This document shows positions 1-64,000 of a stretch of DNA of 64,000 bases, one piece after another (positions within the stretch are counted from its first letter, which is position 1; each line of letters starts with the position of its first letter). This DNA comes from Prosthecobacter debontii (lineage in GTDB: Bacteria > Verrucomicrobiota > Verrucomicrobiia > Verrucomicrobiales > Verrucomicrobiaceae), in NCBI GenBank assembly GCA_945860295.1, contig CAMAQH010000019.1, positions 1 to 64,000 of the forward strand, read 5' to 3'. Made by a program: the position numbers and the translations under genes. The notes under the pieces were generated by a model, which was not told the DNA's origin, made no database searches, and saw only the letters and a program-made list of their open reading frames with translations.

Positions 1-56
1 CTCCGGCGAGTTGGGTGCCTGCGGCCAACCAATTTGCGATCCAGTTCGGATCGCGA

Positions 57-92
57 TTTTTTTGATTGAGCGCATGCGCTCAATCAAAAAAA
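57..92. terminator. 36-bp perfect palindrome, terminator-like
   Basis: The stretch is a perfect palindrome: seven T, an 11-nt arm beginning GATTGAGCGCA, its exact complement, then seven A. It has no spacer, so a transcript from either strand would form a GC-containing stem followed by a U run. That is the form of a bidirectional intrinsic terminator. A palindromic mobile-element end would look similar. Confidence 0.5.
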
Positions 93-191
93 CAACCCCA
101 GACCAAAACATAACCAAAGACCCGAAACACAAACTTTCGGACACGCCCATTTCGTCTTGGTATCTGAGCCTCGCTTGGCACCCTGCATTCT

Positions 192-821
192 GTGTTTGAA
201 CTCACGCGCCCTCATTGCCTGAACAGGTGGCTTTGCCTCCTGAGTCTGGCTTTGACCGTGACGGACATGCGAGCGACTCCGAGGTTCTTTGACCCTGCCA
301 ACCATGATGCGCTCAAGCGCCCGTCGGTGTTGGTGGACGACAATGGCACCCCACTGGATTCGACGGATAATCAGACCACGCGTTACGGTTATGATCTGGC
401 CGGGCGTGCCGTGCAGCTCATCGCCAAGAACGGACAGGTCACGCGCAACGACTATGATGAACTGGGCCGCCTGACGGCGCGCACGCTGTTCCGTTCGCTC
501 ACGAAAATAAACGACGCCGGGCGTCTGGCCAGCTTCACCTGGACTCATGATGCCATCGGCAACGTACTCACGCAGACCGAGTTCTGGTTTGCCTCAGGCG
601 CGCAGCCTGCGCGTCAGCGTGCCACGGCGATGACGAACGATGCCGCCAACCGGCTCATCAGCGAGACGATCACCGAGCCCGGTCTGGCGCAGGTGACCAA
701 CACCTACAGTTATGATGCCGGGAACAACCGCACGACGAAAGCGTGGCCGTGGCCGGGGTCAGGTGATTCATATTGTGAGATTCCAGTTTTTAGACACTCT
801 GTAAATGCACCCGATTCATGA
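192..821 (+). pseudogene. RHS/YD-repeat protein remnant
   Basis: The 209-codon frame carries several degenerate YD repeats in its middle, for example YGYDLAGRAVQLIAKNGQ, NDYDELGRLTA and TYSYDAGNNRTT. These are typical of the wall-like shell of RHS and related polymorphic-toxin proteins. Such proteins normally exceed 1000 residues and have a conserved core before a variable tip. Here there is no core motif and no tip, and the repeat signature stops abruptly around position 760. The first 40 or so residues do not resemble RHS, so the start is arbitrary. I read it as a fragment of a larger gene. A small intact YD-repeat protein is less likely. Confidence 0.55.
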
Positions 822-1004
822 TGGAAGCCCTCGCCTTACACTCTTACGCATGCTCTCTCTGATGTGCTGGTGACAGCGCCGTGGCTTGGACTTCGCGGAT
901 ATAAAATCAAAGCCGTTCGGTGTGGGGAGTGGGGCTGAACTCTGGGGTAGGATTTATGACAGCTCTATTTACAATGGAGGGCTTTCCAGTTAATTTCTTT
1001 CCCC

Positions 1005-3152
1005 ATGAAGTTTAGTTCCCCCTACCTCCTCGCAACTGCCATGTTTTTTATGGCCGCGCCCATGCATGCGCAACTCGATGCGACGGATGATGCTTCACAG
1101 CAGTTTTTCCGTGGCTTCCTCATGAAGAACGATGCTGAGAAAATGGAGAATGAAGGGAACTTACCTGGCGCGCTTTCCCTCTACCAGAAGATGCAGCAAA
1201 TCTTTGATAGCGTGGCGCAGTCGAGTCCGAGCTGGCAGCCTGGGATGATTAGTAATCGCCGCTCGCTCACCCAGCAGGCCGTGGCGCGACTGCAGGCGAA
1301 ACTTTCCCAGCCAGTCACAACAGCAGTGCCTGCGACGACTCCCGCTGCGGCCATGCCCATCTTTGGTGGTGGCACACCAACTCCGATCCCAGCTTCTGGG
1401 GCCGTATCCGCGCCAACAATCGCAGGCGGCACAGGCTCTCTGCCGAGCTTGAGTGATACACTTTCCCAGTGGGAGTTGGCCTACCGCCAGCGCATGACAC
1501 AGATCGAAACTCAAAACAACCAAATGCAGGTGGACCTGACAAAGTGGCAGCAGTGGTATCAATGGGCCTCTGGTGAGATCAATACGGCACGCACTGACAA
1601 GCAGGCTATGGAGTCAAAGACGGCCAAGCTTGAAGAGTCCATCCAAGCCATGAAAATCGAGGTCGCCGCAGGCCGCGCCACGCAGCAGCAGCTCGATGTT
1701 TTATCGAAAGAGAAGATCAGCATTGAGGTGGAATACAAAAAAATCGTGCAGCGAATCTCTACAGCCGAGAATGCCTCTAAAGATGCCACGTTGAAACTGA
1801 TCGATGCCTCCACGCGCATCACCGAGGTCGAGCAAGAGCGCAACAAGGTAATGACCGAACGCGACACCGCGATCAAAGAGCGCGACGCAGCTAAACTGGC
1901 CAATGAAGACGCGATCAAGAAGTCTGCTGAGATCACCAAAGAGCGTGATGCACTCAGCGCGCAGGCTTTGGGCATGAAGACTGAGATCGAAGCCCTCAAG
2001 AAGGAAAAACCCAATGCCACACCTGCTGAGATAAAGAAGCTACTCGCCGAAAATGAGCGACTCAAGACTGAACTCGATACGGCGAAAAAACAGGTCAGCA
2101 CACTGAAGTCAGATGCGACTCGTAAGGATCAGGAGCTAGCTGGTTTGCGTGGCCAAATTACCAGTCTTCAGGGAGATCTCATGGCACTGCGCAAGCAAAG
2201 TGGCACCTACCAAATCCAGGTGGCCGAACTGACGCTGCAATTGAAAAATCTCCAAGAAGCCAAGCCCGGCATGACGCCAGAGATGGCGCAAGAAAACACC
2301 ACGCTGCGTGAGATCATCATGCGCCAACTGCGCACTCAGTATCGCCAACAGCAGGCCAAAGATCTGGTGATCGACGAGCTGAAAAAAATGGAAGGCGTCT
2401 CCAAAAGCCTTCTTGAGCAGGTCGAAGAATTGAAGAGCAATCGCCTGACGCTGACCGGCGCAGAAGAGAAGCTCTTCACCGACCCCGCTGTGCGTGAGAT
2501 GCTCGGTGCTGATGGCATCCAGGGCACTCTCATCGCCCGTGTATCGAAACCTGATGCGACAAAGCCCGTCAATGCCGTGGACGCCCTTTTAGTCAAAGCC
2601 AACGACGCCTTTGCTGCGCAAAATTTTAGTGATGCGTCCACCCTCTATGTAGACGCGCTGCGTGCTGACCCGAAGAACACCACGGCACTCGTCGGCCTGG
2701 GCTACTCCCGTGAGCGTGAGAAGAAGTACCCGGAGGCTGAGGCGGCTCTAAAGAAGTGTCTCATTTGCGAACCACAGAACGAGATGGCTTCGTTCCATCT
2801 TGGTGTCACTTACTTTAAACAAGAGCGTTGGAATGACGCCATGAGTTCCTTTGAAAAGAACTTGGCGAGCAATCCAAAAAATGCGCCAAGCCGCCACTAC
2901 CTCGGGATCATCGCCACCAAGCTGAACTTTCTCGACCGTGCTGAGCGTGAGTTTAAAACGGTTCTAGCCATCGACCCCAACTATGGTGAGGCGCACTTCA
3001 ATCTTGCTGTCATCTATGCCACAGGTGATCCTCCACAATGGGACAAAGCCAAGGCTGAGTACGACCAAGCCATCAAGAAAGGCGTGGCCCCAGATGAGAA
3101 CCTGGAAAAGCTCATCAAGGGCAACGAACCCAAGGCAGTCTCCACGCGCTAA
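1005..3152 (+). CDS. exported coiled-coil and TPR protein
   Basis: This 715-residue protein has a clear Sec signal peptide (MKFSSPYLLATAMFFMAAPMHA, cleavage near residue 22). An Ala/Pro/Thr-rich linker follows around residues 100-145, then a long Lys/Glu-rich coiled coil from about 165 to 475. The C-terminal third (about 525-700) holds tandem tetratricopeptide repeats, with signatures such as TTALVGLGYSREREKKYPEA and AHFNLAVIYATG. Such proteins act as periplasmic scaffolds, but the specific role cannot be read from sequence. mutY follows 27 bp downstream, so the two could be co-transcribed. The start is the only ATG giving a full signal peptide. Confidence 0.85.
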   Translation: MKFSSPYLLATAMFFMAAPMHAQLDATDDASQQFFRGFLMKNDAEKMENEGNLPGALSLYQKMQQIFDSVAQSSPSWQPGMISNRRSLTQQAVARLQAKLSQPVTTAVPATTPAAAMPIFGGGTPTPIPASGAVSAPTIAGGTGSLPSLSDTLSQWELAYRQRMTQIETQNNQMQVDLTKWQQWYQWASGEINTARTDKQAMESKTAKLEESIQAMKIEVAAGRATQQQLDVLSKEKISIEVEYKKIVQRISTAENASKDATLKLIDASTRITEVEQERNKVMTERDTAIKERDAAKLANEDAIKKSAEITKERDALSAQALGMKTEIEALKKEKPNATPAEIKKLLAENERLKTELDTAKKQVSTLKSDATRKDQELAGLRGQITSLQGDLMALRKQSGTYQIQVAELTLQLKNLQEAKPGMTPEMAQENTTLREIIMRQLRTQYRQQQAKDLVIDELKKMEGVSKSLLEQVEELKSNRLTLTGAEEKLFTDPAVREMLGADGIQGTLIARVSKPDATKPVNAVDALLVKANDAFAAQNFSDASTLYVDALRADPKNTTALVGLGYSREREKKYPEAEAALKKCLICEPQNEMASFHLGVTYFKQERWNDAMSSFEKNLASNPKNAPSRHYLGIIATKLNFLDRAEREFKTVLAIDPNYGEAHFNLAVIYATGDPPQWDKAKAEYDQAIKKGVAPDENLEKLIKGNEPKAVSTR

Positions 3153-3179
3153 TCAGCGTGCGGATCAACCCATCTCCAC

Positions 3180-4199
3180 GTGTCCGCCGCCGCTCTCACC
3201 AGCTCTCTTGTCACTTGGTTTCAGCACAACGGGCGCGACTACCCGTGGCGTCGCACGCGTGATCCGTATGCCATTATCGTGTCTGAGATCATGCTGCAAC
3301 AGACGCAGATCACGACGGTGTTGGATCGCGGCTACTACACGCGTTGGCTCACGCGCTTTCCGGATTTTACCACGCTTGCGGCTGCGGCTGAAGCAGATGT
3401 CTTGAGCGCCTGGGAAGGGCTAGGCTACTACCGACGAGCACGGAATCTGCAGAAGCTTGCGCAAACCATTGTGCGCGAGCACGCGGGCCATTTCCCGAGC
3501 GATCCCGCCATTATTCTCAGCCTGCCCGGCATAGGCCCCTACACAGCGGGAGCCATCAGCAGTTTCGCCTTTGGTCTGAGTGAACCCATCGTCGATGGCA
3601 ACGTAGCACGCGTCCTTTCCCGCCTGGACAACGATGCCACGCCTATCGACACCACCGCTGGCACTAAACGTCTATGGCAGCGTGCGCGTGAGCTCGTGCT
3701 CAGCACCGCTGACCCGCGCGCTTATAATTCCGCACTCATGGAGTTAGGCCAGACTCTCTGCAAGCCGACCAAGCCCCTGTGCTCTGACTGCCCCGTGAAG
3801 GCGCACTGTCGCGCCACTGAACCAGAATCACTGCCGGTGAAATCAGCGCGCACCGAGATCACAGCGGTCACTGAGCGCGTCCTCTTTCTTCACACAGCCG
3901 AGGGCATCCTGCTCGAACAAGAAACGGGCAGCCGCCGCACAGGTCTGTGGAAACTCCCCGCGCTGCCTGACTCACTCTTCGACAAGCCACCTGCCGTGCT
4001 CGTGAAGAGCCTCTACGGCATCACCCGCTACAAAGTCACACTGTGGGTGCATGACGGTGCTGCTTTGTGTGATCAAGCCTGGCCGGAGAACCACCGCTTC
4101 ATTCCCACCACCGAACTGGCTAGCACAGCCATGCCCAGCCCCTACCGCCGCGCTTTGGACAAGCTGCTCAAGGACCGTGTGTTTGAGCTTGAAAGCTGA
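3180..4199 (+). CDS. mutY: A/G-specific adenine DNA glycosylase MutY
   Basis: MutY removes adenine mispaired with 8-oxoguanine in base-excision repair. The 339-residue protein begins at a GTG and has the HhH-GPD fold. Visible are the catalytic-type Glu36 in SEIMLQQTQ, the helix-hairpin-helix LPGIGPYTAGAI and the catalytic Asp in VDGNVARVL. The [4Fe-4S] ligands have the correct C-X6-C-X2-C-X5-C spacing in CKPTKPLCSDCPVKAHC. A C-terminal NUDIX-like 8-oxoG recognition domain occupies about residues 220-335. Length matches bacterial MutY. The gene lies in a same-strand run with the TPR gene upstream and the amidase gene downstream. Confidence 0.95.
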   Translation: MSAAALTSSLVTWFQHNGRDYPWRRTRDPYAIIVSEIMLQQTQITTVLDRGYYTRWLTRFPDFTTLAAAAEADVLSAWEGLGYYRRARNLQKLAQTIVREHAGHFPSDPAIILSLPGIGPYTAGAISSFAFGLSEPIVDGNVARVLSRLDNDATPIDTTAGTKRLWQRARELVLSTADPRAYNSALMELGQTLCKPTKPLCSDCPVKAHCRATEPESLPVKSARTEITAVTERVLFLHTAEGILLEQETGSRRTGLWKLPALPDSLFDKPPAVLVKSLYGITRYKVTLWVHDGAALCDQAWPENHRFIPTTELASTAMPSPYRRALDKLLKDRVFELES

Positions 4200-4244
4200 C
4201 ACGCCAATCCTTGCCATTTCATCTCTGCGCCCTAGTCTCAGACC

Positions 4245-5576
4245 ATGAGGTTTCCTTTATTAATCTGCGTCTTGCAGTGGGCGGGTGCGCTCGGTCTGTG
4301 CCCTGCCGCACAGGCTCAGCAGTCTCACGCTCAGATCACTACAGCACCCGTCCCAGACTCAGCGCGGCTCGGCAAAGTCAGCCCCTTGGGCAAAGCGCAC
4401 GATTGGTCCAAACTGGAGTCCTTTGCGAAGACCATGACCAAGGAGGAATTTGAAAAAGCCTGGCGGCAAATCTATTCTGAAGAGATTGGTCTGCCACCAC
4501 CTTTCCAAATCGGGGATAGCGCTCTAGACGTGCCGACTGGAAATACAATCAAACCCATTTTCAGGCTTCCCTTTCGCGATCCCAAAGAGCCCCTCACCAT
4601 TGCTAGCAAACCTTCCTGGCGCCGCGCTCGTGATTTAGCACCGCTCAATGACCGACCGCCGCTGAGCGACCTCCACATCGCGATTGATCCCGGCCACATC
4701 GGTGGGCAATGGGCAGCCATTGAGGAGCGACTTCTGAGCTTCAAGCCCGGTGAAGCCATCCGTGAAGGCGACCTTTCTCTTATGACCGCCAAGGTGCTCA
4801 AGGAGCGGCTTTCCAAACTCGGCGCGGTAGTCAGTCTCGTGCGTGAAACTCTAGAGCCTGTCACACCCAAACGTCCGGCTGACTTTGAAGTCGAGGCATT
4901 GGAAGTGCTCACCGAAGCTGGCTTTCCAGAACCTACCATTAGCTATCAGGGCCTGACAGGAGATGCAAAACTCCTGACGGTGCAGTGGCAGACCGAGAAA
5001 TTGTTTTACCGCGTGAGCGAGATCCATGCGCGTGCTGAGCGCGTGAATCAGCAGATTAAGCCGGACATGGTGCTGTGTCTTCACTTCAATGCTGAAGCCT
5101 GGGGTGATGCCACCTCGCCTCAATTTTCACCCAAGAATCACCTGCATGTGATGATCAATGGCTGCTACGCGCCAGTCGAACTTGAGCAGCAAGACGTGCG
5201 CTATGAAATGCTGTCGCGCCTTCTCAACCGCGTGCATGAGGAGGAGCTACCACTCGCAACCTCTGTCGCAGAAAGCATGGCCCGTGCGACAGGTCTGCCC
5301 GCCTACATTTACACGCGCCCCAACGCGCGCCATGCTGGAACAAATCCGTATGTGTATGCACGAAACCTACTGGCCAATCGGCTCTATGAATGTCCGGTCC
5401 TTTATCTGGAACCCTTCGTCATGAACCATGAGGAAACTTACCGCCGACTGCTCGCTGAGCATTACCTCGGACGCACACTCATCGGCGGCAAGCTGACCAC
5501 CAGCGCCATCGAGGATTATGTGCGTGGGGTTATCGATGGCCTACTCGCTTATTACAAAAACAACCGCCAGCCATGA
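4245..5576 (+). CDS. exported N-acetylmuramoyl-L-alanine amidase (Amidase_3 type)
   Basis: Amidase_3 enzymes are zinc hydrolases that cut the bond between MurNAc and the stem peptide of peptidoglycan. This 443-residue protein has a signal peptide (MRFPLLICVLQWAGALGLCP, processing near the AQA at 24-26). After a roughly 120-residue lead region comes the catalytic domain: AIDPGHIGG near residue 147 supplies a zinc His, EGDLSLMTAKVL a candidate Glu, LCLHFNAEAW the second His, and YLEPFVMNHEE near the C-terminus a candidate catalytic Glu. An insertion of about 70 residues separates the first strands from the LHFN motif. Its stop overlaps the start of the next gene by 4 bp (ATGA), indicating translational coupling. 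Confidence 0.85.
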   Translation: MRFPLLICVLQWAGALGLCPAAQAQQSHAQITTAPVPDSARLGKVSPLGKAHDWSKLESFAKTMTKEEFEKAWRQIYSEEIGLPPPFQIGDSALDVPTGNTIKPIFRLPFRDPKEPLTIASKPSWRRARDLAPLNDRPPLSDLHIAIDPGHIGGQWAAIEERLLSFKPGEAIREGDLSLMTAKVLKERLSKLGAVVSLVRETLEPVTPKRPADFEVEALEVLTEAGFPEPTISYQGLTGDAKLLTVQWQTEKLFYRVSEIHARAERVNQQIKPDMVLCLHFNAEAWGDATSPQFSPKNHLHVMINGCYAPVELEQQDVRYEMLSRLLNRVHEEELPLATSVAESMARATGLPAYIYTRPNARHAGTNPYVYARNLLANRLYECPVLYLEPFVMNHEETYRRLLAEHYLGRTLIGGKLTTSAIEDYVRGVIDGLLAYYKNNRQP

Positions 5577-7006
5577 AGATTCTCATCATCGGATGTGGGT
5601 TCGTCGGCGAGCGTGCAGCGGATCTCTTTCACGCGGCAGGCCACAAGGTGATCGGCGCCACTCACTCGTCTCAATCCTCCGAACGTCTAGCAGACATCAA
5701 GTCATGGCAGGCGCTGGATTGCGATGTCTCGTGCGCAGATTCTGTCAAAGCATTGCGCACTCAAACTGGGCCGGTGGATGTCTTCATCCACTGTGCAAGC
5801 TCCAGCAAAGGCGGCGCAGAGATGTATCAAGCTGTGTATGTCGATGGCATGACGCATCTTTGCTCGGCCTACCCGGAAGCACGGATGTTCTACACCAGCA
5901 GCACCAGCGTCTATCCACAGACGGATGGCAGTCTTGTCGATGAGAAAAGCACTGCGGAGCCAGGCAAGGACACCGGTCGTCTTTTGCGCAGGGCTGAAGA
6001 CATCGCCCTGGCGCATAACGGCTGTGTGGCGCGACTCGCCGGCATCTACGGCACCGAGCGCTCCTTTTTGCTGAAGAATCTGCTCGAAGGCAAAAGCGGC
6101 ATCGAGATCAACGAAGATGCAGCCGAAGGTCGCCTGCTCAATCAAATCCATGCCGATGATGCAGCCGCTGCCATCGTGCATCTGGTCACACATCAACTCT
6201 CAGGCATCTTCAACGTGGTCGATGACGCCGACATGACTCAGCGTGCTTGCTTGGAGAAGCTGGCACCGCTCTTCAATCTACCAGTCCCCGGCATCAAGCC
6301 ACCAGACTCGGCCCGCAAGCGCGGTTGGACGCACAAACGCGTGTCCAACGCCAAACTGCGGACCACCGGTTGGGCACCACGCTACACAGATTACTTTACC
6401 GCATTGCGGGATGATCCACAGCTTGTCTCCTCCATCCTTAAACTCGTGATCGACGCGGGCGAGAAACCGCTGCATCGAGCCGAGAACATCGTGCTCATCG
6501 GACTCATGGGGAGCGGCAAGTCCACCGTCGGGCGCATCGCCGCTCACATGCTGAATTTTCAATTCGTCGATACTGACCACATGATCGTGGATCAGGCTGG
6601 CTGCTCCATTGCCGACATTTTTTCCAAAGAAGGTGAAGCAGGGTTTCGGCTGCGTGAGTCAGCTGTGCTGCGTCAATTGTTAGGCAAAAAACACACCGTC
6701 ATCGCCACGGGAGGCGGCATCATCACTCAGCCCGTGAATCTACCACTGCTTCAGCATCTGGGCTTCATCACCTGGCTTGAGGCTAGCACCGAGCTGCTTG
6801 AACGCCGCACAGCCTCTAACAACGACCGCCCACTTCTGCGCGGTGAAGAGCCACCACTGGTAAAACTGCATCGCCTCATCGTAGAGCGTAGCTCCCTTTA
6901 CAAAGCTCTCGCCGATCTGCGCATCATGACAGATGAACTCAGCCAGGAAGAGAGCGCGTATGGCGCCACCGAAAGTGCCCGAATCTTCTTTGCCAAAAGA
7001 AAGTGA
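5573..7006 (+). CDS. fusion: NAD-dependent epimerase/SDR plus shikimate kinase
   Basis: Two complete enzyme domains share one 477-residue frame. Residues 1 to about 290 form an extended SDR-type Rossmann domain, with the nucleotide-binding start MKILIIGCGFVGERAADLF and FYTSSTSVYP supplying the catalytic-region Ser/Tyr. Residues about 302-477 form a shikimate kinase, which phosphorylates shikimate in the pathway to chorismate. It has the P-loop GLMGSGKST, the DTD motif in FVDTDHMI, FRLRES with the substrate Arg, the ATGGGII loop and a lid Arg in NNDRPLL. The kinase part is about 176 residues, the normal AroK length. The SDR substrate cannot be read; a YeeZ-like or UDP-sugar epimerase-like role is possible. 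It overlaps the amidase gene by 4 bp. Confidence 0.88.
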   Translation: MKILIIGCGFVGERAADLFHAAGHKVIGATHSSQSSERLADIKSWQALDCDVSCADSVKALRTQTGPVDVFIHCASSSKGGAEMYQAVYVDGMTHLCSAYPEARMFYTSSTSVYPQTDGSLVDEKSTAEPGKDTGRLLRRAEDIALAHNGCVARLAGIYGTERSFLLKNLLEGKSGIEINEDAAEGRLLNQIHADDAAAAIVHLVTHQLSGIFNVVDDADMTQRACLEKLAPLFNLPVPGIKPPDSARKRGWTHKRVSNAKLRTTGWAPRYTDYFTALRDDPQLVSSILKLVIDAGEKPLHRAENIVLIGLMGSGKSTVGRIAAHMLNFQFVDTDHMIVDQAGCSIADIFSKEGEAGFRLRESAVLRQLLGKKHTVIATGGGIITQPVNLPLLQHLGFITWLEASTELLERRTASNNDRPLLRGEEPPLVKLHRLIVERSSLYKALADLRIMTDELSQEESAYGATESARIFFAKRK

Positions 7007-7008
7007 GC

Positions 7009-9384
7009 TCACCGCTCCTGTATTCTTGCCAGAAGATCGGCAACATCTTGTGGTGTTATGACACTCTCCATGCCCTCAGGCATGAGTGAGGTCGTTAGCG
7101 TTTTCATCGACTGAATCTCAGCTCGCGGGAACGGTAATTCGACTCCGCCGGGTAATCTCAAACTAACTGCATTCGGCATCTCCGCCGCGATCAGGCCTGC
7201 GGTGACAGCGCCATCTTTACGAGTGATCTGTGTTGTCGCGTTGCGCACTTCGACGGCTCGATTCGGGTCAAAGATAGCTTCAATAATTTGCTCCATTGGC
7301 TTGGCGGCGACGGCGGTCAGATCGGGACCGACTTCGACACCGAGACTGCCGAGCTTGTGGCAGGCGACGCAGGCTTTTTTAAAGACAATCTCACCATGTT
7401 TTGCATCTCCACGAAGGCTGGCAACTTCGGCGATGTAGCGCTTAACGATCTTCTGGCGATCTGGATTGGAATTCGTGATCACAGGCACCGGAGCCACAGC
7501 TTTACTCGCGATCTTTTTTGGAAACCAAGAGGCCAGTTCATCGGGATGAACGTCATCACTGCCAGCAGCCACTAGAGCCGCGCCGCGAACTCTGGGATAA
7601 CTGGCTTTCATCAGGGCGATCAGCGTCTCTGCTTTATCACCAGTTAGTAGATGCGCCGTCCAGGCGGCTTGGAGTCGCACGTTGAGTGGCCGGCTTCCTT
7701 CACCGGCTAGCTTTTGCACTTCGGGAACGGCTGTCTTATCGCCTTTTTCCAGTAGCAATCTCTGCGCGGTATCCCGCTGCCAGCGGTTCGTTGATTGCAT
7801 TCCACAGGCGACAATCTTGGCTTTATAAGCCGAACGAATGATGCGGTAGATGCGGCCCATCTTCTCTCCTGCGCGCAGATCCAAACCTTTAACGATGTCG
7901 GCAGGAATCCACTCAGGGTGCTCCAAGACGAGGCGATACATGTCCACGATATAAAGCGCTCCATCAGGGCCGACGCGCGCCATGCTGGGGCGAAACCAAT
8001 TGTCGGCACTCGCTATGAATTCACTATTCGTATCATCAGGATGACGATGGCTGGTGATCGGTAGCTTCGTGTGATCCAGCACCTCCCGATGCACGAGATT
8101 GTTTGCGGGTTCGCAAATGAGCAGCAACTCGTCGCGGCCATCATTCCACGGCATCGGCGAGCAACCCGAAGTCAGAGTGTTTGTGGCACTGGCCCAGTTA
8201 AAGCGGCGCAGTGGCGGGCTGATCGGATAGACGGTTTTCTCGTCATTGATCGTGGCGCGCAAGGACTGTGCCACACGCTCAGGATGGCTCACCAGATAGC
8301 GCATTGGCAGGTAGTAGTGCCAGCCGATGATGCTGTTATTATTGCCGAACCAATTTCCGAAATCGTCACGCCATTTGCCATACTGACTGCGACCGGCTTC
8401 GAGCTCAAAGACACCGGTCACAGGATGAAAGCGGAAATCATTGGTGCCGAGTTTAATCTTTCGACCTGTCTTCACCACTACGATGTCGCCGCCGCTGTCG
8501 CCATTGGCTCCGTATAGCCAGCCGTCGAGTCCCCAGCAGAAGCCATTGACCAAATGCTGTGGATTACCTGCCGTGAAGCCGGTGAACCACGCCTCTCGCT
8601 TGTCGCACTTGCCATCGCCGTCGGAGTCCTCGGCATAGAAAATGTCAGGGATGCCCGAGACAAAGACACCGCCTTTCCAAAAGGCAAGACCGGTCGGGTG
8701 CTTGAGGCCATCAAGGAAGATCGTGGCTTTGTCATAGACCGAGTCACCATTGGTATCTTCCAGGATCTTGATGCGGCCGAACTGCAAGTCAGAGACTTTA
8801 TCCTGACCGATTTTCCCATCTTTGGTTTTCTCACCTGGAGCGAAGGGATAGTCACCCATTTCCACCACCCACATTCTGCCACGCGCATCCCAGTCCACAT
8901 ACACCGGGTCCTGCACGAGCGGTTCATTCGCTGCAAGTTCGACCGTGTAGCCAGGCTTCACACGCATCGCCTTGAGGGAGTCCTGTGGTGACATCGGCAC
9001 CGGTCCAGGCACAAGCAGCAGTTCGGAGATGGGGATGCGTTTTGATCCATCCGCTGAAACCAAAGCGCCATCTTTGAATGTGCCCTCGGTGATGAGCGGT
9101 AGACTGTTGGTGTCCCCCTCCTTGCCTTCACGCAGCACGTTCGACCAGCCGCGTGCCCATTGGACATTCTTCTTCTCGACAGGGTTAAAGAGATACACGG
9201 CATATCCCTTTGGATTAGAAACCACGAGGTCCTCATGGCCATCGGCATTGAGATCGACAAAGAGAGCTCCGCCTTGCTTGGCCAATTCAGGGATGGGCGC
9301 AATTTTGGCAGCCTCATCCAGGGTCAGCGCAAGTGCCGAGGATGTAAGACATAGTAAAATGAAGAGGCTGCGCATGAGCAACAT
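7009..9384 (-). CDS. PVC-type heme-binding CxxCH protein (dehydrogenase-like)
   Basis: This is a 791-residue secreted protein of a family typical of Planctomycetes and Verrucomicrobia. It has a signal peptide (MLLMRSLFILLCLTSSALA) and a short FG-GAP-like stretch (LFVDLNADGHEDLVVSNPKG). The membrane-bound-dehydrogenase beta-propeller domain covers about residues 140-510, with DWDARGRMWVVEMGDYPF and many DxDGD calcium-type loops. A HEAT-like helical region follows at about 530-640. The C-terminal c-type cytochrome domain carries CVACHKLGSLGVEVGPDL for covalent heme. Family members are thought to work in periplasmic electron transfer or carbohydrate oxidation; the substrate is unknown. It starts 30 bp after a second protein of the same family and is probably co-transcribed with it. 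Confidence 0.9.
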   Translation of the reverse strand: MLLMRSLFILLCLTSSALALTLDEAAKIAPIPELAKQGGALFVDLNADGHEDLVVSNPKGYAVYLFNPVEKKNVQWARGWSNVLREGKEGDTNSLPLITEGTFKDGALVSADGSKRIPISELLLVPGPVPMSPQDSLKAMRVKPGYTVELAANEPLVQDPVYVDWDARGRMWVVEMGDYPFAPGEKTKDGKIGQDKVSDLQFGRIKILEDTNGDSVYDKATIFLDGLKHPTGLAFWKGGVFVSGIPDIFYAEDSDGDGKCDKREAWFTGFTAGNPQHLVNGFCWGLDGWLYGANGDSGGDIVVVKTGRKIKLGTNDFRFHPVTGVFELEAGRSQYGKWRDDFGNWFGNNNSIIGWHYYLPMRYLVSHPERVAQSLRATINDEKTVYPISPPLRRFNWASATNTLTSGCSPMPWNDGRDELLLICEPANNLVHREVLDHTKLPITSHRHPDDTNSEFIASADNWFRPSMARVGPDGALYIVDMYRLVLEHPEWIPADIVKGLDLRAGEKMGRIYRIIRSAYKAKIVACGMQSTNRWQRDTAQRLLLEKGDKTAVPEVQKLAGEGSRPLNVRLQAAWTAHLLTGDKAETLIALMKASYPRVRGAALVAAGSDDVHPDELASWFPKKIASKAVAPVPVITNSNPDRQKIVKRYIAEVASLRGDAKHGEIVFKKACVACHKLGSLGVEVGPDLTAVAAKPMEQIIEAIFDPNRAVEVRNATTQITRKDGAVTAGLIAAEMPNAVSLRLPGGVELPFPRAEIQSMKTLTTSLMPEGMESVITPQDVADLLARIQER

Positions 9385-9414
9385 ACGCTTGAAAACAAAA
9401 CTCTTTGTCTGCGG

Positions 9415-12144
9415 CTACTCCGCCTGACGGAGATAAGAGACAAGATCTGCCACGTCTTGTGCCGTCATGCCGAGCATGGTGGCGCTCATCATGAGTGAAC
9501 GATCCATTTTTTTGCGGCTGGCGATGCGATCCTTCGCCACAAATTGAGTCAGACCGCCCATGCTGCGGACGATGAGAATGTCCCCCTCCGTGAGCACCAT
9601 GCCTTGGATCTTGATGCCGTCCTTGGTGACGATCGTCTCACCATCAAAACCATGCGCGATGTCCTTGCTTGGCTCCAAAATGGCCTGGGCGATGATGTCG
9701 GTCGTCTGACTGAGTCCCCAACCTTGAAGGCTCGGACCAAACTCCACACCTTGATTATTGAGCTGATGACACATCACACAGCGAACAACTAAAGATGAGC
9801 CGCTCTTGGAATCGCCTTTGAGCTTCAGTACTTCTTCCAACTTGATGTTGCTCGGGATCGCAGGTGGCGTCTCGACCGTGACGAGCTTGGTGGCATCAGG
9901 GTCAAAGATGCCCTGCTTCTTCAATTCGGAAGGGATGCCATAGGCGGCCCAGTCATTCGTGCTGCGGTTAATCAGCCACCACATGGCATCACTATGAACG
10001 AGTGATTCCTTGTCCTTTGCCACGGCCAGCATGGCCTGCGCCGCACTGCCATCTGGAGTGAAAGCCAGCGTGTCGAGTGCAAGCTTACGCTCAATCGGAG
10101 TCAATTTGGAACTGGAGGCGCGCTGCTGCACATCCGCCACTGCCACCGCCGGGTGCAGCCTCCAGGTGAGGTTCGCAAACTTATCTGACCAAGCCATCGC
10201 ATCGCCATCCAAGATCTTTTTCAGGGCCACCCAAACTTCAGCCTCTTTCCCCTCACAGCCGATACCGAAGGCTTCAAGATAGGAGCGGTCTTTGCCGTCA
10301 TAACGCTCCGCCAACTCGACGAGAATGTTTTTGCTCTGAGCCAGTGGCACGTCACGCATGGCCACGGCAACTTCACGGCGCACAGCGGGTGATTCATCAT
10401 GCGACATCGTGCTGAGTAGATCGATCAAGTCGGCATTCGCTGTCCGCAGCGCCCGCAAGGCAACGAGACGCTTGCTGGCTTCGGCTGACTCCAGCCAGAC
10501 ACGCACGCTTTGAGTACCCTGCTCACCGAGTTGAGCCAGCAGCCAAACAGCCCGCGCTGCGATGTAGGAGTTACTATTCTCCATCACTGCCGATACTGGC
10601 CGGATGGCGGCTTTACCCATATCCTTCAGTTTTGTAAAAGCGACATGTCGCACATTCGTCGCGGGTGATTTCAGTGCGGCGATCTGTCCTTCGACGGTGT
10701 CCAATTTGAGACTTGGAGACTGGGACTTGAAGCCTTTTGGAGCCACGCGGTAAATGGTGCCGCTGCATGTCTCATCGGTATCCTGATGACCACCAGTGCG
10801 TTTATCAAACCAGTCGCTGATGTAGATCGCACCATCGGTGCCGACGCAGACATCGCTCGGGCGGAAGAGTGTGTGGCTTTCGTCAGACATGTTGTCTTTC
10901 CCGCCGACGAAGTCGCTGCCTTTGAAGATGCCCGTTGTGTTCGTCGTGCAGAAGTCAAAACGCTCCAGCTTCATGCCCGCGCCATCAGGTTTTGGCAGGT
11001 AGCCGAAGACCACGTTGCGACCCGTTTCACAGCTCAGGAGCAGGCCGTTCCACTTCTCACCGAGCGCACCGTTTTCATAGAAGCACATGCCAGTCGGAGC
11101 ACCGCCACCATAGACATCACCCGCGGGGATACTGCCGGGATCATCCTGACGCCATTCAGCCTCAGGGATCGTCTGACCAGGACGCTTGTCCGCGCGCCAT
11201 TGGCGCTTCCCATCGCGTGAAAAGAAACCAAAGGAACCACCTTCGATCAAGTGACTCACACGGCAGGCAGGCGGGTCGTCATTATCATTTTGAAACATAT
11301 CTCCCAGTGAATTGCGCACGCCTTCGTAGCTGTTGCGGTAGTTGTAACCGAGGATGCGAACACCGTGACCGCTAGGCTCCATGCTGGCGGTGAAACCACC
11401 GACATAGACATGGCCATCATCGCTCTTTTCACCCGCATACGGATTATTGAGATAAGCGCCGCCGATGCGAAAGGTGTTGCCGCTCTTGTCGCTGAAATTA
11501 GCGCCGCAGTTACCATTGCTAAAATACCAGCGCCCATCAGGCCCGGCATAGACCGAGTGCAGACTGTGATCATGTTGCGGCTGCTCGAAACCTGTGAGCA
11601 GGATCTCCCTTTTATCTACAGCAGGATCAAACTTGAGGTCACGATTCACGTCGGTGTACATGATGATATTCGGTGCATTGGAGACGAGCACCACGTTGTC
11701 AAAAACAGCCACACCTAGCGGGCATTCCAGTTCCTTCTCACGGACAAAGACGTGCGACGAGTCCGCCTTACCATCGCCATCGGTGTCTTGCAGGACACGG
11801 ATTGCATCGCCCTCACGACTGCGCCCGCTATGGCGACGATAATTGACGCCCTCAGCAACCCAGATGCGACCTGCAGCGTCCACATCCATGTTAGACGGAT
11901 TAAAGAGCATTGGTGAAGTGGCCCACACCGTGATCTCCATGCCTTCAGGCACTTTGAACATGCTCGTTTCTAGATGCGCCGGAGTCACCTTCGTCGCATC
12001 AAAAGCAGGTGCGGCCAGATCTGGCGTGAAGGCAGGCTTACCCGCTTCAAACACCTTGTCCTTTTTGAGCTTATCAGGTTTAGCTGCCGTCAGAGAGAGG
12101 GTAAGACCGGTAAAGAAAGCTAGGGCGGTGAAGGATCGCAGCAT
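9415..12144 (-). CDS. PVC-type heme-binding CxxCH protein, long form
   Basis: This 909-residue paralogue of the next gene has a signal peptide (MLRSFTALAFFTGLTLSLTA). A propeller domain of about 400 residues includes MDVDAAGRIWVAEGVNYRRH, DTDGDGKADSSHVF and CFYENGALGEKWNG. A HEAT-repeat-like helical region covers roughly residues 500-750. The C-terminal cytochrome c domain contains CVMCHQLNNQGVEFGPSL. The final residues (MTAQDVADLVSYLRQ) match the family's usual ending. It is the first gene of a two-gene minus-strand operon. The 214-bp gap to the tRNA-Lys pair should contain the promoter. Periplasmic electron transfer is the likely role; the substrate is not evident. Confidence 0.9.
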   Translation of the reverse strand: MLRSFTALAFFTGLTLSLTAAKPDKLKKDKVFEAGKPAFTPDLAAPAFDATKVTPAHLETSMFKVPEGMEITVWATSPMLFNPSNMDVDAAGRIWVAEGVNYRRHSGRSREGDAIRVLQDTDGDGKADSSHVFVREKELECPLGVAVFDNVVLVSNAPNIIMYTDVNRDLKFDPAVDKREILLTGFEQPQHDHSLHSVYAGPDGRWYFSNGNCGANFSDKSGNTFRIGGAYLNNPYAGEKSDDGHVYVGGFTASMEPSGHGVRILGYNYRNSYEGVRNSLGDMFQNDNDDPPACRVSHLIEGGSFGFFSRDGKRQWRADKRPGQTIPEAEWRQDDPGSIPAGDVYGGGAPTGMCFYENGALGEKWNGLLLSCETGRNVVFGYLPKPDGAGMKLERFDFCTTNTTGIFKGSDFVGGKDNMSDESHTLFRPSDVCVGTDGAIYISDWFDKRTGGHQDTDETCSGTIYRVAPKGFKSQSPSLKLDTVEGQIAALKSPATNVRHVAFTKLKDMGKAAIRPVSAVMENSNSYIAARAVWLLAQLGEQGTQSVRVWLESAEASKRLVALRALRTANADLIDLLSTMSHDESPAVRREVAVAMRDVPLAQSKNILVELAERYDGKDRSYLEAFGIGCEGKEAEVWVALKKILDGDAMAWSDKFANLTWRLHPAVAVADVQQRASSSKLTPIERKLALDTLAFTPDGSAAQAMLAVAKDKESLVHSDAMWWLINRSTNDWAAYGIPSELKKQGIFDPDATKLVTVETPPAIPSNIKLEEVLKLKGDSKSGSSLVVRCVMCHQLNNQGVEFGPSLQGWGLSQTTDIIAQAILEPSKDIAHGFDGETIVTKDGIKIQGMVLTEGDILIVRSMGGLTQFVAKDRIASRKKMDRSLMMSATMLGMTAQDVADLVSYLRQAE

Positions 12145-12358
12145 GAGGGGTGGAGAGTGAAGGGCCGAGATGAACGGGCAAGCCGTTTGTGGTCTTGCCG
12201 AAAGATGAAATCAAAAAAAGCCCGCCCCTCGCGAGAACGAGAATAGGCAACCCCTTGAATCAGATGCGTCTGATTGCGCGTTTCTATAAAAAGTCTATTT
12301 CGGAGCATATTCAGACTTGCTTGTCCCGCAAAGTTGACTATCTCATCCGCCCCCATCA

Positions 12359-12430
12359 GCGCGGGTAGCTCAGCGGTAGAGCAGTTGGCTTTTAACTAAT
12401 TGGTCGAGGGTTCGAACCCCTCCCCGCGCA
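12359..12430 (+). tRNA. tRNA-Lys (anticodon UUU)
   Basis: The 72 nt fold as a cloverleaf. The acceptor stem GCGCGGG pairs with CCCGCGC, the D-arm is GCTC/GAGC, and the anticodon stem GTTGG pairs with CTAAT. The loop CTTTTAA places TTT at positions 34-36. The T-arm is GAGGG-TTCGAAC-CCCTC and the discriminator is A. CCA is not encoded. Confidence 0.95.
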
Positions 12431-12473
12431 CTCTGGTGAATGTTAGTTTTGTTAGTGTTCGTTGTTTAGCTTT

Positions 12474-12545
12474 GCCCAGATAGCTCAGTGGTAGAGCAGT
12501 TGGCTCTTAACCAATTGGTCGTGGGTTCGAATCCCTCTCTGGGCA
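12474..12545 (+). tRNA. tRNA-Lys (anticodon CUU)
   Basis: The 72 nt fold as a cloverleaf with acceptor GCCCAGA/TCTGGGC and anticodon stem GTTGG/CCAAT. The loop CTCTTAA gives anticodon CTT. The T-loop is TTCGAAT and the discriminator is A. One T-stem pair (T-T) is mismatched. It lies 43 bp after tRNA-Lys(UUU) and shares its D-arm and anticodon-stem sequence, so the pair probably arose by duplication and is co-transcribed. Confidence 0.94.
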
Positions 12546-12687
12546 CTTCCTCTGAAATCAGAGGAGGTGCAGACGTTGCAGCTCAATAACACACGCCTTG
12601 TATCTCCCTGAAATATGGAGTGCTGCCAGGATAGATCTCTTCATGAAAGGTCTCCCCTCCCCCTCGCGATTACTTCGTCCAATCCCC

Positions 12688-14028
12688 ATGACCGACTCTT
12701 CCACTCTCAACCGCCGCCGCTTTGTCCAGACCACCGGCAGTGCTGCCATCATAACCGCCGCCACCAGCCTGCGCGCTCAGCAAAAAGCCGACTCCACAGA
12801 AACGCTACGCATCGGATTGGTCGGCTGCGGCGGGCGCGGAACAGGCGCGGCCTCACAGGCTCTTGCCGCTGAGTACAATGGCAAGATCGTCGCCATGGCA
12901 GATGTGGACATGAAGCAGATCGACGGCAGCATCGCCAGCCTGTCACAGAAGTTCCCGGACCGCGTCGATGTGAAGCCCGACAAGAAATTCATCGGTATCG
13001 ACGCCTACAAGCAGCTCATCGACAGCGGTGTCGATGTCGTACTGCTCGCAAGCCCTCCCGGCTTCCGCCCTATACATCTGATGGCTGCCGTTGATGCCGG
13101 GAAGCACATCTTTTGCGAGAAGCCCATGGCCGTAGACACCATCGGCTATCACATGGCCATGGCCGCCGTGAACAAAGCCAAGGAGAAGAAGCTCAACCTC
13201 GTCGCCGGCTTCTGCTGGCGCTACAGCACCTCGCGTCTCGAAGCCTTCAAGCGTGTGCTCGGTGGCGACATCGGCAAGATCACCAGCATCCTAGCCACCT
13301 ATCACACCGGTCCGGTCAAACCCATGCCGCCAGGCAGCAGTCGCACACCCGAGATGAGCGATGTCGAGTGGCAGGTGCGCAATTGGTACAACTTCTCATG
13401 GCTGGGTGGCGACAGCATCGTCGAGCAGGCCGTGCATAGCGTGGACAAGATCTGCTGGGCCATGGGCGATAAGCCACCGATGAGTTGCATCGGCACTGGC
13501 GGACGCCAAATCAAAGCTGAAGACGGCAACATCTTCGACCATTTTCACGCTGCCTATGAGTGGGAAAATGGCATCTACTGCCACCTCGCCAATCGCCAGA
13601 TCAAAGGCTGCCAGGGCCACAACCAAGACGTCATTCGTGGTGAGAAAGGCGCGCTCATCATCGGCAAAGGTGGCGATCCATTCATCGACGGCCCGAAGCG
13701 CTGGCGCTTCCGTGGTGAGGAGAAAAATATGTACGACCTCGAGCACGAGGCCCTCTTCAATTCCATCCGAAAAGGCGGGGTCATCAATGACGGCGACCGC
13801 ATGATGCTTTCCACTCTCGTCGGTATCATGGGCCGCGAGTCCGCCTACACCGGCCAGCTCATCACTTGGGACCAGATGCTCGCCTCCACGCAGGACCTCG
13901 CGCCTGACAATCTCAAGTGGACCGACAGCTTCACCCCCACACCGATGCCGATGCCCGGCATCACCAAATTCCTGCTCCCCGAGCCGAAGAAGCCCGAGGA
14001 TCAGGGAAAAGAGAAAAAGAAAGCGTGA
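12688..14028 (+). CDS. Tat-exported Gfo/Idh/MocA family oxidoreductase
   Basis: This protein belongs to the NAD(P)-dependent glucose-fructose oxidoreductase / inositol dehydrogenase family. The ATG at 12688 gives 446 residues and places a twin-arginine signal at the N-terminus (LNRRRFVQTTGSAA, then an Ala-rich stretch to LRAQQ). An upstream TTG-started extension of 30 residues would bury this signal and is unlikely. The Rossmann fold begins LRIGLVGCGGRGTGAA, and the family's EKP motif is in CEKPMAVD. The C-terminal half is the alpha/beta substrate domain. Substrates in Verrucomicrobia are usually sugars or sugar acids, but the exact one cannot be read. The araD gene 122 bp downstream hints at sugar metabolism. 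Confidence 0.9.
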   Translation: MTDSSTLNRRRFVQTTGSAAIITAATSLRAQQKADSTETLRIGLVGCGGRGTGAASQALAAEYNGKIVAMADVDMKQIDGSIASLSQKFPDRVDVKPDKKFIGIDAYKQLIDSGVDVVLLASPPGFRPIHLMAAVDAGKHIFCEKPMAVDTIGYHMAMAAVNKAKEKKLNLVAGFCWRYSTSRLEAFKRVLGGDIGKITSILATYHTGPVKPMPPGSSRTPEMSDVEWQVRNWYNFSWLGGDSIVEQAVHSVDKICWAMGDKPPMSCIGTGGRQIKAEDGNIFDHFHAAYEWENGIYCHLANRQIKGCQGHNQDVIRGEKGALIIGKGGDPFIDGPKRWRFRGEEKNMYDLEHEALFNSIRKGGVINDGDRMMLSTLVGIMGRESAYTGQLITWDQMLASTQDLAPDNLKWTDSFTPTPMPMPGITKFLLPEPKKPEDQGKEKKKA

Positions 14029-14043
14029 TCCGGCGAAGTCAGA

Positions 14044-14136
14044 AAGGACGAATGCAGAATGTCGAATGACGAAAGCCACTGGAAAGCACCCGCAAGCGTG
14101 CTGAGATAAGCCATTCGTCATTCTGAATTCGTCCTT
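14044..14136. repeat. 24-bp inverted repeat of GAATGACGAA-type units
   Basis: Left arm 14044-14067 (starts AAGGACGAATGCAGAATG) and right arm 14113-14136 (ends AATTCGTCCTT) are complementary over 24 nt with two mismatches, separated by 45 nt. Both arms are built from variants of GAATGACGAA. It fills most of the gap between the oxidoreductase and araD. It could form a strong RNA hairpin or be a non-autonomous palindromic repeat. Confidence 0.7.
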
Positions 14137-14150
14137 CGTCATTTCCTTCC

Positions 14151-14855
14151 ATGCTCCTTCCTGATCTCCGCGCCCAAGTTTGTGCAGCCAATCATGCCCT
14201 CGTCCCCAGCGGCCTCGTCCGTCTGACGTGGGGGAATGTTTCCGGAATCGACCGCACTAGTGGCTTGTGGGCCATCAAACCCAGCGGCGTCGATTATGCG
14301 GCGCTGACGCCTGAGGACATCGTCATCCTCGATCTCAATGGCGATGTTGTGGAGGGCACGCTGCGTCCCTCGTCGGATACCAAAACGCATCTGCACCTCT
14401 ACCGTGAGTTTGCCGAGATCGGCGGCATCACCCACACGCACAGCCTTCATGCCACCATGTTTTCACAGGCCGGGCGTGAGCTACCCTGCTACGGCACCAC
14501 TCATGCCGATCACTTCCATGGCACCGTCCCCATCGTCCGCGCTCTGACACCAGAAGAAGTCGCCGCCGACTACGAGCACTTCACTGGTGTCGCCATCGTC
14601 GAGCGACTTCGCGAACTCGGACTCAGCCCGCTGGAGATGCCCGCCGTGCTTCAGCTACATCACGCACCGTTCACCTTTGGCAAATGCGCCATGGATTCCG
14701 TGAATAACAGTATCGCCCTCGAAATTTGCGCGCACATGGCCCACGGCAGCTTTCAGTTGAATCCGACCATGCTCCCCATCCCCGCCAATCTCCTGGAAAA
14801 GCACCACCTCCGCAAACACGGCCCTGGCGCTTATTATGGTCAGGGGAAGCATTGA
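14151..14855 (+). CDS. araD: L-ribulose-5-phosphate 4-epimerase
   Basis: AraD interconverts L-ribulose-5-phosphate and D-xylulose-5-phosphate by a retro-aldol step with a bound divalent metal. The 234-residue protein closely follows E. coli AraD (231 residues) along its whole length. Shared features are LTWGNVSGIDR, IKPSGVDY, EGTLRPSSDTKTH, the metal-binding ITHTHSLHAT, GTTHADHFHGT, and the ending LRKHGPGAYYGQ. No araA or araB is in the window. It follows the Gfo/Idh/MocA gene across an inverted repeat, so operon membership is uncertain. Confidence 0.93.
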   Translation: MLLPDLRAQVCAANHALVPSGLVRLTWGNVSGIDRTSGLWAIKPSGVDYAALTPEDIVILDLNGDVVEGTLRPSSDTKTHLHLYREFAEIGGITHTHSLHATMFSQAGRELPCYGTTHADHFHGTVPIVRALTPEEVAADYEHFTGVAIVERLRELGLSPLEMPAVLQLHHAPFTFGKCAMDSVNNSIALEICAHMAHGSFQLNPTMLPIPANLLEKHHLRKHGPGAYYGQGKH

Positions 14856-14895
14856 AAGGAAACTAAGCCATGAGTTTCAAATGGCACGCCTTCTG

Positions 14896-15676
14896 ATGAA
14901 CGCTAAAACATGACAGACACTGTGTGGCTTCGCAACATTACCGTTTATTAAGATCGGGATTGCTATCTTAAATTCAGGACGTCCTGACTGGTCATCGCAT
15001 CTTGGCACTGTCAGCACTTTAGTATGGCTCATCTTCGCTCTTCTTGGTGCCAGGTTTGGATTTCTGGTCTGCCTAAAACGTCTGCACTTTGGTTGTCCCT
15101 TTTGTAGTGCACAAAGTCGAGTCACCAGTGGATCCCAAAAACATTTGTTCCTTGATTGCCCGTCCCATGGCTCAGTTTGTATTTCTTCTCGAACACTGCG
15201 CTCCGCCGTAGCCTCCAAGATCAACCAAAGAGTGATTTTGGAAACAAGCGCAGACTCTGGATGATCAGCGCTGCTGGAGCCATGATCCTTCTGAGTGCCA
15301 CATCGTAGAGCGATTTCAGCGCCTAAGCTTTGGCAGGCTCACAAGCTACATTGGCTTCGATCTTCCTGCGAATTCCCAACTGATTGACTCCACCAGCAAC
15401 ATCGCTCTTTTCGATTTTTCGCAATCTTGGCTTATCCAAATTCCGTCGGGCGCAGCTCATACGTGGGAGACTTCAGATCGATTCTATGAATGCTCTTCTG
15501 AGACCAACTTCACCGACGATTACGCTTATATTCTCAGGCTCGCTCGCAATGACTTCCCATTCAGGATGTCACGTTTTCAGTATCCACGAATCTGGCGCGG
15601 TGGTCTCGACGATAACTGTTACATCGCTACTAGCGACGATGGGCTGTTGGTCTTCTTCCGCTATTTCAGAACCTAA
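14896..15676 (+). pseudogene. decayed two-part gene: membrane/Cys-motif protein, unrecognised
   Basis: No intact gene is present, but two long open stretches read like protein. From an ATG at 14896 the frame meets TGA at 14911, then stays open to TGA at 15262. This part encodes a hydrophobic N-terminus, a strong membrane segment (LGTVSTLVWLIFALLGARFG) and a cysteine pair-like motif (CPFC, then DCPSHG). In the next frame (+1), 15236-15676 is open for 146 residues, with natural-looking composition (SQSWLIQIPSGAAHTWETSD, YAYILRLARNDFPFR) and no usable start codon. One nonsense change and one frameshift near 15236-15264 would join them into a protein of about 255 residues. I do not recognise the family. 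Two overlapping small genes with non-standard starts are the alternative. Confidence 0.45.
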
Positions 15677-15685
15677 AAACTGCCA

Positions 15686-15722
15686 ACAAAAAGCCCCCAA
15701 GCCCATGACAGACTTGGAGGCT
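15686..15722 (-). terminator. intrinsic terminator of the sod gene
   Basis: Read on the minus strand, AGCCTCCAAG is followed by an 11-nt loop, then CTTGGGGGCT and TTTTT. The 10-bp stem has one mismatch. It lies 26 bp beyond the stop of the superoxide dismutase gene, which is transcribed towards it. Confidence 0.8.
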
Positions 15723-15747
15723 GAATGAATCGATCAAGTGACCGGGC

Positions 15748-16359
15748 TTATTTGGCCTTCGCAAAGAGATCAGCCACGGCGCTCCAGTTCACCACGCTCC
15801 ACCATGCGGCGATGTAATCGGGGCGTTTGTTCTGATACTTCAGGTAGTAGGCGTGCTCCCACACATCGCAGCCTAGGATCGGCGTGCCGCTGGCGTCCAT
15901 AAGCGGGTTGTCCTGGTTTGGCGTGGAGGTGATGGCGAGCTTGCCGTCTTTCACGATCAGCCAAGCCCAACCGGAGCCGAAGCGAGTCACACCGGCTTTG
16001 GCAAAGGCTTCCTTAAATGCGTCAAAGGAACCGAAAGCTGCTGTGATGGCATCTGCCAACGCACCCGTAGGAGCACCACCAGCGTTTGGCCCCATGATAT
16101 TCCAGAAGAGGCTGTGATTGAAATGACCACCGCCATTGTTGCGGACCGCTGGGCGGATAGCTTCAGGCACAGTACCGATGTTTTTGCACAAGTCTTCGAT
16201 CGACAGCGCTTCCAGCTCGGCATTGCCGGTGATGGCATTGTTCAGATTGGTGATGTAGGCGTTGTGATGGCGGCCATGATGGACATCCATAGTGGTAGCG
16301 TCGATATGCGGCTCAAGAGCTGCTTTGTCGTATGGAAGGGAGGGAAGTGTGTGTGCCAT
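15748..16359 (-). CDS. sodA: superoxide dismutase (Mn/Fe family, Mn-like)
   Basis: The enzyme converts superoxide to oxygen and hydrogen peroxide. The ATG at 16359 gives 203 residues starting [20 protein letters not shown], which aligns with E. coli SodA from residue 1. The frame upstream of it does not resemble the family. Metal ligands are visible: the His of [10 protein letters not shown], the His of [11 protein letters not shown], and Asp and His in [12 protein letters not shown]. The Gln in NQDNPL and the GGGH motif are typical of Mn-type enzymes, but metal use is not certain from sequence. It is a single gene with its own terminator, set in a region with IS debris and decayed genes. Confidence 0.94.
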
Positions 16360-16779
16360 TGTGGTTTGGATTTTAGTGAGAGGGGTAGGTAGGCAGAGAT
16401 ACGACTCCCGGCAAGCGGCAGGAATGATGATTTTCATTTCTTCGCCTCGTGCTGCATCAGGGTGCCAGCAGCGCATACGATTAGTCCAACGCTGATTAAC
16501 GCTGATAAGACATGGCGGACTTATGACCGTCGAGTTGGTTGATGCTTTGCATCACTCTGATGCACTCATCGTCGATGGCACGCGACCTTGAGATTGCGAG
16601 GAGAACAGGGGCACTGTGATAGAATTGAAAGGTGAAAGGGGTCAGTGTGCAACTGCTTGACAGATATATGGGTGATTTAGTGTTATGGAGCATCGGCTTC
16701 ATCCAAGAACAGACTCAATGCTTTAGTCACCGTAGCCAGTGCCTTCTTGCGCTCAAAACGTCTCATTTGCTGAATCACA
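16360..16779. other. intergenic, no gene recognised
   Basis: This stretch of about 420 bp holds the upstream region of the sod gene and the ground up to the truncated transposase. I see no convincing coding frame, RNA or element boundary. A short direct repeat of AACGCTGAT occurs near 16489-16504. Confidence 0.4.
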
Positions 16780-17553
16780 TTGACCGCTGATTATATCACC
16801 AGCTTCTCTGATGTCCGCATGGGCGGACTCATTGAGGAGTTTTTTAAACGCAATCGTCGCCGTTACGGCTACCGCAGGATTCATCAGGAACTCGGCGATC
16901 ATGACGTCGTGTGTGCTCCCTCTAGACTGCGCCGGATCATGAAGCAGAGGCAACTGCGGGCTATCCAGCCGAAGAACTTCCAGCCCAAAACCAGTGATGG
17001 CCAGGCGGATCGGCCTTGTGCAAACCTGCTGGCTAGCGAGTCTCTGCCTCAAAAGCCTGATCAAGCCTGGGCTGGGGACATCACTTTCATCCCCACCTCA
17101 ACAAGCTGGCTTTACCTCGCCGTGGTCATTGACTTGAGCTCACGCCGTATCGTGGGTTGGAATCTGGCCACGCACATGCGGGCGGAACTCGTCGTCCATG
17201 CCCTGGAGCAGGCCTTACAGGCGCGGCCAGCAGCGCGGGGAGCCATCTTCCATAGCGACCGCGGCAGCCAGTATGGCAGCGGTGCATTCCGCTCGGTTTT
17301 GGAACGTGCCGGTCTGCGCCAAAGCATATCCGCACGGGCCAATCCGTATGATAACGCCTGGACGGAATCCTTCATGGGCATCCTCAAGCGCGAGATGCTT
17401 CAGGGCGGCTGTTTTGAAGATGTTACTGATGCTCGGCTGGAACTCTTCGAATACATCGAAGGCTACTACAATCATCAACGCAAACACTCCGCTCTCGGAT
17501 ACCTCACCCCAAATCAGTTCAAAACCCAAACCCATAACCAACCCCTAAATTAA
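16780..17553 (+). mobile_element. IS3-family transposase (OrfB), 5' truncated
   Basis: The 257-residue frame is the integrase part of an IS3-type transposase. An HTH_21-like region (RRRYGYRRIHQEL) is followed by the rve domain. The DDE triad is visible: Asp in WAGDITFIPTS, Asp in FHSDRGSQY, and Glu in WTESFMGILKREM. The C-terminus is complete (YYNHQRKHSALGYLTPNQF). The N-terminal 30-40 residues usual for OrfB are missing and no OrfA lies upstream, so the copy is truncated at its left end and probably cannot move on its own. Terminal inverted repeats were not identified. Confidence 0.88.
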
Positions 17554-17573
17554 GGGAGTCTTTGGCCCAATGA

Positions 17574-17756
17574 TCCGTTGCACCTCAGCTGCCATTCATC
17601 AGTGCAGGCAGCGCCTCCCTCGGCGTGACGCACCAGTCACTTGTGGCCGCATTTGCGGCTCGCGCCGAACTCCAAACACAGCTCGCTTACACTAAAATTC
17701 CCACTCTTAGCCATGGTGACAAATTTCAGTCTCTGCTCCGTCGTTCCAAGACATAG
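17574..17756 (+). pseudogene. possible C-terminal gene fragment
   Basis: Immediately after the transposase an open frame of 60 codons reads like real protein (LPFISAGSASLGVTHQSLVA, then LAYTKIPTLSHGDKFQSLLR) and ends at TAG. It has no plausible start. It may be the tail of a gene destroyed by the IS3 element. I do not recognise its family. Confidence 0.3.
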
Positions 17757-17823
17757 ACACCTACGTAAAAACTGGATGCCATGTTCCCGGTCAATCTGTC
17801 ACCCATCTGCCCGGTCCGAAACG

Positions 17824-19179
17824 TTATTGGATCAAGCTCAGGGCGCGCTCAATGCGGATGCCAAGGGATTTTTCCAGGGACATGACCGCTTCCTGGTAGG
17901 CTAAAAGGGCGGATAGTCGGCTGATTTCCATCTGCTGTGATAGGTCCTTAAATTCATGCTGTATGCGTCTGCTTTTGATCAGGTCATCGACTCCCGTTGC
18001 AGCCATTTCAGAGTCATTCAGAGACTTTTTCATGTCGGACTGAATGGCATCCCTGTCTTTTTCGTGGCTGCCGAGCTGAGTTTCCAATGAACTGACGAGA
18101 TCCACAGCTTGCTTCACTTCAGTGCTTATGATTTGACGCTGCATCTCGATTTTGGTCTCCAAGGATTGGCTGGCGGCTTCATGGACTTGATGTTGTTTGT
18201 TAAATCCGACCCAATCCCAAAGCGGTATGGAGACACCGACTCGGGCAAACCATTCTTCGTTGTTATTTCTACGGCGTGTGTCGTCCGTATTGGTGTAACC
18301 AAGGTCGATAAAGGTCGTAGCGGGGATGCGTCGTGCTTTGACTTCTGAAAGTTGAGCGAGTGCCACTGCGAGTCGAGCCTGATCACTTAAAACATCCTGT
18401 CGATAGAGCATGGCGATGCTAGTCAGATACACGACGTCCAGTAAGTTAGGGGCAGTGATGCGGCGGGAACGAATGCTAGTATCGATGCGGCTGGGGTCCT
18501 CTAATCCGCAAAAGATGGCTAATTCATCACGCACAGCGGTGCTCTTGCTCTCCAGTTCACGGATGTCGGACAGCGTCTGATAGACCTTGGCCCGAGCGGC
18601 GGCGAGATCCAATCCGAGGCTAGGCACCTTTCTCTCTTCCAACCAGTCGCGGTGAGATTCAAAGCCAGCTTTTCGGCTTTTTTGAAGGTCTAGTTTTGAT
18701 CTCAGTATGGCTAATTCATAGAACAAGCTGCGCACTTTGCGGACGAGTTCGTCTTCTGCTGCATAATATTGGGCCTCCGCCAAAGTAACCTCAGCTGCGG
18801 CCCTTTGGATTCTGGCTTTACGTTCCCATGGATGCGGCACTGCAAAGCGAAAAAGCAAAGCTTTGCTGATGGCGTTATCCTCAGCATAGCTCAGCCTCAT
18901 TTCAGGATTGACGAGGTCATGCGCGGCACGTTTGAGGGCGATGGCCGTATCGGCTGTACCACGCAGCGCTTCTAAATCTGGACGTCTAGCGATGGCTAGA
19001 AGTGTGAGTTCTCGTTCCCCAAGTTTGCCTCTTTTGGGGATCATCGTGGCGATTGCCTTGGCCGATGGAATCGGTGTGCCTTGACGCTGACTCACCGCTC
19101 TGCTTGGGGCTGGGCTCTTCGGCTCCGCGGCAGAGATTGCGCTGTGGATCAGCAGAATAAGAGCTAGTCGGAGACGCAT
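17824..19179 (-). CDS. TolC-family outer-membrane efflux protein
   Basis: TolC-type proteins form trimeric channels spanning the outer membrane and periplasm. This 451-residue protein has a signal peptide (MRLRLALILLIHSAISAAEP) and the two internally related long-helix halves of the OEP family, with Ala/Gln/Leu-rich segments such as LTLLAIARRPDLEALRGTAD and ALAQLSEVKARRIPATTFID. Length fits the family. It is the last gene of a minus-strand operon, 14 bp after the HlyD-type gene. It is presumably the outer-membrane exit for whatever that adaptor serves. Confidence 0.87.
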   Translation of the reverse strand: MRLRLALILLIHSAISAAEPKSPAPSRAVSQRQGTPIPSAKAIATMIPKRGKLGERELTLLAIARRPDLEALRGTADTAIALKRAAHDLVNPEMRLSYAEDNAISKALLFRFAVPHPWERKARIQRAAAEVTLAEAQYYAAEDELVRKVRSLFYELAILRSKLDLQKSRKAGFESHRDWLEERKVPSLGLDLAAARAKVYQTLSDIRELESKSTAVRDELAIFCGLEDPSRIDTSIRSRRITAPNLLDVVYLTSIAMLYRQDVLSDQARLAVALAQLSEVKARRIPATTFIDLGYTNTDDTRRRNNNEEWFARVGVSIPLWDWVGFNKQHQVHEAASQSLETKIEMQRQIISTEVKQAVDLVSSLETQLGSHEKDRDAIQSDMKKSLNDSEMAATGVDDLIKSRRIQHEFKDLSQQMEISRLSALLAYQEAVMSLEKSLGIRIERALSLIQ

Positions 19180-19193
19180 GGACGATTTTACTT

Positions 19194-20291
19194 TTACAGG
19201 GCAGGTTCGTTGGCTGAGCTTGGGGATATCATTAAGCTGACTAACTCGCCGGGTCTCAGTTTGATATGGGGCGGCAAAGAAACATCAATTGGTAGGCCAA
19301 CCTCTGGCGTTGGGTTCGGATGCAGGGCGGGATTGAGGATTGGCTCAAAGTGCACGCCGACTCGGCTGATAATGGCGTTACCGATCAGGTGTTTTTTGGC
19401 ATGCGTGCGCACCTCGACCTTCTGGCCAATCGCGGGCTCCAGAGGAAATGGCTGACGCAAATATCCTGTGATGCTCTTAGGCTCTACGGCTGTGAGCTGG
19501 AGTAACGGCTCGCCGGCAAGGACATTTTCACCCATATTGCGAAGCACTAAGGTAATCATGCCGTCTATTGGCGCGCGGAGTTGAATAGCTTCTTGGCCGA
19601 TAGCTATTTTTTGGAATCGCTCCTCCACAAGAGTGATCTTTTTTTTCCAAGTCTTAAGGTTATCTTGAGTTGTGGGGTCCATGCTGTGGCGAAGTTCTTC
19701 GATTCGATTGCCAAGTGTGGCGACCAGAATTTGACGTTCGATGACTTCGGTATCGGCTGCCTCTTTGGCTAGCTGGGTTTCTTGCTGGTAGCGTCCAATG
19801 GCTGCTGGAGGCGTAGTCACGCCTTGGGTTATTTCCAGAGTAGCGGCGGCGCTTTTAGCGACTGAAGCGGCCTTCGAGAGATTGATTTTTTCGATCATCC
19901 AATCGAGCTGTAGCCTCTCAAAGTCCATGGTTTCACGAAGTTTTGCATCACTATTATCGGCCTCAATTCGAAGGAGATTAAGCTCGTTCTGCAATAGATC
20001 CAGAGACTGACGGGTATTCGTGGCACGCACTTCGGCGATCACGTCACCGGCTTTCACCATGGTTAATTGCTGTGAGTGTATGCGGATGACTTCAGCAGCC
20101 ACGGGACTGTTGATATTAAATTTTTGGGCCCTGACTTCTCCTACGAGCATGGCTGGAGAGATAGCCTCTTTCCAAAGCATGGCCGCCATGATGGCGCTCA
20201 TACCGAGAACTATGAGGGGCACGATTTTCGTCTGCATAAACTGCAGTTTTCGTGCTAGCGGGATCGGAATGGGTTGTTTGTTAGGCCTCAT
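19194..20291 (-). CDS. HlyD-family periplasmic adaptor (membrane fusion protein)
   Basis: The 365-residue protein has a single N-terminal membrane anchor (about residues 24-45, IVPLIVLGMSAIMAAMLW). A biotinyl-lipoyl-like half (VAAEVIRIHSQQLTMVKAGD), a helical hairpin at about 75-215 and the second lipoyl/beta-barrel half (IQLRAPIDGMITLV) follow. These are the parts of adaptors that bridge an inner-membrane pump to a TolC channel. Its start overlaps the stop of the DUF4956 gene by 4 bp and the TolC gene follows by 14 bp, so the three are translationally linked. No ABC or RND transporter gene is adjacent. Confidence 0.87.
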   Translation of the reverse strand: MRPNKQPIPIPLARKLQFMQTKIVPLIVLGMSAIMAAMLWKEAISPAMLVGEVRAQKFNINSPVAAEVIRIHSQQLTMVKAGDVIAEVRATNTRQSLDLLQNELNLLRIEADNSDAKLRETMDFERLQLDWMIEKINLSKAASVAKSAAATLEITQGVTTPPAAIGRYQQETQLAKEAADTEVIERQILVATLGNRIEELRHSMDPTTQDNLKTWKKKITLVEERFQKIAIGQEAIQLRAPIDGMITLVLRNMGENVLAGEPLLQLTAVEPKSITGYLRQPFPLEPAIGQKVEVRTHAKKHLIGNAIISRVGVHFEPILNPALHPNPTPEVGLPIDVSLPPHIKLRPGELVSLMISPSSANEPAL

Positions 20292-20971
20292 ACTTCGGTT
20301 TCATTCTCAGCAGCGATGGTGTGGATGCGCTCGACGCCTGATAGTTCACGTAGATCTTGAACCAGTTCTTCGAATCGGCTGGGGTCACGCATTAACAAGC
20401 GATATGATATATCAGTCCCGCCTGCCAGGGAACTGTGACGACTGGCCTGTAGGGCCGTTAGAGTGTGAATGGCTAATAAACTGGAAAGCTCAGGTAATTC
20501 GCTGATTGGGCGTTTCCAGCTCAGATTCAGGATATAGTCGTAACTCTGACGGGAGCCGAATGAGGTGAAATAAAGATACACAAATATAGCGCCGAGAACG
20601 ACGCATCCAATGATGGCAGTGGTGAATCGCTGTGTGCCTGCGGCCATACCCAAAACAATGGCTGCTAGAAGAAAACTCGTATCCAGAGTGTCTCTCAGAA
20701 CATTGCGGAAGCGCACAATGGCTAACACGGCCATGAGTCCAAATGCGGTGACAATGCTGTTGGATAAAATCATCAAAACAAAAGCGACGATCACGGGCAT
20801 AACGACCAGTGCTTTCACAAAGGAGCGCGAGTAGGAGAGTCCACTGTGAGTGCGCGTGTAGAGCCAAGCAATGCAGTGACCGCATAGAAAAGCGATGAGC
20901 AATGATAAAGAGACAATACGGTAATCGATCGGGGTCGCAGTGAGGTCGCCTTGGAAAATCTGGTCAAACAT
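20288..20971 (-). CDS. DUF4956 multi-pass membrane protein
   Basis: The 227-residue protein has an N-terminal half of about four membrane helices (roughly residues 20-40, 50-72, 75-92 and 100-138). Between them is the conserved-looking segment FGLMAVLAIVRFRNVLRDTLDTS. A cytoplasmic C-terminal half of about 80 residues ends in an ACT-like strand-helix-strand pattern (ISYRLLMRDP, then FEELVQDLRELSGVERIHTI). This matches the DUF4956 family, whose biochemical function is not established to my knowledge and which commonly sits beside VTC-domain genes. It lies between the VTC gene (86 bp upstream) and the HlyD gene (4-bp overlap). It is therefore the only candidate inner-membrane channel or pump in this operon. 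Confidence 0.82.
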   Translation of the reverse strand: MFDQIFQGDLTATPIDYRIVSLSLLIAFLCGHCIAWLYTRTHSGLSYSRSFVKALVVMPVIVAFVLMILSNSIVTAFGLMAVLAIVRFRNVLRDTLDTSFLLAAIVLGMAAGTQRFTTAIIGCVVLGAIFVYLYFTSFGSRQSYDYILNLSWKRPISELPELSSLLAIHTLTALQASRHSSLAGGTDISYRLLMRDPSRFEELVQDLRELSGVERIHTIAAENETEV

Positions 20972-21057
20972 GTCTTAGCTGAGGCGGTGGGATTTGATAA
21001 TCTGTTGAACCCACACTGTGAATTGTTTAAATGAGCGGGAATGGAGTCTTGCAGTAC

Positions 21058-21807
21058 TTATTGCGTATTTTCGGAATTTCTGACAGAGCTTCTTTGCCCA
21101 GCAAAATGTTGTTCACCGATCAATCGGATACCACCTGCATATTTCGGCCCACCTGTCTGCACAAGGTTAAACATTCGAATCAACTCTAATATCCAATTGG
21201 GAGCGCGGTTGGTGAATTTCAGCTCAATCACTGCATTGCGGCCAAAAACCAGCACAGGATTTACCATGGCCACAACCATGTTAAGATCAAAACAAGGTTC
21301 AGCGCATACTTCACGGTCAATGGTGACGCGCACGGCATTGTCATCCCGACTCTGCCAGGCCTCTCTGTAATATGATACCTTGGCCCTGGGACTGGCTGAG
21401 ATTTGGTGCATCATTTGGTAGAAGCCCGCATGACTGGGAAGGTCTTTGGTTTTTAATGAGCGGGTATCTCCAGCCAGGACATCCATCAAAGCGGCTTTCG
21501 AAACCGTGCAGCGGGTTTTTTGGATGATTTCTTTATGCCTGCGCTTGAGTTCTAGGAATGCAGGAGACTCTGGATTTTCGTCATAAAAGCGGATGCGTAA
21601 TTTGAAGCGGTTTCTATCTCCCTGTCTGAATGCGTGGTAAGTGTAAAGGTCGTCTGAGTCCAAGTAGATGCTGTGAATCCTGTAGGAGCAGTCTTTTGAT
21701 TGGGAGGCAAACTCGTCTAACGCCAAGTGGGATGAAATAAACGACCTAACTGCGTAAGTGATTGATTCTGGGACGATGTATTTTATCTCGTAGCGCTGCG
21801 CCTGCAT
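21058..21807 (-). CDS. VTC-domain polyphosphate polymerase-like protein
   Basis: The VTC domain is the catalytic tunnel domain of yeast Vtc4, which makes polyphosphate from ATP. The basic and acidic residues expected to line the tunnel are visible: RYEIKYIV, YRIHSIYLDSDD, NRFKLRIRFYDE, FLELKRR, VRVTIDRE and VIELKFTN. Catalytic competence is therefore plausible. The ATG at 21807 gives 249 residues and leads directly into RYEIKY; a TTG at 21849 would add 14 residues. No SPX domain or membrane anchor is fused to it. It heads a four-gene operon with DUF4956, HlyD and TolC genes. Confidence 0.82.
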   Translation of the reverse strand: MQAQRYEIKYIVPESITYAVRSFISSHLALDEFASQSKDCSYRIHSIYLDSDDLYTYHAFRQGDRNRFKLRIRFYDENPESPAFLELKRRHKEIIQKTRCTVSKAALMDVLAGDTRSLKTKDLPSHAGFYQMMHQISASPRAKVSYYREAWQSRDDNAVRVTIDREVCAEPCFDLNMVVAMVNPVLVFGRNAVIELKFTNRAPNWILELIRMFNLVQTGGPKYAGGIRLIGEQHFAGQRSSVRNSENTQ

Positions 21808-21955
21808 TCCTTCAATAATCAAGAAACTGGAATTCTGTAAAGAACTCAAATGGGGATTTGAATTTTGCAGATGGTAAATGTAAATAAATTTAGTCAGTGA
21901 GATGCTACGAATATTTGGACCAAAAGGAAAGTTAGTTGGCGAGGGCTAGGTCGGC

Positions 21956-22099
21956 CTAAAAAGAAGCGGGAGATTGATACGAGAGCGAGGAGTGCAGGCA
22001 CTGCGTGTTGTAGTAGGAATTGATATAAGCAAAGTGTGCCCATTCTTCTAAATCCGATGATATGCGCGGTCCACACTCCATTTTTCCACAAAAGAAGAA
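21956..22099 (-). pseudogene. IS3-family transposase C-terminal remnant
   Basis: On the minus strand a short frame reads RFFFCGKMEC, then FAYINSYYNTQCLHSSLSYQ and SPASF. This matches the end of IS3-type OrfB proteins, which typically read ESFF..LK.EC, then F.YI..YYN..R.HS.LGY.SP..F. The catalytic Asp residues are absent and flanking frames are broken, so it is an old fragment. It lies between the murG end and the VTC operon. The rest of the gap (to 22411) shows nothing else I can name. Confidence 0.6.
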
Positions 22100-22411
22100 A
22101 CGCTGCCGGACGGCCAAAAGGGCTCGAGGGGAAGCCGATGTTTCCGATCTTCCGCGCAAAAATTATCCGGCGCTGCCTGGAGAAGCTGTATAACATGCTT
22201 TGCGTTGGCGAGGTGATGGAGCTGGTGCAGCAATGCGGTAACGACCCTTGACACACCTTTTGCCGATCTCAGTGACGAAGCTCTCAGATTAAGATGAACG
22301 AGCTGATCACCGTACTGCTGCGCTGAATGACCATGAAGTCGAAAGCGTTTACGCATAAGTCGCTATTGAATACGTAGCGGACTGGGCATGATCAAGACTA
22401 CCTGCTAGTGG

Positions 22412-23524
22412 CTAAGAGCTGCCTTTGACGATGAGGTCAGCGATCTTTTCGGCGGCATTGCGCACGGCTAGTTTATTGGCCGCACGCTTCATGGCGTCGG
22501 ATTGCTTTGGATTCATGAGGATGCTGCGGACAGCATCGGCCAGAATCTCGGCGTTAATATCTTTCTCGATCAAGAGCTTGCCGGCACCCGCGCTGTCGAA
22601 AATCTCGGCATTACACGTCTGGTGATCTTCTGCGGCGAATGGATAGGGGACGAGCAGACTGGGGACGCCGAAGTAGGCTAGTTCAGCCATCGAGGATGCT
22701 CCGCTGCGGGCGATGGCGAGATCGGCAACGCGGTAAGCGAGATCCATGCGATGGCAAAAGGCCGCCACATGCTGTGGCAACAATGGGTGCTTAGCATAGA
22801 CGTCACGCACTTCTTCATAGTCGGTGGGTCCGGCGATGTGCAGGACTTGGATGCCCATTTTCTCAAACTGCTCCAGCGTCATGCCGACGACACGATTAAC
22901 GCCACGCGCGCCCTGGCTGCCACCCATAATGAGAAGTGTTTTCTTGGTCTTATCGAGCTTGAAGAACGCATGAGGATCTTCCTTCCCCGCCTGACGCATG
23001 ACGCTGCGAATCGGGGTGCCGACGACGCGGACGTCTGTGTGTTTTTCAAAGTGCGCTTTGCAAGCTTCAAGCCCACAAAGGACGATGTCGCTATAGCGAG
23101 CATTGAGTTTATTCGACTTACCTGGTATGGCGTTGCTCTCGTGAATCAGGGTTCGGCACGTCTCCTGTCGGCCTGCATAAAGTGGTGCAAAGGAGGTGAA
23201 GCCACCCATGCCGAGCACGACATCGACTTTGTGGTCGCGGATGATTTTGCGGCATTGCTTCATGCCATTCCACAAGCCGGCAAGAAAGCCGATCATCTTC
23301 GGCGACCAGGGCCTCGGCATGGCCAGAAAGGGCATTTTTTCAAAGCGTAGTTGCTTGTGTCCAGAGGCAGCGATGGCATCAATTTTCTTCTCGCTGATAA
23401 GGATGGTCACATCATGACCAAGTGCGAAAAGAACCTCTCCGACGGCGATGCCAGGAAAAAGATGACCGCCAGTGCCGCCGCAGGCGATGAGCACATGGAT
23501 GGATTTTTTGGGTGCGGATTTCAC
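22412..23524 (-). CDS. murG: MurG, lipid I to lipid II GlcNAc transferase
   Basis: MurG adds GlcNAc to lipid I on the inner face of the membrane, giving lipid II for peptidoglycan. The 370-residue protein starts at GTG. It shows the N-terminal GGTGGHLFPGIAVGE loop, the EKKIDA segment, HESNAIPGKSNK, the second glycine loop MGGSQGARGVN, and the UDP-GlcNAc site RSGASSMAELAYFGVPSLLV. Length is normal. It follows ftsW by 5 bp and is the last recognisable gene of the dcw cluster here. Confidence 0.96.
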   Translation of the reverse strand: MKSAPKKSIHVLIACGGTGGHLFPGIAVGEVLFALGHDVTILISEKKIDAIAASGHKQLRFEKMPFLAMPRPWSPKMIGFLAGLWNGMKQCRKIIRDHKVDVVLGMGGFTSFAPLYAGRQETCRTLIHESNAIPGKSNKLNARYSDIVLCGLEACKAHFEKHTDVRVVGTPIRSVMRQAGKEDPHAFFKLDKTKKTLLIMGGSQGARGVNRVVGMTLEQFEKMGIQVLHIAGPTDYEEVRDVYAKHPLLPQHVAAFCHRMDLAYRVADLAIARSGASSMAELAYFGVPSLLVPYPFAAEDHQTCNAEIFDSAGAGKLLIEKDINAEILADAVRSILMNPKQSDAMKRAANKLAVRNAAEKIADLIVKGSS

Positions 23525-23529
23525 AGAAA

Positions 23530-24705
23530 TTAGAGCTGGGGTGTCCAGCGGCGTTTTCTACGGATGACAGGTAGCTGATCCCACGTCAGATGAACGCCCT
23601 GGCGATGAATATTGATCAGGATACCCACCACCACCATGGCGGCCAGCAGGCTTGATCCTCCGTAAGATACGAAGGGGAGTGGGAGGCCCTTGTTGGGGAG
23701 TAAAGCGGTTGTGACTCCCATATTCAATAACGCTTCCAGTGAGAGCAGAAAAGTGAGTCCAAAACCGAGTAGTTTGCCAAAGCGGTTCGGCGCGTATGAA
23801 CTGATGCACATACCCGCAAAGAGCAGGACGACAAAGGCGCCGACAGTGCCGAGAACGCCCCATAGGCCGAGTTCTTCTCCGACCATGGGAAAGATGAAAT
23901 CGGTGTGAGCTTCAGGTAGATAAGAGAGCTTCATACGCCCTTCTCCCAGGCCCCGCCCGCTCAATCCACCTGAGCCAAATGCCAGCCAAGAAACCCACTG
24001 CTGGAGGCCGATTCCATCTTTGTATTTCTCTAACTCAAAGACAGCCATGACTCGCTCGAAGCGGTTTGGCGCAAACATGATACCAGCCGCCAATGCAGCG
24101 ATGCCAGTTCCGCCAATGAATCCGAGGTAAAGGAAACGAGTTCCCGCCACAAACATGATGCCAGCACCAACAGCGGCCGCCACGGAGCCATTACCCAGAT
24201 CCACTTCTCCACCAATGAGAGCGACTATGCTTCCGAGAATAAGACCAGGCAGAAGTAATCCGTGCTTCAGAGTGCGCTCCAGCGCCTCATGCTTTGCGAA
24301 CCAACCGGCGAGGGCGATGATAAGGGCAATCTTTGCAAACTCAGATGGCTGCACACGCATGGTGCCAAAACCAATCCAGCGTGATGCCCCATTCACACGC
24401 GCGGCGATCAGCGGCTCATATCCCACCAGCTTTGCCAAATGATATTCATAACATAGTAACAGGCCCACTGAAGCAACACCGAAAAGATACCAACGCCAGT
24501 GGTTCCAGCGATTGTAGTCCACCAAGGCTGTGATGACACAAGCGGTGAGAGCAACGCCCAGCCACAGGGCCTGCTTCCACACGGTCACATAAGCCTCGCC
24601 ACCTCCATCAAGAGTAAAGAAGCTCGTGCTCGCCAACATCGTGATGCCCAGGCCGATGAGCAGGGCCACAGCCAGCAAAAGAAAGAGGACGGAGCGTTTA
24701 GCCAT
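23530..24705 (-). CDS. ftsW: FtsW, septal peptidoglycan glycosyltransferase (SEDS)
   Basis: FtsW is the SEDS-family polymerase of septal peptidoglycan, working with FtsI. The 391-residue protein has about ten membrane helices. Conserved SEDS features are QPSEFAKIALI in the middle loop region, EVDLGNGSVAAAV, GLGEGRMKLSYLPEAHTDFI with the essential Asp/His area, GEELGLWG, and the ending PFVSYGGSSLL. It lies between the LysM gene and murG. Its neighbour murG decides FtsW over RodA. Confidence 0.94.
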   Translation of the reverse strand: MAKRSVLFLLLAVALLIGLGITMLASTSFFTLDGGGEAYVTVWKQALWLGVALTACVITALVDYNRWNHWRWYLFGVASVGLLLCYEYHLAKLVGYEPLIAARVNGASRWIGFGTMRVQPSEFAKIALIIALAGWFAKHEALERTLKHGLLLPGLILGSIVALIGGEVDLGNGSVAAAVGAGIMFVAGTRFLYLGFIGGTGIAALAAGIMFAPNRFERVMAVFELEKYKDGIGLQQWVSWLAFGSGGLSGRGLGEGRMKLSYLPEAHTDFIFPMVGEELGLWGVLGTVGAFVVLLFAGMCISSYAPNRFGKLLGFGLTFLLSLEALLNMGVTTALLPNKGLPLPFVSYGGSSLLAAMVVVGILINIHRQGVHLTWDQLPVIRRKRRWTPQL

Positions 24706-24729
24706 GATGAGCGGTCCCGGTGAGTCAGC

Positions 24730-25839
24730 TTACTTCGCTGGTATGACAAGCTTCATGCCATCACGTAGCGCTTCAGGTTTGGAGATTTTATTGACGGCCT
24801 GGAGTGCTTTCACGGTAACACCATGGCGGGTGGCGATGCTGTAGAGCGTCTCATTTGGTTTCACTGTGTAGTTGTTTGCCGAGACTGCCTTTGCGGTCTT
24901 TTTCTTGGCAGGCGGTGTGTCGGCGATCTTTTTAGCAGCTGACTTATCAACTGCAGGCGGTGTGTAGCGCTTAACGGCGATTGCTTTCGGCACAGCGGGT
25001 TCTTCACGGCGCTCGATCTTTGGCTCTGGCTTTGCTTCAGGTAGCTGCTTGGCGATTGAGACGGCAGGCGGCAGTTCCTCGTTGATGAGAAGCATTTCTT
25101 TTTGCACCTCAGCCACAGCAGGCAGCCCAGTCGCTTCCTTGGTTAAAGTTGGCGGCGGCGAATCCTGAATCGAAGGTGCCACGATGACTGCTTCTGATCC
25201 TGGCGTCGCGGCCAACTCATTTTCAATAGTGGATTGAAACGAGAAGGTCTGCTCACCCGGAGCGGTGAGCGGAATCGCAGATTCAGCGGAGGCGATGCTT
25301 GCCGATGGGAGGACTGGCTGAACCAGTTCGCCATTGGCTCCTGCCACACTGATGGCCACCGCTTTGACCACGGGCTTTTTGGGATAACGAATGATGGAGT
25401 TCGCCTCTAACTGCGTGCCTTTATCGAGCATGTTCATCTTGATGAGCACCTCTTCCGTCACGCCGAGCTTCTTTGCGACGATGGAGATCGAGTCGCCCGA
25501 GCGCCACTCATAGGTCGAACAATCCTCGATAGGAATCTGTGCCTTTACGGCTGCCGCATTCAGCACAGGTGCAGGCAAGGCGCTCGCATTGACGGAAGAG
25601 GCCTCGTTACTCACCAGTGCGGTAATCTGTGCCTCTTCACCATTAAGCCAATCATAAATAATGATACCGCCAATGACAACGACGTGGATCAGCAGCATGA
25701 AGACAAACATGCGTGCCATGTTTGAATTTGGCTCATGCTGGTTCCACGCGGCTTCCTCATTGACCATGGCAACGCGGTGTTTGTGCTTCTCGCCCTCAAG
25801 AAGATTGAGGAGCAGTCTATCGTTCTTTTTTTTGCGCAT
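24730..25839 (-). CDS. membrane-anchored protein with two LysM domains (NlpD-like position)
   Basis: The 369-residue protein has a cytoplasmic basic N-terminus and one membrane helix around residues 45-65 (MFVFMLLIHVVVIGGIIIYD), so it is a bitopic protein with a periplasmic tail. The first LysM motif lies at about 105-152 (YEWRSGDSISIVAKKLGV). A Pro/Ala/Glu-rich linker follows, and a second LysM motif is at the C-terminus (YTVKPNETLYSIATRHGV). LysM binds the glycan strand. There is no M23 peptidase-like domain as in NlpD or EnvC, so direct amidase activation is not implied. Its place between murD and ftsW supports a division role. Confidence 0.85.
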   Translation of the reverse strand: MRKKKNDRLLLNLLEGEKHKHRVAMVNEEAAWNQHEPNSNMARMFVFMLLIHVVVIGGIIIYDWLNGEEAQITALVSNEASSVNASALPAPVLNAAAVKAQIPIEDCSTYEWRSGDSISIVAKKLGVTEEVLIKMNMLDKGTQLEANSIIRYPKKPVVKAVAISVAGANGELVQPVLPSASIASAESAIPLTAPGEQTFSFQSTIENELAATPGSEAVIVAPSIQDSPPPTLTKEATGLPAVAEVQKEMLLINEELPPAVSIAKQLPEAKPEPKIERREEPAVPKAIAVKRYTPPAVDKSAAKKIADTPPAKKKTAKAVSANNYTVKPNETLYSIATRHGVTVKALQAVNKISKPEALRDGMKLVIPAK

Positions 25840-25872
25840 GATGGTGTTTTAGTTTGTGGTTTGCTGTGTGAT

Positions 25873-27204
25873 TCAAGAATGGGCATTCACTGCCGTACGG
25901 AAGACTTCCCCGCGCTGGCCATAGCCGGTGTACATGTCAAAGGAGGAGGTGCCGGGACTGAGGATGACGCTGTCGCCTACCTGTGAAATCTCAGCGGCGA
26001 TGCGAACAGCATCTGCCATGTCAGTGGCGATATGGCATGGCAAAAGATCAGTAAACAGGTCGTGCAACTGGTGGCGAATTTCGCCGATGAGAACCATGGC
26101 ACGCACCTGACCTTTCATCTCTGCACGCAGCGACGAGTAGTCGAGATGCTTGTCTTTACCACCAGCAATGAGGACAATGGGACGGTCCATGGAGCCGATA
26201 CAGGCTACTAGCGCATGGATGTTCGTGGCCTTGGAATCATTAATGTATTCGCGGCCATTCAGCTCACGCACGAGTTCACAACGGTGAGCTGGCGGCACGT
26301 AGCCGGAAATAGCCTTCAGCATGTCTGAATAGGCCAATCCAAAAACATTGCAGGCCATCATGGCAGCGAGAATGTTTTCCATGTTGTGCCGTCCGCGCAG
26401 GCGAATGGCTGAGGCATCCCCGATCTGTTTTCCATCAATGAAAAAATTACCATTAGAGTAAATACCATTGGCCGCCGCTCCATAAGCCGAGAACGTGAGG
26501 CGCTGTGCCAAGCCCGATGAAACGGACTCCCCTGCCCTGACAATGGCAGTGTCTTCAGCAGCCATGTTTTCAAAGATGCGTGCCTTTGCGGCGAGGTATT
26601 CTTCCATACCAGGATAACGATCGAGATGATCAGGAGCAAAGTTGAGCCACAACGTGGCTTTGGCCCGAAAATTCTGAATGGTCTCAAGCTGGAAGCTACT
26701 GACCTCAAGTGCGAGCGAATCGTAGTGCTCACCACTGGCAACAACTTCGCTCAGTGAGATGCCGTGATTGCCGCAGGGGATGGACTTGCGCCCGCAGACT
26801 TCAAAGATGTGGGCGATCAGCTCCGTGCAAGTACTCTTACCGTTGGTGCCAGTGATGGCCACCATGGGCATGTCGGTGAGATTGAAAGCGAACTCCATCT
26901 CACCTTCCAGCGGGACACCAGCGTCAGTGAATTTCTTCGGTAACGGCCAGCTTGCATCGAGTCCGGGACTGATGATAACACGCTGAAAGTCACCCGACTT
27001 CACCACAAGATCGCGAGCCTGTTGTCCGCTGACGGTTAAGAAAAATTCGGCATGAAGCTTATCGAGCACAGCCTGAATCTTGGCAGGATCACCTTCATCA
27101 AAAACCGTCACTTCTGCGCCATGCATTCGTGCCAGACGTGCAGCACCTAGCCCGCTGCGACCAGCGCCTAGAATGGCAAAGTGTTGTCCTGTAAAGAGCG
27201 ACAT
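25873..27204 (-). CDS. murD: MurD, UDP-MurNAc-L-alanine:D-glutamate ligase
   Basis: MurD adds D-Glu to UDP-MurNAc-L-Ala in the cytoplasm. The ATG at 27204 starts MSLFTGQHFAILGAGRSGLG, placing the N-terminal Rossmann domain correctly and leaving 2 bp after mraY. An upstream start would overlap mraY and has no family match. The 443-residue protein has the ATP loop AITGTNGKSTCTEL, LNFAPDHLDRYPGMEEYLAAK in the central domain, NDSKATNIHA and LSPGTSSFDMY in the C-terminal ligase domain. All hallmarks of Mur ligases are present. Confidence 0.96.
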   Translation of the reverse strand: MSLFTGQHFAILGAGRSGLGAARLARMHGAEVTVFDEGDPAKIQAVLDKLHAEFFLTVSGQQARDLVVKSGDFQRVIISPGLDASWPLPKKFTDAGVPLEGEMEFAFNLTDMPMVAITGTNGKSTCTELIAHIFEVCGRKSIPCGNHGISLSEVVASGEHYDSLALEVSSFQLETIQNFRAKATLWLNFAPDHLDRYPGMEEYLAAKARIFENMAAEDTAIVRAGESVSSGLAQRLTFSAYGAAANGIYSNGNFFIDGKQIGDASAIRLRGRHNMENILAAMMACNVFGLAYSDMLKAISGYVPPAHRCELVRELNGREYINDSKATNIHALVACIGSMDRPIVLIAGGKDKHLDYSSLRAEMKGQVRAMVLIGEIRHQLHDLFTDLLPCHIATDMADAVRIAAEISQVGDSVILSPGTSSFDMYTGYGQRGEVFRTAVNAHS

Positions 27205-27206
27205 GA

Positions 27207-28352
27207 TCAACGAAGTTTTAGCGTAGCAAGACCGAGTAGAGCGAAGAGAAGAGACAGAATCCAAAAGCGCACGATAACCTGGTTTTCATGCCAACCACCG
27301 AGCTCAAAGTGATGGTGAATCGGAGCCATGAGGAAGACTCGCTTACCGCGCTTTTTAAAGCTGATAACCTGGATAATCACGCTCATCGCCTCCATCACGA
27401 AAACACCACCGACGAGTGCGAGCACGATCTCCTGCTTACAGCCGATGGCCAGTGCGGCGATACAGCCGCCCAGTGCGAGCGAGCCAGTATCACCCATGAA
27501 CATCTTGGCTGGGTGTGCATTGAACCATAGGAAGCCGAGACATGCGCCCGCTAATGACATGGCGACGATTGGCAATTCATTGGCGAGTGAATGATGCGCG
27601 ACTCCGAGGTAGTCAGAGTAATTGGCATTTCCGCAAATGTAGCCAAAGCCCGCGTAGGCGAGCGCTGTGGTGAGCGAGCAGCCCGTGGCTAATCCATCGA
27701 GTCCGTCAGTAAGGTTCACCGCATTCGATGCGCCAACGATAATCAGCGTGAAGAGTGCCACAGCAAAAATCCCCATGTCTGTAATCAAAGCATCCTTCAC
27801 AAAAGGCACATACAGTGCCCGCAAAGTGACGCCTTCATCCGGCGGCACAGCGTAGGCGAACAGCAGGGCAGCGATAACCGCCACACCGCACTGCCAAGTG
27901 AGTTTTAGACGCGCACTAGCTCCCTTTGAGTTCTTTTTGCTCACCTTCAGATAGTCATCATAAAAACCGAGGGCACCCAGTCCGATGGTGGTAAACAGAA
28001 TGATCCAAACCATGATGTTATCCAGCTTTGCCCAGAGCAAAGTGGAGATGACAATGGCACTCAGCATGAGGATGCCACCCATGGTTGGTGTTCCTGCTTT
28101 CTTGCCTTGGAGTTCAAAAAGCTTGCCCACTTCTTCGGCTGTTCGGATTGGCTGACCAAGCTTTAAGGAGATCAGTTTCCGAATCACCCAATCTCCATAA
28201 TAGAGCGACAGCACAAAGGAAGTGATCGCAGCACCACCTGCTCTGAAGGTGTGGTATTTAAAAATATTGAGCAGCTTGTAGAGAAAGGCTTCATCACTGA
28301 TCCAGTGATGCGCTTCAAGCCAGTGGCGGAGTTCGTAGAGCCAGTAGATCAT
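27207..28352 (-). CDS. mraY: MraY, phospho-MurNAc-pentapeptide transferase
   Basis: MraY moves phospho-MurNAc-pentapeptide onto undecaprenyl phosphate, forming lipid I. The 381-residue multi-pass membrane protein has the catalytic DD motif in LGFYDDYLKVSKKNSKG, NLTDGLDGLATGCSL, MGDTGSLALGG and the conserved His-rich loop APIHHHFELGGW. It overlaps the murF stop by 4 bp and ends 2 bp before murD. Confidence 0.97.
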   Translation of the reverse strand: MIYWLYELRHWLEAHHWISDEAFLYKLLNIFKYHTFRAGGAAITSFVLSLYYGDWVIRKLISLKLGQPIRTAEEVGKLFELQGKKAGTPTMGGILMLSAIVISTLLWAKLDNIMVWIILFTTIGLGALGFYDDYLKVSKKNSKGASARLKLTWQCGVAVIAALLFAYAVPPDEGVTLRALYVPFVKDALITDMGIFAVALFTLIIVGASNAVNLTDGLDGLATGCSLTTALAYAGFGYICGNANYSDYLGVAHHSLANELPIVAMSLAGACLGFLWFNAHPAKMFMGDTGSLALGGCIAALAIGCKQEIVLALVGGVFVMEAMSVIIQVISFKKRGKRVFLMAPIHHHFELGGWHENQVIVRFWILSLLFALLGLATLKLR

Positions 28353-29716
28353 GAGGTCTGAAAGAGAGCTAAAATTTTCTCCATGCCAGCGGAGCGGCTT
28401 CCCTTCAAGAGTACCGCATCTCCTGGTTGCAGCTCTTCCTTCAAGTGGTCTGCACAGGCTTCATGGCTAGGGAAGTTACGTGCCTCGCTATGTCCTAAAA
28501 AGCGAGAGGTGTTGCTGATGGAAGCGGCTTCATCACCCACGGTATAAATGACACTAAGACCTAGCGCCGCAGCATGAGTGCCGACACTGCGGTAGCCCTC
28601 TTCGGCATGAATTCCGAGTTCACCCATGCGGCCAAGCACGGCGACTTTGCGACCCGAACTATTCAGAGCAGCCAAGGCAGAGAGGCCCGCTTTCATCGAG
28701 TCTGGATTGGCATTGTACGAGTCGTCAATGAAGTGAATGCCACGGACCGATTTCACTTCCATCCGACCGCCTGTGAGCTTTGCCTGACGTAAGGCATCCG
28801 CGATGTCTGCAGGCGTAATGCCATGAGCCCAGCCCATGCAGGCAGCGAGTGCTGCGTTGCCGACCATGTGCTCACCAATGATGGGAAGAAAGTTCTCAAC
28901 AATTTCACCTGAGAAGTCGAGTTTGAAGGCTGTGCCCTCCGCACTCGCACGCAAATCGAAAGCGCGCACATCACCAGCATTCACGCCCGCGCGATAGACA
29001 GTGGCCTGACAATGACGAGCGATCAAATCGGAGTATGAGTCGTTGGCATTCAGCACCACCACCCCCTCGCCATGCACATTGGCTGGCAGCGTGCCTTTCT
29101 CCCAGCCGATAGCATCTTGCGATCCGAGATACTCGATATGCGCCATGCCGACATTGGTGACGATGGCCGCGTCTGGCAGGGCAATGTCCACGAGCGTCTT
29201 GATTTCGCCTTCATGATTCATCCCCATCTCGACCACACCACATTCATCACCTTCACCGAGGCTGAGCAGCGTGAGTGGAAGGCCGATGTGATTGTTGAGA
29301 TTGCCGAATGTAGCGAGCGTCTGGAATTTTCGCGCCATGATGATGGCAGTGAGATCCTTGGTGGAAGTTTTGCCGTTACTGCCAGTGAGGCCGATGATTA
29401 ATGGCTGATGCCAGCAGCGGTAGCCGCGCGCCATATCCTGAAGTGCAGTCAGCGTATCGGACACATGGATCACCGCGCATGAGCCAGTATCCCAGGCCGC
29501 CTCCACACGGTTCACGACCACCGCCGTGGCACCGTCAGCGATCACCTGCGGGATGAAATCATGCGCATCAAACTTGTCGCCTTTAAGCGCGATGAAGACA
29601 TCACCAACTCCGACTTTGCGCGAGTCCGTGGTGACGCGCGTCACCCCAGCCGATGGGGCAGCGGTGGACTTGGTGTCCGTGAATCCGGCTAGAGTCTGGA
29701 GGTCGATTTTCTTCAC
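28349..29716 (-). CDS. murF: MurF, UDP-MurNAc-tripeptide:D-Ala-D-Ala ligase
   Basis: MurF completes the cytoplasmic UDP-MurNAc-pentapeptide. The 455-residue protein starts at GTG inside the last codons of murE (4-bp overlap). It has the N-terminal substrate domain with DSRKVGVGDVFIALKG, the ATP loop GLTGSNGKTSTKDLT, TNVGMAHIEYLGS, and the C-terminal IDDSYNANPDSMKAGL. It is tightly coupled to murE and mraY. Confidence 0.96.
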   Translation of the reverse strand: MKKIDLQTLAGFTDTKSTAAPSAGVTRVTTDSRKVGVGDVFIALKGDKFDAHDFIPQVIADGATAVVVNRVEAAWDTGSCAVIHVSDTLTALQDMARGYRCWHQPLIIGLTGSNGKTSTKDLTAIIMARKFQTLATFGNLNNHIGLPLTLLSLGEGDECGVVEMGMNHEGEIKTLVDIALPDAAIVTNVGMAHIEYLGSQDAIGWEKGTLPANVHGEGVVVLNANDSYSDLIARHCQATVYRAGVNAGDVRAFDLRASAEGTAFKLDFSGEIVENFLPIIGEHMVGNAALAACMGWAHGITPADIADALRQAKLTGGRMEVKSVRGIHFIDDSYNANPDSMKAGLSALAALNSSGRKVAVLGRMGELGIHAEEGYRSVGTHAAALGLSVIYTVGDEAASISNTSRFLGHSEARNFPSHEACADHLKEELQPGDAVLLKGSRSAGMEKILALFQTS

Positions 29717-31269
29717 GAATCAAAGCGCCGCCCTCCCTCGGCCTCTCGCTTGGCTTCACGCTCGGCGGCACGCTGTGCACGGATGACGTCACGCTCACTT
29801 GCGATCTGAATCATTAGTTGGCGGACGACGCGGCGGTCATCAAAGGGCAGCTTCTTACCCTTGATTTCTTGATAGTCTTCATGACCCTTTCCAGCAATCA
29901 CCAAGACATCTCCCTCACGGGCATTTTCAAGCGCTGTCTTGATCGCTTCACGACGATCTATGATCGATGCATGATTCTTCGGACGAGCGAACCCTTTTAC
30001 AACATCGGCAATGATTGCCTCAGGTGATTCGCTGCGCGGATTATCACTGGTGACGATGCAGATGTCGCTTCCGGCCTCTGCCGCAGCGCCCATCTTGGGA
30101 CGCTTGATACGGTCACGATCCCCACCACAGCCAAAGACCGTGATGATGCGAGTCGGACGCAGTGCCCGCGCGGTGCGTAGCACGTTTTCAAGAGCGTCTG
30201 GCGTGTGTGCGTAATCGACAAAGACTTGGAACTTGGTCGCATTCTCTGTGACCCGCTCAAGCCGCCCAGGCACCTGCGGGGCGTTTTTCAAACTGGTCAC
30301 GCTTTCACGCAGATTCAGTCCCATGGAGTGAGCCGCAGCGAGTGCGCCGAGTGCATTGTAAACGTTGAAGTCACCGATGAAAGGCAAGCGCACGAGGAAC
30401 GCACGGCCTTTCACTTCAAGCTCGAAGCTCGTGCCAGTCATATCATAGCGCACGTTCACTGCACGGAAGTCGGCATGGACGCCGAAACCAAAGGTAGTGA
30501 TACGTCCGCAGTCCTCATAACGTTTGATGAGTTTACGCCCCCAGGCGTCGTCACTGTTGATGATCATCTGGCCTTTCGGCTGCGCGGCGATCATCTCAAA
30601 CAAGCGCACTTTGGCAACGAAGTACTCCTTCATCGTCTTGTGATAGTCGAGATGGTCCTGAGTGAGATTGGTGAAGATGCCAGCAGCAAAGGGCAGACCA
30701 TAAACGCGCTGCTGATCAAGTGCGTGAGAACTCACTTCAATGGCACATGCACGACAACCATTGTCCACCATCTGAGTGAGCAGGCTTTGGATCTCTAGCG
30801 ACTCTGGCGTAGTGTGAGTGGCAGGCACCTGCTTACCACCACCGAGATCGTAGGTCACTGTGCCGAGTAGGCCGCTGCGCTTCTGGCCCGTGTTTAAGAG
30901 ATGATGAAGGAGGTAAGCCGTCGTGGTTTTACCATTCGTGCCAGTGACTCCAGCGATGGCGATTTTCTTTGCCGGAAATCCCTGCAAGGCTGCGGCGACT
31001 TGAGCAAGTGCGATGCGACTAAATTTCACATGCACCCAGGGCACACGCACATCTTCGGGTGGTGCCTGCTCAGAAATAATGGCCGACGCACCTGCTTCAA
31101 TAGCCTTGTCAATAAAGTCGTGTCCGTCCGACTTGCTGCCGCGCAAAGCGACGAAAGCGACACCTCTCACTGCGTTGCGCGAGTCGTAGCTGATGCTTGT
31201 GATTCCAGTGTCCAAGCTTCCGCTGGTCACTGGTTTATCTAAATGAGAGATGAGTTCGCGTAGGGTCAT
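29713..31269 (-). CDS. murE: MurE, UDP-MurNAc-dipeptide ligase, probably meso-DAP adding
   Basis: MurE adds the third stem-peptide residue. The 518-residue protein has DSRNAVRGVAFVALRG, the ATP loop GVTGTNGKTTTAYLLHH, LTQDHLDYHKTMKEY, and the C-terminal SDNPRSESPEAI. The DNPR motif is the marker of enzymes that select meso-diaminopimelate over lysine, in line with a Gram-negative wall. The C-terminus has an extra basic tail of about 20 residues (REAKREAEGG) beyond the usual end. It overlaps ftsI and murF by 4 bp each. Confidence 0.95.
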   Translation of the reverse strand: MTLRELISHLDKPVTSGSLDTGITSISYDSRNAVRGVAFVALRGSKSDGHDFIDKAIEAGASAIISEQAPPEDVRVPWVHVKFSRIALAQVAAALQGFPAKKIAIAGVTGTNGKTTTAYLLHHLLNTGQKRSGLLGTVTYDLGGGKQVPATHTTPESLEIQSLLTQMVDNGCRACAIEVSSHALDQQRVYGLPFAAGIFTNLTQDHLDYHKTMKEYFVAKVRLFEMIAAQPKGQMIINSDDAWGRKLIKRYEDCGRITTFGFGVHADFRAVNVRYDMTGTSFELEVKGRAFLVRLPFIGDFNVYNALGALAAAHSMGLNLRESVTSLKNAPQVPGRLERVTENATKFQVFVDYAHTPDALENVLRTARALRPTRIITVFGCGGDRDRIKRPKMGAAAEAGSDICIVTSDNPRSESPEAIIADVVKGFARPKNHASIIDRREAIKTALENAREGDVLVIAGKGHEDYQEIKGKKLPFDDRRVVRQLMIQIASERDVIRAQRAAEREAKREAEGGRRFDS

Positions 31270-33155
31270 GGATCGACTCCTTGTAAGGCCAGCGGGCGCT
31301 GGGGCCGGACGGAGATTTGTTTGAGAGTTTCAGCCACGATCTCCGCAAAAATTGGAGCAGCCACTTTGCCACCGCCAATGTCTGCGGGATCGGCGGCCTT
31401 CGGGTAGTCTAGCACCACCACACACACAACCTTGGGATCATTAGCAGGAGCAAAACCCGCGAACGAGACAATCCACTGATTCGGCGGATAGCCGCCCTTG
31501 TGCGTTTTACCACGATCATCGCGATACACATATTCAGGATCAAAGCGGCGTGATGTGCCTGTCTTGCCTGCGACTTCAATGCCATCTAACTTGGCCCGAC
31601 TGCCGGTGCCTTCAGCGACGACATCGGTGAGTAATTGACGCATCGTGGCAGAGGTCTTGCCAGTGCATACCTGACCGACGACTTTAGGAGAAACGGTCTC
31701 CACTTTTCGCCCGCCATCCGTGATGATGCGATCCACAAGACGCGGCTTCATGAGGATGCCACCGTTTGCCAGCGCCCCATAAGCCATGGCCATCTGGATG
31801 GGGGTGACGCTGACCTCATAGCCAATCGGGAAACGTGAGTGCGTACTGTTGGACCACTGTTTCTCATTGATGTAGCCCGTGCTCTCACCATTGAGTTCGA
31901 TGCCTGTGCGACGACCAAAACCAAATCGGTTCACATAGTCGAGGAAGAGGTCCTGACCGACTCTTTTAAATATCTTGTAGGTGCCGATGTTGCTGGAGAA
32001 TCTCAGGACATCATGAGCCGAGGCGCCTCCGAGATGCTTCAGATCCGTCAGCTTCACATTCAGCACAGGATCGGTGTATTGACCGAGTTCACAGTCGATC
32101 ATGGTGTCTGGCGTGATCTTACGCTGATCCAGACCTGCGGTGAAAGTCACGACCTTAAATGTCGAACCCGGCTCGTAAGGTTCATAGATGGTTAGGTTCT
32201 TCCAGTTCGTTTCGGCAAGATTGTTTCGGTCATGATTTGGCCGAAAACTCATGGCCAAGACGGATCCTGTCGCGACATCTGTCACCACAGCCATGATCTT
32301 GCTCGGCTTCCAAGTAAGATCCGCTTGCTCAACGATCTTATCGATGGCGTCCTGCATCGGCATATCAATCGTGAGATGCACGTCTCTGCCATGCACTGGT
32401 TCTTTGATGTCACCGCGATACATCAGCATCTCACGCCCATACTTGTCATGCTCCACCTCCACACAGCCGGATGTGCCGCGCAGTGTATCTTCGAGCGTTT
32501 TCTCGACCCCTCGCACGCCACCTTTGCCATCTTCAACACCACCAACAATGAGCGCCAATCGGTTTTCAGTGGGGTAGTGACGACGAACGGTGGAGTTCAC
32601 ATAAACACCTTTGATGAAGTTCGTTTTGAGATACTTCATCCAGTCGTCAGCTTGATCCTCATTCATCTTTTCTGCGAGCATGACGATCTGCTCTTTCGAT
32701 TTTACCTTGGCCGACATCTCCTCCAATGAGACGCCTAGTTTTGTGCTCAGTGCCTGAGCGACATGAGTCAGGTAGGCTGCGACGATTTCATCATTGCTCA
32801 TCGTGCGAGTTAGATCACGGAGCTTCATAGAGCGGGCTTTGGCCAAGAGTGGCTTGATGGTCGGCAACTCGTTCAGATGCACGCGGTTGGTACTGAGATC
32901 AAAAATCTCTTCGTCATAGGCTAGGAAGCGTTCGCCATGGTCCTTGATTGATCCACGCTGAGCAGGCAACACGCGGACTTCACGAAATTTTTCAGAAGCT
33001 TTTTCCGCAAATTGTAGGCCGCGCTTAAGATGTAAATCATACAAGCGCCACACGACCACGGAAAAGCCGAGCATAAGGAAACAAGTCATCCACATCATGC
33101 GATGACAGAGTGGTCGTTCACGGCGGATTTGAGCCTGATTGGGAGTATGCATCAT
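31266..33155 (-). CDS. ftsI: FtsI/PBP3-type septal transpeptidase
   Basis: Class B penicillin-binding proteins cross-link septal peptidoglycan. The 629-residue protein has one N-terminal membrane helix at about residues 20-40 (MMWMTCFLMLGFSVVVWRLY), a dimerisation/pedestal domain, and a transpeptidase domain. The active-site motifs are EPGSTFKVV (SxxK), RFSSNIGTYK (SxN) and VAGKTGTSRRF (KTG). Its place between ftsL and murE is the usual one for ftsI. Two adjacent ATG codons make the start uncertain by one residue. Confidence 0.95.
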   Translation of the reverse strand: MMHTPNQAQIRRERPLCHRMMWMTCFLMLGFSVVVWRLYDLHLKRGLQFAEKASEKFREVRVLPAQRGSIKDHGERFLAYDEEIFDLSTNRVHLNELPTIKPLLAKARSMKLRDLTRTMSNDEIVAAYLTHVAQALSTKLGVSLEEMSAKVKSKEQIVMLAEKMNEDQADDWMKYLKTNFIKGVYVNSTVRRHYPTENRLALIVGGVEDGKGGVRGVEKTLEDTLRGTSGCVEVEHDKYGREMLMYRGDIKEPVHGRDVHLTIDMPMQDAIDKIVEQADLTWKPSKIMAVVTDVATGSVLAMSFRPNHDRNNLAETNWKNLTIYEPYEPGSTFKVVTFTAGLDQRKITPDTMIDCELGQYTDPVLNVKLTDLKHLGGASAHDVLRFSSNIGTYKIFKRVGQDLFLDYVNRFGFGRRTGIELNGESTGYINEKQWSNSTHSRFPIGYEVSVTPIQMAMAYGALANGGILMKPRLVDRIITDGGRKVETVSPKVVGQVCTGKTSATMRQLLTDVVAEGTGSRAKLDGIEVAGKTGTSRRFDPEYVYRDDRGKTHKGGYPPNQWIVSFAGFAPANDPKVVCVVVLDYPKAADPADIGGGKVAAPIFAEIVAETLKQISVRPQRPLALQGVDP

Positions 33156-33508
33156 GGCTGAGTGGGTTCCTGCGTTTGAGCCACGGTCTTCGCTTCAGGG
33201 ATGGGTTTGAGATGAATGATGGCCTTGGCATCAGGACTGATTTTTTGCAGCCACGTTCCTTTGGCTTGAAGCAGTGGCTGCACACGCGCGCCATCGAGAA
33301 GCTGATCAATTTTTCGCTCCAAGCTAACCAATTCAAAGTTCAGCAGCTTCATTTCCTGATCCACCTGACGCTGCTGTTCCGCGAGTGCTGTGATGCGATT
33401 CTTATTCACCACCACACTCAGTGCCACCAGCAAGATGGCACTGCACACGATCAGAACTGCTGTGAGAACAGGCAGTCCGATCGAATTGCGATATTGGTTA
33501 CGCTTCAT
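33152..33508 (-). CDS. ftsL: FtsL-like small bitopic division protein
   Basis: The 118-residue protein has a short basic N-terminus, a single membrane helix (about 12-34, GLPVLTAVLIVCSAILLVAL) and a periplasmic heptad-like coiled coil (about 38-75, LAEQQRQVDQEMKLLNFELV). A Pro/Thr/Gln-rich tail follows. FtsL proteins diverge strongly in sequence, so the name rests on size, topology and position between rsmH and ftsI, with 4-bp overlaps on both sides. Confidence 0.8.
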   Translation of the reverse strand: MKRNQYRNSIGLPVLTAVLIVCSAILLVALSVVVNKNRITALAEQQRQVDQEMKLLNFELVSLERKIDQLLDGARVQPLLQAKGTWLQKISPDAKAIIHLKPIPEAKTVAQTQEPTQP

Positions 33509-34467
33509 TCAGGGAGACGCTCTGCGGCTCGCAGACGAGCGCTGCGTGCGCGTGGATTCAGGGAGAGTTCGATCTCTCCAGCTTCGATAGGTTTTTTGGT
33601 AAGCAGACGCAGCGTGCAGTCAGGGTTGCGCTTTGCTTCAGGCCACTCAGGCCGGTCGATGAATGCAGCACTCTGGTGCTGAAAAGCCTGCTTCACGATG
33701 CGGTCCTCAATGGAATGAAAGCTGATGACGACGAGACGTCCACCTGGCTTCAGCCACTTTGTTGCTGCTGCTAAAAATTCACGCAGCGCATTGTATTCCT
33801 GATTCACTTCACAGCGCAGCGCCTGGAATGTGAGCGTGGCAGGATGCTTCTTCCTGCCGTGCTGCGGGCAGATGCGAGCAATCATCTCCGCAAGCTGAAG
33901 CGTCGTAGTGAAGGGCTGCTTCTCACGATCATGAACGATGGCGCGGGCGATGCGGCGAGCTTGCGGCTCTTCAGCATTCTCACGCATAATCCTTTCCAGA
34001 TCTTCCTGTGAGTAGGTATTCACGATGTCTGCTGCAGTCAGTGGTGCGCTGGTATTCATGCGCATATCAAGCGGCCCTTCTTTGGCGAAAGAGAAGCCAC
34101 GCTCGGCTGCATCTAAGTGATGACTGCTCACACCGATGTCGATCAACATGCCATCCAGCCCCGTCACACCGGCCTCACCGAGCACGGCAGCGAAATCGCG
34201 AAAATTTCCCTTCAGCGCGCAGAAGCGATCGGCATACGGTTTTAGCCGCTCACCAGCATAATCAAGAGCTGCGTCATCTTGATCCATGGCAACAACACGC
34301 GCGCCTTTCTGAAGAAGCGCTTCACTATGACCGCCACCACCAAGAGTGCCGTCAAAGATGAGCTTGCCCGGAGCAGGCTGCAACATGTCCAGCACCTCCT
34401 GCATAAGAACGGGCAAATGATAGAAAGGCAGATCACGTGTACTCACAGGCTCATTAGAGGGTTCCAT
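33505..34467 (-). CDS. rsmH: RsmH, 16S rRNA m4C1402 methyltransferase
   Basis: RsmH methylates N4 of C1402 in 16S rRNA using SAM. Family hallmarks are FYHLPVLMQEVLDML at the N-terminus, FDGTLGGGGHSEALL for SAM binding, GMLIDIGVSSHHLD, RGFSFAKEGPLDMRM, and LVVISFHSIEDRIVK near the C-terminus. The ATG at 34467 gives 320 residues, close to the usual 310. The frame stays open to an ATG at 34671, which would add 68 residues with no family match. Neither start has a good ribosome-binding site. It is the first gene of the dcw cluster; mraZ, often just upstream, is absent. Confidence 0.93.
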   Translation of the reverse strand: MEPSNEPVSTRDLPFYHLPVLMQEVLDMLQPAPGKLIFDGTLGGGGHSEALLQKGARVVAMDQDDAALDYAGERLKPYADRFCALKGNFRDFAAVLGEAGVTGLDGMLIDIGVSSHHLDAAERGFSFAKEGPLDMRMNTSAPLTAADIVNTYSQEDLERIMRENAEEPQARRIARAIVHDREKQPFTTTLQLAEMIARICPQHGRKKHPATLTFQALRCEVNQEYNALREFLAAATKWLKPGGRLVVISFHSIEDRIVKQAFQHQSAAFIDRPEWPEAKRNPDCTLRLLTKKPIEAGEIELSLNPRARSARLRAAERLPE

Positions 34468-34719
34468 ATCATTACTCGGCGGGGCTGGGCGCGAGGTCAG
34501 AGATCCGCGTCCCCATGGCATCAAGTCATCCATCGCATCAGAGGTACCAAACCAAGGCCAAACCCCTACCTGAAACAATCCTAAAACACGGCTCCACGAT
34601 TCGGCCAAGACTGAACCCAAACTGGGAACAGTCATAAGAGGCGAGGCGATGGTAGCGCGGGCGAGCAACATGACTTTCGGGAGAGAGGATTGGCGTAATT
34701 AATTCTATAGCATGAGATA

Positions 34720-34751
34720 TTCCGTAAAATGTATATTTTAGGTTTCCGTAA
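34720..34751. promoter_or_regulatory. direct repeat TTCCGTAA in the rsmH-pyrC divergent region
   Basis: TTCCGTAA occurs at 34720-34727 and again at 34744-34751, 24 bp apart, in the AT-rich gap between the divergent rsmH and pyrC genes. ATGTAT and ATACAT flank the second half as an inverted pair. Spacing of about two helical turns fits a protein-binding site, but no regulator is identified. The rest of the gap shows no gene. Confidence 0.3.
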
Positions 34752-34964
34752 TACATAAGTCGTCTCGCCATAGCAATCATAGAATTACGTTTTGTCTGTC
34801 AAAGATACGCCTCAGAAATATGTTCTATTGAACAGTTTTACTCTCTGCTGGACACACAGTCTATCCCAAATGGGGGCCAATATCGCCTTCATTTTCATCG
34901 ACGTGATAGGCTCAAATGCCCGCGCTTGCCTCTCCCCTTCCCCGCGTCATGATGCAGGCACCGC

Positions 34965-36245
34965 ATGAAACGCCTCTACCGCCACACCCAGATCGCTTCT
35001 GAAGACTCGCCGAAACTGCTGCACGCTGATGTGCTCGTTGACGGGGACCGCATCATCGGCGTCGCGCCGGAGATCACGGGAGTTAACGATTGCGAGGTTA
35101 TTGACTGCACGGGCCGTATCTTGCTGCCCTCCCTCTTCGACATCCATGTCCATGCCCGTGAACCGGGTCAGGAGGACAAAGAAAACATCGCCACCTGTGC
35201 TGAGGCCGCGATCAATGGCGGCGTCACCGGCTTCGTCATGATGCCGAACACCGCGCCAGCTATCGACAACGCGGGCGTCGTCCTCACCGTCCTAGAAAGC
35301 GCCCGTCGCACGCGCATCGGAGCCAGCCTTTTCACCACGGGAGCGATCACCAAAGGCCGCAAAGGTGAAGATCTCGCTGGCATCACCGCCATGAAAGCCG
35401 CCGGAGTCGTCATGCTCACCGATGACGGCTTCCCCGTTGACAATCCCCAGGTCCTGCGCCGCGCCATGGAGTATGCCCGTGAATTCGACCTACCACTCGC
35501 CAGCCATTGCGAGGTGAAGGAACTTAGCGGCAAAGGCTGCATGCACGAGGGCAAAATCAGCTACGCGCTCGGCCTGCCCGGCATCCCCAGCATCAGCGAG
35601 GAAATTTGCATCTCCCGCGACATCCGACTCGCCGAGTTCACCGGCGTGCATCTCAATATCCAGCACGTCACCACCGCCGAGGGCATGAGGAGCATCAAGC
35701 GCGCCAAAGATCGCGGCATACGCGTCACCTGCGAGATCGCCCCGCACCACCTCATGTTCAGCCACGAGGACATCGGCGACTATGACACGAACTACAAAAT
35801 GAACCCGCCCCTGCGAACGAAAGAGGACAATGCCATCCTGCTTCAGGGACTCATCGACGGCTGGTTCGACGTGATCGCCACCGACCACGCCCCGCACACC
35901 CCGTTTGAAAAGCGCCAGGATTTCGCCAGCGCCCCGTTCGGCATCACCGGTTTGGAAACTGCCCTCGTCTCCCTTTACGACCGTTACATTTCCAGAGGCA
36001 TCCTCGGCTGGGATATCATCGTCAAACGCTACTCCGCGGAGCCACGCCGAGTCATGAAGCTGCAACCCGTGCCTGTTATAGAGGGCGGCATCGCCGACTT
36101 CATCCTTTTTAATCCCGCCCGCAGCACCACCTTCAGCCGCGACTTCATGAAGTCGAAGAGCATCAACACCCCTTTCCTAGACAATACACTTCAAGGCATG
36201 GTCGAGCGCGTCATCTATCGTGGGGCAGAGCTGTTAGCGCGCTGA
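34965..36245 (+). CDS. pyrC: dihydroorotase (class I type)
   Basis: Dihydroorotase closes carbamoyl-aspartate to dihydroorotate in pyrimidine synthesis. The 426-residue amidohydrolase has the metal site FDIHVHAREPGQ, MMPNTAPAIDN, LTDDGFPVDN, SHCEVKEL, NIQHVTTAEG and ATDHAPHTPFEK. The pattern matches the Bacillus/Aquifex-type enzyme, not the short E. coli PyrC. The final 60 residues complete the small beta-domain. It is transcribed away from the dcw cluster and followed by a tandem-repeat array. Confidence 0.95.
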   Translation: MKRLYRHTQIASEDSPKLLHADVLVDGDRIIGVAPEITGVNDCEVIDCTGRILLPSLFDIHVHAREPGQEDKENIATCAEAAINGGVTGFVMMPNTAPAIDNAGVVLTVLESARRTRIGASLFTTGAITKGRKGEDLAGITAMKAAGVVMLTDDGFPVDNPQVLRRAMEYAREFDLPLASHCEVKELSGKGCMHEGKISYALGLPGIPSISEEICISRDIRLAEFTGVHLNIQHVTTAEGMRSIKRAKDRGIRVTCEIAPHHLMFSHEDIGDYDTNYKMNPPLRTKEDNAILLQGLIDGWFDVIATDHAPHTPFEKRQDFASAPFGITGLETALVSLYDRYISRGILGWDIIVKRYSAEPRRVMKLQPVPVIEGGIADFILFNPARSTTFSRDFMKSKSINTPFLDNTLQGMVERVIYRGAELLAR

Positions 36246-36260
36246 GGCCCAGATCCTTCG

Positions 36261-36500
36261 GGAACGATATTCGAATATTCGGAACTACCCAACCATACGA
36301 CGGTAAGCACCTCTGGAAATCAGAACGACCAAACATCGTAATGGAAGGCACTTCTGAGAATCGGTAACGAGCAATCATCTCGATGGATGGCACTTCCGAA
36401 TTTTCGGAACGACCAAACATCGCATTGGAAGACACCTCCCAAAACCCGGAATGACCAAACATCGCGATGGATGGTCATTCTGAGAATTCGGAACGACCTG
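36261..36500. repeat. degenerate 42-bp tandem repeat array
   Basis: Units begin at 36281, 36322, 36363, 36406, 36448 and 36490 (spacing 41, 41, 43, 42, 42), with a truncated lead copy at 36261. Each starts with a variant of GGAACGACCAAACATCG, continues with ATGGAAGGCACTTC-like sequence and ends near GAGAATTC. The period is a multiple of three. On the minus strand every unit reads as a 14-residue repeat resembling EVPSITMFGRS, open for up to 83 codons. No signal peptide or start context supports a gene. The array fills most of the pyrC-ilvB gap. Confidence 0.85.
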
Positions 36501-36650
36501 GAAAACGTCACTCACCTCAAATGAGGTAATCTTCAGCCAGCCAAAGTCGGCGAAACACAAACTTTACCCAAAAATATCAAACTTTCGATTGCGAAATGGC
36601 AACCCAAAGACACTTTGATCGCCGAAACTGCAATTTTCACCCCAATCATC

Positions 36651-38378
36651 ATGAGCGAATCAAAAATGGACGGCGCGCAGGCGCTAATTAAAACCCTCGG
36701 CGATCTCGGCATCGAGTACGTCTTCGGATATTCGGGCGGAGCCGCCATCCCGATCTTCGACGCCCTCGAAACCATGAAGACGAACATGAAATTCGTCCTC
36801 GTCCGCCATGAGCAGGGAGCTGTGCATATGGCAGACGGTTATGCCCGTGCCACAGGTAAGCCTGCCGTCGTTCTCGTGACCTCCGGCCCTGGGGCTGGCA
36901 ATACCATCACCGGCCTGATGACTGCCATGATGGACAGCGTGCCGATGATCGTGCTTTGTGGCCAAACCGTGAGCTGGATGCTAGGTAAAGATGCCTTCCA
37001 AGAAGCCGACATTTTTAACATTACGGCCCCAGTTGTCAAACACAACTACCTCATCAAAGAGACCAATTCCCTGCCCCGCATCGCCCGTGAAGCTTACCAC
37101 ATCGCCACGACTGGCCGCCCAGGGCCCGTGCTGATCGACATCCCGAAGGACAAGAGCCAGGGCCCATTCACCGGCGACTACGACGCCCCAATGGACCTGC
37201 CAGGGTATCATCCTGAAGAAGCCTTCAAGATTGATCAATCGCGCATTCAAGAAGCCGCACGTCTCATTGCTGAGGCCAAGCGCCCGATAATCCTCGCCGG
37301 TCAGGGCGCCATGATCGCGCGTGCTGATAAAGAACTGCTGAAACTGGCTGAAACGCTCGGCTGCCCGGTGACTACGACATTGCTCGGCAAAGGCGTATTC
37401 CCTGAAACGCACCCTCTTTCACTCGGCATGATCGGCATGCACGGCACCGCGTATGCAAACAAAGCCATCTGTGAAGCCGACCTCATCTTCAATGTCGGCT
37501 CACGCTTTGATGACCGCATCATCGGCAAGCCGAACATGTTTGGCCGGAACGCCAAGCTCATCCACATCGACATCGACGCGGCTGAATTCAACAAAATGAT
37601 CACCGTGGACGTGATGATCAAAGGCGATGCCAAAACCGCTCTCAGCGACCTGCTCCCACTCATCCATAAACTGCCCACCGAGGACTGGCTGGCCACACTC
37701 GATGGCTACAAGAAAAAGTACCCATTGACCTACAAAAAGCAGGGCGGACTACGCATGCAGCAGGTCATCGACGAACTTTACGTCCTAACCAAAGGCAAGG
37801 CCATCATCACCACCGATGTGGGCCAGCACCAGATGTGGGCCGCACAGTTTTATAAGAACGACGCCAGCTACCACTGGATTAGCTCCGGCGGCGCAGGCAC
37901 CATGGGCTTCGGCTTCCCTGCCGCCATCGGCGCGCAGCTCGCCTGCCCAAACTCACTCGTCGTCTCCATCTCCGGTGACGGCGGTTTTCAAATGACCCTG
38001 TTTGAGCTAGCCACCGCAGCGATTCATAAGCTGCCGATCAAGATCCTGATCCTTAACAATAGCTACCTCGGCATGGTACGCCAGTGGCAGGAGCTGTTCT
38101 TTGATAACCGTGAAAGCGGCGTCGATCTCATCGGCAACCCCGACTTCGTGAAGCTCGGTGAAGCCTATGGCATCAAAGGCTTTCACATCCGCCGTCCGGC
38201 TGATGTCGAGCGCATCCTGCAACAGGCGCTCGATTACAACGACGGCCCCTGCATCATCGAAGCTGAGTGCATCAAGTATGAAAACGTCTTCCCCATGATC
38301 CCACCAGGAGCCGCCCTGGAAGACATGATCATCGAAGCCCCGAAACACAAGATGGAGAAGCCAACCGGTTCGACCTAA
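36651..38378 (+). CDS. ilvB: acetolactate synthase large subunit
   Basis: The enzyme condenses pyruvate units to acetolactate (or acetohydroxybutyrate), the first shared step of branched-chain amino-acid synthesis, using ThDP, FAD and Mg2+. From the ATG at 36651 it has 575 residues. Visible are the catalytic Glu in VRHEQGAVHMADGYARATG, FQEADIFNITAPVVKHNYLI, the FAD region GSRFDDRIIGK and the ThDP-Mg motif SGDGGFQMTLFEL ending in NNSYLGMVRQWQ. A TTG 36 bp upstream would add 12 residues. The small subunit gene ilvN lies 0.9 kb on, separated by a DNA methyltransferase. Confidence 0.95.
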   Translation: MSESKMDGAQALIKTLGDLGIEYVFGYSGGAAIPIFDALETMKTNMKFVLVRHEQGAVHMADGYARATGKPAVVLVTSGPGAGNTITGLMTAMMDSVPMIVLCGQTVSWMLGKDAFQEADIFNITAPVVKHNYLIKETNSLPRIAREAYHIATTGRPGPVLIDIPKDKSQGPFTGDYDAPMDLPGYHPEEAFKIDQSRIQEAARLIAEAKRPIILAGQGAMIARADKELLKLAETLGCPVTTTLLGKGVFPETHPLSLGMIGMHGTAYANKAICEADLIFNVGSRFDDRIIGKPNMFGRNAKLIHIDIDAAEFNKMITVDVMIKGDAKTALSDLLPLIHKLPTEDWLATLDGYKKKYPLTYKKQGGLRMQQVIDELYVLTKGKAIITTDVGQHQMWAAQFYKNDASYHWISSGGAGTMGFGFPAAIGAQLACPNSLVVSISGDGGFQMTLFELATAAIHKLPIKILILNNSYLGMVRQWQELFFDNRESGVDLIGNPDFVKLGEAYGIKGFHIRRPADVERILQQALDYNDGPCIIEAECIKYENVFPMIPPGAALEDMIIEAPKHKMEKPTGST

Positions 38379-38385
38379 CAGCCGC

Positions 38386-38409
38386 AGCCTAGGCTTTCTA
38401 GCCTGGGCT
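38386..38409. repeat. hairpin between ilvB and the methyltransferase
   Basis: AGCCTAGGCT, loop TTCT, AGCCTGGGCT: a 10-bp stem with one G-T pair in RNA, ending 1 bp before the ATG at 38411. It has no T run, so it is not a typical terminator. It could hide the ATG at 38411 and favour the ATG at 38432. Confidence 0.6.
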
Positions 38410-38410
38410 C

Positions 38411-39211
38411 ATGCTGCCCGATGATGCGCTGATGAAAACCAACCAGATCATCCAAGGCGACGCTCTCCAGGAACTCCAAAAGCTCCCCGATTCCGTCGCC
38501 CAAGCCATCATTGCCGATCCACCATACTTTAACGTTCTCGAAGATGAAGCCTGGGATACCCAATGGAAAACCGCTGAAGACTACCTCACCTGGTGTGATG
38601 GTTGGGTGGTTCAATCCATGCGAGTTCTTCGCGATGACGGCCTCGCCTTCATCTTCGGCCAGCTAGGCAAGCGCGAGCACACTTTCCTGCACCTTATGTC
38701 ACGCCTCACTCAGCAGCACCAGTTTCACGATCTCATCATCTGGGATCGTGCCGTGGGCTATGATGAGCGACGCGACAGCTTCACCCCGCAGTACGAAATG
38801 GTCCTCGTCATACGCAAAGGCGAGCGTGTGAAGTTTAACAAAGACGCCGTCCGCGTACCCTACGATGCCAAGACCATCGAGACCTATCTCAAAGACAAGC
38901 GCTACAAAGACATGGACGCCCGCCGCGCCCATCTCGAAGCTGGCAAGTTCGCCACCAACATCCTCCGCGTCCCCAGTTTGAAGGGTCTCTCGAAGGAAAA
39001 GTGCGGTCACCCATCCCAGAAGCCCATCGCCCTTATCGAAAAGCTCATCGCCTGCGCCACCGACACCGACGATCTTGTCATCGACCCCTTTCTCGGCTCC
39101 GGCACCACCGCAGCGGCTGCACAGCGACGCGGACGCCAATGGATCGGCATCGAAAAAGACCCGACCTACGTCCAGATTGCCCAAAACCGCCTCCAAGAGT
39201 CCCTTCTCTAA
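38411..39211 (+). CDS. site-specific DNA methyltransferase (N6-adenine/N4-cytosine type, beta order)
   Basis: The enzyme transfers methyl from SAM to an exocyclic amino group in DNA. In the 266-residue protein the catalytic motif IV (IIADPPYFNV, DPPY) comes near residue 37, and the SAM motif I (IDPFLGSGTTAAAA) is near the C-terminus. This is the order of the beta group, which includes CcrM. The CcrM-type C-terminal extension is absent. The recognition site cannot be read. No restriction endonuclease gene is adjacent. A second ATG at 38432 (MKTNQIIQGDALQEL) may be the true start. It sits between ilvB and ilvN on the same strand, an unusual place. Confidence 0.9.
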   Translation: MLPDDALMKTNQIIQGDALQELQKLPDSVAQAIIADPPYFNVLEDEAWDTQWKTAEDYLTWCDGWVVQSMRVLRDDGLAFIFGQLGKREHTFLHLMSRLTQQHQFHDLIIWDRAVGYDERRDSFTPQYEMVLVIRKGERVKFNKDAVRVPYDAKTIETYLKDKRYKDMDARRAHLEAGKFATNILRVPSLKGLSKEKCGHPSQKPIALIEKLIACATDTDDLVIDPFLGSGTTAAAAQRRGRQWIGIEKDPTYVQIAQNRLQESLL

Positions 39212-39212
39212 A

Positions 39213-39245
39213 AATACTGTTAATCCTAAAATCCTGTTAATCCTG
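39213..39245. repeat. CTGTTAATCCT direct repeat
   Basis: CTGTTAATCCT occurs twice (near 39220 and 39234) with AAAAT between, in the short gap before ilvN. It is a small low-complexity direct repeat with no assigned role. Confidence 0.5.
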
Positions 39246-39267
39246 CAAACAACGCCACGCCAATACC

Positions 39268-39813
39268 ATGAGCGACCGCATCCCAGCCACCACCGACAAA
39301 AAGCCCGCCACACCGGCTGAACCCATCCACATCCACACGCTCAGCGTCATGGTGAACAACCAACCCGGCGTCCTCGGTCGCATCTGCGCCGTGTTCAGCC
39401 GTCGTGGATTTAATATCGAATCACTCGTCGTTTCCCAGACTCGCGACCCGCGCTTCAGCCGCATGACCATCGGCATCAGCGGCCAGCCAGAAGGCCTGCA
39501 CCAGATCATCATGCAGGTGAATAAGCTCATCGACGTCATGCACTGCACCGAGCACACCGACCGTGACGCCGTCGCCAAAGAACTCGTCCTCATCAAAGTC
39601 GCCGCCAATCCCGCCCAGCGCACCGAAGTCCTGCAAATCATCGAGCACTACAACGGCAAGACCGTCGATCTCCAAGACGACAGCCTCATCGCCCTCATCG
39701 CCGGCAACACCGACAAGCTCGACGCCGCCGTCCGCCTGCTGAGCAAATTCGACATCGTCGAAACCGTCCGCACCGGAAAGGTCGTCATGGCCCGTGGCCT
39801 TGAGACGACCTAG
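39268..39813 (+). CDS. ilvN: acetolactate synthase regulatory (small) subunit
   Basis: The small subunit activates the large subunit and confers feedback inhibition by valine. The 181-residue protein has an N-terminal ACT domain (HTLSVMVNNQPGVLGRICAV, then RRGFNIESLVVSQT) and a C-terminal domain (VLQIIEHYNGKTVDLQDDSL) typical of IlvN/IlvH. The length is slightly above the 160-170 usual because of an N-terminal lead of about 20 residues. A strong inverted repeat follows the stop. Confidence 0.95.
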   Translation: MSDRIPATTDKKPATPAEPIHIHTLSVMVNNQPGVLGRICAVFSRRGFNIESLVVSQTRDPRFSRMTIGISGQPEGLHQIIMQVNKLIDVMHCTEHTDRDAVAKELVLIKVAANPAQRTEVLQIIEHYNGKTVDLQDDSLIALIAGNTDKLDAAVRLLSKFDIVETVRTGKVVMARGLETT

Positions 39814-39814
39814 C

Positions 39815-39869
39815 AAGGAGTGATGGCTTCTAGCCATCACTAAATGGCGGCCAGAAGCCGTCACTCCTT
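39815..39869. repeat. 17-bp inverted repeat with nested hairpins after ilvN
   Basis: Left arm 39815-39831 (AAGGAGTGATGGCTTCT) and right arm 39853-39869 (AGAAGCCGTCACTCCTT) pair over 17 bp with one G-T. The left arm also forms its own hairpin, AGTGATGGC-TTCTA-GCCATCACT. It may terminate ilvN transcription. The nested form also fits a palindromic repeat element. Confidence 0.75.
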
Positions 39870-39892
39870 TGCGTCAAGCTGATACCCTTCCC

Positions 39893-40732
39893 GTGACGCC
39901 TGCCCCTGAATCCACCGACACCACACTGCCGCTGAACCTCTCCTGGTCCGGCATGACGCATGTCGGGCGTGTCCGCAAAAACAACGAAGACGCCTTTCTC
40001 GCCCTAACTTACGATGCCAATGAGGTGCGCTATCTCGGTAAGATCGGCGAGTCCTCATTAACACAGGGCGACTTCGTCTTTGCCGTGAGTGATGGCATGG
40101 GCGGAGCCAAATCAGGCGAGTTTGCCAGCAAGACAGCGGTAGAAAAAATCACCCGGCTCATGCCCCGGGCCTACAAGCTCGCCGCGCAGGGACTCGGCGC
40201 AGGCTTTGGCGATGTGCTGGAGGAAATCTGCCATCATGTGCATGACGAACTCAACAAGCTGGGCAGCAGCTACGCTGAATGCAACGGCATGGGAGCCACC
40301 CTCAGCCTCGCCTGCTTTTCGCCCGGCTGGATGCACTTTGTCCATGTGGGCGACAGCCGCATCTACTACCTGCCCGCCGCAGGCGGCATGACGCAGGTCA
40401 CGCATGATCACAGTCATGTGGGCTGGCTGCGCCGAAATGGAAAACTCAACGAACGTGAGGCACGCAATCACCCGACCAAGAACGTGCTCAATCAAGCGCT
40501 CGGAGCTGGCCGCCGCTCCGTGACTCCGCACATCGGAGCCGTGAGTTGCCATGCAGGCGACCGCTTCCTGCTTTGCAGCGATGGTGTGGTCGATGGTCTA
40601 TGGGATGCACGCCTGCTAGAGCACGTCACCACCCCTTCCCCGGACCAGCCCAAAGCCTTCAAGATCGTCGAGCAAGCCGTCGCCGAATCCGGCCGCGACA
40701 ACTGCACCGCCATCGTCGTGGAGTTGACGTGA
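39893..40732 (+). CDS. PP2C-family protein serine/threonine phosphatase
   Basis: PP2C/PPM phosphatases remove phosphate from Ser/Thr using two metal ions. The 279-residue protein has THVGRVRKNNEDAF, the metal Asp in FAVSDGMGGAKSGEFAS, GMGATLSLACF, HVGDSRIYYL and LCSDGVVDGLWD, then GRDNCTAIVVEL at the end. The GTG at 39893 is preferred because the TTG at 39869 lies inside the preceding hairpin. No partner kinase is in the window. The stop overlaps the next gene's GTG start by 4 bp. Confidence 0.9.
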   Translation: MTPAPESTDTTLPLNLSWSGMTHVGRVRKNNEDAFLALTYDANEVRYLGKIGESSLTQGDFVFAVSDGMGGAKSGEFASKTAVEKITRLMPRAYKLAAQGLGAGFGDVLEEICHHVHDELNKLGSSYAECNGMGATLSLACFSPGWMHFVHVGDSRIYYLPAAGGMTQVTHDHSHVGWLRRNGKLNEREARNHPTKNVLNQALGAGRRSVTPHIGAVSCHAGDRFLLCSDGVVDGLWDARLLEHVTTPSPDQPKAFKIVEQAVAESGRDNCTAIVVELT

Positions 40733-41412
40733 AACTTGCCTCAAGTGCTGGATTGGAGCATAGCACCCACGCCTTGAAATCCCATCTCCCGAATCACCCC
40801 ACCCAGCTTTATCTCATCCGTCACGGCGAGGTCGAGGAGCGCTATCACAAGGTCTTTGGCGGCAGCCGCATCGACATGGCCTTATCACCGCTCGGCGTGA
40901 AGCATGGAGAAGCCATCGCTCGCTGGCTGACAGATACCAAGATCGACGCCATTTACGCCAGCCCCATGCTCCGCGTGCAGCAGACACTCGCCCCACTCTC
41001 CGAGCAGCGTGATTTAAAACCCACCACCATCCCCAGCCTGCGCGAGACCGATTTTGGCGACTGGACCGGCTACCGCTGGGACGGCGTGCAGGAGCACTTC
41101 GGCGTCAGCGCCTTTGACTGGCTGGAGATCATCGAGACCAAAGGCATCCCAAATGGCGAATCCGCCGCTGAGCTAGAGCATCGCGTGCAGCCAGCGCTCT
41201 TAAAAATCCTCCACGACAACCCGCACAAGAGCGTCGCCATCTTCTGCCACGGCGGCATCATCCGCGTCATCCTCGCCCTCATGCTCGGCCAGCCACTGAA
41301 GCACATGGCGCATTTCAACATCGAGTACGGCAGCATCACCGTCGTCGAGGTGCAGCCCGAGAAGAAGCACGCCTTCGAGATCGAACTGATGAACTTCTGC
41401 CCGCCGATCTGA
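40729..41412 (+). CDS. histidine phosphatase family protein (phosphoglycerate mutase-like)
   Basis: The 228-residue protein starts at a GTG overlapping the PP2C stop. It has the catalytic LIRHGEVEERY near residue 24, a second Arg/Glu set in LRETDFGDWTG and the second His in IFCHGGIIRV. These are the marks of the branch of phosphatases including GpmB, CobC and broad-specificity sugar or nucleotide phosphatases. The substrate cannot be assigned. Coupling to the PP2C gene suggests co-expression. Confidence 0.87.
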   Translation: MKLASSAGLEHSTHALKSHLPNHPTQLYLIRHGEVEERYHKVFGGSRIDMALSPLGVKHGEAIARWLTDTKIDAIYASPMLRVQQTLAPLSEQRDLKPTTIPSLRETDFGDWTGYRWDGVQEHFGVSAFDWLEIIETKGIPNGESAAELEHRVQPALLKILHDNPHKSVAIFCHGGIIRVILALMLGQPLKHMAHFNIEYGSITVVEVQPEKKHAFEIELMNFCPPI

Positions 41413-41469
41413 TCGCTTCTAGCTCTTGCAGACTGATCACTAAACACTGACTAATAAACACTTTCTCTC

Positions 41470-42867
41470 ATGTTCTCTCTTCTCACCGACAAACTCGAAG
41501 ACACCTTCCGCAAACTGCGCGGCTTGGGCAAAATCAGCGAATCCAACGTGGCCGATGCCATGCGGGAAATCCGGCTGGCTTTGCTCGAAGCTGACGTAGA
41601 TTTCAAGGTCGCTAAGGATCTGATCGAAGCGATCAAAGAGCGCGCCATGGGCGAAGAGGTGCTGAAAAATGTCAGTCCCGGTCAGCAGATCGTGAAGATC
41701 TTCAACGACGAGCTGGCGAAGATCCTCGGCGGCGGTGCCACGGAACTGGATCTGAGCCCTCCGCAGCGTATTCTCATGGTCGGTCTGAACGGCGCGGGTA
41801 AAACGACAACGTCGGCCAAGCTCGCCAACTGGCTGAAGAAGCAGGGTAAACGCCCGCTGCTCATCGCGCTTGATCTTTACCGCCCGGCGGCTGTGACTCA
41901 GCTCCAGGTGCTCGGCCAGCAACTCGGCGTGCCGGTTTGTGTGCCGCCTGTGGGTGAAACGGATGTCGTGAAAGCGACGAAGGCTGCGCTCGTTTGGTTG
42001 GAACAGCAGGGCAGCGGGGTCGCCATTTTTGATACCGCCGGTCGTCAGGAAATTGATGAAGTGCTGCTGAGCGAACTCAAGAAGGTGCGCGATCTTGTGC
42101 AGCCTCGCGAAACGTTGCTAGTGGCCGATGCTGCCACGGGTCAGCAGGCGGTCAGTGTCGCCACGAAGTTCCATGAGACCGTCACTATCACAGGCCTGAT
42201 CATGACAAAGCTGGATGGCGATGCGCGCGGTGGTGCGCTGCTTTCCATGCGTCAGGTCACGGGCTGCCCGGTGAAGTTTCTCGGCACGGGCGAAAAGGTG
42301 GACGCACTCGAAGTCTTCCACCCTGACCGCATGGCCCAGCGAATCCTGGGCATGGGCGATGTCGTAGGCCTCGTGGAGAAAGCCGCGCAGGAGATCGATG
42401 AGAAAGAGGCGATGGGCATGATGCGCCGCATGGAGCAAAACAAGTTCGACCTCACGGACATGCTCAAGCAACTCCGCTTCATGAAGAAGCTCGGACCGAT
42501 TTCGGGACTGATGGGCATGATCCCAGGCATGAGCAAAATGAAGGACATGCCCGGAGTCGATGACAAGCGCATGAAGCATGTGGAGGCCATCATCCTCTCC
42601 ATGACCCCCAAAGAGCGCGCCAAGCCAGAAGTCCTCAATGGCAGCCGACGCAAACGTATCGCCAGCGGCTGTGGTCGCCCGGTGATGGAGATTAACCAGC
42701 TTTTGAAGCAGTTCGACATGATGAAGAAACTGATGTCGAACAAAGGCATGATGTCGCAGATGGCAGGAGGTTTATTCGGCGGCGTTGGAGGGATGCCGCA
42801 AATACCCAAAGGCATGATGCCCGGCGGCAAGATGAAACGCTCCAAAGGCTTCCGCCTCGGCGGCTAG
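41470..42867 (+). CDS. ffh: signal recognition particle protein Ffh
   Basis: Ffh binds SRP RNA and signal sequences and, with FtsY, delivers nascent membrane proteins. The 465-residue protein has the N domain (about 1-95) and the G domain with GLNGAGKTTTSAKLA (P-loop), DLYRPAAVTQL, DTAGRQEIDE and TKLDGDARGGALLS. The Met-rich M domain shows GSRRKRIASGCGRPVMEINQ, where related proteins usually read SRRxRIAxGSG. It ends with a Met/Gly/Lys-rich tail. A 57-bp gap separates it from the phosphatase gene. Confidence 0.96.
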   Translation: MFSLLTDKLEDTFRKLRGLGKISESNVADAMREIRLALLEADVDFKVAKDLIEAIKERAMGEEVLKNVSPGQQIVKIFNDELAKILGGGATELDLSPPQRILMVGLNGAGKTTTSAKLANWLKKQGKRPLLIALDLYRPAAVTQLQVLGQQLGVPVCVPPVGETDVVKATKAALVWLEQQGSGVAIFDTAGRQEIDEVLLSELKKVRDLVQPRETLLVADAATGQQAVSVATKFHETVTITGLIMTKLDGDARGGALLSMRQVTGCPVKFLGTGEKVDALEVFHPDRMAQRILGMGDVVGLVEKAAQEIDEKEAMGMMRRMEQNKFDLTDMLKQLRFMKKLGPISGLMGMIPGMSKMKDMPGVDDKRMKHVEAIILSMTPKERAKPEVLNGSRRKRIASGCGRPVMEINQLLKQFDMMKKLMSNKGMMSQMAGGLFGGVGGMPQIPKGMMPGGKMKRSKGFRLGG

Positions 42868-42921
42868 TTTTGAACAAACAACCGTGGCTCCCCTGTCAAA
42901 CAACGACAAGGAGGTCACGCT

Positions 42922-43938
42922 ATGAACCACTCGATTTCACACCCATTCGGTGGCGGAGTCATGCGAGCTACAAACGGCATCGCCGAAGGTTCATCTTCAG
43001 GCCTGCAAGTGCTTCCGCGAATCGGCCTAGCTCTCTCAGGTGGTGGCGCCCGCGGTCTGGCGCATGTAGGCGTGCTTCAGATTCTTGAGGAAGAGAACAT
43101 TCCCATCGCCGCAGTGGCAGGCACCAGCATGGGAGCCTATGTCGGCTCCCTCTTTGCAGCAGGTCTGGATACCTCAAAGTTGGTTGATCTGGCCAAGGAG
43201 ATTCGCAATCGCAAAGCTCTGCTGAGGCTGATGGACCCGATCTTCCCGCCCAGCGCCGGATTGATCCGGGGCGACAAGATACGCCGCCATCTGGAGCGCA
43301 GTCTTGGATCAGTCACCTTTGAGGAGCTGAAGCTGCCATTTCTCGTCATCGCCACAGATCTGGACACGATGCAGGCGCATGTTTTTGATAATGGCTCGGT
43401 GGCGAATGCGGTTCATGCCAGCGCGGCCATCCCTGGTGTCTGCGCTCCCGTGCATCTGGAAGGACGCTACTTCACCGATGGCGGTGCCGCCGATCCGCTG
43501 CCTGTGACCACGTTGCGTGAGCGCTTCAATCTAGATGCCGTGATCGCCGTCAATGTGCTGCCCACCAATGAAGACATCCTTCGCTGTCTCGACACTTCAT
43601 TCAGCCCCTCGCAGAAGCGCCCAGGGCTGTTTGCGCGGCTGACACATCCCATCAACCTCCTGGCCTACGGCAATGTGATGGACACCTTCCGCCGCGCTCT
43701 GATGTGCGCGCAAGTGCAGCTCGTGGAGAAGGAAATGCACAACGCAGAGATCGTCATCCATCCCTTCCACGCCGGCAGCACTTGGTTCGATTTCGAGAAC
43801 TACGAACGCTACATCGAAACCGGGCGTCTCGCTGCATTGGCCGCGCTGCCAGCCATCCGCGCACTGCTTTCCAACCCAACCCCAATCCACCATGAAACTT
43901 TTGTCCAACACACCGGTGTGGGACGCCACGCCGCCTGA
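42922..43938 (+). CDS. patatin-like phospholipase (RssA/NTE type)
   Basis: Patatin-type enzymes are Ser/Asp lipid acyl hydrolases. The 338-residue protein has the oxyanion loop LALSGGGARGLAHVG, the nucleophile Ser69 in GTSMGAYVG and the catalytic Asp in FTDGGAADPLPV. There is no signal peptide, so it probably acts in the cytoplasm or at the inner membrane. Its end overlaps the next gene by 47 bp. As first gene of a beta-oxidation operon it may release the fatty acids that the operon degrades; that link is inference. Confidence 0.88.
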   Translation: MNHSISHPFGGGVMRATNGIAEGSSSGLQVLPRIGLALSGGGARGLAHVGVLQILEEENIPIAAVAGTSMGAYVGSLFAAGLDTSKLVDLAKEIRNRKALLRLMDPIFPPSAGLIRGDKIRRHLERSLGSVTFEELKLPFLVIATDLDTMQAHVFDNGSVANAVHASAAIPGVCAPVHLEGRYFTDGGAADPLPVTTLRERFNLDAVIAVNVLPTNEDILRCLDTSFSPSQKRPGLFARLTHPINLLAYGNVMDTFRRALMCAQVQLVEKEMHNAEIVIHPFHAGSTWFDFENYERYIETGRLAALAALPAIRALLSNPTPIHHETFVQHTGVGRHAA

Positions 43939-45397
43939 AGTCTGGCACGACTGGCAACTGCATCGCCTTCGCCGCTATCTGCGGAATCGAGTACTGCCTT
44001 TCAGCACTCACTACCGCAATCTCTTCACCGAGCACGACATCCATGCCGAGGACATCATCGACTTTGATGATTGGGCCAAAGTGCCGCTCACCTCCAAAAG
44101 CGATCTCACCGTGCCACGCGATCAGCAGCGTGACTTTGTGCTAATCCCTGATGAAGCGATGCTGCGCCGAGAATGGGGCGTAATCTTCAATGCACTCGTG
44201 CATGGTCGTGCCGCCGCTCGTGAGGAGATCGAGAAAGAATTTCGTCCCGTGCTCATGACCAGCACCACGGGTCGCTCCTCAGAACCCGTGCCGTTTGTCT
44301 TCACTAAGCACGACCTGGCGAATCTCGACATCAGTGGTCGGCGAATGATGGAGTGCGGACGCTCGCAGCGCGACTTCCGTCATGTGAATGCCTTCCCCTT
44401 CGCTCCACATCTCGCTTTCTGGCAGGCTCATCATGCAGGACTCGGCTTTGGCACTTTCATGGTTAGCACCGGCGGTGGCAAAGCGATGGGCACAGAGGGA
44501 AACATCACCATCATCGACAAAATTCAGCCCGATGTCCTCATCGGTATGCCGACCTTCATTTATCACCTGATGCGTCAGGCCGTCGAGATGGGCAAGCACT
44601 GGCCGAACCTCAAACGCATCACCCTCGGCGGCGAAAAAGTAGCCGATGGTCTGCGCGCGCGTCTGCTCGATCTCGCGCGTGAACTCGGCAGTCACGACAC
44701 TCACGTCATCAGCACCTATGGCTTCACCGAAGCCAAGATGGCCTTCCCTGAATGCCCCAGCGAGATGGATCATGGCTCTACTGGCTTCCATCTCAGTCCC
44801 GATCTCGGCATCATCGAACTCATCAATCCACGCACGGGAGAACCTGTGGCAGAAGGCCAGCCTGGAGAGATCGTTTTCACCCCGCTCGACGCACGAGGCA
44901 CCGTGGTGCTTCGCTATCGAACAGGCGACATTGCCGAAGGCGGCCTGACCTGGAGAAAATGCCCGCACTGCGGGCGCACCTGTCCGCGCCTGATTGGCCC
45001 CATCAGCCGTGTCAGTGAGGTGCGCGAGCTACATCTCGACAAGATCAAAGGCACGCTCGTGAACTTCAACATTCTCGAACACCTGCTCGACGACATGAAA
45101 GGCGTGGCCGCCTGGCAGATCGAACTCAGCAAGCACCAAAACGATCCGCTGGAGGTGGACGAACTCATTCTCCACGTCACGCCCGAGACCTCCGTGAATG
45201 CCGATGATCTCGAACACCGTCTCATCCGCCGCTTCGCTGAAGTCACCGAGATCCAGCCGAATGAGATTCACTTCCACGACCTCCCCGAGATGCGCGAGCG
45301 TCTTGGCATCGGCAGACTGATCAAAGAAGCCAAGCTTCTCGATAAACGTCCAAAGACCACGGTCACAATCAACAACCGCAAACTCTCCGCTGTATGA
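43892..45397 (+). CDS. PaaK-like acyl/aryl-CoA ligase (AMP-forming)
   Basis: The 501-residue protein belongs to the phenylacetate-CoA ligase/CapK branch of adenylate-forming enzymes. It shows the P-loop-like TSTTGRSSEPVPFVF, ITLGGEKVADGLRARLLD, STYGFTEAKMAFPECP, and YRTGDIAEGG with the ribose-binding Asp. Near the end of this domain is a Cys set (CPHCGRTC) that could bind zinc. The C-terminal subdomain runs to residue 501. It would make an acyl- or aryl-CoA from an acid, ATP and CoA. Position suggests it supplies acyl-CoA to the following genes, in place of a FadD-type ligase. The substrate is unknown. Confidence 0.85.
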   Translation: MKLLSNTPVWDATPPEVWHDWQLHRLRRYLRNRVLPFSTHYRNLFTEHDIHAEDIIDFDDWAKVPLTSKSDLTVPRDQQRDFVLIPDEAMLRREWGVIFNALVHGRAAAREEIEKEFRPVLMTSTTGRSSEPVPFVFTKHDLANLDISGRRMMECGRSQRDFRHVNAFPFAPHLAFWQAHHAGLGFGTFMVSTGGGKAMGTEGNITIIDKIQPDVLIGMPTFIYHLMRQAVEMGKHWPNLKRITLGGEKVADGLRARLLDLARELGSHDTHVISTYGFTEAKMAFPECPSEMDHGSTGFHLSPDLGIIELINPRTGEPVAEGQPGEIVFTPLDARGTVVLRYRTGDIAEGGLTWRKCPHCGRTCPRLIGPISRVSEVRELHLDKIKGTLVNFNILEHLLDDMKGVAAWQIELSKHQNDPLEVDELILHVTPETSVNADDLEHRLIRRFAEVTEIQPNEIHFHDLPEMRERLGIGRLIKEAKLLDKRPKTTVTINNRKLSAV

Positions 45398-46671
45398 AAC
45401 CACTCTACATCATCGCCGCCGCACGCACGCCTTTTGCACGCGCGGGTTCCTCACTCGCCTCACTCGATGCGGTGGATCTCGGGAAGGCTGCTGTCTCTGC
45501 TTTGCTCACACGCAGCGGCATTGATCCACATCTCGTGGACGAGACAATCTTTGGTTGTGTGGGCCAGCCAGCGAATGCACAAAACATAGCGCGCGTTATC
45601 GCCCTGCGCGCTGGTTTGCCTGAATCCAAACCCGCCATGACGGTGCATCGCAACTGTGCCTCAGGTCTTGAAGCACTCACCACAGCTCATGCCAAGATGT
45701 GTGCTGACCAAGGTGATGTTTTCATTGTCGGCGGCACCGAGAGCATGTCGAACATGCCGCTGTATTTCTCCCGCCGTGCTGCGGAGAAATTTGGCGCGCT
45801 GAGCAAGGCACGCAGCTTCACGGAGAAGCTCGGCGCAGCCACCGCCTTTCGCCCGGCCGACTTCGCGCCGATCATTGGACTCAAGCTCGGCCTCACTGAT
45901 CCTGTGGTGGAAATGAACATGGGGGACACGGCGGAACTGCTGGCTCGCGAGTTCAAGATCAGCCGTGACGATCAGGATGCTTTTGCCCTGCGCAGCCATC
46001 TGCGAGCCATGGCTGCGGCACCTGCGCTGCAACGAGAGACCACACCGCTTTACGTCATGGGTCGCGAGGTGCAGTCCGTGCTCGCTGACAATGGTATCCG
46101 CACCGACAGCGCCATGGATAAATTGGCTCGACTGCAGCCCATGTTTGATCGTGAGCATGGCACCGTCACCGCCGGCAACTCCAGCCAGATCACCGACGGT
46201 GCCGTGGCTCTGCTCGTGGCGAGTGAGGAAGCCATGATCCGCCATGACTGGCAGCCCATCGGACGTCTAGTGGACTATGCCTATACCGGTTGCGATCCAC
46301 GGCGCATGGGCCTCGGCCCTGTGCGCGCCATAGATGCTGTGCTGCATCGCACCGGACTGAAGCTCGATGACCTCGATGTCATCGAGATCAATGAAGCCTT
46401 TGCCGCTCAAGTGCTGGCCGTGCGGCAATGTCTCAAAGACCCCGCCAGCGCTCGTCGCGCTGGATTGGACGCACCTATCGGCGACATCCCTGAGGAAAAA
46501 CTCAATCCGCGCGGCGGGTCCATTGCCCTCGGTCATCCTGTCGGTGCCACGGGCGCGCGACTGGTGCTGACTGCACTCGATCAGATCCGCGAAAGCAAGG
46601 CACGACGCGCCCTCGTGACGCTTTGCATCGGCGGCGGCCAGGGCGGCGCAGCCATTCTCGAACGAGTTTAA
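45394..46671 (+). CDS. acetyl-CoA acyltransferase (thiolase), FadA/FadI-like
   Basis: This degradative-type thiolase performs the last step of beta-oxidation. In the 425-residue protein the nucleophile is Cys88 in HRNCASGLEAL. The catalytic His lies in GHPVGATGARLV and the second Cys in LCIGGGQGGAA, with INEAFAAQ also present. It starts 4 bp inside the ligase gene and is followed by the hydratase/dehydrogenase gene after 18 bp. Together they would form a trifunctional-type beta-oxidation complex. Confidence 0.93.
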   Translation: MKPLYIIAAARTPFARAGSSLASLDAVDLGKAAVSALLTRSGIDPHLVDETIFGCVGQPANAQNIARVIALRAGLPESKPAMTVHRNCASGLEALTTAHAKMCADQGDVFIVGGTESMSNMPLYFSRRAAEKFGALSKARSFTEKLGAATAFRPADFAPIIGLKLGLTDPVVEMNMGDTAELLAREFKISRDDQDAFALRSHLRAMAAAPALQRETTPLYVMGREVQSVLADNGIRTDSAMDKLARLQPMFDREHGTVTAGNSSQITDGAVALLVASEEAMIRHDWQPIGRLVDYAYTGCDPRRMGLGPVRAIDAVLHRTGLKLDDLDVIEINEAFAAQVLAVRQCLKDPASARRAGLDAPIGDIPEEKLNPRGGSIALGHPVGATGARLVLTALDQIRESKARRALVTLCIGGGQGGAAILERV

Positions 46672-46689
46672 CTCCATCTCTCCATCACT

Positions 46690-48756
46690 ATGAAAACGCA
46701 TCCCTTAGAAGCCCTCGCGGCGGGCAAGGAAACCTTCGTTCCACATCCGCCTTATATTCCTTCGCCGCTCGAAACGGTGAAGCATTTCCGTCTCGGTGTG
46801 GATGCCGAATACATCGCCTGGCTCACCTTTGACACACCCAACAGCGCGGCCAACGTCTGGAATGATACGACTCTGCGCGAGTTCGGCATCTGCCTGGAGG
46901 AGATTGCCTTGAAGCCGGATGTCCGTGCTCTGATCATCCGCAGCGCCAAAGATAAGATCACCGTTGCTGGAGCCGATCTAAAGGCACTCAGACATTCCTC
47001 TGTGAAGAAGCTCGAACGCCTGATCGATCTAGGCCAAAGCACTTTTAATAAGCTCGCCGGGCTGCCCATGCCGAAGCTGGCTCTCATCCACGGCGCCTGT
47101 GTAGGTGGTGGTTTCGAAATGGCACTGGCCTGCGATGTCCGCATCGCCAGTGACAGTGACTACACATGCGTCGGCCTACCAGAGACGCAGCTCGGCCTTG
47201 TGCCTGCCTGGGGTGGCTCGACTCGCCTGCCACGCTTGATTGGTCTGGCAAAGGCTCTTGAAATCATCGTCAGCGGCAAGCAACTCAAGGCCAAGGATGC
47301 CAAGCGTCTCGGTCTCGTCGATGCCGTTGTGCCTCGCGAGTATCTGGAAAACGTCGCGCGTGCCAGGATCGGAAGTGTCCAGCACACACATCGGAGGAGA
47401 GAGCCGCTCCTTCTCCGCAAGTTCATCGCCTGTCGCGCGCGAAAGGCGGTGCTGGCAAAGACGCGCGGCCTTTATCTCGCACCTCTCAGAGCCATCGAAG
47501 TCGTCACACGCGCGCCGTTTGTCGATCCATCAAAGGCAATGGAACTGGAGAAGCATGCCATTCTTGATCTGGCTCTCACGCCTGAGACGGAGCGTTTGAT
47601 TGATGTCTTTTTGCGCAACGAAGTGGCTTCGAAGAAACCCTGGCCGCGAGGAGTCGCGCTGCCCGTGCATGACGTGGCAGTCATCGGCGCAGGCATCATG
47701 GGCGCAGGCATCGCGCACTGGCTGGCCTCACGCGGGCACCGTGTCTTGATGCAGGACATCAGCACAGAGTCGCTCGCCCGTGGCCTGTCAAGCATTCGTG
47801 ATCTCCTCAATGAAGGGGTAAAGCGCCGAGCCAGCACGCACTTGCAGATGCGTGACACGCTCGACCACATCTTACCGGACCACTCGCGTGCACCACTGAC
47901 TCACCAGCAAATAGTGATCGAAGCTGCGACCGAAGACATGGCTTTGAAAAAGAAAATCTTCGCCGATCTCGCCACGCGCACAGGTGCTAACACGATCCTT
48001 GCCACCAATACCTCGGCGTTGTCAGTGACCGAGCTTGCCGCCGCCGTGCCGCATCCAGAGCGGGTGATTGGTCTGCACTTCTTCAATCCGGTGCATCGCA
48101 TGCCGCTGGTGGAAATCATCACCACGATGCACACAACTGATGATGTCATCGCTACGGCGGTGAGCTTTGTGCAACATCTGGGTAAGACACCGGTCGTGGT
48201 CAAAGACAGTCCAGGTTTCATCGTGAACCGCATCCTCATGCCCTACCTCCTGGAGGCCGCGCTTCTGCATGACAGCGGCGTGCCCGTGGAGTTGATCGAT
48301 GAGGCCATGCTCGAGTTTGGAATGCCAATGGGACCGATGCGTCTGTTTGATGAGATCGGTCTGGATGTCGCCGCGCATGTGGGCCGCACCATGACAGACG
48401 CCTTCCCTGATCGGCTGCCGAAGAGTGAAACGCTCGACCGCATGATCAGCGATGGAAAGCTGGGCAAAAAGTCCGGCGAAGGTTTTTACAAGCATCCGCA
48501 GAAGGCCACCAAGCATCATTGGACGGAGCCCGATCATCATCTCATGGAACGCGTGCAGGAGCGCCTCGTCGGACTCATTCGCGATGAAGCTCACCGCTGT
48601 GCGGATGAAGGCATCGCACGCAGCGAGGCCGACATCGAATTGGCGATGATTCTAGGCACGGGCTTTCCCGCTTTCAGGGCGCTCGCAGCGTTCGGAGCAC
48701 CGCTTTTAAGCGGCTCTCGGGCGCGTGAGGTAACAACACTTCCCAGAACCGCCTAA
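46690..48756 (+). CDS. fadJ: fused enoyl-CoA hydratase / 3-hydroxyacyl-CoA dehydrogenase, FadJ-like
   Basis: The 688-residue alpha-type subunit carries two activities. The crotonase half (about 30-300) has IRSAKDKITVAGADLKAL, HGACVGGGFEMALACDVR and GLPETQLGLVPAWGGS, so both catalytic Glu positions are kept. The NAD-binding half has VAVIGAGIMGAGIAHWLASR, LHFFNPVHRMPLVEI with the catalytic His, SPGFIVNRILMPYL, and a C-terminal 3HCDH domain reaching ILGTGFPAF near residue 660. The remaining 27 or so residues do not match the family. They are encoded by a palindromic repeat (48690-48772) that also supplies the stop codon, so the normal C-terminus is probably lost. Confidence 0.92.
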   Translation: MKTHPLEALAAGKETFVPHPPYIPSPLETVKHFRLGVDAEYIAWLTFDTPNSAANVWNDTTLREFGICLEEIALKPDVRALIIRSAKDKITVAGADLKALRHSSVKKLERLIDLGQSTFNKLAGLPMPKLALIHGACVGGGFEMALACDVRIASDSDYTCVGLPETQLGLVPAWGGSTRLPRLIGLAKALEIIVSGKQLKAKDAKRLGLVDAVVPREYLENVARARIGSVQHTHRRREPLLLRKFIACRARKAVLAKTRGLYLAPLRAIEVVTRAPFVDPSKAMELEKHAILDLALTPETERLIDVFLRNEVASKKPWPRGVALPVHDVAVIGAGIMGAGIAHWLASRGHRVLMQDISTESLARGLSSIRDLLNEGVKRRASTHLQMRDTLDHILPDHSRAPLTHQQIVIEAATEDMALKKKIFADLATRTGANTILATNTSALSVTELAAAVPHPERVIGLHFFNPVHRMPLVEIITTMHTTDDVIATAVSFVQHLGKTPVVVKDSPGFIVNRILMPYLLEAALLHDSGVPVELIDEAMLEFGMPMGPMRLFDEIGLDVAAHVGRTMTDAFPDRLPKSETLDRMISDGKLGKKSGEGFYKHPQKATKHHWTEPDHHLMERVQERLVGLIRDEAHRCADEGIARSEADIELAMILGTGFPAFRALAAFGAPLLSGSRAREVTTLPRTA

Positions 48757-48772
48757 AGGCGGGGCTCCGAAC
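48690..48772. repeat. palindromic element covering the 3' end of fadJ
   Basis: Left arm 48690-48713 (starts GTTCGGAGCACCGC) and right arm 48749-48772 (ends GGGGCTCCGAAC) are complementary over 24 nt with three mismatches. Each arm forms its own small hairpin (CCGCTTTTAAGCGG and CCGCCTAAAGGCGG). The fadJ stop at 48754-48756 lies inside the right arm. The nested form resembles REP/MITE-type elements. Confidence 0.8.
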
Positions 48773-48805
48773 TTTTGAGATTCTGAACTTCAAACCAACC
48801 CGACT

Positions 48806-50656
48806 ATGAAAACTGAAACACTCCCTGAAATGGCAGCTACGCGGATCGACACGTCAAAGATGTCCGCAGGACAAAAGGCAGCACTAGAGATGGCTGAGGC
48901 GGCGCGTGATGAACGCAGTAACAGCGGACTAGCCGCTGGTCTTTTCTTTGGCAAGGCGGACTTCACGAAGCTGCTGCCTTTCCCAAAACAATCAGCCGAA
49001 GACAAGGATCAAGGCGATGCCTTCCTCAACCGCCTGCGCAAGGTGCTCGATGAACACGCTGATCCTGATGCCATCGACCGCAACGGCGAGGTCCCAGACG
49101 TGCTGCTGGAGGAACTGGCCAAACTCGGTGCATTTGGTATCAAGATTCCGCTGAAGCATGGTGGGCTCGGTTTATCGCAGACCAACTACTCGCGCTCGGC
49201 CATGCTGCTTGGCAGTGAGTGTGGCAATCTCGCGGCGCTGCTCTCCGCGCATCAGTCGATTGGCGCACCACAACCACTCATCCTGTTCGGCACGGATGAG
49301 CAGAAAGCAAAGTATCTGCCGCGCTGTGCGAAAGGCGAGATCAGCGCCTTTGCTCTCACTGAAAGCAATGTCGGCAGTGACCCAGCGCAGATGAAAACCA
49401 TCGCGGTGCCTGAGGGTGATGACTTCATCATCAATGGCGAGAAACTCTGGTGTACGAACAGTCTGAAGGCCGGCCTCATCGTCGTGATGGCGCGCACGCC
49501 CACAGCGGGGAAACCCAACGCCACCACGGCCTTCATTGTTGAGACCTCGATGCCCGGTGTGGAGATCGTCTGCCGCTGCCGTTTCATGGGACTGCGTGCG
49601 CTCTACAATGGAGTGGTACGATTTGAAAACGTGCGCGTGCCAAAGGAGAACATCATCGGTGGTGAAGGACGCGGTTTGAAAGTGGCGCTGACGACGCTAA
49701 ATACGGGCCGTATCACACTGCCGGCGGCATGCACAGGCATGGCCAAGCGCTGCGTGGACATCTCCACCCGATGGGCGGCGAAGCGCGTGCAGTGGGGACA
49801 ACCAGTGGGCAAACATGCGGCCATCGCCGACAAGCTGGCACGGATGGCAGCGGACAGTTTTGCGATGGAAGCGATGGTGCATTACGTCTCTGCGCTGGTG
49901 GATAGTGACAAGCACGCCGACGTTCGACTGGAAGCAGCGATCGCCAAGCTCTGGGGCAGCGAACGCGCCTGGGAGATCGTCAATGACACCATGCAGATCC
50001 GTGGCGGGCGCGGCTACGAAACCGCCGACTCTCTGCACGCTCGTGGCGAAGATCCTGAGCCGGTGGAACGGATGCTGCGCGACTGCCGTATCAACACTAT
50101 CTTTGAAGGTAGCAGTGAGATCATGCGCCTCTTCATCGCCCGGGAGGCACTGGAACCACATCTCAAAATCGGGGCTGACGTCGTGAACAGCACGCTGCCT
50201 CTCAAACGCCGCGCCGTAGCGGCCCTGCGGGCGGCTCGCGAGTATGCGACATGGTATCCAAGCCAGTGGCTGCACGGCGGAGCAGGTGTTGCGGGTGATC
50301 ATCTGCATCCGGCTTTGCGCGATGATCTCAATGCGATCTCTCATCAAAGTCACAAACTCGCACGCACGCTGTTTCACGAGATGGTCTTCAACGGCCCGGC
50401 TTTGGAAAAGCGCCAAGTATTGCTCGGGCTTTTGGTAGACATCGGTGCCGAGTTGTTTGTTTGGTCCTGTACACTGGCCTATGCCGAATCCAAGATCACC
50501 GATGCTGCGCTGAACTCAGCGGAGGTCGAGAAGTTGCTGCGCAAAGTGCGCTACTTCGGTAATCTGTCCCGCAGCCGACTAACGAACCACTATGCGGCAA
50601 TGCGCGGTGGATTGGACAAGGAATCATATCACGTCAGCCGCGACCTGATCGACTAA
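48806..50656 (+). CDS. acyl-CoA dehydrogenase with C-terminal extension
   Basis: This FAD enzyme makes the trans-2-enoyl-CoA that starts each beta-oxidation turn. The 616-residue protein has FALTESNVGSDPAQM, the FAD-adjacent LWCTNSLKAG, NTGRITLPAACTGMAKR, and the catalytic-region RGGRGYETADSL followed by RINTIFEGSSEIMRLF. About 180 residues beyond the standard core form a helical C-terminal domain, as in very-long-chain and FadE-like enzymes. The first 60 residues are an unusual Ala/Lys-rich lead. It is the last gene of the beta-oxidation operon, 49 bp after fadJ. Confidence 0.92.
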   Translation: MKTETLPEMAATRIDTSKMSAGQKAALEMAEAARDERSNSGLAAGLFFGKADFTKLLPFPKQSAEDKDQGDAFLNRLRKVLDEHADPDAIDRNGEVPDVLLEELAKLGAFGIKIPLKHGGLGLSQTNYSRSAMLLGSECGNLAALLSAHQSIGAPQPLILFGTDEQKAKYLPRCAKGEISAFALTESNVGSDPAQMKTIAVPEGDDFIINGEKLWCTNSLKAGLIVVMARTPTAGKPNATTAFIVETSMPGVEIVCRCRFMGLRALYNGVVRFENVRVPKENIIGGEGRGLKVALTTLNTGRITLPAACTGMAKRCVDISTRWAAKRVQWGQPVGKHAAIADKLARMAADSFAMEAMVHYVSALVDSDKHADVRLEAAIAKLWGSERAWEIVNDTMQIRGGRGYETADSLHARGEDPEPVERMLRDCRINTIFEGSSEIMRLFIAREALEPHLKIGADVVNSTLPLKRRAVAALRAAREYATWYPSQWLHGGAGVAGDHLHPALRDDLNAISHQSHKLARTLFHEMVFNGPALEKRQVLLGLLVDIGAELFVWSCTLAYAESKITDAALNSAEVEKLLRKVRYFGNLSRSRLTNHYAAMRGGLDKESYHVSRDLID

Positions 50657-50697
50657 ACATCAATCAATTTGCCCTAGTCCACCACAGGCGGCGACTT

Positions 50698-51036
50698 CTA
50701 CGCTGCTTGCCACTCTTTGTAGCGCTCCAACTCGCGCTCGATGAGCTTTAAACAGAAGGCGACGACCGTGGCGTCGTCGAGATAGCCGACGCCGATGATG
50801 ATGTCGGGTATCACGTCGGCTGGGTTCAGCACATAGAGAAGAGCCAGAGCAGCCGCGCTGATGACCCAGTAGGGCACCTCGCGGTATTGGCCACTCCAGT
50901 AATCTTTGACCAAAGAAAGGATCAGTTTGCCCTGCTCCATCCAGCTTTTAAGCTTGGGCAGCTTGTCCTCGATGTCCTTGGCGCGCTGGGCCACCTTGGC
51001 GATGTCGATGTCATGTTGATGGTCAGGTGTTGGCAT
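50698..51036 (-). CDS. DUF1232 (YkvA-like) membrane-associated protein
   Basis: The 112-residue protein has a hydrophobic segment (YWVISAAALALLYVLNPADV) running into the family motif NPADVIPDIIIGVGYLDDAT, which identifies DUF1232. An amphipathic N-terminal half and a charged helical C-terminus complete it. The function of the family is not established. It is convergent with the beta-oxidation operon and ends 41 bp from it. Confidence 0.85.
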   Translation of the reverse strand: MPTPDHQHDIDIAKVAQRAKDIEDKLPKLKSWMEQGKLILSLVKDYWSGQYREVPYWVISAAALALLYVLNPADVIPDIIIGVGYLDDATVVAFCLKLIERELERYKEWQAA

Positions 51037-51076
51037 GGCAAAACAGTTATGTGAATGAGGCTATGACACTGACAGC

Positions 51077-51108
51077 AAAAAACCCGCTCATTGCTGAGCG
51101 GGTTTTTT
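51077..51108. terminator. bidirectional intrinsic terminator
   Basis: Six A, stem CCCGCTCA, loop TTGC, complementary TGAGCGGG and six T. The perfect 8-bp stem with a T run on both strands would end tRNA-Asp transcription (minus strand) just past its 3' end. Confidence 0.9.
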
Positions 51109-51114
51109 CATTTC

Positions 51115-51191
51115 TGGCGGAACGGACGGGACTTGAACCCGCAACCTCCAACGTGACAGGCTGGCGCTCTAACCAATTGAGCTACCGCTCC
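51115..51191 (-). tRNA. tRNA-Asp (anticodon GUC), CCA encoded
   Basis: On the minus strand the acceptor GGAGCGG pairs with CCGTTCC, and the anticodon stem CCAGC/GTTGG holds the loop CTGTCAC with GTC at positions 34-36. The T-loop is TTCAAGT and the discriminator is G. The CCA tail is encoded at 51115-51117. A terminator follows directly. Confidence 0.95.
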
Positions 51192-51271
51192 AGAATCCAG
51201 AATCGTGGGCCGCTATGTTAGCGGCATGAGTCGCAGAGGCAAATGGAAAGTGCTCTTTTCACACAAAAAAA

Positions 51272-51928
51272 TCACGGCGCGGCAGCCACTTCCACCTTCA
51301 CTTCGATATCATTGAAATAAACGGGAGTCTCTGAATAGGGTGTGGCCCAGACTCCTGCCTTGCCCTGGCCTTTGATATCTTTGTCCGCGTGCTTGATACT
51401 CGGCTCGGTGGGTTCGCTAGCATCTGCTGCCCAAGCTCTGCCAGTGATGCTCCAGGCGGTGCCTTCACCACGTTTCACTTCGAGCTTCATCTGCACCCAA
51501 GTCTCACTGGTCCAAGTGAAGGGAACGCTTGCAGCCACGACGTCTCCTTTGACGAGTTCGAGCTGCTTCTTCGCGGCATTAATCAGGAGGCGATAGCCAC
51601 TCATGCCATGAACACTGATGCCAAATTTCGGCACGGAGCGCCCGCGTTTGCTGGCAAACACTTTGGCCCGGATACTGGATTCTCCAGCGGCAGATACAGC
51701 GAGCTGGGCGCTGGCATCGACGATGGGAGAACTGCCGATCATGATCGCTTTATTGCCATCTTTGGCGGCGATTTTGACCGTGCCATCAACGACGAAAACT
51801 TCCTTCGGCACTTCGCCTTCCGCCCAGTCATCAGCTTTGATGGTGAAGGTCTTCATCTCACCCGCCATGGCGAGCGTGGTGAGGGCGAGTAGGCAGGTGA
51901 AAACGGGGGCTTTCATGAGGCTAGGCAC
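51272..51928 (-). CDS. exported protein, concanavalin-like fold suspected
   Basis: The 218-residue protein has a signal peptide (MKAPVFTCLLALTTLAMAGE from an internal ATG at 51916, or four residues more from 51928). The mature part is rich in beta-strand pattern (SSIRAKVFASKRGRSVPKFG, TSETWVQMKLEVKRGEGTAW) and ends with VYFNDIEVKVEV. This resembles the LamG/DUF1080-type jelly-roll proteins common in Verrucomicrobia. No catalytic motif is recognisable. It follows the aldolase gene by 7 bp and may share its transcript. Confidence 0.75.
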   Translation of the reverse strand: MPSLMKAPVFTCLLALTTLAMAGEMKTFTIKADDWAEGEVPKEVFVVDGTVKIAAKDGNKAIMIGSSPIVDASAQLAVSAAGESSIRAKVFASKRGRSVPKFGISVHGMSGYRLLINAAKKQLELVKGDVVAASVPFTWTSETWVQMKLEVKRGEGTAWSITGRAWAADASEPTEPSIKHADKDIKGQGKAGVWATPYSETPVYFNDIEVKVEVAAAP

Positions 51929-51935
51929 AACTGGC

Positions 51936-52730
51936 TCAGCGGAGCGGTTCTTTCAGCATGGCGAGTGCTTCGAGCGCAGAAGCGTCCTCATGCACGATAG
52001 CAGCGAGGCTTCTGGCGATGGCGGCTGGACTCTTATGCTGCCAAACATTGCGACCGATGGCGATCCCGGCGGCTCCTGCATCCATGGCATCTTCCACCAT
52101 CTTTAGCAGGCTGGCGTCATCATTCATGCTGGCTCCACCGAGCACAATGACAGGCACAAAGCAGGATTCGGTGACACGGCGGAAGTCGCCCGGCTTGGCA
52201 TCAATCGGATACGGCACTTTCACCACATCTGCGCCAAGTTCAGCCGCGAGACGGGCTGCGAACGTGACATTTTCCAACGTGTATTTGTCCGTCTGGCCGA
52301 GGCCGTAAGGCAGAGCTTCAATGATCGTGGGAATGTCCATGTCCAGACTCGTGCGAACAAGATCGGCCACTTCCTGGAAATTCACACGCTCGCTGATCGA
52401 GTTTGGGTAAAGCATGTTCATAACGGCATTGGCACCGACCATTTCAGCTTCTTCCACACCATAGACATTGATGCTGCCCGCGCCGTCACCTGTCATGCGG
52501 GTGTTATAGACATCGGCACGCAGGCAGATGCCTTTTCCAGCCATGGAATCAGCGGCGCGCATGGCGACTCCGAGATTCATGACATAGCCGTCCACATAAG
52601 CGCTGACGCGCTCGATCATTTCAAAAGGATTTTCCAATCCTGGCACAGGGATGGCGACCGCATGATCCAGCGGCAGGATAACGGTTTTACCGTTCCGAAA
52701 AAAGGCTTCCAGGTTTTCTTGGCGATTCAT
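51936..52730 (-). CDS. class I aldolase of the DhnA/FbaB type
   Basis: These Schiff-base aldolases include archaeal-type fructose-1,6-bisphosphate aldolase, LsrF and ADH synthase. The 264-residue TIM-barrel protein has VILPLDHAVAIPVPG, the probable Schiff-base Lys in GADVVKVPYP, VIVLGGASMNDD, and the phosphate-binding GIAIGRNVWQH. Length fits the family. Glycolytic or gluconeogenic FBP aldolase is the most likely role, but LsrF- or ADH synthase-like activity cannot be excluded. Confidence 0.85.
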   Translation of the reverse strand: MNRQENLEAFFRNGKTVILPLDHAVAIPVPGLENPFEMIERVSAYVDGYVMNLGVAMRAADSMAGKGICLRADVYNTRMTGDGAGSINVYGVEEAEMVGANAVMNMLYPNSISERVNFQEVADLVRTSLDMDIPTIIEALPYGLGQTDKYTLENVTFAARLAAELGADVVKVPYPIDAKPGDFRRVTESCFVPVIVLGGASMNDDASLLKMVEDAMDAGAAGIAIGRNVWQHKSPAAIARSLAAIVHEDASALEALAMLKEPLR

Positions 52731-52886
52731 AGAGGGCCGAATGCATGGCGGCAGATAGGCGGGGTGTAAACCTGAAATGCAGTGGTTCCGTGAGCGACAG
52801 CTGGGCCGCCCGAGTCGCAGACGGCTTTTACAATCATGGCTGGAAATGTCACTCGCTGCCGCAGCGGAGCAGGGTATGGAGGCGGC

Positions 52887-53222
52887 GTGAAATCACTCCT
52901 ACTACTCAGCCTCATTACCCTTGTCTCTGCCTGCACTCAGGAAACTCAAAATCAGATTGGCCGCTCCATTCAAAACTGGACTGGGGTCAATGGCGTCCTG
53001 GAGATCTATGCTGGTGAAAAATTGGTGAAGCGCTTTGTGCATGTGGATAAGCTCACGACTGCAACGGCCACTGATGGCAATGCAGCGCGCCCTTACCGCT
53101 ATGGGTATGGCATCTTGGATGAGAATCTCGATGGCGAAAAATCGGGCACTGAGAAGCGCGTTTATTTTGAGTTCAGCGACTACTCCACGAACTACATTTT
53201 TCATGAGGGCCCTCGCCCCTGA
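52887..53222 (+). CDS. small lipoprotein, function unknown
   Basis: The GTG at 52887 is preceded by GGAGG at a good distance and starts VKSLLLLSLITLVSACTQ, a signal peptide with a lipobox ending in Cys. The 111-residue product is otherwise a small, probably beta-rich domain (NGVLEIYAGEKLVKRFVHVD and KRVYFEFSDYSTN). An ATG 51 bp upstream would place a non-signal lead in front of the lipobox and is less likely. No family recognised. Confidence 0.75.
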   Translation: MKSLLLLSLITLVSACTQETQNQIGRSIQNWTGVNGVLEIYAGEKLVKRFVHVDKLTTATATDGNAARPYRYGYGILDENLDGEKSGTEKRVYFEFSDYSTNYIFHEGPRP

Positions 53223-53248
53223 CCGCTTGGTGACTGATGAATCCTTAA

Positions 53249-54367
53249 CTAAGCGCGGGGCTTTAGATCGCGCTCGATATCGATTCGATCTTCTCGATTT
53301 CTGGCTTTGATCTTGTGATCACGCTTAGCTCGGCGCTCGATGGTCATTTGACGTTTTTGGCGCAGCTTGCGTAGCTTGGCGATCTCATCATCGAGATTGA
53401 GATAGCCTTCGATGCGGGCAACCTCCAAAGCGCCAATTTGGACGGCTGCACGGATGGCGCATCCATTGTCAGTGCCATGACGACAGTCGCTGAATCGACA
53501 CTGTAGAGCGAGCTGGTCGATGTCGGCAAAGCTTTCACGCAGCGTGGCCTCATCAGTCCACATTTGGACTTCCTTGATACCGGGATTGTCAACAAGGATG
53601 CCGCCCTTGGGCAGGATGATGAGCTCGCGTGCAGTAGTGGTGTGTCGGCCTTTACCAGTGACGGCATTGACCTCATCGATGTCCTGCCAATCGTCCCCAA
53701 GCAGCGCATTAATCATGGCTGACTTACCGACGCCACTGGAGCCGATGAAGGCGACTGTGACACCACGCTTGAGGTAGTCTCGGAGGATGCGCAGGCCTTT
53801 GCGTTTCAGGACGCTGGTGATGTGGATTTCGGCGTCAGGATTCAGGCTGCGGATCTGATCTGCTGCGGTCTTATTTTCTTTCTCAGTGAAGAGGTCCGAC
53901 TTATTCAATACAGCGACGGGTTTTGCTCCGCTGCGGCTGATGAGAGTGAAATAGCGCTCCATGCGGCGCAGGCTGAAATCTGGGCCGGCTTCGGTAACGA
54001 CGATGACCACATCAACATTGGCGACGATGACCTGCTCCTCAGCGCTCTGGCCGGCGGAGCGGCGGGAAAAGCAGCTCTGACGCGGAAGCCGGGCGCGAAT
54101 GACAGCTTCGTCATCGGTGATGTCGAGAGCTACCCAGTCGCCAACAGCAGGCAGCTCGGCATCAGTCGCGGCATCGTGATAGACTTTACCGCCGAGAATG
54201 ACATCGATCTCATCAAAGTCGTCGCCATCGACGACGATGGCACCATACGCGATTTTGTTGTCGCGAAGCAGTCGTGCAGGCTTCCAGCCCTGCTTGGCAT
54301 AGGGCTTAAAGTCAGCGGCAAAGCGCTTGTTCCAACCCAAGTCGGCGAGAGTGATGTTCTGGGACAT
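53249..54367 (-). CDS. rsgA: RsgA, ribosome biogenesis GTPase
   Basis: RsgA is a circularly permuted GTPase that checks late 30S subunit assembly. The 372-residue protein has an N-terminal OB domain, the G4 motif VLNKSDL ahead of the P-loop FIGSSGVGKSAMINAL, and G3 in DNPGIKEV (DNPG where DTPG is usual). The zinc motif CRFSDCRHGTDNGC follows, and the C-terminus is basic (about 340-372). The permuted order G4-G1-G3 settles the family. Confidence 0.95.
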   Translation of the reverse strand: MSQNITLADLGWNKRFAADFKPYAKQGWKPARLLRDNKIAYGAIVVDGDDFDEIDVILGGKVYHDAATDAELPAVGDWVALDITDDEAVIRARLPRQSCFSRRSAGQSAEEQVIVANVDVVIVVTEAGPDFSLRRMERYFTLISRSGAKPVAVLNKSDLFTEKENKTAADQIRSLNPDAEIHITSVLKRKGLRILRDYLKRGVTVAFIGSSGVGKSAMINALLGDDWQDIDEVNAVTGKGRHTTTARELIILPKGGILVDNPGIKEVQMWTDEATLRESFADIDQLALQCRFSDCRHGTDNGCAIRAAVQIGALEVARIEGYLNLDDEIAKLRKLRQKRQMTIERRAKRDHKIKARNREDRIDIERDLKPRA

Positions 54368-54472
54368 GGCGTGGGGAAGGTTGAGGGCACTGCGCGCCGA
54401 TGACGGTTGTTTACCGTTGTTGACCGGGTTTCTAAGAGTTCAGATCCAAAGCTACTGTCAACCATCGTCAAC

Positions 54473-54487
54473 GCTCGCGCAGCGAGC
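54473..54487. repeat. small perfect hairpin
   Basis: GCTCGC, loop GCA, GCGAGC, located between the end of the purF gene and the start of rsgA on the minus strand. No T run follows, so a terminator role is only possible. Confidence 0.35.
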
Positions 54488-54511
54488 CTCAACGGCCGTC
54501 AACTCCCCCTT

Positions 54512-56485
54512 CTACAGAAGCGTGTCATACGCGCGACCTTCTTTCTTTTCGAAGAAGTTTATGAAGGCACGATTGACGACAGAGAAGCCGCCGGGTGTCG
54601 GGTAGTCTCCACTAAAATACCAATCTCCATACTGCTGACCTAGCGCCTCATGCAGGCCAGGGATGGTCTGGTAGATGACTTTAATTTCACCCTTCCATGG
54701 CGTGTGCTGGGGGTAGATGAGCTGGGAGATTTTATCTGAAATCTCAGTGTCGGTGAAAGAGGCATAGACGGCCTTGACGGCGTTACGCATTTCTGACTTG
54801 GGCTTGGCGAGCTCAGCCTTACAGGCTTCATAGGTCTCGCGCATGACGCCTCTCATGCCGCGCTCTTTGAGAAGCTGCACGGCAGCCTGGAAGGCGATAA
54901 ATTTACCCAACTCTGACATGTCGATGCCATAGCAGTCGGGATAGCGAATCTGCGGTGCCGTGGAGATGACGACGATGCGCTTCGGATTGGTGCGAGCAAG
55001 GATGCGGAGTAGAGAAGTGCGCAGCGTGGTGCCGCGAACGATGGAGTCATCGATGACGACTAGATTATCTTTCTCCGTGACCACTCCGTAAGTGATGTCA
55101 TAGACGCTGGAGACAAGCTGATCACGCCCTGTTTCCTGGGCGATGAAGGTGCGCATCTTGATGTCTTTAAGCGCGATCTTTTCACTGCGTGGCCAGTTGC
55201 GCAGAACGAGGTCGTCAAGCTTTGCTTCATCCAGCTCACCCTGACGGAGCATCTCAACGAGTGCGTCTTTGACCACGTTGCGGCGGCTTTTACGAAGACC
55301 GTCGAGGAAGCCGTAATAGGCGGTCTCCGCAGTATTCGGAACGAAGCTCAGGACGGTGTGTTCGAAGTCGTTATCGATGGTTTCAATGAGCTGCGGAACG
55401 AGCTGCTCACCGAGCATTTTGCGCTGGTGGTAGATCTTGGAGTCGTTACCACGCGAGAAGTAGATGCACTCGAATGAGCAGGGTGTGTGCCGGCGATCTT
55501 CAGTGAATGATTGCACGCTGAAGCTGCCGTCAGATTTCATGACAGCGACATGTCCAGGCGGCACTTCTTTGACCTGATCTTCCTCGATCTCAAAGACTGA
55601 CATGAGGGCGACACGCTCGGAAGCAAAGGCGAGCACTTCATCATTTTCAAAGTACCAGCAAGGGCGGATACCATTCTGGTCGCGCATGACAAAAAGATCT
55701 CCGCTGCCAACGACGCCGACGATGGCATAACCGCCATCCCAGATCGCGGCAGACTTGCGTATGATGTCCGCCACATCGAGCCGCGAGCTGATGAGATGAG
55801 GCATCTCACTGCCGGGGGTGCCATTGTCACGCAGCTCGTGATAAAGCTGGGTGTGCGCCTCATCGAGCTGAAAGCCGATCTCCTCGAGCACGCTCTGTGT
55901 GTCGGTGCCGAAAACGGGGTGCTGGCCGCGCTGCATCATGATGCGGTTGAGTTCGCCAGAGTTCGTGAGATTGAAGTTCCCCATCACCATGAGACTGCGG
56001 GTGGGCCATGTGCTACGGCGCAGATAGGGGTGCAGGCAGGCTTTGCCAAGGCCGCCTGAGGTGCCGTAGCGGAGGTGACCGATGTTGATTTCGCCAGCGA
56101 GCTCGAATTCGCGCTTGATGGCTATGGGGTCCTCTTCGAAAAGCGGCTGCTCTTTACCAGTCTCATGGCGCTCCTCTTTACGCTGTGCGTCGATACGGCG
56201 GGCAATGCGCTTGTAGTCTTTTTTGATGCCCTCGAAAACCTCACTCATCTGCTCCACGGAGGTGGCGAAACGCTCACGGAACAAATAAGGAGCGCCAGGC
56301 GGCATATCCAGCTTGCAGCAGCCAATACCGATACCGTCTTGGCCGCGATTACGCTGCTTGGCCATCAGAGCAGAGAGCATGTTGAATCCATATAATGCGG
56401 AGCCATGGGTGTCCTGGTAATAGGCCAGGGGCTTTTTCAGTCGGACTACGGCAAGGCCGCACTCATGTCGAATTGGATCGCTCAT
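54512..56485 (-). CDS. purF: amidophosphoribosyltransferase, long PurF type
   Basis: PurF makes 5-phosphoribosylamine from PRPP and glutamine, the committed purine step. From the ATG at 56485 (MSDPIRHECGLAVV) there are 657 residues. Cys9 after a short propeptide is the glutaminase nucleophile, with NRGQDGIGIG and INIGHLRYGTSG following. The PRPP loop is NLVVIDDSIVRGTTLR. Compared with E. coli PurF (505 residues) there is an insert of about 50 mostly charged residues before the GHLRYGTSG motif, and extra C-terminal sequence. The N-glutaminase loop reads NFNLTN where NGNLTN is usual. The longer open frame upstream lacks family match. Confidence 0.9.
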   Translation of the reverse strand: MSDPIRHECGLAVVRLKKPLAYYQDTHGSALYGFNMLSALMAKQRNRGQDGIGIGCCKLDMPPGAPYLFRERFATSVEQMSEVFEGIKKDYKRIARRIDAQRKEERHETGKEQPLFEEDPIAIKREFELAGEINIGHLRYGTSGGLGKACLHPYLRRSTWPTRSLMVMGNFNLTNSGELNRIMMQRGQHPVFGTDTQSVLEEIGFQLDEAHTQLYHELRDNGTPGSEMPHLISSRLDVADIIRKSAAIWDGGYAIVGVVGSGDLFVMRDQNGIRPCWYFENDEVLAFASERVALMSVFEIEEDQVKEVPPGHVAVMKSDGSFSVQSFTEDRRHTPCSFECIYFSRGNDSKIYHQRKMLGEQLVPQLIETIDNDFEHTVLSFVPNTAETAYYGFLDGLRKSRRNVVKDALVEMLRQGELDEAKLDDLVLRNWPRSEKIALKDIKMRTFIAQETGRDQLVSSVYDITYGVVTEKDNLVVIDDSIVRGTTLRTSLLRILARTNPKRIVVISTAPQIRYPDCYGIDMSELGKFIAFQAAVQLLKERGMRGVMRETYEACKAELAKPKSEMRNAVKAVYASFTDTEISDKISQLIYPQHTPWKGEIKVIYQTIPGLHEALGQQYGDWYFSGDYPTPGGFSVVNRAFINFFEKKEGRAYDTLL

Positions 56486-56707
56486 TTGGGGTTCAGGAGC
56501 GCCCATCCTTGGCAGTATTTGAGAGTAGTGCAAGAGCAGGGACAAAGAAGGCTGAAGGATTAAATCTGAAAGACTGCCAGCGATCACTGGATGACTCCTT
56601 TGCCATCTGTCTTTATGAACCCCTACTCTATTCATGAATGAGGGGTGAATTGGCAATCATTTGCATGTGACGCAAAATCCGGGCGGCTGAGTTCGTTCAA
56701 GGAAATT

Positions 56708-58114
56708 ATGTTTTCTTCTCGGCGCTCCTTTCTTCAGTCCACAGGCTGCGGTTTTGGCTGGCTAGCAGCGTCTGCCATGGCGCAGCGGCAGGCTTTGGCA
56801 TCAGGCACTTCTTTGATCAATGGCCTGCCGCACCATGCGCCCAAGGCGAAGCGTGTAATCTTCCTCTTCATGCAAGGCGGCGTGAGTCATGTGGACTCTT
56901 TTGATTACAAAGAGCGCTTGTTCAAAGATGACCAGAAGATCATCGATGTCGCCGATGCGCGGTCGATAGCAAAAACGGGAAAAGGCGCGACACAACGGTT
57001 GATGAAACCGTTGTGGGATTTTGCTCAGCATGGTGAGACGGGGAAATGGGCATCCAATCTTTTCCCGAATATCAACCAGCATGTGGATGATTTATGCTTC
57101 CTCCACGGAATGCATACGGAAGGTGTGGCGCATGGCCCGGCCACGCTTTTCATGCATACAGGAACGACCAATGCGGTGCGCCCAAGTATGGGTGCATGGG
57201 TGATGCATGGGCTGGGATCTGCGAATGAAAACTTGCCAGGCTTTGTGACCATCAGCCCGAGCCTGGGCAATGGCGGGCCACGCAATTATGGCAATGCTTT
57301 TTTACCTGCGGTGCATCAAGGTACACCGCTGGGACGCAGCGGCCAACCAGCGAAGGAATCGAGCATCAAGAATCTCCTGAACTCGACATGGACACCCGAG
57401 CAGCAACGGCGTCAGCATGAACTCCTGGGCACACTGAATGCAGGGCAGGCGATCCTTGGTGACACCGATGTGGAAGCCGTGCTGAAGAGCTATGAGCTGG
57501 CCTGGAGGATGCAGAACAAGGCTCCAGACGCGCTCGATCTGACACAAGAATCTGAGGCTACTCTAAAACTCTACGGCATCGGCGATAAGGCGACGGACAA
57601 TTTTGGTCGGCAGTGTCTGATGGCACGTCGAATGGCAGAGCAGGGGGTGCGCTACATCCAGGTAAACTACGGAGACAACTCGAACAACCCGGCCTGGGAT
57701 CAGCACAGCAACCTACCCAAACACGGAGACCATGCAGCAGCGGTGGATCGTCCCATCGCAGGTCTTTTGAGTGATCTCAAGCAGCGCGGACTTCTGGAAG
57801 ACACGATCGTCTGGTGGGGTGGCGAGTTTGGTCGCACGCCTTATGCAGAAAAGAACGGCACGGGGCGGGATCATAATCCAGGTGGTTTTACTGTCTGGCT
57901 GGCGGGTGGCGGCGTGAAAGCTGGCTATGCGCATGGAGCCACTGATGAACTCGGTCATATGGCCGTGGATGGGAAAGTGCACATGCATGACCTGCACGCG
58001 ACCATTCTGGATCTATTAGGTCTCGATCACGAGAGACTCACATTCCGCCATGCGGGTCGGGATTTTAGACTGACCGATGTTCACGGCCATGTAGTGAGAG
58101 AAATCATCGCCTGA
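56708..58114 (+). CDS. Tat-exported DUF1501 protein (sulfatase-like fold)
   Basis: The ATG at 56708, with AAGGAAA just upstream, gives 468 residues starting MFSSRRSFLQSTGCGFGWLA, a twin-arginine signal. The mature protein has the DUF1501 features FLFMQGGVSHVDSFDYK, GPATLFMHTGTTNAVRPSMG, VNYGDNSNNPAWDQHSN and WWGGEFGRTPYAEKNGTGRD. DUF1501 proteins are abundant in Planctomycetes and Verrucomicrobia, usually beside DUF1549/DUF1553 cytochrome genes. That partner is absent here. The biochemical role is unknown. Confidence 0.9.
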   Translation: MFSSRRSFLQSTGCGFGWLAASAMAQRQALASGTSLINGLPHHAPKAKRVIFLFMQGGVSHVDSFDYKERLFKDDQKIIDVADARSIAKTGKGATQRLMKPLWDFAQHGETGKWASNLFPNINQHVDDLCFLHGMHTEGVAHGPATLFMHTGTTNAVRPSMGAWVMHGLGSANENLPGFVTISPSLGNGGPRNYGNAFLPAVHQGTPLGRSGQPAKESSIKNLLNSTWTPEQQRRQHELLGTLNAGQAILGDTDVEAVLKSYELAWRMQNKAPDALDLTQESEATLKLYGIGDKATDNFGRQCLMARRMAEQGVRYIQVNYGDNSNNPAWDQHSNLPKHGDHAAAVDRPIAGLLSDLKQRGLLEDTIVWWGGEFGRTPYAEKNGTGRDHNPGGFTVWLAGGGVKAGYAHGATDELGHMAVDGKVHMHDLHATILDLLGLDHERLTFRHAGRDFRLTDVHGHVVREIIA

Positions 58115-58256
58115 AGTCTTTTTGCTCAGGAAACCTATTTTCCTCCGTGCAGGTACTTGTTCTTGAGCGATTGCGCGCTAACGACTAAACCCACCAACCC
58201 GGCACGCATCTCGCTAAGAACTTCATTTTTTCACACCCCCAACACACCCGAATATC

Positions 58257-59381
58257 ATGGCAGTCGTCTCAAAAGGTCTCGAAGGAATAGTCGCAGCAGA
58301 AACCCGCCTCGGAGAGGTCAAAGGAGCCGAAGGTATCCTCTACTACTGCGGCTATGACATCAATGAACTGGCGGGCAAAGTGAGCTATGAGGAGGTGGTC
58401 TATCTGCTGTTCTACAACAAGCTTCCGAACCGTGTGGAACTGGACAAGCTGACCACTGCACTGCGTGCTGAGCGTGAATTGCCACAGGGTGTGATCGACT
58501 TCCTGAAGCTAGCCCCCAAGAACGCCCGCCCGATCGATGTCATGCGCACTGCCGTCTCGATGCTCGGCTGCTACGACATGAGTCGTCATGATGTAGAAGT
58601 CAGCGAGAATCTAGCCACCGCCATCCGCCTCGTATCCCAAATAGGTGTCGTCGCAGCCTATTTCCACCGCGCTCGCCAGGGGCTGGAATTACCGCCTGTG
58701 CGCAAGGATCTAACTGAGGCAGCTCATTTCCTTTATTTAATGTCAGGCGAAGTGCCCTCCAAAGAGGCCGAACAGACTCTTGACGTAGCTTATGTGCTGC
58801 ATGCTGAGCACGGGTTCAATGCCTCTACTTTCACTGCACGCGTCGTCGCCTCGACACTTAGTGATATGTATTCTGCCATCAGCGCAGCCATTGGTGCCCT
58901 CAAAGGTCCACTGCACGGCGGCGCAAACGAGGGTGTTATCCACATGCTCCAAGAAATTGGCTCCCTCGAAAACGTGGACGCATGGGTAGAAGACGCCCTC
59001 GCACAAAAGAAGAAGATCATGGGAATCGGCCACCGAGTGTACAAAGTGCTCGACCCCCGCGCACCGCATCTGCGTGAGATGGCCATCAAACTCACTGCCC
59101 AGCTTGGTGAGGCCAAATGGATACAAATGTCCGAACGCATCGCCGAGATCATGCGTGAGCGCAAAGGCCTGAATGCTAACGTCGATTTCTACAGTGCCAC
59201 GGTTTACTACAGCCTGAACATCCCGACAGACCTTTTCACTCCCATCTTTGCTATTGCTCGAATGAGCGGCTGGACGGCCCACGTTCTTGAGCAGTGGAGC
59301 GAAAACCGCCTGTTTCGCCCTCTCAGTGAATATGTTGGCCGCCTTTACGGACAGAAAGTACAGCCAATCGACGACCGCTGA
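58257..59381 (+). CDS. citrate synthase (short type I)
   Basis: The enzyme condenses acetyl-CoA and oxaloacetate to citrate. The 374-residue protein is the shorter bacterial form (CitZ/PrpC-like). The catalytic residues are His in GPLHGGANEGVIHML, His in IMGIGHRVYKVLDPRAPH and Asp in NVDFYSATVYYSL. 2-Methylcitrate synthase activity cannot be excluded from sequence. It stands alone, 142 bp after the DUF1501 gene. Confidence 0.93.
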   Translation: MAVVSKGLEGIVAAETRLGEVKGAEGILYYCGYDINELAGKVSYEEVVYLLFYNKLPNRVELDKLTTALRAERELPQGVIDFLKLAPKNARPIDVMRTAVSMLGCYDMSRHDVEVSENLATAIRLVSQIGVVAAYFHRARQGLELPPVRKDLTEAAHFLYLMSGEVPSKEAEQTLDVAYVLHAEHGFNASTFTARVVASTLSDMYSAISAAIGALKGPLHGGANEGVIHMLQEIGSLENVDAWVEDALAQKKKIMGIGHRVYKVLDPRAPHLREMAIKLTAQLGEAKWIQMSERIAEIMRERKGLNANVDFYSATVYYSLNIPTDLFTPIFAIARMSGWTAHVLEQWSENRLFRPLSEYVGRLYGQKVQPIDDR

Positions 59382-59844
59382 GACTGAAAGAATACTGCTC
59401 CACTTTGACGAAATTGGATTCATGAATAGTTGACATATATGTTCTTTTGAACACATATGTTAATTGTGAATAATCGCCCCAGCTCTCTCTCGCGCCTGCT
59501 GTCTCAGCTACGCGGACTTGTCAGCCTCCAAGACACAGAGGTAAATCGTCGAGACCTGACCTGTGCGCGTCACAGTGAGGTTCAATTGGAACTCGATCTC
59601 AAGCCTCAAAATCAAATCGTTCGTTGGTCAAGTTCCATGCCAAAACTATCTAGCTCCGCTCATTTCAAATGATTTGTAACGAGAGCCTCTTGCAAAACTC
59701 TAAATTTGCCCAGATTTGCATCAAGTATGGGAGTAATGCTGGATAATCAGAGGTAAGGCTAGGGCGAAATGACATCTGTAAAAATTACCATAGCCACTGG
59801 ATATCGTGCGGATGCAATCCGCATAAACCGCCCCGCTCCTCACC
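59382..59844. other. intergenic, no gene recognised
   Basis: About 460 bp lie between citrate synthase and the ISAs1 remnant. A 71-codon frame at 59457-59672 has no family match and a low-complexity Ser-rich composition, so I do not call it a gene. The only structure seen is the inverted repeat at 59433-59460. Confidence 0.4.
59433..59460. promoter_or_regulatory. AT-rich inverted repeat after citrate synthase
   Basis: ACATATATGTTC, spacer TTTT, GAACACATATGT: 12-bp arms with one mismatch. Size and symmetry fit a dimeric-regulator operator. A weak terminator or an element end are alternatives. Confidence 0.35.
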
Positions 59845-60522
59845 GCCGCTCAGCTTTTATCCCTCGAAAAGCTCCGGCAACGCTTCGCACAATTGCCCGA
59901 TTCCGAGGCCGAGGGCCGCACCATGCACCGCCTCGACGAGATGCTCATGATCGCCCTGTGCTGCATGCTCTCGGACAACGATGGCTTTACCGACATGGAG
60001 GTCTTCGCGCAAACCCAACTGCCCTGTTTGCGCACCTTTTTGACGCTCGAAAACGGCGCGCCCTCGCACAACGTCTTCCGTAACCTGTTCATGGCACTGC
60101 GGCCCGCCACTCTCGTCGAAATCATTCGCGACTGGTGCACGAACTTGAGCAGCCAGCACATCGCCATTGATGGCAAAGTGCTGCGCGGAGCTTGCGATGG
60201 CGCCACAGGCAGAAGCATGGTGCATGTGCTGCGCGCCTGGGTCGGAGCGCAGAGCTTGAGCGCTGGGCATGTGAACTGCGAGCAAAAGAGCAATGAACTC
60301 GAAGCCCTACCGCGCCTGCTTGATGCCCTATTGCTGCAAGGAGCCATCGTGAGCATCGCCGCCATGGGCACGCACAGCGCCATTGCCACGCAAATACATA
60401 ACAGCGGAGCCGACTACGTGCTCGCGCTCATCGAAGAGCCCAGGGGTTGCCAAAAGGGACGAAACTTGCCACGCTCTTCTTTGCCCAAACTCTTCGTGCT
60501 GCGCGACTATTTGATCAAGTAG
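59845..60522 (+). pseudogene. ISAs1-family transposase, 3' truncated
   Basis: The frame carries the ISAs1 N-terminal DDE_Tnp_1-associated domain (LLSLEKLRQRFAQLPD, HRLDEMLMIALCCMLSDNDG, LENGAPSHNVF) and the start of the catalytic domain (IAIDGKVLRGACDGATGRSM, CEQKSNELEALPRLLDALLL, GADYVLALIEEP). ISAs1 proteins normally run to 350-400 residues. Here the family match stops just after YVLAL, and the last 25 residues are unrelated sequence ending in TAG. No standard start precedes the first matching residues. The copy is a remnant. Confidence 0.85.
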
Positions 60523-60649
60523 AGCAAACATTTTGAGTTTCCGGGTGTGCTCTTGTGAGGAAATTAATTTCACTTTGGTAAGATTTATGGTAGCCATTAA
60601 GGCGCAGAAATTGCTTTGGCCGTTCACTGTCAAATTTTGCTTTTGTTCT

Positions 60650-62407
60650 ATGTACTACATCAAGGTCGTGCGTTCTTCCACTCTCTCAGTTTATTGCATC
60701 GTTACTGCACAGATATTAATCGTCTCTCAGAGCTTCTCTCAATACGGTGCCTCACCATCGCAAACTGGCTTGTTTTTTGATGATTTGCGCTTGCGGCAAA
60801 ACAATGAGAGAGCCACAACACAAGCAGGCACTCGAGATGGAGACGTGAGCTATGATTACGGAGCTGGCGTTTATCGTTCAGGACATGATTCTATCATGGG
60901 GCAGCGCAGCCCCGATTTCGAATCTGCACGTAATCTTGCGCGGCCATCGGTTCGCAGCGGCAGCAGCGCCTTTGCTGCGCGAAGCGTAGGTGATTATACA
61001 AATTACTCTGGACAGTATAGTAGCCCTACCGGTTTTTTCGCTCCAACATACACTTCTGATCCTTTTTTGAGTGGTCGTCGCAACTTGAAGCTGGGGCCAA
61101 TCAATGTCGGTTTTGGGCTCTACCAAGGTTTGGAATATAATGACAATGTGAACCGCTCTGGGACTGCGCCCGTAGGCGACACAATTAGCACAACCATGCT
61201 AAGCATTGATGCCAACTACCAGATCACTCAGAACAATCGACTTTCTCTGAGCACTGCCCTTGGCTTTGATCGCTACCTAGAGAATCCCGATCTCGCCCCT
61301 TATAGTAACAGCGGTTTCGTTCTAAATGTGCTACCGGGCAGCACAATCGCCTTTGACATCAAAGTAGGGCCTGCATTTTTCACAATTTACAATCGCTTCT
61401 CAGTCCGTCCGGCAGCCAGAAACGATTCCGCCCTAAGCCAGAATCAAACTTTCGGAGTGTTCCAAAACGATTCAGGCATTGCGTCTAATTGGCAGGTCAA
61501 TTCAGATTGGACCTTAGCTACGAATTACATGCATTCCTCCACCAACTCACTCTCTACTGGGAATAATGCAGCCAATGGGGGATTCGAGGAATTTAATCGA
61601 ACTACAGATTCCCTTCACGCATCCCTTTCATATAGCCCTAGTAAAACTTGGGCGACTGGCATTGAAGGCGGTTCAAGTATTACTAATTACGAGAGCTCAT
61701 TCAACGCAGATGGTGCACTCAACAATACTGGGGCCTTTCTAGTTCTTCCTATTGGCAAGACAACTTACCTTCGCGCATCGGCGGGCGTCCAGATTTTCGA
61801 GTTCGATTCATTGACCCCACCAATTATTTTTGGCCCGCCAGGCATCGGCACGCCAAATCAAAGCACATCAAACTCCGGCGACCAAAGCGATCTCAATGAT
61901 TTCTATTACTCACTCACACTGAGCAATCGACTGAACGCTCGTATTAGTCAGTCACTCACCGTAGGCCATGAATCTGCTCTGAATTTAACATCCAACTTCG
62001 TTACGGCCGATTTTGTGAACTACGGCGTGACATTTGTCGCTTGGAAAGGAAGCCGGATTACCGTAAGCGGCTACCAAGAAGATGCGAAAGCTTCCGGCGG
62101 CACATTCGCTCAAAATTTCTTTCAATACGGAGGCGATATTTACATTGCTCACCGTCTCACTTCCCACCTGCAATTCGGAGCAGGTCACCACTACGGATTT
62201 AGTGATCCTGAAGCTCAACAGCAGGCGACAAACGCGACATCAAACGAGTTCGTTCAGCAAGCTTACAACGTGGATTTGACCTACGTCTTATCGGCCAAAG
62301 CAAAGTTTAATCTTGGCTACCGATATTTCACCACAAAAGTGGATATTGCCACAGGCCAAGATTTCAATCAAAACCGAATCGTCTTAGGCTTTAACTACAA
62401 TTTCTGA
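60650..62407 (+). CDS. outer-membrane beta-barrel protein of an exopolysaccharide locus
   Basis: The ATG at 60650 gives 585 residues with a signal-like start (YYIKVVRSSTLSVYCIVTAQ, cleavage near SFSQ). The remaining sequence is Asn/Ser/Gly/Tyr-rich with alternating hydrophobic strands typical of beta-barrels (INVGFGLYQGLEYNDNVNRS, SITNYESSFNADG). It ends LGFNYNF with the terminal aromatic residue used in barrel assembly. ATG codons further upstream would give an atypical lead. The next two genes are Wza- and Wzz-like, so it may be the outer-membrane component of polysaccharide export. Its specific role is inferred from position. Confidence 0.78.
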   Translation: MYYIKVVRSSTLSVYCIVTAQILIVSQSFSQYGASPSQTGLFFDDLRLRQNNERATTQAGTRDGDVSYDYGAGVYRSGHDSIMGQRSPDFESARNLARPSVRSGSSAFAARSVGDYTNYSGQYSSPTGFFAPTYTSDPFLSGRRNLKLGPINVGFGLYQGLEYNDNVNRSGTAPVGDTISTTMLSIDANYQITQNNRLSLSTALGFDRYLENPDLAPYSNSGFVLNVLPGSTIAFDIKVGPAFFTIYNRFSVRPAARNDSALSQNQTFGVFQNDSGIASNWQVNSDWTLATNYMHSSTNSLSTGNNAANGGFEEFNRTTDSLHASLSYSPSKTWATGIEGGSSITNYESSFNADGALNNTGAFLVLPIGKTTYLRASAGVQIFEFDSLTPPIIFGPPGIGTPNQSTSNSGDQSDLNDFYYSLTLSNRLNARISQSLTVGHESALNLTSNFVTADFVNYGVTFVAWKGSRITVSGYQEDAKASGGTFAQNFFQYGGDIYIAHRLTSHLQFGAGHHYGFSDPEAQQQATNATSNEFVQQAYNVDLTYVLSAKAKFNLGYRYFTTKVDIATGQDFNQNRIVLGFNYNF

Positions 62408-62499
62408 GCCTTGCTATCAATAGTAGAACATGCGACCTTATTGAACAAATCGCATAACTAACTCTCCCCTATCCTCCCCCCCCTATCTCATCGAGAGCC

Positions 62500-63234
62500 A
62501 TGCATCCGCCAAAACTTATTTTCTGTCTTATTTCCAGCGTTCTTTCATTAATTTCACTCAAAGCTCAGGACCCTGGAGTGCGGGAGTACGAGGACCGACG
62601 TCAAACAGAACCCAGCGGGGTGGGGAGCACTGGTGCAATTGCAAAATCCGCAGCAGTCATCAACTCAATGGATGTTCTGGATGACAGCCAACCGATTGAA
62701 TCAGGAGACCTTATCAGTATCCGAATCGTTGAAGACAGGCGTGAACCGCTACAACTTCGTGTAGGAGCTACGGGGGAGGTTAATGCACCTCATATTGGGC
62801 TCGTCAAAGCGACAGGCAAGACCTGCAGGAAGCTCGCATACGAAGTAAAGCGCCGACTCGAACTCAACTATTACAACTCGGCGACTGTTGTCGTCGCAAT
62901 CGACTTAAAACGACAAGACGATCCAAACGCTCGTGTCCGAACAAGCGGTTATGATATCGATTTCTTTACTGTTTATGGTCAAGTCATCCGTCAGGGCAAG
63001 TACGAGTTACCTGTGGATGAGGACATCACCATTAGCCAAGCGATCCTAAGGGCAGGCGGCTTCGCCCAGTTTGCCTTTCCTCAAAAGGTTAAGTTAGTGC
63101 GCAAGACACCACAAGGTAACAAAACTGTGGTTGTAAACTTGGATGAGATCATGCGCCGAGGAAACCTCGAATACGACATCTATATTCGAAGCAATGATGT
63201 AATTATCGTAGATGAGAAGAAGATTAACTTCTAA
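62500..63234 (+). CDS. Wza-like polysaccharide biosynthesis/export protein
   Basis: The 244-residue protein has a signal peptide (MHPPKLIFCLISSVLSLISLKAQ). A Poly_export domain (IESGDLISIRIVEDRREPLQ, VNAPHIGLVKATGKTCRKLA) is followed by an SLBB-like domain (YGQVIRQGKYELPVDEDITI, AILRAGGFAQFAFPQKVKLV). Such proteins form the periplasmic or outer-membrane conduit for capsule and exopolysaccharide. No lipobox Cys is seen, unlike E. coli Wza. It lies 92 bp after the beta-barrel gene. Confidence 0.9.
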   Translation: MHPPKLIFCLISSVLSLISLKAQDPGVREYEDRRQTEPSGVGSTGAIAKSAAVINSMDVLDDSQPIESGDLISIRIVEDRREPLQLRVGATGEVNAPHIGLVKATGKTCRKLAYEVKRRLELNYYNSATVVVAIDLKRQDDPNARVRTSGYDIDFFTVYGQVIRQGKYELPVDEDITISQAILRAGGFAQFAFPQKVKLVRKTPQGNKTVVVNLDEIMRRGNLEYDIYIRSNDVIIVDEKKINF

Positions 63235-63384
63235 TCCCTACGCTAGATTTTTCGCAAATACTCAGGCAAGCCGATATGGGCTATTTTTCAACGAGAAATG
63301 CCGTATTTAGGTTACACTCCTTCGCCTATATTTCTCCATTGCTGGTCACTCGGTTTCATCGTTACCCCAATCCTCACATAAGCC

Positions 63385-64000
63385 ATGGAAAACAACCTGC
63401 TCCTCCCCCCTAAAACGACCGGACAGTCCTCTACTTTAAGCCGCATCCATGAAACGTCGGCCAAGTTTCAGCGATACAAGATCCTGCTGTACCGCCGCTG
63501 GTGGTTTTTGTTATTAACAGCCAGTATAGGGGTCTGCATTCAAGCTCTTCGCATTACAGGCCAGCCGGACACTCACCAAAGCCTTGCAAAACTTGTCGCA
63601 GGTGGGCGCATCGTATCAAATGAGGGAAATGTAGGCTGGCAGGAACAGCTCACAGACTTTTACGGCACTATTATTGAGACTCTAGAGAGCGCGGAAATGA
63701 AGAAGCGCGCCTTGATGCGAGTCCACGCACTGCATCCAGACCTCAAGGATACCAATGTGGATATTCGCGTAGCCCAGACAAAGGGTTCGGCAATCTTCAA
63801 CGTTTTTGCAATTGGCTCCGAACCTAATTTCACCAAACTTTTCCTTGATGCCATGCTCGATGAATTTGTGTCCTTTAGACAGCAGATTCGCGAACAAGGT
63901 CTTGAGCGCGCTTTAAACGCATTCACTGAGACAGTTGTTAAAAAGAGTAAAGAGCTCCAAGAGCGCACCGAGAAACTAGAGGCCTTCCGCAAAGCCAACG
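63385..64000 (+). CDS. Wzz/Wzc-like chain-length determinant, partial
   Basis: The open frame starts at ATG 63385 and runs off the window, giving 205 residues. A cytoplasmic lead is followed by a membrane helix around residues 45-65 (WWFLLLTASIGVCIQALRIT) and a periplasmic Wzz-type domain. It then enters a charged helical stretch (VKKSKELQERTEKLEAFRKA) typical of the coiled-coil arm. GumC/Wzc-type proteins often carry a tyrosine-kinase domain at the C-terminus, but that part lies outside the window. It follows the Wza-like gene by 150 bp. Confidence 0.85.
   Translation, partial: MENNLLLPPKTTGQSSTLSRIHETSAKFQRYKILLYRRWWFLLLTASIGVCIQALRITGQPDTHQSLAKLVAGGRIVSNEGNVGWQEQLTDFYGTIIETLESAEMKKRALMRVHALHPDLKDTNVDIRVAQTKGSAIFNVFAIGSEPNFTKLFLDAMLDEFVSFRQQIREQGLERALNAFTETVVKKSKELQERTEKLEAFRKAN

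Follow-up and report, generated by a model that had tools for sequence, protein, structure and literature searches.

A VTC-DUF4956-HlyD-TolC operon in Prosthecobacter debontii and other members of its phylum: a candidate pump-less route for polyphosphate export

Background

The closest well-described relative of the bacterial VTC proteins is the yeast VTC complex, in which synthesis of the polymer is coupled to its passage across the membrane through a basic channel. Residues R264, R266, and E426 of yeast Vtc4 are catalytic and have been mutated to inactivate VTC (PMC9911596). Bacterial VTC homologues are widespread, and we found no characterized one in the literature searched. In Gram-positive bacteria, genes for VTC, DUF4956, and CotH proteins occur together in Pel clusters, as with SIR_1594-1592 of S. 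intermedius (PMC7112168, PMC12345266). Deletion of the DUF4956 homologue in S. intermedius raised the amount of Pel polysaccharide, and no phenotype was reported for loss of the VTC homologue (PMC12345266). The MgtC-ACT reading of DUF4956 that is discussed below is not new, since it was published in 2025 for the streptococcal homologue (PMC12345266). In Bacteroides BT3498-99, DUF4956 is paired with DUF2490 (PMC10434189).

The literature searched contained no description of VTC or DUF4956 linked to HlyD or TolC. To our knowledge, it has not been explained how polyphosphate reaches the outside of bacterial cells. The operon described here has parts that are known; its assembly, its conservation across the phylum, and its link with CotH appear to be new.

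Results and discussion

Organization of the operon

The window, by which we mean the whole 64,000-nucleotide stretch of Prosthecobacter debontii DNA that was analysed, represents contig 19 of a 4.68-Mb assembly. It carries four tightly packed genes on the minus strand (Table 1). The VTC and DUF4956 genes are 86 bp apart, the start of the adaptor ORF overlaps the DUF4956 stop by 4 bp, and 14 bp separate the HlyD and TolC genes; the positions and spacings given in a preliminary description of this DNA were reproduced. The TolC-family protein has a signal-peptide-like N-terminus. A Pfam scan of the ORFs confirmed that no ABC, MFS, or RND gene lies within the four-gene cluster, and none recurs in the neighbourhoods of relatives. 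Promoter and terminator scans gave nothing above expectation. The downstream edge of the operon is bordered by an IS3 transposase ORF, a neighbour that lies outside the system.

Table 1. Positions in the window of the operon genes, the block shared with congeners, and the adjoining transposase ORF
Feature	Position	Strand	Evidence
VTC-domain protein, 249 aa, soluble	21058..21807	-	PF09359 E 8.8e-40
DUF4956 membrane protein, 227 aa	20288..20971	-	PF16316, 38.7 bits vs cut-off 30.6
HlyD/EmrA-type periplasmic adaptor, 365 aa	19194..20291	-	PF13437 E 3.1e-6
TolC-family outer-membrane channel (OEP/TolC), 451 aa	17824..19179	-	PF02321 E 7.6e-13
~4.04-kb block homologous to congener operon	17820..21857	.	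blastn vs window, 91-92% identity
IS3-family transposase ORF (orfB-like)	16780..17553	+	PF00665 rve E 5.4e-26, PF13276 HTH_21

Recurrence in the phylum and in the genus

We searched 289 genomes of the phylum with Pfam and identified VTC in 57 of them. Among 65 VTC neighbourhoods that were read (a first batch of 60 and five read later), DUF4956 adjoins VTC in nearly all, HlyD comes directly after DUF4956 in 32 (27 of the first 60 and all five of the later batch), and TolC follows HlyD in 21. CotH is the usual neighbour in the loci lacking HlyD (21 loci). A second set, of 80 named loci, contributed 58 contigs absent from the first set, of which 56 have HlyD and 46 have TolC; this set leans towards the adaptor clade, from which most of the query alignment was drawn. 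Its sources are MAGs labelled Kiritimatiellae, Lentisphaerae, Opitutae, and Verrucomicrobiales, together with Pontiella sulfatireligans. Linkage of VTC to an adaptor therefore extends beyond this genome. TolC is not adjacent in many relatives, including the nearest ones to the window outside its genus. Gene distances co-vary (Mantel r 0.81-0.95).

No fifth gene family was recurrent in 60 neighbourhoods. A dedicated pump nearby is ruled out, the downstream genes scanned with Pfam being variable and unrelated (DUF6807, DUF3616, POR, IMPDH, amidase, Dus, and others).

Within the genus, VTC is present in four of 48 congeners, and three of these have all four operon genes. Identity to the congeners is 81-92% for VTC and 79-94% for TolC. 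All four genes are under purifying selection, with dN/dS values of 0.02-0.24 against the three congeners. Because the same gene order recurs across the phylum and the dN/dS values are this low, a chance cluster or artefact is ruled out, and the four-gene operon is real. In the three congeners the operon occupies one conserved place and has a fifth gene, DUF3616, overlapping TolC. The homology of the window to the congener operon ends sharply at both edges of the block in Table 1, and the genes that flank the congener operon are found on contig 43 of the window's genome, without VTC. These flanking genes are only 73-74% identical to their congener counterparts, as against 91-92% for the operon itself, which makes acquisition of the operon in one piece, at a new site and without its fifth gene, the most likely history of the window copy.

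The VTC protein

The VTC profile matches yeast Vtc4 structures (3g3q, E 2.7e-24), and the protein is expected to have the Vtc4-type TTM fold. Window residues K9, R71, R73, K88, R148, E195, and K222 align with Vtc4 K200, R264, R266, K281, R361, E426, and K458; in addition to the three catalytic residues named above, we take K200, K281, R361, and K458 to be key tunnel or catalytic positions. All seven are invariant in 101 of 101 adaptor-linked copies, and the same seven residues occur in every full VTC copy, whichever downstream partner it has. The preliminary description noted the expected basic and acidic residues in this protein, and the alignment shows that the Vtc4-type tunnel residues have been kept without loss. 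The protein is accordingly annotated here as a putative polyphosphate polymerase. It consists of the VTC domain only: unlike its eukaryotic counterpart, it has neither an SPX domain nor a fused transmembrane domain, and the window protein contains no stretch resembling a membrane helix. VTC is not a replacement for PPK1, which is present in the window's own genome and in 46 of the 57 VTC genomes.

DUF4956 and its relationship to MgtC

In its AF2 model (pLDDT 84), DUF4956 consists of five long helices (17-41, 49-68, 73-91, 95-112, and 116-135) followed by a C-terminal alpha/beta domain (143-222) that is ferredoxin/ACT-like (superposition Z about 9-10). The ACT-like tail of the preliminary description was borne out, and its count of about four helices was not. 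The C-domain of MgtC (2lqj) is among the Foldseek matches of the tail; a search that effectively covered the tail only gave no solved fold that DUF4956 matches over its whole length. Residues Y38, R87, F88, and R89 are invariant, with the conserved arginines at the end of helix 3, and this RFR motif would face the cytosol if the tail is cytosolic. The helices lack the abundance of basic residues found lining the Vtc channel.

The window DUF4956 has no match to the MgtC family (PF02308) at E 0.1. Sixteen of 18 DUF4956 relatives match PF02308 weakly (E up to 1; best 4.7e-6), and hhalign of DUF4956 against MgtC gave probabilities of 74-84%, suggesting that the membrane part is distantly related to MgtC. 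MgtC has a regulatory role, acting on PhoR and ATP synthase, and this kinship therefore makes a regulatory role possible for DUF4956. The MgtC-like protein could use its ACT-like domain to sense the status of phosphate or nucleotides, and could control VTC or envelope biosynthesis; VTC would then make intracellular polyphosphate or modify an envelope component, and HlyD-TolC would export a different product made or modified under this control. The weak MgtC matches, the ACT-like tail, and the S. intermedius deletion, which altered the amount of Pel and did not abolish it, are all consistent with such a module. It would leave unexplained both the absence of a recurring inner-membrane transporter and the presence of an EmrA-type adaptor that overlaps DUF4956 and is essentially exclusive to that setting, and we regard it as unlikely, if still a serious contender.

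The EmrA-type adaptor

The AF2 model of the adaptor (pLDDT 89.5) contains an N-terminal membrane helix (12-43), a split lipoyl domain, a hairpin (93-232) with about 65 residues per arm, and a beta-barrel. EmrA is the best match in both sequence and structure (Foldseek 4tko, E 9e-17). The likeness to EmrA rests on domain order and E-value, since the Foldseek TM-scores are low, which is to be expected when a protein is flexible and has several domains. EmrA partners the MFS pump EmrB, which places DUF4956 in the position of EmrB in this operon. Compared with HlyD-TolC tripartite exporters as a class, the system has the MFP-fold adaptor and the TolC-family factor, and no energised pump is encoded with them.

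When the 289 genomes were searched with a profile of the adaptor, 30 matches scored 250 bits or higher, every one of them beside a VTC-DUF4956 pair. The next matches, below 250 bits, include pieces of the same system that are truncated at contig ends or lie in split genes. Another belongs to a HlyD-TolC pair that is separate from the VTC-DUF4956 pair of its genome, and one unlinked adaptor gene scores 209 bits. The general adaptor background lies at 120 bits or less, and the two background adaptors that were read adjoin double ABC ATPases. No close relative of the adaptor was found in the plasmid collection. This adaptor subfamily is found essentially only beside DUF4956 and is tied to no pump. 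The central claim of the preliminary description, a direct coupling of VTC-DUF4956 to adaptor and outer-membrane channel without a pump, has therefore held up, the linkage recurring in other genomes and no dedicated transporter pairing with this HlyD subfamily elsewhere.

Other bacteria have TolC homologues that work with more than one pump, and the window's genome has further TolC-like genes. HlyD and TolC could thus be partners of an ABC or MFS transporter from another locus, perhaps an EmrB-type partner as the likeness of the adaptor to EmrA suggests, and their place in the VTC operon would reflect co-regulation only. Given that no transporter recurs in any neighbourhood and that the adaptor subfamily is tied to DUF4956, we consider a shared pump very unlikely.

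CotH and alternative outer-membrane partners

CotH occurs in 54 of the 57 genomes with VTC and in 21 of the 232 others (Fisher 3e-37), in 39 of 42 genera with VTC against 10 of 110 (2e-23), and, within the window's genus, in 4/4 genomes with VTC against 4/44 (3.6e-4), finer phylogeny being ignored in all three comparisons. CotH often adjoins VTC-DUF4956 in the loci of relatives, and Bacillota plasmids have the order VTC-DUF4956-CotH or CotH-VTC-DUF4956 without an outer-membrane gene. The single CotH gene of the window's genome, a 3484-aa frame with Calx-beta, LTD, PA14, and CotH domains, is on another contig (C33) and is unlinked to the operon. Co-transfer of the operon with CotH is ruled out, since the CotH proteins differ by 31-41%, as against 9% for the operon.

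This near-obligate company links VTC chemistry with surface proteins that are secreted and kinase-like. The polymer, once exported, or phosphate passed on by VTC-DUF4956, might be a donor or ligand with which CotH proteins phosphorylate or mineralise surface structures, so that the end would be CotH chemistry and not a polyphosphate coat. The co-occurrence at all three levels, the frequent adjacency, the Bacillota arrangement, and the large multidomain CotH protein of the window's own genome point in this direction. CotH is known to use ATP, however; the 21 genomes that carry CotH without VTC and the unlinked position of the window genome's own CotH also argue against such a supply role, which we judge decidedly unlikely.

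In six relatives a porin replaces the adaptor after DUF4956, with a 4-bp overlap in three. One of the six matches Porin_O_P in Pfam, and the rest share 41-43% identity with the set's first sequence. A Hymenobacter plasmid has DUF4956 followed by TolC. DUF2490, the partner of DUF4956 in Bacteroides, is presumably an outer-membrane barrel. Neither the CotH association nor an alternative outer-membrane partner figured in the preliminary description, the overall interpretation of which is only partly supported.

Uptake porins for phosphate and polyphosphate belong to the Porin_O_P family, and the match of one relative's porin to this family would fit a system working inwards, in which the conduit or porin brings in phosphate or polyphosphate that VTC then stores. 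The HlyD-TolC systems known to us all export, a search with the porin profile found no OprO or OprP structure, and PPK1 is already in the genome; import is thus highly improbable.

Proposed mechanism

Our preferred but tentative reading, in which we place somewhat less than even confidence, is that in this diderm bacterium the operon specifies a path across the envelope by which polyphosphate, or a closely similar polyphosphoryl polyanion, is exported. VTC would polymerise phosphate from ATP at the cytosolic face of the inner membrane. DUF4956, with its ACT-like tail as a cytosolic regulatory domain, would dock VTC and pass the chain through the inner membrane, and the adaptor would join DUF4956 to TolC, through which the chain would exit the cell. 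A separate pump would be unnecessary because polymerisation and the inside-negative membrane potential would push the polyanion outward. The yeast VTC complex offers an analogy to such pump-less passage, since its product moves through a channel while it is being made. The likely destination would be the cell surface, home of the large CotH-domain proteins. Synthesis-coupled export would explain both the missing pump and the frequent occurrence of an envelope or surface gene after DUF4956. Against this export model stand the MgtC kinship, the absence from the DUF4956 helices of basic residues as numerous as those of the Vtc channel, the S. intermedius deletion results, the many relatives without an adjacent TolC, and the CotH-only loci, which have no outer-membrane partner.

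The recurring pairing may be a dedicated route for polyphosphate to the cell exterior. If export is correct, the operon would be a genetically compact route for polyphosphate and a tripartite exporter without a classical pump, and DUF4956 would have its first job. The more ambitious proposal, that the operon represents a new class of tripartite machine in which a polymerase and an MgtC-like protein replace the pump and deliver polyphosphate to the surface for use by CotH proteins, is in our view rather doubtful.

Comparison with known systems

The operon shares with the yeast VTC complex (Vtc1/Vtc3/Vtc4) a Vtc4-type catalytic TTM domain with all key residues, and in both a polymerase is teamed with a membrane protein and no distinct pump. 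It differs in that the bacterial VTC has neither SPX nor a fused transmembrane domain, no kinship could be seen between DUF4956 and the transmembrane region of the Vtc proteins, and two further proteins span the periplasm and outer membrane. With EmrAB-TolC it has in common an EmrA-like adaptor (membrane helix, lipoyl domain, hairpin, and barrel) and a TolC-family channel, but the MFS pump EmrB is missing from the operon, DUF4956 is in its place, and a polymerase is encoded alongside.

The VTC-DUF4956-CotH genes of the S. intermedius Pel cluster have the same pair of VTC and MgtC/ACT-type DUF4956 and the same association with CotH at the genome level. In the window, by contrast, HlyD and TolC come after DUF4956, pel genes were not noticed beside the operon, and the genome has its CotH gene on another contig. 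The MgtC family (PF02308) resembles DUF4956 distantly in its membrane part and in having an ACT-like C-terminal domain, whereas DUF4956 falls below the Pfam cut-off for that family and its context is one of synthesis and envelope passage, not of Mg or virulence regulation.

Genes around the operon

In congeners the operon has a fifth gene, DUF3616 (seen in L210), which overlaps the TolC stop by 4 bp; the window lacks this gene. The DUF3616 protein has weak Phytase-like similarity. In the window the operon adjoins a transposase, and a stretch of approximately 0.5 kb separates the operon from the ORF upstream of it. The ORFs within this stretch are all weak and overlapping, and it resembles decayed sequence. 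Several Verrucomicrobiales MAGs (L106, L108, L109, L112, L116, L129, L131 and L151) have a gene of approximately 316-321 aa 4-42 bp after TolC, assigned in L116 to DUF6807 (Pfam).

At L035, L039, L044, L045, L048 and L063 a porin, identified as Porin_O_P in L039, directly follows DUF4956 in place of HlyD-TolC, and three of these six junctions overlap by 4 bp. An HlyD-TolC pair related to the operon's adaptor (L174) is separate from the VTC-DUF4956 pair of its own genome (L058).

The multidomain CotH protein is the only CotH in the window's genome. Its congener counterpart has a signal-peptide-like N-terminal start, and a PPK1 gene lies approximately 12 kb from the CotH gene.

Locations of the features discussed
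Feature	Location	Strand	Remarks
IS3-family orfB-like transposase	window 16780-17553		
Intervening stretch	window 21894-22410		upstream ORF, 22412-23524
DUF3616 gene	L210:3817-4815	-	
HlyD-TolC pair	L174:4354-7259	-	
CotH protein	L224:1058-11509	+	3484 aa; G000 contig 33
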